From the IMG/VR virus record IMGVR_UViG_3300038548_000082, positions 1-30,888 of that record: 30,888 nucleotides of DNA; one strand, given 5' to 3'. The notes below the pieces were generated by a model. The model saw only the letters and a program-made list of their open reading frames with translations. It searched no databases and had not been told where the DNA came from. Positions 1 through 30,888 of the stretch are shown piece by piece. The position numbers were made by a program, and so were the translations under genes. Every line of letters starts with the position of its first letter. The first letter of the stretch is position 1. This DNA is from a virus.

Positions 1-2
1 AG

Positions 3-296
3 GTCTCATCTTCTTGTTGTGCTCAAGTAAGTTACCGAGTTCTTGACGAAAGTTTGGAGAAGGCTTTAAAGATCTATGATCAACTTGTAACTATGACTCC
101 AGTACATGCTAGTCCTTTTGAGCATCAGGCAACACCTATGTACCAGAAGTGTGTTGACGAAGCGTGTGACGCAGACTTTGAGTGCTGGCAAGATGGGGTT
201 ACCCATATGGATAGGAAGGGTAACTTCTGGTCAGGTAACTTCCAAGGTTGGATTCAACATCGCCAGCTAATTGATGGTCATGTAGTAGAAGGTTAA
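3..296 (+). CDS. thyX: FAD-dependent thymidylate synthase ThyX, C-terminal part (5' end outside window)
   Basis: The frame is open from the window edge and reads CCAQVSYR, then HASPFEHQATP, then SGNFQGWIQHR. This series is typical of the C-terminal half of the longer ThyX proteins of phages, which methylate dUMP to dTMP using flavin and methylene-tetrahydrofolate. The first codons at the window edge are already inside the conserved CA-VSY stretch, so the TTG at 54 is not the true start and the gene begins upstream. About 97 residues are visible. The N-terminal half is missing, so the flavin-binding part cannot be checked. A thioredoxin-like gene and a ribonucleotide reductase follow, which fits a dNTP-supply operon. 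The family call is fairly sure. Confidence 0.85.
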   Translation, partial: VSSSCCAQVSYRVLDESLEKALKIYDQLVTMTPVHASPFEHQATPMYQKCVDEACDADFECWQDGVTHMDRKGNFWSGNFQGWIQHRQLIDGHVVEG

Positions 297-320
297 ACCT
301 AAATTAAAAGAGGAGAGAAT

Positions 321-566
321 ATGAGAGTAGTTGTATACACTGCTGATTGGTGTGGACCCTGCAAGAAAGTAAAAGGACTTTTCACTAGAGCTGGGTTTAA
401 ACCTACATATGTAGACGTGGATGAAGAACCAAACGAAGCAGCTAAGATGGGAGTAAGGGGTATCCCAGTAACGATAGTTTATGATGGCGAAAGAGAGGTT
501 CAGCGTTTTGTAGGTGCTATCTCTACTTTGGTAGATAAGCTTAAGGGACTAGGGGTTGAAATTTAA
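321..566 (+). CDS. Thioredoxin/glutaredoxin-like protein
   Basis: An 81-residue protein with an N-terminal beta strand, the redox motif WCGPC at residues 10-14, and the cis-proline region GIPVT near residue 48, as in small thioredoxins and NrdH-type glutaredoxins. It should shuttle electrons through the two active-site cysteines. It lies between thyX and the ribonucleotide reductase and its stop overlaps the reductase ATG by one base, so regenerating the reductase is the likely role. T7-type DNA polymerases use host thioredoxin as processivity factor, so a polymerase partner role is possible but is only inference. AGAGGAGAG precedes the ATG. It is shorter than typical thioredoxin (about 105 residues) and close to NrdH size. 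Confidence 0.88.
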   Translation: MRVVVYTADWCGPCKKVKGLFTRAGFKPTYVDVDEEPNEAAKMGVRGIPVTIVYDGEREVQRFVGAISTLVDKLKGLGVEI

Positions 567-1408
567 TGCAAGAGTTAACAAAGAGTGAAGAGGTAAAACG
601 AGTGGTAGAAGTTAAAGAATATGGACCGAAGTTAAGAATCAGTAAAGAAATTCACGCAATGAAGTATCGAACAGAAGGAGAATCTTTTAAGGAAGGTGTC
701 TCTAGGTTTGCAAGTGCGTTAAAAGATGATGAGGTGCATTATTACAAGATTCGTGACATTCTGTTAGAACAAGCATTCATGGGTGGAGGTAGAACTCAGG
801 CAGCTATTGGAGCACCACGACAGGTAACACCTTTCAATTGTTTCGTTAGTGAGGATATTGAAGATTCTATGGACTCCATTATGGATAGGGCTAAAGACTC
901 TGCACAAACTATGCGAGTTGGTGGTGGGATCGGTTATTGCTTCTCAGCCTTAAGACCAAAAGATGACAGAATCGTATCACTAGATTCCAAGTCCAGTGGT
1001 CCTATTAGCTTTATGAATATCTTTAATGCTGTTTGCCACACTATTTCTAGTGCTGGTCACAGACGTGGTGCTCAGATGGGAGTGTTGCGAATTGATCATC
1101 CAGACATTGAAGAGTTTATTCACGCTAAGCAGAATGAAACAAACCTTAAAGCGTTTAACTTGTCTATTGCCATTACCGATGAGTTTATGGAGAAGGTAAT
1201 TCGAGTTACTGATTCTGGTAAGGATGAATTGTTCAATCTAACTTTTGAAGGAAGAGTTTACAAGCAGGTTAGTGTTAGAAACTTGTGGGAAGAAGTGATG
1301 CGTTCTACTTGGGATTGGGCTGAACCCGGAGTACTGTTCATTGACCGTATGAACCAATTAAACAACTTACAGTACTGTGAGGTCATTAAGGCTACAAACC
1401 CGTGTGGT
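566..1408 (+). CDS. nrdJ: Ribonucleotide reductase large subunit, class II-type, exon 1
   Basis: Exon 1 encodes 281 residues and ends with NPCG, where an in-frame TGA follows at once. The sequence has FMGGGR, the TPFNCFVS stretch carrying one of the redox cysteines, GGGIGY, and RRGAQMG, all typical of reductase catalytic barrels. Joined to 2094-3020 it gives a 589-residue protein and restores the catalytic NPCGE motif. The product reduces ribonucleotides to deoxyribonucleotides. Absence of an ATP-cone, the compact size, no small-subunit gene next to it, and the ACYID...KEC end favour the adenosylcobalamin-dependent class II; the class assignment is less certain than the family. The ATG overlaps the upstream stop by one base. 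Confidence 0.88.
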
Positions 1409-2093
1409 TGACTCAACCTGTTGAGCCTCACGTTAAAAACTCCGTGAATTCAGGGGAAGTCCAGAACGGACAATCCTGAGCCTAGCTTAACCTGCGAAGG
1501 TTTTGAAGGTGCAACGACTAGGATATACCAGCTCTATGAGTTGATGAAATCCGTAGGGATCAAGTGGTCTCGAAGCGCGGAGAACTTCGTAAGAAGTTAT
1601 GATATAGTCTGGACTGCATAGGAATATGTAGAAGTGCAAAGTACATTTCATAGGGAAAATTTATGAGACAATGTACTGACTGTAAACTTCATCTACCTAG
1701 TAAAGATTTTGCTTGGAGAGGTGGAGCGAGAAAAGGATTGCAAGCAACATGTAAACCTTGTTCTCTAGAACGATTAAGAAAACACAGAGCCTACACAAGA
1801 AAATTAGTAGGTAGATGGAAAATGTGGAAAGGTTGTAATGCTTGTGGGTTTAAAGCTAGGCATTCGTGTCAATTAGATTTAGATCACAGGGATACCTCAA
1901 CCAAATCAAGTAAAGCTAATGGTAGGGCTTTTGAACCTTCTTGGAGTCTGAAAAGAATCAAAGAGGAGCTTTCAAAGTGTGATGTTCTTTGTAAGAATTG
2001 TCATGCTTTAAAAACCTACATAAATAAAGATTATTTGAAAACTTAAACGTACTTTGCACTGGCAATGAGTAACGACCATTGTTGAACATAACG
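1409..2093 (+). ncRNA. Group I self-splicing intron in the ribonucleotide reductase gene
   Basis: Removing these 685 bases joins NPCG to EQPLP in frame and restores the reductase active site. The exon ends in U (1408) and the intron ends in G (2093), as group I introns require. Exon bases CGUGUGGU (1401-1408) pair with intron bases GCCUCACG (1425-1432), giving P1 with the expected U-G wobble at the splice site and one U-U mismatch. A core-like GCAACGACTA at 1511-1520 has GACTA pairing with TAGTC at 1605-1609, which I read as P7. An HNH gene lies after P7', in the P9 region. Splice sites are inferred from these pairings and from the protein; I did not compute a full fold. Confidence 0.9.
1663..2046 (+). 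CDS. Intron-encoded HNH homing endonuclease
   Basis: A 127-residue protein with an N-terminal zinc ribbon (CTDC near residue 4, CKPC near residue 31) and a C-terminal HNH nuclease domain with CNACGF, LDLDHRD and CDVLCKNCHALK. Such proteins cut intron-less alleles near the insertion site so that the intron is copied in. It lies wholly within the group I intron, downstream of the P7' strand, a usual site for such genes. Eleven of its twelve arginine codons are AGA or AGG, unlike the CGT-rich replication genes nearby, which suggests acquisition. Upstream translation signals are weak (only TAGGGAAAA), so expression is probably low or dependent on transcript structure. Confidence 0.88.
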   Translation: MRQCTDCKLHLPSKDFAWRGGARKGLQATCKPCSLERLRKHRAYTRKLVGRWKMWKGCNACGFKARHSCQLDLDHRDTSTKSSKANGRAFEPSWSLKRIKEELSKCDVLCKNCHALKTYINKDYLKT

Positions 2094-3020
2094 GAACAGC
2101 CCTTGCCCGCTGGTGGTGCTTGTTTGTTAGGCAGCTGGAACTTGGTCAAGTATATCTTCACTGATTCTGATGGAAACCGTTTCTTCGGTATGGAGCAGTT
2201 TAAGGCAGACATCCCTCATATTGTAAGGGCTATGGATAACATTCATGATATGGCTATTTTCCCCCTACCAATTCAAGCGGAAGAAAGCCGTTTAAAGCGT
2301 AGAATGGGTTTAGGCTTGACAGGTGTTGCTAACGCTGGGGAATCCTTAGGGTTTACCTACGGTTCTCCTGAGTTCCTTGAATGGTATGAAGAGGTGTTGC
2401 AAATCTATACCAATGAGACGTATAGTGCTTCCTCCGACCTAGCATTGGAAAAGGGTTCTTTCCCTCTCTTTGATGCTGATAAGTATTGTGAGAGTGTTTT
2501 TATTAAGACTCTTCCTACTTGGTTGCAAGAGAAGATTAGAACTCAAGGTATTCGTAATAGCCACTTGCTAAGTATGGCACCAACTGGTACAATCAGTCTA
2601 ACAGCTGATAACATTAGTGGTGGAATTGAGCCAGTGTTTAGTCATTACTATGATCGAACAATCAAAACCTATGAAGGGGAGAAAGTTGAACGGGTAACTG
2701 ACTACGCTTATGGTACTTGGGGAGTTAAAGGTAAGACTGCTAATGAGTGTACTGCTAAAGAACACCTTGATGTACTTGCTCTTTCTACCCATTACGTAGA
2801 CTCAGCAGTCTCTAAGACTATCAACGTATCACCAGATATGCCTTGGGATGAATTTAAAAGTATCTACATCGATGCATTTAAACTTGGTTGTAAAGGATGT
2901 ACCACCTTTAACCTTGGTGGTAAACGTTTTGGAATCATGAATGAAGTTAAGGAAGACGAACCGGAAGAAGCTAAGGCTTGTTACATTGATTTGCAGACTG
3001 GTCAAAAAGAATGTAGTTAA
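2094..3020 (+). CDS. nrdJ: Ribonucleotide reductase, class II-type, exon 2
   Basis: Exon 2 encodes 308 residues starting EQPLPAGGACLLGS, the direct continuation of NPCG in reductases. The TTG at 2079 is in intron sequence and is not a real start. Visible family features are RRMGLGLTG, MAPTGTISLTADNISGGIEP (the PTGT substrate loop) and the C-terminal ACYIDLQTGQKEC, whose cysteine pair is placed as in class II enzymes that use it to re-reduce the active site. The Glu of the C-x-E catalytic pair is the first codon of this exon, so the enzyme depends fully on splicing. A terminator-like hairpin follows the stop. Confidence 0.88.
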   Translation, partial: EQPLPAGGACLLGSWNLVKYIFTDSDGNRFFGMEQFKADIPHIVRAMDNIHDMAIFPLPIQAEESRLKRRMGLGLTGVANAGESLGFTYGSPEFLEWYEEVLQIYTNETYSASSDLALEKGSFPLFDADKYCESVFIKTLPTWLQEKIRTQGIRNSHLLSMAPTGTISLTADNISGGIEPVFSHYYDRTIKTYEGEKVERVTDYAYGTWGVKGKTANECTAKEHLDVLALSTHYVDSAVSKTINVSPDMPWDEFKSIYIDAFKLGCKGCTTFNLGGKRFGIMNEVKEDEPEEAKACYIDLQTGQKECS

Positions 3021-3023
3021 GCG

Positions 3024-3052
3024 TTGACAAGGGGACTGTACTTCGGTATAGT
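3024..3052 (+). promoter_or_regulatory. Sigma70-type promoter TTGACA-N17-TATAGT
   Basis: The -35 box is 3024-3029 and the -10 box 3047-3052, with an exact 17-base spacer. It would start transcripts near 3059 and serve the membrane protein gene at 3083. The whole spacer and -10 lie inside the terminator hairpin that ends the reductase transcript, so one short stretch may both stop one transcript and start the next. Confidence 0.75.
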
Positions 3053-3066
3053 CCCTTTAACTTTTT
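3029..3066 (+). terminator. Intrinsic terminator after nrdJ
   Basis: Arms 3029-3041 and 3046-3058 pair over 13 positions (two G-U wobbles) around a UUCG tetraloop, followed by AAC and five T. It should end the thyX-trx-nrdJ transcript. It shares bases with the promoter for the next gene. Confidence 0.8.
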
Positions 3067-3082
3067 AGACAGGAGATTAATT

Positions 3083-3757
3083 ATGTTAGATCCAACAATG
3101 TTAGTACCAGCAGCATTCGGTTTTGTGGGTGTGTTGTTATGTGGTGTTATGGACCGTTTGCGTGGTGATAAGAAGACTATCATTAGCCGATTATTTGAGA
3201 AGGTCTTCCTAGGGGTATTAGTCGGAGCGTTAGCAGGCTTATCTTGGTGGGGTATAGCAACCTTTGTACCTTTCTTTGCAATCGCTATGTCAATCTCTTG
3301 GAGCGTCATGGGCAGCTACCTATCAGGAAGTCAACTTCAATGGGGACGATTAGAATGGTGGCAGGGTAATCCTGAGAAATTGAATGCTAAGATTCCATTC
3401 TTAAAAATTAACGAATACAATCCGTGGAGTATGTATTTGATACTAGCTGGCCCTTGGACTTCAGTATTAATTAGGGCAGGTCTGTCTTTCTTAGCTATCA
3501 TCCCTGTGGCGTTTTGTCCAACAGTGGGTGCAGTTGCAGGAGTAGGTTTAGCAGGAGTAGTGTCAGGTTCTTTCTTACTCTCCCTTTGGGTAGTTAAGAA
3601 GTACTTCAAAGCTGATAGTAAGTTTTGGTTACTAGTTAACACGCTTAACTTCGGAGAGCGTCAAGAGGTACGTGCTTGGGGTACTACAGAGATAGTCCGA
3701 GGTATGATGATGGGTGCTGGTGCAATCTTGATTTATTTATTCTTAAAAAGTTATTGA
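3083..3757 (+). CDS. Multi-pass membrane protein of unknown function
   Basis: A 224-residue protein that I do not recognise. Hydrophobic stretches are near residues 6-22, 41-60, 62-80, 117-137, 139-170 and 203-222, suggesting about six membrane segments. A polar middle part (about residues 83-114, with WGRLEWWQGNPEK) and a positively charged segment before the last helix separate them. The gene has its own promoter, overlapping the preceding terminator, and the leader ends in ACAGGAG before the ATG. It stands alone between two promoters, so it is expressed as a single-gene unit. A role at the host inner membrane is implied, but no function can be given. Confidence 0.75.
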   Translation: MLDPTMLVPAAFGFVGVLLCGVMDRLRGDKKTIISRLFEKVFLGVLVGALAGLSWWGIATFVPFFAIAMSISWSVMGSYLSGSQLQWGRLEWWQGNPEKLNAKIPFLKINEYNPWSMYLILAGPWTSVLIRAGLSFLAIIPVAFCPTVGAVAGVGLAGVVSGSFLLSLWVVKKYFKADSKFWLLVNTLNFGERQEVRAWGTTEIVRGMMMGAGAILIYLFLKSY

Positions 3758-3781
3758 CACACTCTAGGGGCTATGTAATAA
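3754..3781 (+). promoter_or_regulatory. Sigma70-type promoter TTGACA-N16-TAATAA with inverted repeat
   Basis: The -35 box is 3754-3759 and the best -10 is TAATAA at 3776-3781. GGGGCTAT (3767-3774) and ATAGCCCC (3781-3788) form a perfect 8-bp inverted repeat around the -10. No T-run follows, so this is not an ordinary terminator and may be an operator or a leader hairpin. It serves the gene at 3815. AGTTAAAC follows, a variant of the leader motif found at other promoters here. Confidence 0.65.
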
Positions 3782-3814
3782 TAGCCCCAAGTTAAACAAA
3801 GAGGGAGATCAATT

Positions 3815-4126
3815 ATGTTGGAATCAGATTTTGAAGAGGTACAATTCTTACTGAAGTTGAAGAAGAAGTTAACCGCGCAAGCAAAGAAATGCAGAGAGCT
3901 TAAAACTGTTTATGACAACCATGTTGATTCTGGTGGTTACGAGAACTTCAACAAAGGTTGTTCAAACTACATCCACACCAATTATGATGGTAGTGGTAGT
4001 GGTGTAGATCTATCAGGTTGTTACCTTGGTGAACAAGTAGCATCAGCTGTTGAACAGATTATCTACCTTCAGTTGGAAGACGTAAGCACACGATTAAAAG
4101 CTTTGAAAGTTACTGAAGAAGAATAG
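3815..4126 (+). CDS. Small hypothetical protein
   Basis: A 103-residue protein that I do not recognise. The N-terminal 35 residues are rich in Lys, Glu and Leu (FLLKLKKKLTAQAKK) and probably form a helix or coiled coil. The middle has a Gly- and Ser-rich loop (YDGSGSGVDLSG), and a second helix ends the protein. GAGGGAGA precedes the ATG with good spacing, and the gene has its own promoter with an 8-bp inverted repeat. A structured non-coding stretch and two tRNA genes follow. Confidence 0.65.
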   Translation: MLESDFEEVQFLLKLKKKLTAQAKKCRELKTVYDNHVDSGGYENFNKGCSNYIHTNYDGSGSGVDLSGCYLGEQVASAVEQIIYLQLEDVSTRLKALKVTEEE

Positions 4127-4129
4127 AAT

Positions 4130-4369
4130 TTGTGTTGTGTACATGAGGCCAGATAAGAAGCACTGGCAGGAAGCTCCTTGCATGAAGCGCAAGTGTGGAG
4201 TGGCGAACAAAGGCTAGGGAAGTCACGACTCCTGCACAAACGTGACTGAAATAGGTGTCCACCGGGCTACTCTACCCGGCTGTAAGGGCCTACTCAGTGA
4301 CCCCCGTGGAGTAAGGGGACGATTGTTGGATATCAGGGTTGATTAGTGTAGGGAGGTAGGTCGATGCCC
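4130..4369 (+). ncRNA. Candidate structured RNA upstream of the tRNA genes
   Basis: About 240 bases hold no credible reading frame. They contain strong short inverted repeats: GCCAG 4148-4152 with CTGGC 4163-4167; GTCACG 4222-4227 with CGTGAC 4241-4246; CCGGG 4262-4266 with CCCGG 4275-4279; and a CCCC/GGGG pair near 4300-4318. G and C content is higher than in the flanking genes, as in stable RNAs. It may be a phage non-coding RNA co-transcribed with the tRNAs, or a decayed tRNA cluster. It does not match the RNase P, tmRNA or 6S RNA features I know. No terminator separates it from the tRNAs. Confidence 0.45.
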
Positions 4370-4399
4370 TTGACACGTGGCCCAGAACTCTGGTATCCT
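4370..4399 (+). promoter_or_regulatory. Probable sigma70 promoter for the tRNA genes
   Basis: TTGACA (4370-4375) and TATCCT (4394-4399) are 18 bases apart. The predicted start lies 4 to 6 bases before the tRNA-Arg gene. The -10 box is weaker than at the other promoters in the window. Confidence 0.5.
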
Positions 4400-4410
4400 C
4401 ATTAGACATT

Positions 4411-4487
4411 GCCCTCATAGCTCAGTGGACTAGAGCATCGGCCTTCTAAGCCGTGTGTCGTAGGTTCGAATCCTACTGGGGGTGCCA
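4411..4487 (+). tRNA. tRNA-Arg(UCU)
   Basis: A full cloverleaf: acceptor GCCCUCA pairs with UGGGGGU (with G-U pairs), D-arm GCUC/GAGC, anticodon loop CUUCUAA with UCU at 4445-4447, T-arm GUAGG UUCGAAU CCUAC, and an encoded CCA end. It decodes AGA and AGG, which are common in the HNH and other acquired genes of this window and scarce in genes such as SSB. Confidence 0.95.
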
Positions 4488-4493
4488 AATTAA

Positions 4494-4570
4494 GCAGGTG
4501 TGGCAGAGTTGGTTATGCAGTTGACTGCAAATCTTCATAGATATGGGTTCGAGTCCCGTCACCTGCTCCA
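4494..4570 (+). tRNA. tRNA-Cys(GCA)
   Basis: Acceptor GCAGGUG pairs perfectly with CACCUGC, T-arm AUGGG UUCGAGU CCCGU, discriminator U and an encoded CCA. The anticodon loop CUGCAAA holds GCA at 4527-4529. The anticodon stem is odd: two consecutive U-U mismatches (4521/4535 and 4522/4534) leave three Watson-Crick pairs. The identity is clear from loop and discriminator. The weak stem may lower its efficiency or alter its sensitivity to anticodon nucleases. Confidence 0.92.
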
Positions 4571-4591
4571 AATTAGTTTAACGGAGGATTT

Positions 4592-4993
4592 ATGGAACTG
4601 TTAGAAAGAATCAAAGAAGATCGAACAGCAGCACGGAAAGGTACTAGTGCTGTAGATAAAATACGTGCCACACTCCTAACTACGTTAGTTGGTGAAGCTG
4701 AGACAGCCCTTAAAGGTAAACAGGCTAAGAAATTTGATATGTTGGCTCTTGTTAAAAAGTTCCAGAGTAATTGTCATGAAACTCTTGCCATTAAATTTGA
4801 TGAAAAGATTCATATAGAGATTTGTCTTCTTCAAGAATATATTCCAGAACAGTTGACAGAGATAGAACTTTGTGAGAAACTAGTTGAATCGGGTGCAAGC
4901 AACATAGGTCAGTTCATGGGATACCTTAATAAGAGTTATAAAGGTTTGTTCGATGGGAAGCTTGCAGCTAAAGTTGCTAAAACTAACTTGTAA
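4592..4993 (+). CDS. GatB/YqeY domain-like protein
   Basis: A 133-residue protein resembling YqeY: an N-terminal helical part (LLERIKEDRTAARKG), a central LLQEYIPEQLTEIEL that matches the conserved YLPxQLSExEL of the family, and a C-terminal IGQFMGYLNKSYKGLFDGKLAAKV that matches the MGxVM...GxxDG end. YqeY resembles the tail domain of GatB, which contacts tRNA in the amidotransferase that makes Gln-tRNA. Its cellular role is not well known. Standing directly after two tRNA genes and before an RNA ligase, a tRNA-linked role is a fair inference. It is shorter than typical YqeY (about 147 residues). ACGGAGGA precedes the ATG. Confidence 0.75.
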   Translation: MELLERIKEDRTAARKGTSAVDKIRATLLTTLVGEAETALKGKQAKKFDMLALVKKFQSNCHETLAIKFDEKIHIEICLLQEYIPEQLTEIELCEKLVESGASNIGQFMGYLNKSYKGLFDGKLAAKVAKTNL

Positions 4994-5004
4994 GGAGATA
5001 CTAG

Positions 5005-5994
5005 ATGGAATTCAAAAAGTATAATAGTCTTGAGAACGTTAAACAGAAGTTGGTAACCGTTATTGAAAACCACGGTTATGCCAACGAGCTTTATGTTGTT
5101 ACTGAGAAGGTCCACGGAGCTAACTTCGGTATCCACTTTGATGTCGATAACAACGACCTTAAGTTTAGTCGCCGGAAAGACTTCCTTGGGGAGACTGAAA
5201 ACTTTTATGGCTACACAGCTATGCTTACTGAGTTCCGAGAAGCTATGGCTTGGATCAGCTCCACAGTAGAGGTAAAAGAAATCCGAATCTTCGGTGAACT
5301 CTTCGGAGGTTCTTTAAACGGACAACAAGGTGATCACGCTAAGTGCGTACAAAGTGAAGTTCAATACAGCCCTAACAACGAGTTCATGGCTTTTGAGCTA
5401 CATTTGGATGGTATCCCTCAACCTTTCAACGTTATGGCTAGCATCTTAAGGGATGCAGGTTTAAAAGTTGTTCCTGTCTTAGGTATGGCTGACAATATCT
5501 ATGACGCATTGAAGTTTGTTAATGACGATAACTCTGTTGTACCTCAGATACTAGGTTACGAAAGCCCTGAAGTAAATATTAAGGAGGGTAATGTAATTGT
5601 ACCAGCTGGTAAGGTTCTTTACTTTGGAAATGGTAAACGTGTTGCTATCAAAGATAAGAACCGTAAGTTCAAAGAAAGCGATAACGAGAAGGTTATCACT
5701 AAGCCTGTGGACTTATCTGAGCAGGGTGAGGTAGTGTTGGCAGCTGTTAACGCTAACTTAACAACTAACCGTTTGTCTAATGTCTTGTCAAAAGAATCTG
5801 TAGAGGGCTTGACAGGTAAAGACTTCGGGCGTATTATGGGTCTTCTTATGCAAGATGCGCTAGCTGAGTACTCTGATGAGTTCACACTAAGTGCCAAGGA
5901 AGTAGCGGGTGAAGAATGGCCTCTGGTGAGTAAAGCACTCATCCGTGAAGCTACAACTTTAACTCGTACTTATTTTATTGAGAATATATTTTAG
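5005..5994 (+). CDS. RNA ligase, T4 Rnl2 (gp24.1) family
   Basis: A 329-residue protein, close to T4 Rnl2 (334). Nucleotidyltransferase motif I, EKVHGANF, puts the nucleophile at Lys35, the same number as in T4 Rnl2. Motif III is RIFGELFGG, motif IIIa is FMAFELHLD, and motif V is VAIKDKNRKF near residue 220. The enzyme forms ligase-AMP and seals 3'-OH/5'-phosphate RNA nicks. The polynucleotide kinase/phosphatase at 29613 would prepare such ends, giving a T4-like repair path for tRNAs cut by host nucleases. The tRNA genes lie just upstream. AAGGAGA precedes the ATG. A perfectly spaced TTGACA-N17-TATTAT (5809-5837) lies within the gene. Confidence 0.9.
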   Translation: MEFKKYNSLENVKQKLVTVIENHGYANELYVVTEKVHGANFGIHFDVDNNDLKFSRRKDFLGETENFYGYTAMLTEFREAMAWISSTVEVKEIRIFGELFGGSLNGQQGDHAKCVQSEVQYSPNNEFMAFELHLDGIPQPFNVMASILRDAGLKVVPVLGMADNIYDALKFVNDDNSVVPQILGYESPEVNIKEGNVIVPAGKVLYFGNGKRVAIKDKNRKFKESDNEKVITKPVDLSEQGEVVLAAVNANLTTNRLSNVLSKESVEGLTGKDFGRIMGLLMQDALAEYSDEFTLSAKEVAGEEWPLVSKALIREATTLTRTYFIENIF

Positions 5995-6003
5995 GAGGTT
6001 ATT

Positions 6004-6348
6004 ATGGATTTTAGAGGTATTATAGCAAACGCAGTGATCGCAAGTAATGGTCGTTGTCAAGGTACTTTGGTCTCACCTGACAATAATGCGGGAGAGGAAG
6101 GTCGCCACACGTTAACACAAGGTGGACCTATTGATACGTCACCTGTAATTACCATCGACGTTATTGAGGGTCAGTTAGTTTTAAAAACTATGAACTCTCA
6201 GTATTTGATTGAAGGTTCTGTGCGGTTGTCCAGTACGTTGCGGTTTGAAGGTTACACCACAGAGAGTTACAATGCAGAGCAGGATACCGCCCAGCAAGAA
6301 GCTTCTGTAAGTAATTCTGTTGATGGTGGGATTGCTGATTATGAGTAA
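6004..6348 (+). CDS. Hypothetical protein
   Basis: A 114-residue protein that I do not recognise. The first 90 residues look beta-rich (VITIDVIEGQLVLKTM, YLIEGSVRLSSTLRFEG) and the last 25 are acidic and polar (NAEQDTAQQEASVSN), probably disordered. It has a very strong ribosome binding site, TAGGAGG, 6 bases before the ATG, set directly after the RNA ligase stop. Its last codons overlap the start of the dNMP kinase by 8 bases, so the two are translationally linked. Confidence 0.65.
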   Translation: MDFRGIIANAVIASNGRCQGTLVSPDNNAGEEGRHTLTQGGPIDTSPVITIDVIEGQLVLKTMNSQYLIEGSVRLSSTLRFEGYTTESYNAEQDTAQQEASVSNSVDGGIADYE

Positions 6349-6985
6349 AATTATTCTTATGAATGGGCCTATCGAATGTGGTAAGAATACAGCGGTAGAT
6401 CGAATTAAAGAACTTTCTACGCACCCTATTGTAGATCGTCGATGTAAAGATCATTTGTTTACATTAACTCAGCAACTCTTTTGTATGACAGAAGAAGAGT
6501 TTTATAGCCACTATGATGATCGGGAAACTAAAGAAACTCCTAAGGAAGAGTTTGCTGTGTCTGCTAGGGCGTATAATGCTTTGGCCCCTATCATTGGTGC
6601 GCATACCATTCACCATACACTCCTTGACGGTGAGGTTAACTTATCAGTCCGTGAAGCATTGATCTACACTTCAGAAGTTATCTGTAAGCCTACCTTTGAT
6701 AGCGACTATTTTGGGGTAGCTCGTGCTAAAACTATTGGTAGTAACGAACGGGCTATTGATGACTCTTGTGGGTTCGATGATGAGATCGCACCTACTATCG
6801 AAAAGTTAGGTATGGATAACGTTATGCTTATCCGTATTCATGGGCGTGGTACTTTTGATGGCGATAGTCGTAAATTTATTTCTGATGGTGTTGTAACAAA
6901 CACAGTAGATATTAACAACGATAGTACCGAGGAATCTTTCTTACAACAAGTAGGAGAAGTAGCAATGAATTTTTATAAGGGGTAG
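6341..6985 (+). CDS. Deoxynucleoside monophosphate kinase
   Basis: The ATG at 6341 is chosen over an upstream start at 6320 because it gives MSKIILMNGPIECGKNT, the normal N-terminus with the P-loop GPIECGKN at residues 9-16. The 214-residue product resembles phage dNMP kinases of the T4 gene 1 and T5 type: a long helical lid (residues 45-110) and a later IRIHGRGTFDGDSRKF segment, with the Arg-rich area used in nucleotide binding. It would phosphorylate dNMPs to dNDPs for replication, alongside ThyX and the reductase upstream. GGTGGGA precedes the start. I am fairly sure of the kinase fold and less sure of the exact substrates. Confidence 0.8.
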   Translation: MSKIILMNGPIECGKNTAVDRIKELSTHPIVDRRCKDHLFTLTQQLFCMTEEEFYSHYDDRETKETPKEEFAVSARAYNALAPIIGAHTIHHTLLDGEVNLSVREALIYTSEVICKPTFDSDYFGVARAKTIGSNERAIDDSCGFDDEIAPTIEKLGMDNVMLIRIHGRGTFDGDSRKFISDGVVTNTVDINNDSTEESFLQQVGEVAMNFYKG

Positions 6986-6990
6986 ACTTA

Positions 6991-8904
6991 ATGGCTAGAA
7001 AGAAGTTTAAAGAAAAAGAAAGAGGTATTTTCCAAGGACACTGTGCTTGTGTTTTAAAGGAGTGTTTATCCACAGATGCGGGATCATTTTATCTCCATCA
7101 GGATGGAAGTTATTCGTACTACTGCCATTCATGTCACGGGTCTGCGGTTGATTTCGACCCTGAAACAGCAGAAATTATAGATTTTTCAAAGAGACGTGAA
7201 ATCAATTGGGAAGAAGAACAGGAGAAGCTAGAATATGTCAGAGACGACCTCATCCCGGTGGACAACCCCGATAGACGACTCAGGGCTGATGTCTATGAAT
7301 ACTATGGTTGCAGGATGGAAACGGCTAGCGATGGAACTAAAATCGAAGCTATATACTATCCCTCATATCGAGGAGGCGATCACAAGGGCTATCGCAATAG
7401 AAAGAGATTCCAAGGTTGGCATAAGCAAGTAAAGAAGAAGCCAGAACTGTTAGGTGTGCTTAAAGACTTCACAGGAGGTATTGGTGATACCCAAAAAGGT
7501 ATTGACATGTTTGGACAGTGGCTCTTTCCAGCAGGAGGTAAGAGAATCATCATCAACTGTGGTGAAGAGGATGCCTTGACTGTTTGGAAGCTCACAGAGA
7601 TGAAGACAAAGTTTGAAGGTGGTTATCCATCTATCTCTTGTCCATCTGGTGAAAACATAGCATGGGTTAAACCCCATATTAAATATCTTGGTAGTTTCAG
7701 TGAGATTTATATCATTGCAGATCAAGATAAAGCTGGTGCTAAATTCGAAGAAGATCTTTGTAAGATCCTTCCAGTAGGTAAAGTACGAGTCGTGAAGCTT
7801 CCTAGGGGTTATAAAGATCCTTCTAAGATGGTTCAGACCATAGGAATGAAGAAAGCTGCTGATATTCTCTGGAAAGCTATCTGGGACGCTGAGAAGTACT
7901 CTCCTGCGGGGATTATGAGTTTATCTGAAGGATGGGGTCAGTATCGACAACGTGGTCAGGACACGCTTATACGCTTCCCTGAGAGCTTTGGGGATTTAAA
8001 CCATAAAACACATGGTGGCTATGCGTTAGGAGAGATTGTAAATATCATTGCTCCCTCTTCTGTTGGTAAGTCATCCTTTGTTAAGGAAATGATCTACTCA
8101 GCACTAGAGTCTACTAATTATAAGATCGGGGTAATCTCATTAGAAGAGACTATCGATGAGTTTATTGAAGGTATCTTGTCAGTGCATATGAGTACTCAGC
8201 TTAACGAGATCTCTTATGATATGCGTGATTGGGATACTGAAGAAAAAGCTTTCAAAGACTTAGTAAGCCTTAAACCAACAGGGATCAAAGAAGAAGATTT
8301 AGAGCTTGACGAAGATGATAGTGAGCGTGTACAATTCTTAGACCATCAAGGTTCTGTTACTGGGGATGAACTCCTTGAGAAGATAGACTTCTTGGTTAAA
8401 GGTTTGGACTGTAAGATTATTATCGTTGATCCTGTAACGTTAGCGTTCTGTGGTCACGATACTGATGAAGATGATATGGCTTCTGAGATTGTCAAGAGAG
8501 TTAAACGGCATAAACTGGGTTGGATCAATGTACACCATGTTCGTAAGAATGGTAATGGTGGTACAGCTAACTCTGAAGGTGCTGACTTGGCAGAAGAAGA
8601 CATTAAAGGTACAGGTGCTTGGTTCCAAACTGGAATGATCAATCTAATCTTTACTCGTAACAAGGTTCATGACAATACTATCGTGCGTAACACCACTAAG
8701 ATTAAGATGTCTAAGTGTCGTAGGCATGGTAAGAACACTGGTACAGCTGGTTACATCTATTACAATGGTGATAACGGTAGGTTGGAACAGGGTATTAGTC
8801 CTGAGGAAGTCTTGAGTGCGCTGGATGAGGATGGGGAATCTGATAAAGATGTTCCTCTAAATTCTTTCGGAGCTGATGAGAAAGGTAAAGTAGAAACTTG
8901 GTAA
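6991..8904 (+). CDS. T7 gp4-like primase-helicase
   Basis: A 637-residue bifunctional protein. An N-terminal zinc ribbon has Cys at about residues 18, 20, 25, 45 and 48 (CHSCHG). A TOPRIM primase core follows, with CGEEDAL near residue 190 and IIADQDKAG near 241. The C-terminal RecA/DnaB-type helicase has Walker A APSSVGKSS near residue 355, GVISLEE, Walker B KIIIVDP near 475, VHHVRK, and GTGAWFQTGMINLIFTRN near the arginine-finger region. It should unwind DNA at the fork and make primers. Length is above T7 gp4 (566). The gene starts 5 bases after the dNMP kinase stop with weak translation signals, suggesting coupling. A promoter follows its stop. Confidence 0.93.
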   Translation: MARKKFKEKERGIFQGHCACVLKECLSTDAGSFYLHQDGSYSYYCHSCHGSAVDFDPETAEIIDFSKRREINWEEEQEKLEYVRDDLIPVDNPDRRLRADVYEYYGCRMETASDGTKIEAIYYPSYRGGDHKGYRNRKRFQGWHKQVKKKPELLGVLKDFTGGIGDTQKGIDMFGQWLFPAGGKRIIINCGEEDALTVWKLTEMKTKFEGGYPSISCPSGENIAWVKPHIKYLGSFSEIYIIADQDKAGAKFEEDLCKILPVGKVRVVKLPRGYKDPSKMVQTIGMKKAADILWKAIWDAEKYSPAGIMSLSEGWGQYRQRGQDTLIRFPESFGDLNHKTHGGYALGEIVNIIAPSSVGKSSFVKEMIYSALESTNYKIGVISLEETIDEFIEGILSVHMSTQLNEISYDMRDWDTEEKAFKDLVSLKPTGIKEEDLELDEDDSERVQFLDHQGSVTGDELLEKIDFLVKGLDCKIIIVDPVTLAFCGHDTDEDDMASEIVKRVKRHKLGWINVHHVRKNGNGGTANSEGADLAEEDIKGTGAWFQTGMINLIFTRNKVHDNTIVRNTTKIKMSKCRRHGKNTGTAGYIYYNGDNGRLEQGISPEEVLSALDEDGESDKDVPLNSFGADEKGKVETW

Positions 8905-8910
8905 AAGTAG

Positions 8911-8939
8911 TTGACAGGGGTGTGGAGTTAGGGTAATCT
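8911..8939 (+). promoter_or_regulatory. Sigma70-type promoter TTGACA-N17-TAATCT
   Basis: The -35 box is 8911-8916 and the -10 box 8934-8939. It lies 6 bases after the primase-helicase stop and 36 bases before the ATG at 8975. The leader contains AACTTGAAAC, close to the AACTTAAAC shared by other promoters. Confidence 0.7.
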
Positions 8940-8974
8940 AGCTTCACTAACTTGAAACAACACAGGGGATGAGC

Positions 8975-9214
8975 ATGGGTAGAGCACTAAAACACGAATA
9001 TCAAGGTGGTGAGTACTCTTCAAAAGAGTTAGCTAACATTGCAGGTGTTAGCACAAGACTGTTTACCCATCGAGTGAGTACGTGTGGTTGGTCTGTTGAA
9101 GATGCTATCGCAGGTACAAAGACGGAGATCACAGTGGCTAAATCAAAACGTGCAGCAAGGGGTCGTAAACTAACATGTTTTGCTACAACCTTTGGAGTGT
9201 GTAACGCGAAATAA
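8975..9214 (+). CDS. Small helix-turn-helix-like protein
   Basis: The second ATG (8975) is preferred because the AGGGG at 8964-8968 directly touches the first ATG (8969) but lies 6 bases from the second. The 79-residue product has YSSKELANIAGVSTRLFTHRV followed by GWSVEDAIAG, a pattern seen in small phage helix-turn-helix modules and in DNA-binding ends of HNH proteins. The rest is basic (AKSKRAARGRK). It is probably a DNA-binding regulator with its own promoter. No nuclease domain is present, so it could also be a remnant of a larger HNH protein. Confidence 0.6.
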   Translation: MGRALKHEYQGGEYSSKELANIAGVSTRLFTHRVSTCGWSVEDAIAGTKTEITVAKSKRAARGRKLTCFATTFGVCNAK

Positions 9215-9217
9215 CTG

Positions 9218-9246
9218 TTGACAGGGTATCCGAAATTAAGTAAGAT
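9218..9246 (+). promoter_or_regulatory. Sigma70-type promoter TTGACA-N17-TAAGAT
   Basis: The -35 box is 9218-9223 and the -10 box 9241-9246. GTATC (9226-9230) and GATAC (9244-9248) form an inverted repeat over spacer and -10. AACTTAAAC (9253-9261), the shared leader motif, begins 6 bases after the -10. Confidence 0.75.
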
Positions 9247-9278
9247 ACTCTCAACTTAAACGGAAAGGGGTTATTATT

Positions 9279-9467
9279 ATGGTTACAGTTGCTTTTGTTG
9301 TAAGTCTTACTTGTTTATTGTGGAGTGTTGCTTCGTTCTTCGCATCACGGAAGATCCCCTTACCAATTTTTCATATGGTAAGTTGTAATGCTACTAACAT
9401 TTATGTTATGTATGGGTCTCTTGGTTATCAAGTTTACTTTTGGGGTAAGTATTTTAATCTTATTTAA
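9279..9467 (+). CDS. Small membrane protein
   Basis: A 62-residue protein. Residues 2-22 (VTVAFVVSLTCLLWSVASFFA) form a clear membrane segment, and the rest is aromatic and partly hydrophobic, possibly a second segment. It is preceded by its own promoter, the shared leader motif and AAAGGGG before the ATG. I do not recognise it. Small single-promoter membrane proteins in phages are often host-takeover or superinfection-exclusion proteins, but nothing here proves that. Confidence 0.6.
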   Translation: MVTVAFVVSLTCLLWSVASFFASRKIPLPIFHMVSCNATNIYVMYGSLGYQVYFWGKYFNLI

Positions 9468-9476
9468 AGAAAGTTG

Positions 9477-9505
9477 TTGACAGTTAGTAGGAACCTCTAT
9501 ATACT
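9477..9505 (+). promoter_or_regulatory. Consensus sigma70 promoter TTGACA-N17-TATACT for the non-coding region
   Basis: The -35 box is 9477-9482 and the -10 box 9500-9505, one base off the full consensus. TGACAGT (9478-9484) and ACTGTCA (9503-9509) form a 7-bp inverted repeat that spans the promoter. No gene follows for 750 bases, so the transcript starting near 9512 should be a non-coding RNA. Confidence 0.8.
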
Positions 9506-9511
9506 GTCATT

Positions 9512-10169
9512 TCGAGTTGAGAGGAAGCACTAACGCTTCTGGCTCAAAAGTCAAGTTTAACAAACCTCTGGCGATGAAAAGGCAGGGAGAGGTAAGGCAA
9601 CCACACCCTCTTCTTGTAGACGAGGCTCCCCGATGCTTTCGAGGCATATAAAGGGCGTCTGAGGGTGATGAAGTACCTCTTAAATAACCATCAGGAGTGA
9701 GAGTCTCAAGACAAGCCAAGCGCACCCTTGAGGTAACCGTTCAAAGCGGCTAGAAGCTGTGGGGTAACCACCCCCATAAGCTATCTAGGGTAGATTGGAG
9801 GCATTCAATCAGACCTACGGTTCAGAGCCGACACTTAACATAGAAGGGCGCTATTCAATCAAATGTCCACAACACAGATTGATTGTTACGTTAGTGGTTA
9901 AACTCCCCGCCGAAACGGGGAACGTTGGTTCGACTCCAACACATACTTGAGGGGAGCTTAGCGGCAAACCTCAGACAATCTGAAAGTCCAAGGGAAGTAC
10001 ACCCCTTGGCAATTGAGTTCCCCTACACTCACTTAGCAAGTAGGGGTCTGCTGTAAGAGGACTCCTTACAAGTGACTTGGGAGGAACGTTAAGAATCCTA
10101 TGAAAGAGTCACATTATACCCTTGTTAAGACCGTGATAATTAAGCGGAGCACTGGCAAGGGCCTTTTTT
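9512..10169 (+). ncRNA. Candidate large structured non-coding RNA (about 660 nt)
   Basis: No credible reading frame exists here, but a near-consensus promoter opens the stretch and a T6 tail closes it. Paired arms are dense: GAAGC/GCTTC 9524-9539; a bulged stem 9750-9788 (CTAG, AGCT, GGGG with partners); TGAGG 9948-9952 with CCTCA 9969-9973; CCAAGGG 9988-9994 with CCCTTGG 10003-10009; CCCCTAC 10020-10026 with GTAGGGG 10040-10046; GTAAG 10053-10057 with CTTAC 10065-10069; CCCTTG 10119-10124 with CAAGGG 10156-10161. At 9890-9940 there are D-like, anticodon-like and T-like arms without an acceptor stem. Size, structure and setting recall the giant phage-linked RNAs GOLLD and ROOL, but membership is unproven. 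Confidence 0.6.
10154..10169 (+). terminator. Intrinsic terminator of the non-coding transcript
   Basis: GGC (10154-10156) and GCC (10161-10163), or the longer-range CCCTTG/CAAGGG pair (10119-10124 with 10156-10161), stand before six T at 10164-10169. The long-range pair would couple termination to folding of the RNA. Confidence 0.6.
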
Positions 10170-10220
10170 CAAAGTATTTTAACAAAGCTGAAAGGGAAAT
10201 ACCTTAGAAAAAGGAAGTTA

Positions 10221-10229
10221 TGATATACT
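10221..10229 (+). promoter_or_regulatory. Extended -10 promoter (TGATATACT) for an HNH gene
   Basis: The extended -10 TGATATACT needs little -35 sequence. The 12 bases TATGATATACTA are identical to those before the other free-standing HNH gene at 27494. The start would lie near 10236, 26 bases before the ATG. Confidence 0.55.
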
Positions 10230-10261
10230 ACGGGCTTTACTGATTAAAAGAGAGTTACATA

Positions 10262-10948
10262 ATGAGAAAGTGTTTAAGATGTGAGGCCCAGATTCCAGAC
10301 AGCGCACATGGTTTGCGTAAGTTCTGTGGGAAAGTTTGCCAAATTGCAGACGGGACAAGAACCCAACGTAGTAAGTTAACGAATGAAAGCGAGAAGGGTT
10401 GTAATTACTGTAAAGCAATTATCCCACCCCACGCACATGGGCAACGTCAGTTCTGTGATGATAACTGTAAGGATAAGTTCAATAAAGAGAAAATCTACAA
10501 AGGACGGGAAGCAAGAACCTGCAAGCAGTGCGAGAAACCTATCCCTGTAGAAGCACACCACAACGTAAAACATTGTAGCAAGACTTGTAGGTTGCAATTC
10601 TTTTACCATAAAAAGAGAGACAACAGACCAGAAAAGATAATGCTTGATGCTGCCAGAAGTAGGGCTAAAAAAGGGGGTTACCCCTGTACAATTAATGAGG
10701 AGGACATAATCATACCCTCCCATTGTTGCGTACTAGGGCTTAAACTTGAGAGCCAAAGAGATGTACAATGTAGGGCGGCACATAACAGTCCTTCCTTGGA
10801 TAAAATCGTACCCAGTGAAGGGTATGTTAAGGGTAACATAAGGGTGATATCACAAAGAGCTAACGCACTTAAAAGCGATGCTACTTTTGAAGAAATGGAG
10901 GCATTATATAATGATTTTAGACAGCTCAGAGAGGACTCTTGTATTTGA
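10262..10948 (+). CDS. His-Me finger (HNH/endonuclease VII-like) endonuclease with three zinc ribbons
   Basis: A 228-residue protein. Three tandem zinc units of the form CxxC-(12-16)-CxxxC lie at about residues 4-26, 44-68 and 89-112; each has an IP...AH stretch between the Cys pairs. The C-terminal nuclease part has ARSRAKKGG, HCCVLGLKL, NSPSLDKIVPSEGYVKGNIRVIS and RANALKSDATFEE, the pattern of a widespread phage His-Me finger nuclease group. It is likely a mobile homing endonuclease with DNA-binding zinc repeats. It has its own promoter and its last 38 bases overlap the DNA polymerase start at 10911, so it is wedged between the RNA gene and the polymerase. Confidence 0.8.
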   Translation: MRKCLRCEAQIPDSAHGLRKFCGKVCQIADGTRTQRSKLTNESEKGCNYCKAIIPPHAHGQRQFCDDNCKDKFNKEKIYKGREARTCKQCEKPIPVEAHHNVKHCSKTCRLQFFYHKKRDNRPEKIMLDAARSRAKKGGYPCTINEEDIIIPSHCCVLGLKLESQRDVQCRAAHNSPSLDKIVPSEGYVKGNIRVISQRANALKSDATFEEMEALYNDFRQLREDSCI

Positions 10949-13301
10949 TTGTGAAGCGAACGGGTTGCTCCACAACGTAACAAGGATGTGGTGTGTAGTT
11001 TGTGAGGACTACGACACAGGGGAATTGTTTTTATTTCACGATTTTCCTCAGTATGATAACTACACTGGGTTAGATGATGAAGGAAAGGAGTTTACTTTAC
11101 CCGTGAGAAACGGCACTCTTAAAGACGGGGTATTGTTCCTTCATCGAGCACAAAGTTTAGTGGCACATAACTGCATTGGCTATGACCTTTTCTTACTTAA
11201 AATGTTCTACCCCAAGTTTAGAATCAGATATAGCTATCCTGAAATCAGAGACACATTACTTGAAAGTCAAGTGCTTTGGTATGATAGGAAACCTGTTAAA
11301 GGTTACAAAGGTATTCACGGCTTAGCAGTATGGGGAGCAAGGTTAGGTATTCGCAAGCCAGAGATTGAAGATTGGTCTTTTATGGATGCACAGAAGCTTC
11401 ACCGTTGTTTGGAAGATGTCAAGATTAACACTGCGGTTGCAAAACAACTTGACACCGAGAAACAATGGCTGTATGATAACTGCAACGGTATTGAATTTGA
11501 TGAAGCTCTGGAGACAGAGAATGAGTATCGATACTGGTCAACCATACAAGAACTTAACGGAGCCTTAGTAGATGCACCCCACATGAGAGAGTGTTGTGTG
11601 GAGCTTGATGTGCTTCTCGAAGCGTTGAGAGTTGAAATCGAGCCTATGCTTCCACCATCGATTAATGTGAAGTCTGTTAGAGCGTCTTCTCATGAGGTTG
11701 CTACCTTAGTTGGCTCTAGGGTTATACCTAAAGAGAGAGCAGTGTGGAAGACAAAGAAAGGGGAAAGCTACCAAAGCATTGTTAAAACAATGTACAAACC
11801 AACCATGAGAGTCTTTAAAGTTTCTAAACAGAAAATGTATGCAGTTGTCATTGATGGAGAGGAGGTTAAAGGGCATGAGTTCCCGAAAGTTAAAGAAGCG
11901 CGTGAGTGGACAAAGGAGAACTATCCTGCGGTTAAAGGGATTAAGTACCCTTGGGTTGAAGTCGAATCAACAGAGTATGACAGACACACAAAAAACCACT
12001 TCGGAGACGAGCTTGACGGAAATACAGAAGTTGTAGGACCGTACACGAAGATTGAATTTGAAAAGTCCCGTATGTCTCAACACGAGAAAGTTAAACTACT
12101 CTTAGTTACGCTCGGTTGGCAGACAGACGAATGGACTTTCAGAAAGGATTCAGAAGGTCAGTTCATACGAGCTGAAGAAAGTGGTATCGTTTATTGGCCT
12201 GAGAAGCCCATACAAGGTAAACAGTTGAGTGAGAAGTATAAAAAGGGGGATAGGCTACCAGCCACTCCAAAAGTTACTAAAGATTCTTTTCACTGGTTAC
12301 CTGAAGGGTTTGGACAGAAAATAAAAGAGTACAATACGTACTCACATCGGCGTAAATTCATCGAGAACCCTGCCAAGGATGACAAAGGGTTGCTCAATAA
12401 TATACGCGATGATGGTCGTGTAAGCTGTGGCTTAATGACCTTTGGCACCACTGCTGGTCGTGCTGCCCAATATGGTTGGGTAAACGCTCCGAGTGTGCAA
12501 GCCTTGTATGGTGAGAACATCAGGAAGATTATTATAGCTCCTGAAGGTTCGAAGCTGATTGGTATTGATATGCCTAGTGCTCACCCACGGTTGCTAGCAG
12601 ACTTTACGCAGAATGAAATGTTCATAGCAGCAGTTGATGGAAAGGAGGAGGATGAGGATGGAAACTATGTCGGAGAAGATTTCCACACAGTCAACAGTGT
12701 GTTGTTCCGACTTAACACTAATGAAGATGTTGTCTATTGTAGAGAGTCACAGGCTCACGATGACAGAAGATCAGGTGTTGATGCAGGGCGTAAGAAAGGT
12801 AAGGGAGGCTCTTATTGCACACTCTATGGAGGTTCCGATAAGAAGCTTGCACTCACCTTGGGAATCGCTGAGAAGCTTGGGGCTGAGCTTAAAAAGTCCT
12901 TCCTCAGCGGCCTTGGCCTTGACTTGTTGTTAGAAGAGGTAAGTAGCACTTGGAAGAAACAGAAGCGTGATAAAGGTTCTTATATCTCGGTTCTTGGTGG
13001 CTACCACGCTTGGAGTAATTCTAAGCATAAAATTATTAACTTTAAAGCTTTGGGTTCTGAAGCAGTAGTACAGAAAAGAGCAGTCATCTTGTTATGCAGG
13101 AAGTTTAGAGATATGAATCTCAAATCAAAATTAATCCTGAACATTCATGATGAAGTTCTTTTGGAAGTACCTGATGAAGAAGTCGAAATTGTAAAACCTA
13201 TTGCTGCTCGTATGTATGTCGAAGCAGCACTTGAACTTGGCTTGACGCTTGATTGGATCTCTACCGCTAAGGTTGGAATCGATTATGCTAAGTGCCACTA
13301 G
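10911..13301 (+). CDS. Family A DNA polymerase (T7-like) with 3'-5' exonuclease
   Basis: The ATG at 10911 is preferred over 10878 because it gives a T7-like N-terminus with exonuclease motif I at once (D13, E15 in FDCEANG) and has TGGAGG upstream. Exo II is HNCIGYDLF and exo III is CLEDVKIN. Polymerase motif B reads R-x3-K-x3-Y-x3-YG with the Tyr of T7 type, and motif C is HDE at 746-748. Motif A is odd: D553 is kept, but the Glu of the usual DxSxLE is His558 (IDMPSAHPRLL). The product has 796 residues against 704 in T7. Extra sequence falls in the thumb region and includes a segment (323-360) also found in the exonuclease at 14484. Confidence 0.93.
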   Translation: MILDSSERTLVFDCEANGLLHNVTRMWCVVCEDYDTGELFLFHDFPQYDNYTGLDDEGKEFTLPVRNGTLKDGVLFLHRAQSLVAHNCIGYDLFLLKMFYPKFRIRYSYPEIRDTLLESQVLWYDRKPVKGYKGIHGLAVWGARLGIRKPEIEDWSFMDAQKLHRCLEDVKINTAVAKQLDTEKQWLYDNCNGIEFDEALETENEYRYWSTIQELNGALVDAPHMRECCVELDVLLEALRVEIEPMLPPSINVKSVRASSHEVATLVGSRVIPKERAVWKTKKGESYQSIVKTMYKPTMRVFKVSKQKMYAVVIDGEEVKGHEFPKVKEAREWTKENYPAVKGIKYPWVEVESTEYDRHTKNHFGDELDGNTEVVGPYTKIEFEKSRMSQHEKVKLLLVTLGWQTDEWTFRKDSEGQFIRAEESGIVYWPEKPIQGKQLSEKYKKGDRLPATPKVTKDSFHWLPEGFGQKIKEYNTYSHRRKFIENPAKDDKGLLNNIRDDGRVSCGLMTFGTTAGRAAQYGWVNAPSVQALYGENIRKIIIAPEGSKLIGIDMPSAHPRLLADFTQNEMFIAAVDGKEEDEDGNYVGEDFHTVNSVLFRLNTNEDVVYCRESQAHDDRRSGVDAGRKKGKGGSYCTLYGGSDKKLALTLGIAEKLGAELKKSFLSGLGLDLLLEEVSSTWKKQKRDKGSYISVLGGYHAWSNSKHKIINFKALGSEAVVQKRAVILLCRKFRDMNLKSKLILNIHDEVLLEVPDEEVEIVKPIAARMYVEAALELGLTLDWISTAKVGIDYAKCH

Positions 13302-13331
13302 AATTTATTAACCACAAGAGGAAAAGAAACT

Positions 13332-14006
13332 ATGTCAGTAATTAATAACGTTGTATTCAACTACGTGAAGATCAAGAAAGCAGCACCAAAGTTCGGTAAG
13401 AAGCCCGGTTGTCCTATCAACGACTGTGAGTATTCAGTTGATGTGTGCATCCCAGCAGCTACTGTGAAGGCGCTGAAGAAGAAGTACAAAACCATCAAAG
13501 GTGTCAAGAACATGGCTACCTACGATGCAGAAGACTACAAGAAAACCTTTAAGGTTGAAGCTCCAGATGCAGATATCTACGCTAACGCTGATGATGAGTA
13601 CTCTGTAATGAAGCTAACAGCTTTCGCAGGTTACGCTGATGGCGGTGAAGTACCTGAGGAAAAGATCCCTCGTGTTGTTGGTACTAAGTCTCCAACCACT
13701 TCCAGTGATGGTAAGAAAATTGGTCGTGATATCGAAGTTGGCAACGGTTCAACTGGTCGTGTCTCTTTCGTAGAGCGTACTTGGGAGTTTGAGAAGGTTC
13801 CCGGTTTGTCTCTGGATCTTACAGGTATCCAAGTGGCAACACTGGTAGAGTATGTTGCTAAGAGTTCTGGTAACGAAAATGAGTTCGACTTCGAGGAAGA
13901 GGATGAAGACGAATTCGGCTATGATACTCCAGACGATACAGCTGACAGTACTGACATGGCTTCTACTGGTGATGGCAACACCCCTTCTGATGATGAACAG
14001 TGGTAA
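13332..14006 (+). CDS. ssDNA-binding protein, T7 gp2.5-like
   Basis: A 224-residue protein between the polymerase and exonuclease genes. The N-terminal 175 residues are mixed and basic, with KKAAPKFGKKPG and VERTWEFEKVPGLSLDL, fitting an OB-fold. The last 45 residues are strongly acidic (FDFEEEDEDEFGYD, SDDEQW) and end in an aromatic residue, as in T7 gp2.5, where the tail binds polymerase and helicase. Similarity is by layout and context more than by strict motifs. All four arginines use CGT, in contrast with the HNH gene that follows. AAGAGGAAAAG precedes the ATG and a strong terminator follows. Confidence 0.82.
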   Translation: MSVINNVVFNYVKIKKAAPKFGKKPGCPINDCEYSVDVCIPAATVKALKKKYKTIKGVKNMATYDAEDYKKTFKVEAPDADIYANADDEYSVMKLTAFAGYADGGEVPEEKIPRVVGTKSPTTSSDGKKIGRDIEVGNGSTGRVSFVERTWEFEKVPGLSLDLTGIQVATLVEYVAKSSGNENEFDFEEEDEDEFGYDTPDDTADSTDMASTGDGNTPSDDEQW

Positions 14007-14022
14007 GTAGTAAGTAGTTACT

Positions 14023-14052
14023 CCCCTCTTGCGAAAGCTTGAGGGGTTTTTT
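14023..14052 (+). terminator. Intrinsic terminator after SSB
   Basis: CCCCTC (14023-14028) pairs with GAGGGG (14041-14046). An inner GC-GAAA-GC cap lies across a short U-U internal loop, and six T follow. Transcription of the exonuclease genes therefore needs read-through or a promoter I do not see. Confidence 0.85.
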
Positions 14053-14073
14053 CACATTAAAGAGGGGAGTTGA

Positions 14074-14487
14074 ATGGTTACGTGGAAGCCAGTAAAATTC
14101 AATGATACAGACCTGACTGGATTTTATGAAGTGTCTGATCTCGGAGAGGTTAGAAGCGTAGATAGGATTACTATTAGAACCAATAGATGGAATACTCCAT
14201 ATAAACAAAGATGGAAAGGTAAGGTCTTAAAACCTAGAGTAACCCATGATGGTTACCTAAGGCTCAAACTTTGTAAGCTAGGTGAAGAGATTCATATGAC
14301 GGTACATAGGATGGTTGCTTTCGCTTTCCTAGGAGTACCTGCTAGGAATCTTCAGGTTAACCATAAAGATGGATGTAAAACTAATAACCAAGTAAGTAAC
14401 CTTGAGTGGGTAACTGCTTCTGAGAATGTCAGTCACGCTTTCAAAGAACTTGGTAGAGTACCTCATAACAAAAGGAGAAATCAATGA
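14074..14487 (+). CDS. HNH homing endonuclease with NUMOD4 domain
   Basis: A 137-residue protein with N-terminal NUMOD4 (TWKPVKFNDTDLTGFYEVSDLGEVRSVDR) and an HNH_3 nuclease core (VHRMVAFAFLG, LQVNHKDGCKTNNQVSNLEWVTASENVSHA). Such genes spread by cutting gene-free alleles. All twelve arginine codons are AGA or AGG, while the neighbouring SSB gene uses only CGT, strong evidence of separate origin. It sits between the SSB terminator and the exonuclease gene, and its stop overlaps the exonuclease ATG (ATGA), so the exonuclease ribosome binding site lies inside its last codons. AGAGGGGAG precedes the ATG. Confidence 0.92.
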   Translation: MVTWKPVKFNDTDLTGFYEVSDLGEVRSVDRITIRTNRWNTPYKQRWKGKVLKPRVTHDGYLRLKLCKLGEEIHMTVHRMVAFAFLGVPARNLQVNHKDGCKTNNQVSNLEWVTASENVSHAFKELGRVPHNKRRNQ

Positions 14488-15557
14488 CACAAAAGTACGC
14501 TTATCTTGACCTAGATGGGGTAGCCTATATAGGTAGTTGTATTGCTGAGAAGGTTGCTTACATTTGGAAAACTAAGGAAGGGGTTGAACCTATACAGGAG
14601 TCACAGGAGTTTCCGAAAGCTAAGGAAGCTAAACAGTGGTATGAAGATCGTGTAGGGTTCGAAGAAATTAAACCTGACGAATGGGAACGACACACTATTC
14701 CCAAGATCCAAGATCTTTCTGTAGCATTAAAAGGTGTTGACCTTGAGTTAAATAAATGGAAAAAGTCTTGCCATGACCTCTTTGGTGATGATATAATCTT
14801 CAAAGGTTATCTGACTTGTAGTGGGATTAAGAATAAGGATATCCATGATCTACAAAATCGTTATCAACACACTCGCTTTGCCAATTTCAAAGAGGCTGAA
14901 GGTAAAGACTACGAGCACTGGGAAGATAAACCTAAACCAATGTATCTTGCAGAGTGTCGAAATCACTTGCTAAATACTTATGATTGGATTATAATGTCTC
15001 CACCGAAGCTTGAAGCTGATGCTATTGTGGTTGGTATGGCTGAACGTAAGGGTCAAAATGCTGTAGTAGGTTTGAAGGATAAGGACTTGATGCAAGTCAT
15101 GGATTCAAACTACATCAATATGAATGATCAGCCTGCTAAACGGAAGTTGGTGACAACTACAGAAGTTGGTGAACTTTGGATTAAAAAGAGTGCTAAAGAT
15201 GTTAAGTCTCTTGAGGGTAATGGGTTTAAGTTAATAGCTGCTCAGACGCCACAAGGGGATAGCTCTGATGGTTACAAAGGGATCTACCGATTTGGTCCTG
15301 TTGATGCTTACGAGTTGCTTAATGATGCTGAAACTGTTGATGAGTGCTGTAAAAGATTGGTAGAACTCTATCAGGGTACATTCCCAGATGGTATAGAGTA
15401 TCCAGCTTGGCAGGACAAAGATAAAGTAATCAAAAGAACTTGGAAAGAACTCTTGATTCAACACATGAACTTAGCGTATCATGAACGTGGCAGTAAAGAC
15501 ACGCTAACCCCTATCGAAAGATACTTCAACGGGGAGAACCCTACCTACAAAAATTAA
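14484..15557 (+). CDS. 5'-3' exonuclease, T7 gp6/FEN family
   Basis: A 357-residue protein with the FEN-type metal site: D9 and D11 (YLDLDG), LEADA at 176-180, LKDKDL at 197-202, and the helix-hairpin-helix GDSSDGYKGIYRFGP at 258-272. It should remove primers and resect DNA 5' ends, supporting recombination and host DNA breakdown. The usual EADD is EADA and the usual GIPGIGP is GIYRFGP, so one metal ligand appears changed. Residues 42-71 resemble polymerase residues 323-360. AAAGGAGAAATCA before the ATG lies within the upstream HNH gene. Confidence 0.85.
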   Translation: MTQKYAYLDLDGVAYIGSCIAEKVAYIWKTKEGVEPIQESQEFPKAKEAKQWYEDRVGFEEIKPDEWERHTIPKIQDLSVALKGVDLELNKWKKSCHDLFGDDIIFKGYLTCSGIKNKDIHDLQNRYQHTRFANFKEAEGKDYEHWEDKPKPMYLAECRNHLLNTYDWIIMSPPKLEADAIVVGMAERKGQNAVVGLKDKDLMQVMDSNYINMNDQPAKRKLVTTTEVGELWIKKSAKDVKSLEGNGFKLIAAQTPQGDSSDGYKGIYRFGPVDAYELLNDAETVDECCKRLVELYQGTFPDGIEYPAWQDKDKVIKRTWKELLIQHMNLAYHERGSKDTLTPIERYFNGENPTYKN

Positions 15558-15569
15558 GGAGAAGACTAT

Positions 15570-15818
15570 ATGATTTCTAAAATGCTTAAGAGAACTATCC
15601 CAACGACTAAATCTGTGACTGATCGTTTCACAGCAGAGTATCAACGGGTAGCAGATGCACAACAAACAGAAGCTGATGCAGCTGAGACTGCGATCAATGC
15701 ACTCCAAACTAAGATCAACAAAGAGGTTGATCGTAAACTGGCAGCGGCTAACGAAGTCACTATCGCTAAACGTGCTATCACAGGAATTCAGGAGTTACTT
15801 GGAGTTGAAACCGACTAA
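15570..15818 (+). CDS. Small coiled-coil protein
   Basis: An 82-residue protein that I do not recognise. From residue 18 on it is almost all predicted helix, rich in Ala, Gln, Glu and Lys with heptad-like spacing (AINALQTKINKEVDRKL). AAGGAGAAG stands before the ATG. It lies between the exonuclease and the RusA-like gene and overlaps the latter's start, so a role linked to recombination is possible by position only. Confidence 0.65.
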   Translation: MISKMLKRTIPTTKSVTDRFTAEYQRVADAQQTEADAAETAINALQTKINKEVDRKLAAANEVTIAKRAITGIQELLGVETD

Positions 15819-16227
15819 AGTTACAGAGTTAAAAGTAATAGCCCCCTTCGCAGTTTTTCTACCTAGGAAGACTACGAAGGATAAGAGGATTCCTGTTAAC
15901 CTTAATTGGTACAGGAACTCTCAACACTTCGAAAGTAATGCTGTTAAGAAGCAATACCTAGAAGTTGTTAGAAGTCAACTAGAAGGGGTAGAATTAGAAG
16001 TTCCCTTCAAGGTTAAATATAAAGTCTACAAACCAACCAGAAGAAGACTTGACAAAATGAATGTTGTCTCTATAACATCTAAGTTTTTACTGGATGCTAT
16101 GAGCACTTTGGGTGTAATTCCCGATGACAATGATGATTTTGTCAAAGATGAACTTATCTTACCAACGGTACATGATAAGGGAAATGAAAAAGTTGAAGTC
16201 TGGTTCAAAACAATTAAGGAGACATGA
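15799..16227 (+). CDS. rusA: RusA-like Holliday junction resolvase
   Basis: The reading frame is open from 15655, but the first 48 residues are only the alternate frame of the coiled-coil gene. TTG at 15799 or 15805, after AGGAG (15790-15794), is the probable start, giving 140 to 142 residues, right for RusA. Motifs are LPRKTTKDKRIPVNLNWYRN, then RRRLDKMNVVSITSKFLLDAM, then LGVIPDDNDDFV with the acidic residues (D in LDKMN, DD in PDDND) that bind metal in RusA. It should cut four-way junctions made during recombination or replication. It overlaps the upstream gene by 20 bases; the next gene follows its stop with no gap. Confidence 0.8.
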   Translation: MELKPTKVTELKVIAPFAVFLPRKTTKDKRIPVNLNWYRNSQHFESNAVKKQYLEVVRSQLEGVELEVPFKVKYKVYKPTRRRLDKMNVVSITSKFLLDAMSTLGVIPDDNDDFVKDELILPTVHDKGNEKVEVWFKTIKET

Positions 16228-16422
16228 ATGAAAGTACGAGATCTAAAAGCAGCTCTTGACTTATTTGATGAAGATGCAGATGTAATCACACGAGGAGGTG
16301 ATGGTACTTTTGCTAAAAACGTAGGTTTACGAGTTAGTAACCATAAGCTCCACAAGGATTGTGTAGTGGTCGAAGGTGTTTGGAATAAAGATAACGTAGA
16401 TGTACCCAAAGGAGGTGAATAA
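16228..16422 (+). CDS. Small hypothetical protein
   Basis: A 64-residue protein. The N-terminus, MKVRDLKAALDLFDEDADVIT, resembles a pattern seen in many short phage proteins (MKVxDLxxxLxxxDPDAxVxx) whose function is not known. The ATG directly follows the RusA stop, with AAGGAGACATGA upstream, and its stop overlaps the next ATG by one base, so it is part of one translation-coupled operon. Confidence 0.7.
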   Translation: MKVRDLKAALDLFDEDADVITRGGDGTFAKNVGLRVSNHKLHKDCVVVEGVWNKDNVDVPKGGE

Positions 16423-16733
16423 TGGAGTGGGTAGTATCACATTCAGATGTAGAAAAACACCCCCGCTATAACAAGAAAGACCCTAAAGCAGGATTAGATA
16501 ACATCCTACACGACTACGGTATGGATGTATCAACTGGGTATTACACTGATGAGCGGGATAATACAGACGTACCTGAAGATTGGCCTGAAGATGAACCACA
16601 CTTTGGTTATACTCACAGGTCTCCTTTTACAGGGGAAATTTCTACGGGACCACGTTACATTGGTGCTGCTAGAACTGACGGAAAATGGAGAAGGTTCGTA
16701 AGTGACTTTCTTGAACTTGGAGGAGAAGCATGA
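16422..16733 (+). CDS. Hypothetical protein
   Basis: A 103-residue protein that I do not recognise. It is polar, with many Asp, Tyr and Pro residues (YYTDERDNTDVPEDWPEDEP), and has a C-terminal WRRFVSDFLELGG helix. It overlaps its neighbours by 1 and 4 bases, and AAAGGAGGTG, a strong ribosome binding site, stands before its ATG. Confidence 0.68.
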   Translation: MEWVVSHSDVEKHPRYNKKDPKAGLDNILHDYGMDVSTGYYTDERDNTDVPEDWPEDEPHFGYTHRSPFTGEISTGPRYIGAARTDGKWRRFVSDFLELGGEA

Positions 16734-17923
16734 AGTTAAGTGAAAGTGATAAGCAGCTGATAATCAAAAAGGATAAGGAAGGTAAAACCAGTCGATACAT
16801 CGCTAAGATGCTGGGTATTGGTAAGTCTACTGTAGGTGACTTCCTACGTAAGGAAACCTATATGAGTTGGTGGAGTGGTCATGACGGTATCATGGTAGAT
16901 TGCCGTAAAGGGCCTATAACTGTCCACCTACCCGGAGCAATTCGAGAGGTAGAGATAGAAGGGACGTTCCATTTTAATGACCTTGACAACGCAGAGAAGG
17001 TTCAAAGTAAACGGACTCGTCATGATCTAGTCAACTTCTCTGTTGAGGATCTTTTAACAAATGATAAAGCTTTTAAGGAAGCGTTTCCTAACCTACAGCA
17101 ATACAAAGAAGTATTTAAAATCGTTACTTCCGATAAAGTTCCAGAAGGTTGTACACACTTTGTAATCCCAGATACACAGGTTAAGCCTAATGTTGATCTG
17201 TCTTATTGTGATTGGGTTGGTGAGTATATGGCTGACAAGATGCCTGCTGTTATTATCCACATTGGTGATCATGCTGATATGGAATCCCTTTCTTCCTATG
17301 ATATGGGAACTAAGAAAGCAGAAGGTAAACGTATTCACGAGGACTTTAAAGTAGCAATTGAAGGTATGCGTAGGCTGTTACGACCTATCTATGACTTGCA
17401 GCAAAAGCAGCTTAGAGAAGACGGTAAGATCAGCTACAAGCCTAAAATGATTCTAACATTGGGTAACCATGAAGAACGCATAATGCGTCATGTTAATGCT
17501 AACCCTGAACTTGCAGGTTTTGTTAGCTATGACAACCTTAAGTATAAGGAATTTGGTTGGGAAGTCATAGACTACTTAGTACCTTACAACATTCATGGCG
17601 TTAACTATGTTCATTACATGGCTAACCCAATGTCTGGTCGTCCTTTTGGTGGTCAAGCTTTGAATGTTCTTAAGCAAGTCGGTGAGACGTTCGTTCAAGG
17701 ACATAAGCAGTGCTTAGAAGTCGCTACACGCTTCCTGCCAGCTTCTGGTAGACAGCAGTGGGCTATCATAGCAGGTGCCTGTTATAGCCATGACGAGGCT
17801 TACAAAGGCCCTCAAGGCAATAAGCATTGGAGAGGTGTTGTAATGCTTCATAATGTTAAGGACGGTAACTTCAATTTGATGACTACTGACCTAACCTATT
17901 TGGAGGGCAGATATGGGAAATAA
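16730..17923 (+). CDS. Calcineurin-like metallophosphoesterase with N-terminal helix-turn-helix
   Basis: A 397-residue protein. Residues 1-42 look like a recombinase- or sigma-type helix-turn-helix (GKTSRYIAKMLGIGKSTVGDFLRKE). After a linker, a metallophosphoesterase core has IPDTQVKP near residue 146, HIGDHAD near 178, LTLGNHEERI near 244, and a GHKQ stretch near 323, matching D-x-H/Q, GDxxD, GNHE and the later His motif. The first motif has Gln instead of His. It could be a nuclease or phosphodiesterase acting on DNA or on nucleotides. AAACTTGGAGGAGAAGC precedes the ATG. The DNA-binding module favours a DNA substrate, by inference. Confidence 0.82.
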   Translation: MKLSESDKQLIIKKDKEGKTSRYIAKMLGIGKSTVGDFLRKETYMSWWSGHDGIMVDCRKGPITVHLPGAIREVEIEGTFHFNDLDNAEKVQSKRTRHDLVNFSVEDLLTNDKAFKEAFPNLQQYKEVFKIVTSDKVPEGCTHFVIPDTQVKPNVDLSYCDWVGEYMADKMPAVIIHIGDHADMESLSSYDMGTKKAEGKRIHEDFKVAIEGMRRLLRPIYDLQQKQLREDGKISYKPKMILTLGNHEERIMRHVNANPELAGFVSYDNLKYKEFGWEVIDYLVPYNIHGVNYVHYMANPMSGRPFGGQALNVLKQVGETFVQGHKQCLEVATRFLPASGRQQWAIIAGACYSHDEAYKGPQGNKHWRGVVMLHNVKDGNFNLMTTDLTYLEGRYGK

Positions 17924-18251
17924 GGAACCTGATATTAAGTTAGAAACGCATAACTTGACTATCCCTTATGGCTTCGTATTGTTTGGTAAGATGTTTGAAA
18001 TGCCCCTTGAATGTGTCTTCGGATACTCAGGGGATCTCAAATCTAACCACGTACTTGAGATTAAGTCTCTGTCAGGCACTGATGATGATGGTCTACTTTA
18101 TGATATGTTATATTTAGTAGAAGATGAGGAAGACTTCTTGACACGTCATATCATTTCGTCTATATTGAACAACTATTCAGTATGGGACGTTGAGACGGAG
18201 GTAGGGTCATGGTGGGACAATCACAACAGAGGTATAAAGTCGCCCAGTTAG
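17913..18251 (+). CDS. Hypothetical protein
   Basis: A 112-residue acidic protein that I do not recognise, probably mixed beta and alpha (YGFVLFGKMFEMPLE, DMLYLVEDEEDFLTRHI). It overlaps the phosphoesterase by 11 bases, with GGAGGGC before its ATG, and its 3' end overlaps the endolysin start by 43 bases. A good internal promoter sequence lies at 18138-18166. Confidence 0.65.
   Translation: MGNKEPDIKLETHNLTIPYGFVLFGKMFEMPLECVFGYSGDLKSNHVLEIKSLSGTDDDGLLYDMLYLVEDEEDFLTRHIISSILNNYSVWDVETEVGSWWDNHNRGIKSPS
18138..18166 (+). promoter_or_regulatory. Possible promoter for the endolysin, TTGACA-N17-TATATT
   Basis: It lies within the preceding coding sequence. The -35 box is 18138-18143 and the -10 box 18161-18166, 42 bases before the endolysin ATG. 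It could time the endolysin separately; it could also be chance. Confidence 0.4.
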
Positions 18252-18781
18252 CTATGGGTGTTTTTCTTTTAGGGTTATTAACAACCCTTTTAGTACTCAC
18301 ACAGATGAAGTATGAAGGGAGGGTAGTAGAGAAGGTAACCAGTGTGGAAACACCTTACACATTACCCCAACACCCTCTCGAATACTCTGTGGAAGATGTA
18401 TTCTACCTCGCTCAAGCAATTTACTTCGAAGCAAGATCAGAACCTGAAGAGTGTCAGTTCCAAGTGGCTCACGTTATAGACACTAGACGATACTCTTACG
18501 GGTTCCCTAACACGATTAAAGAAGTGATATGGCAAGGGAAACAATTTAGCTATACGGAAGATGGTAAGCATGAGAGAGTATCAGACACTACTGCATGGGA
18601 TGAATCGGTACGTATAGCTAAATTAGTTTTAGGTGGATATTCGCTTGACACGACAGAAGGAAGTCTATACTATTACAACCCTGACTTAGCCAACCCTACT
18701 TGGAAAGATGGTTACCAAGTGGTTAACAAATGTGGCAAGCACTTATTTCTTAAAGATAAAGACAAAGGAGATTGGTCATGA
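18209..18781 (+). CDS. SleB-type cell wall hydrolase (endolysin) with signal anchor
   Basis: A 190-residue protein. Residues 11-31 form one uncleaved-looking membrane segment (VAQLAMGVFLLGLLTTLLVL). Residues 62-190 match the Hydrolase_2 (SleB) domain: LAQAIYFEARSEPEE with the catalytic Glu74, VIDTRRYSYGFPNTIKEVIW, then YYYNPDLANPTW and CGKHLF. The enzyme should cut peptidoglycan glycan strands. The N-terminal anchor with few strongly hydrophobic residues at its start suggests a signal-arrest-release endolysin exported by the host Sec system. No holin is obvious beside it, though two small membrane proteins are near. The start lies in the upstream gene, after GGAGGTAGGG. Confidence 0.87.
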   Translation: MVGQSQQRYKVAQLAMGVFLLGLLTTLLVLTQMKYEGRVVEKVTSVETPYTLPQHPLEYSVEDVFYLAQAIYFEARSEPEECQFQVAHVIDTRRYSYGFPNTIKEVIWQGKQFSYTEDGKHERVSDTTAWDESVRIAKLVLGGYSLDTTEGSLYYYNPDLANPTWKDGYQVVNKCGKHLFLKDKDKGDWS

Positions 18782-19062
18782 GAGTAACCGAAGATGCAAT
18801 GCACACTATGGTCTATTGTAATGACGCTGGTGTTGAGTTTAACTCAGAGACACTTAACGCATTTATCCATGTAGCCGTTGTTGATCATAAACTCGAAGTC
18901 TGTACTGAGAGGTACGATAATAAGGGGGACGTTACCTCTAAAGTGATAGAGGTGTATCATAGCTTTAGAAACGGGGACATTGATTACCCTGACTTAGAGC
19001 AGTACCACCCTTTATGGTGCGCTATGGTAAATGTAGAAGACTGCGAGGTGAGCTTAGCATGA
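18778..19062 (+). CDS. Hypothetical protein
   Basis: The ATG at 18778 overlaps the endolysin stop (ATGA) and follows AAAGGAGAT, so it is preferred over TTG at 18772. The 94-residue product is polar with no motif that I recognise (TERYDNKGDVTSKVIEVYHSF). It is translationally coupled to its neighbours on both sides. Confidence 0.65.
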   Translation: MRVTEDAMHTMVYCNDAGVEFNSETLNAFIHVAVVDHKLEVCTERYDNKGDVTSKVIEVYHSFRNGDIDYPDLEQYHPLWCAMVNVEDCEVSLA

Positions 19063-19202
19063 GTAGTTTTATTATGAGTATGTTGGTTTTTACTGTAGCT
19101 AAGGCAGCAGGACTAGAGTTTGAAGTAGTACAAATTCTGCCACCTATAATTTTGGCGATAGGCTATGATCTACTTATCCTTAATACTAGGGAGGGGAAAT
19201 AG
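19059..19202 (+). CDS. Small membrane protein (possible holin or spanin candidate)
   Basis: The ATG at 19059 overlaps the previous stop (ATGA) and gives a 47-residue protein; the longer frame from 19014 has a basic non-family-like start. Two hydrophobic stretches (residues 3-16 and 21-41, VVQILPPIILAIGYDLLIL) suggest one or two membrane passes. It lies one small gene after the endolysin, so a lysis role is possible but unproven. Confidence 0.55.
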   Translation: MSSFIMSMLVFTVAKAAGLEFEVVQILPPIILAIGYDLLILNTREGK

Positions 19203-19204
19203 TT

Positions 19205-19777
19205 ATGCATGATGATCGTAAAGACGAGTATGAAGAACGTTGCAGGCAGCAATATGATCGTAAACAATCTGCGGGGAACTCTTACCGTATACTGTACGGT
19301 GGTTACAAAAAGGATGAGCTAGTAACTATTACTTCAGCTGATACAGATCACTTCCCAGCCCATTCAGTTTGTAGAGATCACTTCCCGAACGTAGGAACCG
19401 TTGGGCATATTGATCACAGCATACCAACTGTAGCAACACTATTAGGCAGTACTTCTGGTAAGTCAACTTTAATGGCAGACCTACTGGTATCGCTTTGTAG
19501 AGAGTCACAAACTGATAGTCGTGCGGTTACAATTGCGAAAAGTCGAGCGCCTAGTGTTGGGAGAACTGGGTGGTTCTTTGACCTAGAAGCTGGTGGACTT
19601 ACCGAGGACTTTATATTATACTCACGTAGATCAGCACAAATGGCTGTGAAAATTGATCCATTAACCAAACGTTCAAAGAGTAAGAAGAAATGTAAATGGG
19701 ATGAGAAACCTTTTGGCTCTCCTCCTAAGAAAAAGATACCAACTTTAAAGTCATTTCTTAAAAAGGAGAAGAACTAA
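19205..19777 (+). CDS. Unknown protein with an interrupted EF-Tu-like P-loop
   Basis: A 190-residue protein. Residues 62-71 read NVGTVGHIDH, matching the GTPase G1 region of EF-Tu (NVGTIGHVDHGKTTL). The expected GKST comes only at 85-88, after 13 extra residues (72-84), and is followed by LMADLLVSL, like the helix after the P-loop. Nothing else resembles a GTPase: no NKxD and no DxxG in place. A later VTIAKSRAPSVGRTGWFFDLE is conserved-looking, and the C-terminus is very basic (KRSKSKKKCKW, PPKKKIPTLKSFLKKEKN). It may mimic or bind a translation factor or a nucleotide. The stop overlaps the SspB-like gene by one base. Confidence 0.6.
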   Translation: MHDDRKDEYEERCRQQYDRKQSAGNSYRILYGGYKKDELVTITSADTDHFPAHSVCRDHFPNVGTVGHIDHSIPTVATLLGSTSGKSTLMADLLVSLCRESQTDSRAVTIAKSRAPSVGRTGWFFDLEAGGLTEDFILYSRRSAQMAVKIDPLTKRSKSKKKCKWDEKPFGSPPKKKIPTLKSFLKKEKN

Positions 19778-20241
19778 TGACAATGACAAGATTCCCATAT
19801 GTTAAGCAAGCGTTATACGTAGGCTGTTTAGAGTACCTCTGTGAGGAAGGGTTAACACCTTACCTAGAAGTATCAACAGCTCACCCTGAGTATATTGGAC
19901 CTCGTGATACTGAGTCTAAGCGGGGGTTCACAGTGTTCAACATAAGTGCCAATGCTTTAGTTTCATATCTTGCTGATGAGAATGGCTTAGCTTTCGGAGC
20001 TAAGTTTCAAGGACTTCACCGTGACGTGTTTATTCCGTGGGCAGCAATCGCACGTATCTATGCTAAAGAGGACGTTAAGATTATTCAGAACTTTGTGTTT
20101 GACATGGTTCCAACTTCTGATGTAGACTCTGTGGTAGCACCACTTGAAGAGGAGCCAAAGATTAAGTTGGTTCACTCTACTGATAAACCTAAGCCGAGTG
20201 GTAAAGCTCGTAGGTCATTCAGACCAAAACTAGTTGAATAG
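19777..20241 (+). CDS. sspB: SspB-like ClpXP protease adaptor
   Basis: A 154-residue protein, against 165 for E. coli SspB. The order of conserved stretches matches: an N-terminal helix (VKQALYVGCLEYLCEEG), LTPYLEV, a surface loop, GFTVFNISANAL, FGAKFQGLHRDVFIPWAAIARIYAKED (SspB: F-ARF-G...VP..AV-AIYA-E). A flexible acidic linker follows and then a short basic end, KARRSFRPKLVE, placed like the ClpX-binding tail of SspB (GRPALRVVK). SspB ties ssrA-tagged and other substrates to ClpX. A phage copy could steer host proteolysis. The start overlaps the previous stop, so both proteins are made together. The family call is good; partner choice is inference. Confidence 0.82.
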   Translation: MTMTRFPYVKQALYVGCLEYLCEEGLTPYLEVSTAHPEYIGPRDTESKRGFTVFNISANALVSYLADENGLAFGAKFQGLHRDVFIPWAAIARIYAKEDVKIIQNFVFDMVPTSDVDSVVAPLEEEPKIKLVHSTDKPKPSGKARRSFRPKLVE

Positions 20242-20250
20242 GAGAAGATA

Positions 20251-20487
20251 ATGAATTGGAAAAAAGCTTTTATAACCTTAACCTCGCGTTTTGCAAGTGG
20301 TAATTCTGTACCTGTTGACCGTGCTACGATCACTCGAACAGAGTTTGATTTGTTAATGGGGGAAGTTAACAGGCTACAAGTTTTATGCCACATCCAATTC
20401 GAAGAACTTGGTCGTTATCACCAACAGTTACATGAGAGACCGAAACGGTGCAACCACAATGTAGAGGTTCGTCATCACCCTGTTTAA
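20251..20487 (+). CDS. Small hypothetical protein
   Basis: A 78-residue protein that I do not recognise. The middle (TRTEFDLLMGEVNRLQVLCHIQFEELGRYHQQL) is a long helix with possible coiled-coil spacing, and the end is rich in His, Arg and Asn. AGGAGAAG stands before the ATG, 9 bases after the SspB-like gene. Confidence 0.6.
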   Translation: MNWKKAFITLTSRFASGNSVPVDRATITRTEFDLLMGEVNRLQVLCHIQFEELGRYHQQLHERPKRCNHNVEVRHHPV

Positions 20488-20510
20488 CCCTAAGTAAACT
20501 AAAGTTAGAC

Positions 20511-20539
20511 TTGACACGAGAAGACTTCATAGGTAAGAT
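20511..20539 (+). promoter_or_regulatory. Sigma70-type promoter TTGACA-N17-TAAGAT
   Basis: The -35 box is 20511-20516 and the -10 box 20534-20539. It serves the macro-domain gene at 20575. The leader has ATTAAACATACAGGAG, a loose form of the shared leader. Confidence 0.72.
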
Positions 20540-20574
20540 GAAACACATAATTAAACATACAGGAGAATAAACAT

Positions 20575-21069
20575 ATGCCAATCGTATCAGAAGTTAAAGG
20601 TGACATCGTTAAACTAGCTTTGGCTGGGAAGTATAAAGCTATCGTGCAGGGTTGTAATTGTCTCTGTGTGATGGGTTCTGGCTTAGCCCCTCAGATTAAA
20701 AAGGCTTGGCCTGAAGTTTACGAAGCTGATTGCAAGACAGAACGAGGTGATCGTAGTAAGTTAGGTAAGTTCACTAGCCATCACGATACTGAAGTAGACG
20801 TTCGGATCTTTAACCTATACACACAGTTTGCTTTTGATCGTATCAAAGGTAAGCATGATGTTGACTACGAAGCTGTGGCAATGGTATTTAAGCGCCTGAA
20901 CACAGTAATCCCCAGTATTGAGCGAAATGCTTGGCGTTGTGATGACCGTAAAGTCGGTATTCCTATGATCGGATCTGATCTTGCTGGTGGACATTGGCAG
21001 GCCATTAAGGTTATAATTGACCTTGTTACTCCTAACTTAGATATTGAGTTAGTAATCTACCAACCATAG
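20575..21069 (+). CDS. Macro-domain protein (ADP-ribose binding or hydrolysis)
   Basis: A 164-residue protein that is one macro domain. VKGDIVKLAL opens it, the ligand loop QGCNCLCVMGSGLAPQI is at residues 25-41, and the second loop GIPMIGSDLAGGHW is near 130-143. Macro domains bind ADP-ribose or its derivatives, and some remove ADP-ribose from proteins or act on ADP-ribose 1''-phosphate. In a phage it could reverse ADP-ribosylation, serve tRNA ligation by-products, or remove NAD-derived signals made by host defences. The sequence does not decide between these. It has its own promoter and CAGGAGAAT before the ATG. Confidence 0.85.
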   Translation: MPIVSEVKGDIVKLALAGKYKAIVQGCNCLCVMGSGLAPQIKKAWPEVYEADCKTERGDRSKLGKFTSHHDTEVDVRIFNLYTQFAFDRIKGKHDVDYEAVAMVFKRLNTVIPSIERNAWRCDDRKVGIPMIGSDLAGGHWQAIKVIIDLVTPNLDIELVIYQP

Positions 21070-21078
21070 GAGCACCTA

Positions 21079-21420
21079 ATGCACGACATAAAGGTTATAC
21101 GCAAGCGAGTACCCTGCCAAGGTAAGCCTGTTTGTGAGTCTAAAGAATTCTACTCAATAAATGGTGGAGATACTTGGATGACTTACTCTCAGTACTTCCA
21201 CTGGGGTGAAGCTGTCTTTGGTAAGGTTTGGAAGCAATACTCTGCTCACGATATTAAGAAACACGTTGAAGCTTGCTTAGTAGCATATAACGTGAAACTG
21301 CGTGAAGATCTCCTTGGTGGAGAGCTTTTACCTTGTATACAGGAGTTGTTGAAGGAGGATAAACTACTTCCTTGTGACATTTCTTTTAATATTATAAATA
21401 ATTGTACAGATAACGCTTGA
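21079..21420 (+). CDS. Hypothetical protein
   Basis: A 113-residue protein that I do not recognise. The N-terminal half has aromatic residues (FYSINGGDTWMTYSQYFHWG) and the rest is helical with a few Cys. ATAGGAGCACCTA precedes the ATG, 9 bases after the macro-domain gene, so the two share a transcript. The stop overlaps the -35 of the next promoter. Confidence 0.65.
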   Translation: MHDIKVIRKRVPCQGKPVCESKEFYSINGGDTWMTYSQYFHWGEAVFGKVWKQYSAHDIKKHVEACLVAYNVKLREDLLGGELLPCIQELLKEDKLLPCDISFNIINNCTDNA

Positions 21421-21444
21421 CTTCATAACTGGATCAAGTATACT
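21417..21444 (+). promoter_or_regulatory. Sigma70-type promoter TTGACT-N16-TATACT
   Basis: The -35 box is 21417-21422 and the -10 box 21439-21444. CTTGA (21416-21420) and TCAAG (21434-21438) form an inverted repeat. The leader motif AACTTAAAC (21451-21459) begins 6 bases after the -10. Confidence 0.75.
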
Positions 21445-21476
21445 CCTCACAACTTAAACGAAACGGAGAAATAAAT

Positions 21477-23489
21477 ATGACATCAATCACTACACTTCGG
21501 AACGAATTACAAAGCCAACTACAATTGATGGAAGCCTCTGGTCTTTATGTTGTAGACGTTCCTAAAGATATCCTGTGGAATACCTATCTTGATAGCTTCC
21601 CAGAAGGCACAAATGAAATTTATAAAGAGCGCCGTGAGTACGACTGTAACTGTTGCAAGCAGTTTATTAAAGTTGTAGGTGGTCTGGTAACCATCAAGAA
21701 TAACAAGTTGGTGTCTGTTTGGGACATCTCTGTTGGAGGTCATTTCCAAGCAGTTGCTGACGCTATGGCTGAGATGGTTAAGGCTAGTACAATCCGAGAT
21801 ACTTTCTTCCACTATGAGCGGAAGGTAGGTACAGAGTTCAACCACCAACAGTTAGAAGATGGTGGAGTTCAGAAGTGGGATCACTTAGCTGCGGTACTTG
21901 ATGGCGGCTACGTTTTACATAAGGACAGCATCGCCTCGAAGCTCTCAGAAGTCCGTAGTAACAAACAAGTATTCAAGCGTAGCCTAGATGAGATTACTCT
22001 GGATTCCGCTGAGACAGTGCTAGAGTTGATCGCACAGAATTCTCTGTACCGTGGTGAAGAACACAAGAGCATCGTCACCTTGTTTGTTAAGCAGCTGAAG
22101 AAGTACACTAAGCTTAAAGGAGAAGCCAAAGATTTATTTTGCTGGGTAGAGTCTGCTAAGTTAGGTGGAGCTGCTAAGATCCGTAACACTATGATTGGCA
22201 AACTACTGCTTGACTTGTCCGAAGGTAAAGAACTTGATGCAGCTGTTGGTAGTTTTGAGCAGTTGGTTGCACCTACTAATTACAAGCGCCCTAAGGCGCT
22301 TGTGACTAAAGGTATGATCCAGAATGCACAGAAGAAAGTACAAGAGTTGGGTATTGAGTCTGCATTAGCTCGTCGTTATGCTACTCCACAGGACTTAACT
22401 ATCAACAACGTGATCTTCGCTAACCGAGACGCTAAGAAGCAGATGAACGCTTTTGACGAGCTTATGGAAGAGGTAAGTACCTCAACTAAGAACTTGGGTA
22501 AGGTTGATGAGATGAGTGTCCGAGACTTCATTGATAACATTGTATCTACGGCTACAAGTATTGAGGTGTTGGTTGAGAATAAACACTCTGGTAACTTCAT
22601 GAGTTTGATTGCACCTGTTAACGAAGATGCAAAGAACATTTTAAAGTGGAAAAATAACTTCTCTTGGTCTTATAATGGTGAAGTAACTGACTCGATGAAA
22701 GATCGTGTTAAGTCTGCTGGTGGTAATGTTGATGGTGTGTTACGATTCTCAATTCAGTGGAATGAGAAAGGTGAGAATGAGAACGACTTGGATGCTCACT
22801 GTGACGAGCCTACTGGTAATCATATTTATTACGGTAACAATGGACGTAAACATCAGTCGTCTGGTATGCTAGATGTGGATATCATGAATCCCAATGGTAA
22901 GGTAGCTGTAGAGAACATTATCTACACAGATACCCGAAAGATGCCAGAAGGGAACTATAAGTTCAAAGTACATAACTACTCTGAGCGTGGTGGTAAAGGT
23001 TTCACAGCAGAGATCGAATTTGATGGACAAATCTTCTCTTATGTGTATACTAAGAAGATGCGACGAGGGGAGTACGTAAACCTCGCTATTGTGAACTTTA
23101 CTAAGCAAGGTGGTTTTACTTTAAAGGAGTCTTTGCCTAACAGTGAGACAGTTAAAGAAGTTTGGGGTGTATCTACTCAGAACTTCCAGAAGGTTAACAT
23201 GATCATGCACTCCCCCAACCATTGGGATGGCAATGAGACAGGTAACAAGCACTGGTTCTTTATTGTGGAAGGTTGTAAGCAGGAAGGCTCCTCACGAGGA
23301 CTCTACAACGAGTTCCTAAGTCAAGAGCTTAACGAACACCGTAAGGTCTTTGAGGTATTAGGTTCAAAGATGAAAACAGAGGAATCTGATGAGCAGCTGA
23401 GTGGTTTAGGTTTCTCATCAACACAACGTAGTTCAGCTTACTTCAAAGTAACTGGTAAGTTTGAGCGCACTATTAAAGTTAATTTTTAA
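21477..23489 (+). CDS. Large protein with YfaP-like beta domain
   Basis: A 670-residue protein. Residues 1-390 are mostly helical, starting with a region that has CNCCKQ near residue 57. Residues about 420-530 read NDLDAHCDEPTGNHIYYGN, SGMLDVDIMNPNG, VENIIYT and PEGNYKFKVHNYSERGGKGFTAEIEF, the pattern of the YfaP-like (DUF2135) beta domain. A C-terminal part follows (HSPNHWDG, KHWFFIVEGC). It sits as the first gene of a conserved-looking block with a small partner, rIIA and rIIB. Its function is unknown. It has its own promoter and ACGGAGAAA before the ATG. No signal peptide is visible, so it probably acts in the cytoplasm. Confidence 0.75.
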   Translation: MTSITTLRNELQSQLQLMEASGLYVVDVPKDILWNTYLDSFPEGTNEIYKERREYDCNCCKQFIKVVGGLVTIKNNKLVSVWDISVGGHFQAVADAMAEMVKASTIRDTFFHYERKVGTEFNHQQLEDGGVQKWDHLAAVLDGGYVLHKDSIASKLSEVRSNKQVFKRSLDEITLDSAETVLELIAQNSLYRGEEHKSIVTLFVKQLKKYTKLKGEAKDLFCWVESAKLGGAAKIRNTMIGKLLLDLSEGKELDAAVGSFEQLVAPTNYKRPKALVTKGMIQNAQKKVQELGIESALARRYATPQDLTINNVIFANRDAKKQMNAFDELMEEVSTSTKNLGKVDEMSVRDFIDNIVSTATSIEVLVENKHSGNFMSLIAPVNEDAKNILKWKNNFSWSYNGEVTDSMKDRVKSAGGNVDGVLRFSIQWNEKGENENDLDAHCDEPTGNHIYYGNNGRKHQSSGMLDVDIMNPNGKVAVENIIYTDTRKMPEGNYKFKVHNYSERGGKGFTAEIEFDGQIFSYVYTKKMRRGEYVNLAIVNFTKQGGFTLKESLPNSETVKEVWGVSTQNFQKVNMIMHSPNHWDGNETGNKHWFFIVEGCKQEGSSRGLYNEFLSQELNEHRKVFEVLGSKMKTEESDEQLSGLGFSSTQRSSAYFKVTGKFERTIKVNF

Positions 23490-23502
23490 AGGAGAATATA
23501 TT

Positions 23503-23892
23503 ATGGATATTTTTGAGCAAGCAAGTAAAAGTAAACTACGTTTTGAGACTACTAAAGGCTCTATTACTACTGACGATCTTTGGGATTTACCATTGACCTC
23601 TGTACGAGGGGTCTCTCTAGATGGCATTGCTATCAAGCTGAATAAGGAAGTGGCTGAGAGTAGCGAAGAGAGCTTTGTAGCTACTGCTAAGAAAAGCAAC
23701 ACCGTTGCTAAGCTTAAGTTTGACATTGTTAAGCATATCATCGATGTCAAGATTGCAGAGAATGCAGAGAAGTTGGAAGCTTCTACTAAGAAGGCTCAGA
23801 AGGAACGTATTCTTGGTCTGATTGCTGACAAGCAGGATGAAGAGTTGGCAGGTAAGAGCGTAGAAGAACTGCAAGCTTTGATCGACGCTTAA
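23503..23892 (+). CDS. Small protein paired with the YfaP-domain gene
   Basis: The ATG at 23503 follows AAAGGAGAATATATT and is preferred to 23461, which lies in the previous gene. The 129-residue product starts MDIFEQASKSKLRFETTKG and has DDLWDLPL, then LDGIAIKLNKEVAESSEESFV, and a helical C-terminus. I recall similar proteins in many phages beside YfaP-domain genes, without a known role. A terminator follows, so these two genes form one unit. Confidence 0.72.
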   Translation: MDIFEQASKSKLRFETTKGSITTDDLWDLPLTSVRGVSLDGIAIKLNKEVAESSEESFVATAKKSNTVAKLKFDIVKHIIDVKIAENAEKLEASTKKAQKERILGLIADKQDEELAGKSVEELQALIDA

Positions 23893-23900
23893 TGGGGGTT

Positions 23901-23932
23901 GAGGAGTCTACTGAAAGGTAGCTCCTCTTTTT
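23901..23932 (+). terminator. Intrinsic terminator
   Basis: GAGGAG (23901-23906) pairs with CTCCTC (23922-23927), with CTA (23908-23910) pairing TAG (23919-23921) inside and one bulged T. Five T follow. It closes the YfaP-domain unit before the rII promoter. Confidence 0.85.
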
Positions 23933-23946
23933 ATTTGAGAAAGGAC

Positions 23947-23974
23947 TTGACCCACTATCTGGTTCATGTATAAT
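23947..23974 (+). promoter_or_regulatory. Sigma70 promoter TTGACC-N16-TATAAT for the rII genes
   Basis: The -35 box is 23947-23952 and the perfect -10 is 23969-23974. The shared leader AACTTAAAC (23981-23989) follows after 6 bases, then ACGGAGAA as ribosome binding site for rIIA. Confidence 0.82.
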
Positions 23975-24005
23975 AGCTACAACTTAAACAGAACGGAGAA
24001 ATTAA

Positions 24006-26129
24006 ATGAAGCCTAACGTAGACTACGGACAGACGATTAGCTCAGGTAACATGATGACAGGTGAAGCTACAATTGAAATGACCCCTGCCATGTTCCAGAT
24101 CCTTTCATCACAGATATATACCGACAAAGTTCTAGCTGTTCTTCGAGAGGCATTGTGTAATGCAAGAGATGCACAACAGGATGTTGGTGAAGCTCGTCCT
24201 ATCGAAGTCCACTTACCAAGCCGTTTAGAACCATTCTTCCACATTAGAGATTTTGGTCCCGGCTTGTCAGAGAAACAAGTGATTGGTTATAACCGTGAAG
24301 TTACACAGTTCAACCCTGAGTCAGGTGAGAAAGAAGATGTACTTATTTTTGAACCGGGTCTGTACCTACGTTATGGCGCGTCTACTAAGACTGACTCTAA
24401 CGAATTCATTGGTGGTCTTGGTATTGGTTGTAAGTCTCCATTGGCTTACTCTGACAGTTTCATCGTAGAAGCTTATCAGGAAGGCGTCTGTAAGACCTAC
24501 AGCGTGTACAAGGAGAATGGTAAGCCTCAGGTATCCAAGTTGACAGAGACTATGACTACGGAGCCTAATGGCCTTATGGTTAAGCTGGCTGTTAAATATG
24601 GTGATAACAATGAGTTTGCTGACAAGACTGCAAAGTTCTTAAAGTTCTTCGGTTATCCTGTTGAAGTCAAGGGTGCTCGTAACGGTAATTCTTTTGAAAC
24701 ACCTACACCGATCTTGGAAACAAAGCTGTATAGTACCTATAATGCTGACTGGTCACAACGGAGTGAAGTCTCTGTACTGATGGGTGGTGTTGTTTACGGA
24801 TTGACAGACCAGTACAAGCAAAAGTTATCGCAGATTGTTAACAAGGACTATATGTTGATGAACTTTGGTATTGGTGAGCTAACAGTAGCTGCCTCTCGTG
24901 AAGGTTTGTCAGAAGATCCACAAACTGTAGCTGCAATTGAAGCACGTATTAAGACAGTGACAGAAACTTTCTATGAAGATATTGTTACACAGGTTGATGT
25001 ATGTGATACCGAAGTTGCAGCTTTCCGATTACTTAAAAAGTACAATCTCATCGGATATAAATACTCATCTGGTGGTGGTACTAGTTTTAAGGTAAAGAAC
25101 GCAGCAGAAGCTTTAGTTATCCGTGGGGGTAAAACCATTGAAGATTTCCTAGATCAGTTTGAGGGGAAGTATCGCGCAATCCAAACTAATTACGATACTC
25201 GATATGACATCTTGGAGCTTGGTGGTGAGAAGGATCTTATCCTACTGGACGTTGATAAAAAGACTGGATATGTAAAAGTTGCACGTAAGCTTGCAGCTAG
25301 TGGTCACACTGTGGTACTGTTAGAACATACTCACGAGAAGCCAAAGTTAGAAGCTTTCTTTGGTAAACTGGAAGTTAAGAAAGTTAGTGTGGAATATCCT
25401 ATCATGTTTCCTAAAGGACAGCGTGATGCTAATACCGTTCGTGTAGCTTCTTCTGGCTTACGTACTCACCTTGGGACTGAGGTTAGCACGTTAGAGAAAG
25501 ATCAAGAGGGCTATTACATCCCGTATATTCGTAATACGTGTGAGCTACAGGGGCTTTCTAAGCTGGGCTTAAATGATGATGACTTTGCGGTACGTAAGCT
25601 TCTTGCCAACTTAGTTGAAGGTGGTGTATTCACTGATGATGAGGTTTATCTCTCACGTAGGGCAGGTATGCCAGCCATTAAGAAAACTAAGTTAAAACCG
25701 TTGACAGCTGACCTTATCATTGATAAGATTAAGGCTGAAGTTACTCAAGAGGACATGGACGTTGTTGTGCAATACCAAGGGGAAGCAAGTTCTAGAATTT
25801 TTGACCGTAAGTTTGATCGCTTATGGGATTCAATTAAAGCGCGTTACCCCTTGCATGAGAAAGTTGGTCGTGGTAACATAGAGTTTAAGGGGCGAGTTTT
25901 GCTTCGTAAGCTTCCTTACCGTATGGCTGAGAAAGTTATTCCAGAGTATGAAACGCTTATTAACGATGTAACCGAGGCTTATGCAACGGAGGGAGCCTTA
26001 ATCCGAAAGGAAAATAGCTTAGCTCTATCAATCTCAACGTGGAGTATTGACGAAGCTATGGTAGATGAAATGATCGCGTTCTCTCAGTTTAAGAGAGATC
26101 AATCTAAAAATGAAAAGAAAGGAGTTTAA
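24006..26129 (+). CDS. rIIA: rIIA-like protein with GHKL ATPase domain
   Basis: A 707-residue protein, near T4 rIIA (725). The N-terminal GHKL ATP-binding fold has the N-box REALCNARDA (E48, N52), the G1 box RDFGPGLS (81-88) and the G2 box GGLGIGCKS (136-144), as in gyrase, Hsp90 and MutL. T4 rIIA and rIIB act together to let the phage grow on lambda lysogens (Rex exclusion) and affect lysis timing; the biochemical role is not settled. Its gene is followed by an rIIB-like gene with 2 bases between them, so the pair is co-transcribed. TTGACA-N17-TAAGAT inside its 3' part (25701-25729) could give extra rIIB transcript. Confidence 0.88.
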   Translation: MKPNVDYGQTISSGNMMTGEATIEMTPAMFQILSSQIYTDKVLAVLREALCNARDAQQDVGEARPIEVHLPSRLEPFFHIRDFGPGLSEKQVIGYNREVTQFNPESGEKEDVLIFEPGLYLRYGASTKTDSNEFIGGLGIGCKSPLAYSDSFIVEAYQEGVCKTYSVYKENGKPQVSKLTETMTTEPNGLMVKLAVKYGDNNEFADKTAKFLKFFGYPVEVKGARNGNSFETPTPILETKLYSTYNADWSQRSEVSVLMGGVVYGLTDQYKQKLSQIVNKDYMLMNFGIGELTVAASREGLSEDPQTVAAIEARIKTVTETFYEDIVTQVDVCDTEVAAFRLLKKYNLIGYKYSSGGGTSFKVKNAAEALVIRGGKTIEDFLDQFEGKYRAIQTNYDTRYDILELGGEKDLILLDVDKKTGYVKVARKLAASGHTVVLLEHTHEKPKLEAFFGKLEVKKVSVEYPIMFPKGQRDANTVRVASSGLRTHLGTEVSTLEKDQEGYYIPYIRNTCELQGLSKLGLNDDDFAVRKLLANLVEGGVFTDDEVYLSRRAGMPAIKKTKLKPLTADLIIDKIKAEVTQEDMDVVVQYQGEASSRIFDRKFDRLWDSIKARYPLHEKVGRGNIEFKGRVLLRKLPYRMAEKVIPEYETLINDVTEAYATEGALIRKENSLALSISTWSIDEAMVDEMIAFSQFKRDQSKNEKKGV

Positions 26130-26131
26130 CT

Positions 26132-27406
26132 ATGAGTTTTGAAATTAATGATACTGTTCGGGTAGTCAGTCTTGTAGAGTCTAAGTACTCGGTTATAGGC
26201 GTCCACCCTACGATGTTGATACTTGCAAACAGTCAAGCAGAAGGTGAGGTCATCGAAATAAGTTCTGGTCTCGGCGGTATTAACATTGACTTTGGATCTA
26301 TTACATTCTGGTTCCACATCGATGATGTAGAGTTGGTAGAGCTGGAAGATGTATCCTTGGATGACTTTGCAGCTGATCCTGTATTGCCAGTACCTTTGGA
26401 TTTTGAGGATATCGAAGAAGGGGATCAGGTTCAATTACTTGATCCAACATGTTACCCAGACACAGTGGAGAGTTGTACCCCGTTCTCACTCAGTGATGTG
26501 ACTGCAACAGATACTTTTGATATTGAAGACCTCGATGCCGGTGATGAGTCAGTTCAGGTAGAAGACGAGGAGGGTAACTCTTGCTGGGTTTATGCAAAGG
26601 ATTTGACCTCTGCTGAAATTAATATCTCAGAGACAGAAGTAGAGGGCAAAGAACCCTACGTTGAAGATCCTACTGAAGAACTTGATGATGTAACATTCAT
26701 TATCACTAACGATTCTGTTACCTTGTCAATTGATGGCAAAACAGATGTAGTTGCAATCGGTAGTCCTAACTTTGCAGAAATTCAACAAGCTGTAATGGCT
26801 GGTGATTACAAAACCGCGCACGGTCTGATGAACACCGCTATTGGTATTGAACGTTGGGGTAATGGTTCCTTACAGATTGATTCTGGTGTGGTAACTTATC
26901 ACAGTATGCCTCTGACAGGTAAACTTGTTGATCGAGTTATTGATATGATGGCACAGGGTGATGAGACCTTTAAACGTTTCGCTAACTTCCTGAACCTGAC
27001 TATGGAACAGGAATCATACACTACTCGTGCTCGTTTGATGGACTTTGCAGCTAATGGTAAGTTGGACCTAACCGAGGAAGGTTATGTAGTTGCGTTTAAA
27101 AATGTCAGTGACAACTTCTTTGACAGACGTTCAGGGTTATTTGATAATAACGTAGGTAACACTTTGTCTATGCGGCGATCAGATGTTGATGACGACCACG
27201 AGCACCAATGTTCAAATGGTTTGCATGTATGCTCACCTACGTACCTGAAGGAGTGTTGGGGTACAGCAGGTCGCACTATGCGGGTGGTAGTAGAACCAAG
27301 GGACTTTGTAGCCATTCCGTATGATTATGCGGATTCGAAAGCAAGGGTTTGCCGCTATACTGTTGTAGAGGACGTAACCGATCAACTGGAGAAGTATTTG
27401 AATTAA
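26132..27406 (+). CDS. rIIB: rIIB-like protein with extra N-terminal beta domains
   Basis: A 424-residue protein, longer than T4 rIIB (312). The C-terminal 240 residues match rIIB: TFIITNDSVTLSIDGK, then FAEIQQAVMAGDY, MDFAANGKLDLTEEGYVVAFKNV, and CSNGLHVCSPTYLKECW. The first 170 residues look like two small beta units, each with a turn rich in acidic residues (NDTVRVVSLVESKYSVIG; GDQVQLLDPT...). The rIIB part is expected to work with rIIA. AAAGGAGTTTAACT before the ATG overlaps the rIIA end. The N-terminal extension is the main difference from T4 and could recruit partners; that is inference. Confidence 0.85.
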   Translation: MSFEINDTVRVVSLVESKYSVIGVHPTMLILANSQAEGEVIEISSGLGGINIDFGSITFWFHIDDVELVELEDVSLDDFAADPVLPVPLDFEDIEEGDQVQLLDPTCYPDTVESCTPFSLSDVTATDTFDIEDLDAGDESVQVEDEEGNSCWVYAKDLTSAEINISETEVEGKEPYVEDPTEELDDVTFIITNDSVTLSIDGKTDVVAIGSPNFAEIQQAVMAGDYKTAHGLMNTAIGIERWGNGSLQIDSGVVTYHSMPLTGKLVDRVIDMMAQGDETFKRFANFLNLTMEQESYTTRARLMDFAANGKLDLTEEGYVVAFKNVSDNFFDRRSGLFDNNVGNTLSMRRSDVDDDHEHQCSNGLHVCSPTYLKECWGTAGRTMRVVVEPRDFVAIPYDYADSKARVCRYTVVEDVTDQLEKYLN

Positions 27407-27417
27407 AGTTTGATTTT

Positions 27418-27437
27418 GGTACTGTTACGTACCTTTT
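27418..27437 (+). terminator. Weak hairpin after rIIB
   Basis: GGTAC (27418-27422) and GTACC (27429-27433) flank a 6-base loop, then four T. The 5-bp stem is weak, so termination would be partial. Confidence 0.35.
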
Positions 27438-27450
27438 ACCCCTTTGTGTA

Positions 27451-27459
27451 TGATATACT
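27451..27459 (+). promoter_or_regulatory. Extended -10 promoter (TGATATACT) for an HNH gene
   Basis: TGATATACT with TATGATATACTA around it (27449-27460) matches the site before the HNH gene at 10262. No clear -35 is seen. The start would lie near 27466, 28 bases before the ATG. Confidence 0.55.
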
Positions 27460-27493
27460 AGTAAAAAATTAGGTGAATACACAAAGGTGAATT

Positions 27494-28027
27494 ATGAAAG
27501 TTTGTAGTAGTTGTAAGCAAGAGAAAGATAGAGACGAGTTCCATAAGAACAAAAGCGGTACGCTTGGGTTAGCTAGTAGGTGTAAGGGTTGTACAAAAGT
27601 TTACGCTAAAGAAAATAAAGAACGTATAGCCGCTAAGAATAAGGCGTGGAATGAAGCCAACAAAGCGCACGTACTTAGGTATAAACGGGAGCAGTACGCT
27701 GACCCAAATAGTAGGGTAAGGCAGTACTCTGAGGGGTATAAGAATACCCCGGCTGGCAGGCTATCAACGTACAAGACCTCCGCTAAGGCTGCTGGACGAG
27801 TCTTTGAGTTAACTCTAGAGGATATTAACACCCTCTGGCAAAAGCCCTGCACATACTGTGGGGAGATCGTTGACACAGTTGGGGTAGATAGGGTAGACTC
27901 CACTAAAGGGTACACCCTTGATAACGTTACTTCATGTTGCACCACATGCAATTTGATGAAACGACACCATACCGTTGATGATTTTAAAAATCATATTATT
28001 AAACTTTATCAACATTTAACAAACTAA
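27494..28027 (+). CDS. HNH/endonuclease VII-like homing endonuclease
   Basis: A 177-residue protein. An N-terminal zinc ribbon has CSSC (residues 4-7) and CKGC (30-33). A basic helical linker follows (ENKERIAAKNKAWNEANKAH). The nuclease core has CTYCGE, VGVDRVDSTKGYTLDNVTSCCTTCNLMKR and a C-terminal helix, as in phage HNH proteins with a zinc-bound His-Me finger. It has its own extended -10 promoter and lies between rIIB and a membrane protein gene, with no reading frame disrupted. CAAAGGTGA stands before the ATG. Confidence 0.88.
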   Translation: MKVCSSCKQEKDRDEFHKNKSGTLGLASRCKGCTKVYAKENKERIAAKNKAWNEANKAHVLRYKREQYADPNSRVRQYSEGYKNTPAGRLSTYKTSAKAAGRVFELTLEDINTLWQKPCTYCGEIVDTVGVDRVDSTKGYTLDNVTSCCTTCNLMKRHHTVDDFKNHIIKLYQHLTN

Positions 28028-28039
28028 GGAGGAAAGAAA

Positions 28040-28273
28040 ATGAACGGTTTCTTTAATTTACTGTGCTTGTGTTTTTCAGGAGTTATTGCAAGTGCTCTGT
28101 CCATTCCCTTGCTAAAAGGGTTGTTTGGAGTGACACTAACCATAACAGGGACGGGTTTGATAGGTGGTATGTACTTATACATGCTAGCTAGTATACTTGT
28201 CCTCACTGGGCTTTGGCTTATCTACTGGGGTCTTATCCTGCTGATGTGTGCTATAGGAGCAAAGATAAAATAA
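28040..28273 (+). CDS. Small membrane protein
   Basis: A 77-residue protein, mostly hydrophobic, with two or three membrane segments (about residues 5-22, 29-50, 52-73). There are few charged residues, and it has a basic end (AKIK). TAAGGAGGAAAG, very strong, stands before the ATG, 12 bases after the HNH stop. A strong terminator follows. Its size and topology would also suit a holin, but it is not next to the endolysin. Confidence 0.62.
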   Translation: MNGFFNLLCLCFSGVIASALSIPLLKGLFGVTLTITGTGLIGGMYLYMLASILVLTGLWLIYWGLILLMCAIGAKIK

Positions 28274-28287
28274 CTTAGACTTTTCCT

Positions 28288-28318
28288 AAAAAACCCCTTG
28301 CAATCGCTTGGGGTTTTT
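28288..28318 (+). terminator. Intrinsic terminator
   Basis: AAAAAACCCC (28288-28297) pairs with GGGGTTTTT (28310-28318), forming a GC core with an A/T tail on both sides. The A-run on the 5' side means it may also work on the opposite strand. Confidence 0.85.
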
Positions 28319-28333
28319 CTTTGCATAAAAGGG

Positions 28334-28362
28334 TTGCAAAGTTCCCAACAAAGGCGTATCAT
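28334..28362 (+). promoter_or_regulatory. Sigma70-type promoter TTGCAA-N17-TATCAT
   Basis: The -35 box is 28334-28339 and the -10 box 28357-28362, right after a terminator and 32 bases before the ATG at 28394. The leader has AACGTTGACC then AGAGGAGAA. Confidence 0.6.
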
Positions 28363-28393
28363 TCCCTTAACGTTGACCTAGAGGAGAATACAA

Positions 28394-28555
28394 ATGGATG
28401 AGTTCGTGTATATTTGGTCTAATGGGGTCTACTGCTCTAAAGAACACTTAACTACTTTGGCAGGGCAGCATGGAGACTCGTATGAATCAGTACCAGCTGA
28501 TGAGTTCCATAATAAATCACTTGAACAATGGAAGAAGGAGTTATTCAATGTATAA
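28394..28555 (+). CDS. Small hypothetical protein (53 residues)
   Basis: The ATG at 28394 follows AGAGGAGAATACAA and opens a 53-residue frame starting MDEFVYIWSNGVYCSKEHL and ending WKKELFNV. It overlaps the next gene's ATG (28548) by 8 bases. It is the first gene after the promoter at 28334, so it should be well expressed. I do not recognise it. Confidence 0.65.
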   Translation: MDEFVYIWSNGVYCSKEHLTTLAGQHGDSYESVPADEFHNKSLEQWKKELFNV

Positions 28556-28892
28556 AGAAGCTATTAAACGTTATTTCAAAACTAATTGCAGCGATGAAGA
28601 GATTGCTCGTGCTCTGTTGGCGAGTTTCCCTGACGCTATGGTTGCTGTCCTAGACGAACTTGAAGGGGCCGATGAGGTTGCTAAAGTTACCAACTTATTC
28701 TCTCAGGATTTAGATCAGATAAAGCACTACGTTATCGTTGGTCAGATGGTAAACGCCATTAAGCTACACCGAGCTAATACGGGTCAAGGCTTGAAGGAAT
28801 CCAAAAATGATGTTGACAGACTTCGTTTATCTTTGTACAATGCAGGGGTATGCGTTATGAGTGGTAGTGGTACTTGGAAGCCAGTATCATGA
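28548..28892 (+). CDS. Protein with ribosomal L7/L12 C-terminal-like segment
   Basis: The ATG at 28548 follows AAGGAGTTATTCA and is preferred to 28470, which is inside the previous gene. The 114-residue product has a helical N-terminus and, from about residue 68, NAIKLHRANTGQGLKESKNDVDRLR followed by a short strand (NAGVCVM). This resembles the factor-binding helix-turn of ribosomal L7/L12 (AIKxVRxxTGLGLKEAKDLV). The L7/L12 domain recruits translation GTPases, so a translation link is conceivable. It is only a short match. It ends in an ATGA overlap with the next gene. Confidence 0.65.
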   Translation: MYKEAIKRYFKTNCSDEEIARALLASFPDAMVAVLDELEGADEVAKVTNLFSQDLDQIKHYVIVGQMVNAIKLHRANTGQGLKESKNDVDRLRLSLYNAGVCVMSGSGTWKPVS

Positions 28893-29116
28893 GTACTATG
28901 ACGCTTGAACAAGCGAAAGCTTTTATAAAAGAACGTCAAGCTAAACGCCGAGAGGAGTTAGGTGGTACTGACCTCAACGGTATAAACTCTGACATTGAAT
29001 GGTTGCGTAACAGGGGCTTCTATGTTACAGTTGACGGAACAAATCAGATCATCGGTAACGTGATGATGGATGGTAAAGGTAATCCAAACTTCAGCATAGT
29101 AGGGGAGGTAAAGTAA
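28889..29116 (+). CDS. Small hypothetical protein
   Basis: The ATG at 28889 overlaps the previous stop (ATGA) and gives a 75-residue product. Residues 3-26 are a charged helix (LEQAKAFIKERQAKRREE), and the rest is probably beta (FYVTVDGTNQIIGNV). The stop overlaps the next ATG by one base. A perfectly spaced TTGACA-N17-TACAAT lies upstream in the previous gene (28813-28841). Confidence 0.62.
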   Translation: MSTMTLEQAKAFIKERQAKRREELGGTDLNGINSDIEWLRNRGFYVTVDGTNQIIGNVMMDGKGNPNFSIVGEVK

Positions 29117-29613
29117 TGACACCAGTTTACACAGGACAACTTCATACCCAAGGTAGAATAGCAGCAGTGCTCATTGATATTGATGGTGTTCTGTGTAATG
29201 TTGATTGGGACTGTACCCCTGAAACATTCACTTGGCAAGAGTTCCAGAAACGTGATGTGGATCGTATTACCCTTTGGGAGGGAGTTATCTTGGCTAAGAT
29301 GTTTATCCAAGCCGGTCTACACCCTGTGTTCCTAACTGCTCGTAATGAAAACATGAGAGAGCAGACAGAGAAGTTTCTAGCTGATATCGGTATGCATGGT
29401 TGCTTGGTTATGACATCTTCTGGTGAGGGATCAGAAGTAGAAGGTTATGATTATCAGGAGGTACAAGCAGAATCAAAAGAAAAGGCATTGGAATCACTTG
29501 TAAATGAGTTCTGTTTCATATATGCTATTGATGATCAACAAGCGAACTGTGAAGTTTACCGCTCATTCGGTATTCCAGTTCTTAAAGCAATGTTTACGGA
29601 GGAAGCACCATAA
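29116..29613 (+). CDS. HAD-family phosphatase
   Basis: A 165-residue protein with the HAD nucleophile motif LIDIDGVLCN (DxDG, residues about 20-26), motif II FLTARNENMREQTEKFL near residue 72, and a C-terminal AIDDQQANCEVYRSFGIPVL that gives the acidic motif. It resembles the phosphatase half of polynucleotide kinase, whose gene follows with a one-base overlap. It may remove phosphates from nucleotides or RNA ends. The exact substrate is unknown. AGGGGAGGTAA precedes the start. Confidence 0.8.
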   Translation: MTPVYTGQLHTQGRIAAVLIDIDGVLCNVDWDCTPETFTWQEFQKRDVDRITLWEGVILAKMFIQAGLHPVFLTARNENMREQTEKFLADIGMHGCLVMTSSGEGSEVEGYDYQEVQAESKEKALESLVNEFCFIYAIDDQQANCEVYRSFGIPVLKAMFTEEAP

Positions 29614-30515
29614 TGGATAAATTTAAACAGGTTATCACCCTAACCGTAGGTATCCCAGCATCAGGTAAGGATACTTGGGCGCGTGAAATGTGTGAAAAAT
29701 ACCCTGACAAGACTGTAGTCGTGAACCGTGACGTTATCCGAGCACGAGATTACACTAAAACAGGGTCAATTCACGATTACAAATATACACGTTCAAAAGA
29801 GCGTCAGATTACTGAGAAGCAACAACGCTATGCTTCCTTCGCGTTACAACAGGGTAAAAGTGTTATTGTGTCTGATACTAACCTTAATGCAGGAACTTGT
29901 GAGGGTTGGGCTGAGTTTGCCGCTAAGAATGATGTAGCTATCACTTACGAGGCATTCATCACACCTTTACACACTTGTATCAAGCGTAACGCTAAACGTG
30001 CTGATTATGTCCCTGAGAGCGTCCTAATCCGTATGGAGACAAAGATGCGGGGGCAATTGGGTAAGTATGTACACGATAAGAGTAACCCTAACAACCTTCC
30101 TGAGTGCGTTATCTTCGATATCGATGGTACGTTAGCTGATATGAAAGGTGTTCGTGGTCCTTTCGAGTGGGATAAGGTTGGTTCGGATAAGCCTCGTAGG
30201 TTTGTTTGCGAATACCTACAAGGTGTTTATGATGTAGGTGACAAGGTAATCATCTTCTCAGGAAGAGACTCTGTGTGCAGAGAGCAGACTGAATTGTGGC
30301 TTAAAGAGAGAGATCTTGGCTATGATGACCTGTTCATGCGCGCAGAAGGCTCAACAACTCCTGACACAATCGTTAAGGAAGAAATGTTTGACAAGCACAT
30401 CAAAGGCAAGTACCATGTATCTCATATTGTTGATGACCGTAAGGCTGTTTGCCAGATGTGGGAGTCAATGGGTTTCGACGTTATGAACGTTGGTGGTTTC
30501 TCAGCAGACTTTTAA
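29613..30515 (+). CDS. pnk: T4-type polynucleotide kinase / 3'-phosphatase
   Basis: A 300-residue protein, against 301 in T4 PseT. The kinase half has the P-loop GIPASGKDT (residues 13-21), NRDVIRA and a lid with RNAKRAD. The phosphatase half has FDIDGTLAD with the two Asp near residues 169 and 171, close to D165 and D167 of T4, then IIFSGRDS and IVDDRKAVCQMW. It removes 3'-phosphates and adds 5'-phosphates to nucleic acid ends. With the Rnl2-type ligase at 5005 it makes a complete repair path for cut tRNA. It begins at a one-base overlap with the HAD gene and has GGAGGAAGCACCATA upstream. Confidence 0.95.
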   Translation: MDKFKQVITLTVGIPASGKDTWAREMCEKYPDKTVVVNRDVIRARDYTKTGSIHDYKYTRSKERQITEKQQRYASFALQQGKSVIVSDTNLNAGTCEGWAEFAAKNDVAITYEAFITPLHTCIKRNAKRADYVPESVLIRMETKMRGQLGKYVHDKSNPNNLPECVIFDIDGTLADMKGVRGPFEWDKVGSDKPRRFVCEYLQGVYDVGDKVIIFSGRDSVCREQTELWLKERDLGYDDLFMRAEGSTTPDTIVKEEMFDKHIKGKYHVSHIVDDRKAVCQMWESMGFDVMNVGGFSADF

Positions 30516-30525
30516 GGGGGAAGGT

Positions 30526-30798
30526 ATGTGTAAGGTAGTTAGTAACTCTAGAGTCACATTCTTTAATGGTCAGGTTAATGGGTATCAGGCAGGGGAATAC
30601 GTACAGATTCAGTACTGTTCTAACTGTGATTTTGGTGCAGACCCTTACTATTATATTAATAGGAGCCTTTGTCCTACTTGTGGGTCAAGTACACTAAGTA
30701 GAATTGCCAAGTGGGTTCCTAAAGAAGATACATCTCTTTGGAGAAAGTTAAGGGTTGGTGATCTAACCAGCGAAGATGGTAACTGGGTCTTAAAGTAA
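30526..30798 (+). CDS. Zinc-ribbon protein
   Basis: The ATG at 30526 follows AAGGGGGAAGGT and is preferred over 30490, which lies in the previous gene. The 90-residue product has a single zinc ribbon, CSNC near residue 32 and CPTC near 49, and otherwise short strands. It is cytoplasmic by composition. I do not recognise it; such ribbons bind nucleic acids or proteins. Confidence 0.72.
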   Translation: MCKVVSNSRVTFFNGQVNGYQAGEYVQIQYCSNCDFGADPYYYINRSLCPTCGSSTLSRIAKWVPKEDTSLWRKLRVGDLTSEDGNWVLK

Positions 30799-30816
30799 CC
30801 TTACAGGAGAATTAAT

Positions 30817-30888
30817 ATGATTAAGTGGATTGCTAAAAGATTGGTAGCGAAGGACATACGGGAACAATCTGACTTCCAAACTGCGATA
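30817..30888 (+). CDS. Start of a gene cut by the window end
   Basis: ACAGGAGAATTAAT, a strong ribosome binding site, stands before the ATG. Twenty-four codons are visible, reading MIKWIAKRLVAKDIREQSDFQ, a basic helical start. The rest lies outside, so no identity can be given. Confidence 0.6.
   Translation, partial: MIKWIAKRLVAKDIREQSDFQTAI

Follow-up and report, generated by a model that had tools for sequence, protein, structure and literature searches.

What is a stretch of about 660 bases without a credible gene doing in a viral genome that is otherwise almost wholly coding? The question is posed by positions 9477-10169 of the window—the whole 30,888-nucleotide stretch of DNA analysed here, taken from a virus record of 94,888 bases (IMGVR_UViG_3300038548_000082). 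Simple ORF coverage amounts to 92% of the window, in keeping with the near-complete coding density claimed for it, and the other gaps of more than 150 nt in the window are a group I intron, two tRNAs, and one 196-nt stretch. The intron (1359-1631) splits nrdA, the gene for the ribonucleotide reductase large subunit, into ORFs 566-1411 and 2079-3020, which match consecutive stretches of phrog_84. An RNA ligase gene (phrog_548) lies at 5005-5994; such genes are typical of phages that repair cut tRNAs. The neighbours of the region are as follows.

6991-8904, primase-helicase, followed by two small genes and then by the RNA region
10262-10948, HNH-type endonuclease, directly 3' of the RNA region
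10878-13301, family A DNA polymerase

Helicase and polymerase adjoin each other in the Aeromonas, Shewanella, and Pseudoalteromonas J2-1 phages with related polymerases, and likewise in the viral contigs L080, L081, and L085; the helicase/polymerase junction in the window's group is an accessory island. At 2547-5354 of L203, a relative of the primase-helicase takes up 2.8 kb rather than 1.9 kb, which would fit an interrupting intron or insert.

Is the region a transcription unit of its own? Two signals enclose it.

9477-9505, plus strand, promoter TTGACA-N17-TATACT, with a predicted transcription start near 9512
10164-10169, plus strand, T6 tract of the terminator, read from the sequence

The near-consensus promoter of the original prediction is the best sigma-70-type match of the 30.9-kb window and the only one there that fits TTGACA-N17-TATAMT without a mismatch, and promoters of this class are enriched in the window (22 matches with at most two mismatches, where 8.0 are expected). 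At the other end, the last stem indeed forms the base of the terminator—CCCTTG at 10119-10124 pairs with CAAGGG at 10156-10161 and is followed by CC and T6—and because its loop is 31 nt long, the terminator (10119-10169) is not listed by a simple terminator scan. The claim that no credible gene lies between these signals also stood: a 72-aa minus-strand ORF belongs to no Pfam family found, and the longest plus-strand ORF within the region is a TTG ORF of 51 aa.

Is the same unit carried by other viruses? Three homologues were found in IMG/VR (L005, L063, and L004), all of them short contigs from one metagenome (IMG/VR 3300037587), with the RNA on the same strand and in the same primase-helicase/DNA polymerase A slot. 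L005 and L004 were reached via relatives of the window polymerase, and L063, whose polymerase is 68% identical, via a shared pattern of the P3 hairpin described below. The non-coding match to the window covers 265 nt at 66% identity in L005 (E 7e-20) and 137 nt at 73% in L004 (E 1e-14). A terminator-like end and an element that is either a tRNA or tRNA-like are present in every homologue, and promoter-like sequences stand at the corresponding site in L005 (TTGACA-N17-TAAACT) and L004 (TTGACA-N17-TATGAT); a long reading frame common to the homologues was not found. Transcription of the RNA is predicted from these promoter and terminator signals, which recur in the homologues.

The downstream neighbour bears on two alternative explanations. 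Under the first, the region would be a cis-acting leader or attenuator of the next gene, the HNH endonuclease or the DNA polymerase; the RNA does lie upstream of both, in the same direction, yet it has a terminator-like stem of its own and the next gene varies—the polymerase follows in L004 and L005, an HNH-type gene in the window—and we consider this highly improbable. Most improbable of all is that the RNA is the partner of the HNH endonuclease, as a HEARO/IsrB-like guide or homing element. The HNH gene at 10262-10948 directly follows the window RNA, and L063 has an ORF at the matching position; however, L004 and L005 carry the RNA without an adjoining HNH gene, a further relative (L006) carries the HNH gene without the RNA, and HEARO went unmatched in the Rfam search, so that a HEARO or other HNH-associated RNA was rejected. 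The slot that the RNA has in relatives is occupied in L006 (3480-4160) by a short-repeat array of AGTTCAGTGTAGT-like and AACCTAGTTCTAAGCC units.

What, then, does the RNA look like? The minimum free energy of the region is -218 kcal/mol (z -5.2 with 20 shuffles and -3.8 with 40), and shuffle z-scores range from -2.2 to -5.2; together with covariation in the homologues, this places the stems that had been visible by eye beyond chance. To the elements first listed can be added a tRNA-like domain (9875-9982) and two probable pseudoknots. The parts of the window RNA are given below.

9512-9620, plus strand, 5' module A, several local stems, found in the window copy only
9624-9697, plus strand, module B, with a hairpin (9633-9647) and a probable H-type pseudoknot
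9661-9664 with 9676-9679 (GAGG/CCTC) and 9666-9670 with 9689-9693 (TGATG/CATCA), plus strand, pairs of the module B pseudoknot
9737-9749, plus strand, hairpin with a T-loop-like UUCAAAG
9750-9754 with 9784-9788, plus strand, closing stem CTAGA/TCTAG of the variable domain, 5/5 closing pairs covarying
9787-9872, plus strand, module C, with covarying hairpins (9793-9810, 9818-9830, 9840-9854) and a second, probable pseudoknot
9846-9850 with 9864-9868, plus strand, putative module C pseudoknot, loop GGGCG with TGTCC
9875-9982, plus strand, degenerate tRNA-like domain with closing stem CAGATTG/CAATCTG, common to the window and L004
9988-10009, plus strand, local hairpin CCAAGGG/CCCTTGG, without conservation in L005 and L063
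10016-10169, plus strand, 3' module, present in all four members
10020-10046, 10052-10070, and 10072-10077 with 10107-10112, plus strand, helices P2, P3, and P4 of the 3' module
10082-10099 and 10119-10124 with 10156-10161, plus strand, helices P5 and P6 (the terminator stem) of the 3' module

The order in the window is thus A, B, variable domain, C, tRNA-like domain, and 3' module. In place of module A the homologues have a 10-bp leader hairpin, common to all three, and a tRNA or tRNA-like domain: L005 runs leader, tRNA, B, short variable domain, C, 3' module; L063 follows the same order with a further T-arm inside the variable domain; and L004 runs leader, tRNA-like domain, 3' module, without modules B and C. 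Modules B and C are therefore common to three members, and the 3' module to all four. The P5 loop contains UUAAGA in every member, which in L004 and L063 lies within a palindrome of 6 nt (CUUAAG); UUAAGA occurs again in the internal loop of the terminator; this is only a hint that the motif could mediate contact between RNA copies.

Support for these helices comes from how the members vary. Over 13 helices, with the arms placed by eye, a member's own arms pair at 214/215 positions and arms swapped between members at 381/516, and two-sided changes occur at 32 positions. The 3' module alignment, in which the window sequence is shifted by one column across P4-P6, is 84% paired and at most 47% paired when slid, and its covariation score was matched in 3/500 shuffles. 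Module C is 100% paired, with a score reached in 0/500 shuffles; module B is likewise 100% paired, varies little, and has a score reached in 19/500. The module B pseudoknot (GAGG/CCUC and UGAYG/CRUCA) has one covarying pair, and that of module C, RGRC in the loop of the last hairpin with a downstream GUCY, pairs in 3/3 members with one clear covarying position. These counts come from three or four sequences; for the helices they make strong evidence, and for the two H-type pseudoknots suggestive evidence. The P2 and P3 loops were also considered for a kissing contact, which was rejected because it fails in some members. The search for homologues thus turned up covarying stems and no conserved protein frame, and because three related viral fragments keep the shape while the letters change, we take the region to be a real RNA gene—very probably the non-coding gene of a new structured RNA family, as judged from sequence comparison.

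Could it belong to a family already described? Rfam holds the GOLLD, ROOL, OLE, HEARO, and intron families. We searched Rfam 15 by cmscan, at curated thresholds and permissively with E up to 10: at curated thresholds the region has no match, and the permissive matches (miRNA, snoRNA, and similar) were judged chance. The homologues gave only tRNA, two short matches to the tmRNA T-arm, and one chance miRNA match. The GOLLD and ROOL covariance models match neither the window RNA nor its homologues, and the OLE model does not match the region; a group I intron was rejected for 9477-10169, the model matching in the window only at the nrdA intron (1359-1631). ARAGORN found no tmRNA, matches to the tmRNA model are confined to the T-arm (11-13 bits), and tRNA-like ends joined to a tag-encoding frame, which define a tmRNA, are not seen. 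The window RNA resembles tmRNA in having a tRNA-like part inside a pseudoknotted RNA and differs in that its T-arm is internal to the chain rather than 3'-terminal. The suspected new class, in a setting like that of GOLLD and ROOL, is supported: the RNA has no Rfam match, and its homologues have covarying stems.

The members differ in their tRNA connection: the slot holds tRNA-Pro, tRNA-Gln, or a degenerate tRNA-like domain, which is either fused into the predicted transcript or stands at its beginning. In L005 a tRNA-Pro (UGG) lies immediately 5' of module B with a few bases between, in L063 module B begins directly after a tRNA-Gln (UUG), and in L004 the degenerate unit is immediately 5' of the 3' module. 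Window and L004 share, in their tRNA-like domains, the closing stem CAGATYG/CRATCTG, with one covarying pair; GAAAGTCC follows the stem. In the window the domain comprises a D-arm-like stretch, an anticodon-like hairpin with a 6-nt loop, and a canonical T-arm (9924-9940). Neither ARAGORN nor Rfam calls a tRNA at 9875-9982, and a canonical tRNA was rejected, since the loop has 6 nt and the T-arm is separated from the closing stem by 35 additional nt. The stretch is 75% identical over 63 nt to a tRNA-model match in another phage (L003, 2971-3032). That match, in Alicyclobacillus phage KKP_3916 (2968-3037, 48 bits, unannotated in the record), is likened to the domain of the window RNA because it too has a 6-nt anticodon loop. 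Separately, L007 has an accessory island upstream of a related polymerase with several non-coding pieces (3534-3704, about 3953-4200, and about 4720-4790), each with a T-arm at its end; a long acceptor-like stem is present in at least one of them, and inserts of about 100-170 nt replace the D and anticodon arms.

Two further readings give the tRNA part the leading role. The main rival is that the RNA is a tRNA mimic or decoy, whose T-arm and tRNA-like domain would bind a host factor for tRNA handling or defence (for example RNase P or a nuclease that cuts tRNAs) while the remaining RNA presents them. A tRNA or tRNA-like unit in 4/4 members, the extra T-arm in the variable domain of L063, and the RNA ligase gene of the phage, of a kind typical of cut-tRNA repair, all speak for it; but the tRNA part differs between members in type and place while B, C, and the 3' module persist, and L005 and L063 carry ordinary-looking tRNAs and no decoy, and we hold this role to be unlikely. 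The other reading makes the RNA a long structured trailer of a tRNA operon, with no role beyond aiding tRNA maturation or termination. Module B follows the tRNA directly in L063 and after a few bases in L005, as a trailer would, yet the window unit, without an intact tRNA, keeps all modules and their covariation, which makes this distinctly unlikely.

How widely is the RNA distributed? The family is narrow, with four members, three of them from one metagenome. Searching related phage genomes and related loci with models of B, C, and the 3' module brought no additional member to light; nor was the RNA found in those phages of Aeromonas, Shewanella, Vibrio, and Pseudoalteromonas that have a related polymerase, and no plasmid match was found. 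The close relatives L079 (helicase 82% identical) and L089 are without it, and since relatives as close as L079 lack the RNA, we regard it as accessory. One outlier of the P2-P3 element was convincing on sequence: near 133102-133134 of Pseudoalteromonas phage J2-1_QLiu-2017 (MF988720.1), 30/33 bases are identical to P2-P3 (blastn E 7e-4 with a 56-nt query), with a 7-bp P2 stem and a P3 hairpin of identical sequence. Unlike the window RNA, this double hairpin has no P4-P6, B, or C; it sits in a tRNA cluster, in about 73 nt between tRNA-Gly and tRNA-Ser, and the two-hairpin element therefore also stands alone in such a cluster.

Other candidates were set aside. A pattern of the terminator internal loop returned 52 stretches, of which only L004 and L005 are real (L008 is the same contig), and the P3 pattern in 84,980 genomes returned 41, many in one ribosomal-protein-like frame and 0 with the neighbouring helices. 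L059, L061, and L062 were judged chance. L060 was rejected as a member: it was motif-selected, and its 17.9 bits equal the score of a false match in a coding gene of phage PhAER-3. On the reverse strand of this 97.8-kb viral contig (near 730-960 and 1240-2050, counted on the reverse complement), some 1.5 kb surrounding a tRNA-Met lacks a clear gene; it includes a P3-like hairpin beside the tRNA and two tRNA-like ends (acceptor, T-arm, CCA) that contain long inserts, and is possibly another unlisted phage RNA.

Which known RNAs does the family most resemble? The GOLLD cage is a homo-14-mer, and the ROOL cage a homo-octamer. GOLLD is a large phage RNA of unknown function, often near tRNAs, with a conserved 3' region, a variable 5' region, and self-complementary loops; ROOL is about 660 nt long, phage-borne, and near tRNA islands, with several pseudoknots and a variable linker; both form RNA-only cages with the variable linker inside and self-complementary loops between chains (PMC12286853). 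The present family is likewise phage-borne and tRNA-linked, with a variable insert site and probable pseudoknots. As in GOLLD, a 3' module is constant (4/4 members) and the 5' part, with its tRNA or tRNA-like unit, varies; unlike GOLLD, it is 310-660 nt rather than >800 nt long, differs in sequence, and is narrowly distributed. Long untranslated transcripts for which the GOLLD/ROOL comparison has been made include the abundant ~800-nt ncRNA of ICP1 and the lncRNAs of phage K (PMC7567579, PMC9241854); neither phage matched the window RNA in our searches of the phage collection.

We therefore return to the preferred explanation—a free-standing non-coding RNA gene of about 650 nt, of a new family, made in infection and acting in the manner of GOLLD and ROOL—which as a whole we consider moderately probable. 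The phage would make the RNA during infection, and the RNA would work untranslated; the tRNA part may mark ends for processing or serve as a folded cassette, and the large, ornate RNA may scaffold itself by loop-loop contacts between copies, as GOLLD and ROOL do. The GOLLD/ROOL-like mode of working, drawn by analogy, is put forward tentatively: self-association is only suggested by the loop sequence, and a member without B and C (L004) suits a cage-forming RNA poorly. That the family might be a third kind of phage RNA particle beside GOLLD and ROOL—modular, self-associating, and pseudoknotted, with a slot for exchangeable tRNA cassettes and a P2-P3 element also mobile alone among the tRNA clusters of further phages—is a more speculative reading, and a somewhat unlikely one.

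The family fits among the large tRNA-linked phage RNAs of unknown function, and belongs to no catalogued family. Its members would be new natural variants with the outward traits of GOLLD and ROOL—smaller, modular, and with swappable tRNA parts—that reveal which part is constant (the 3' module), which are dispensable (B and C), and what the variable slot can hold. The family thereby offers a concrete test of whether large phage RNAs share a job tied to tRNAs.
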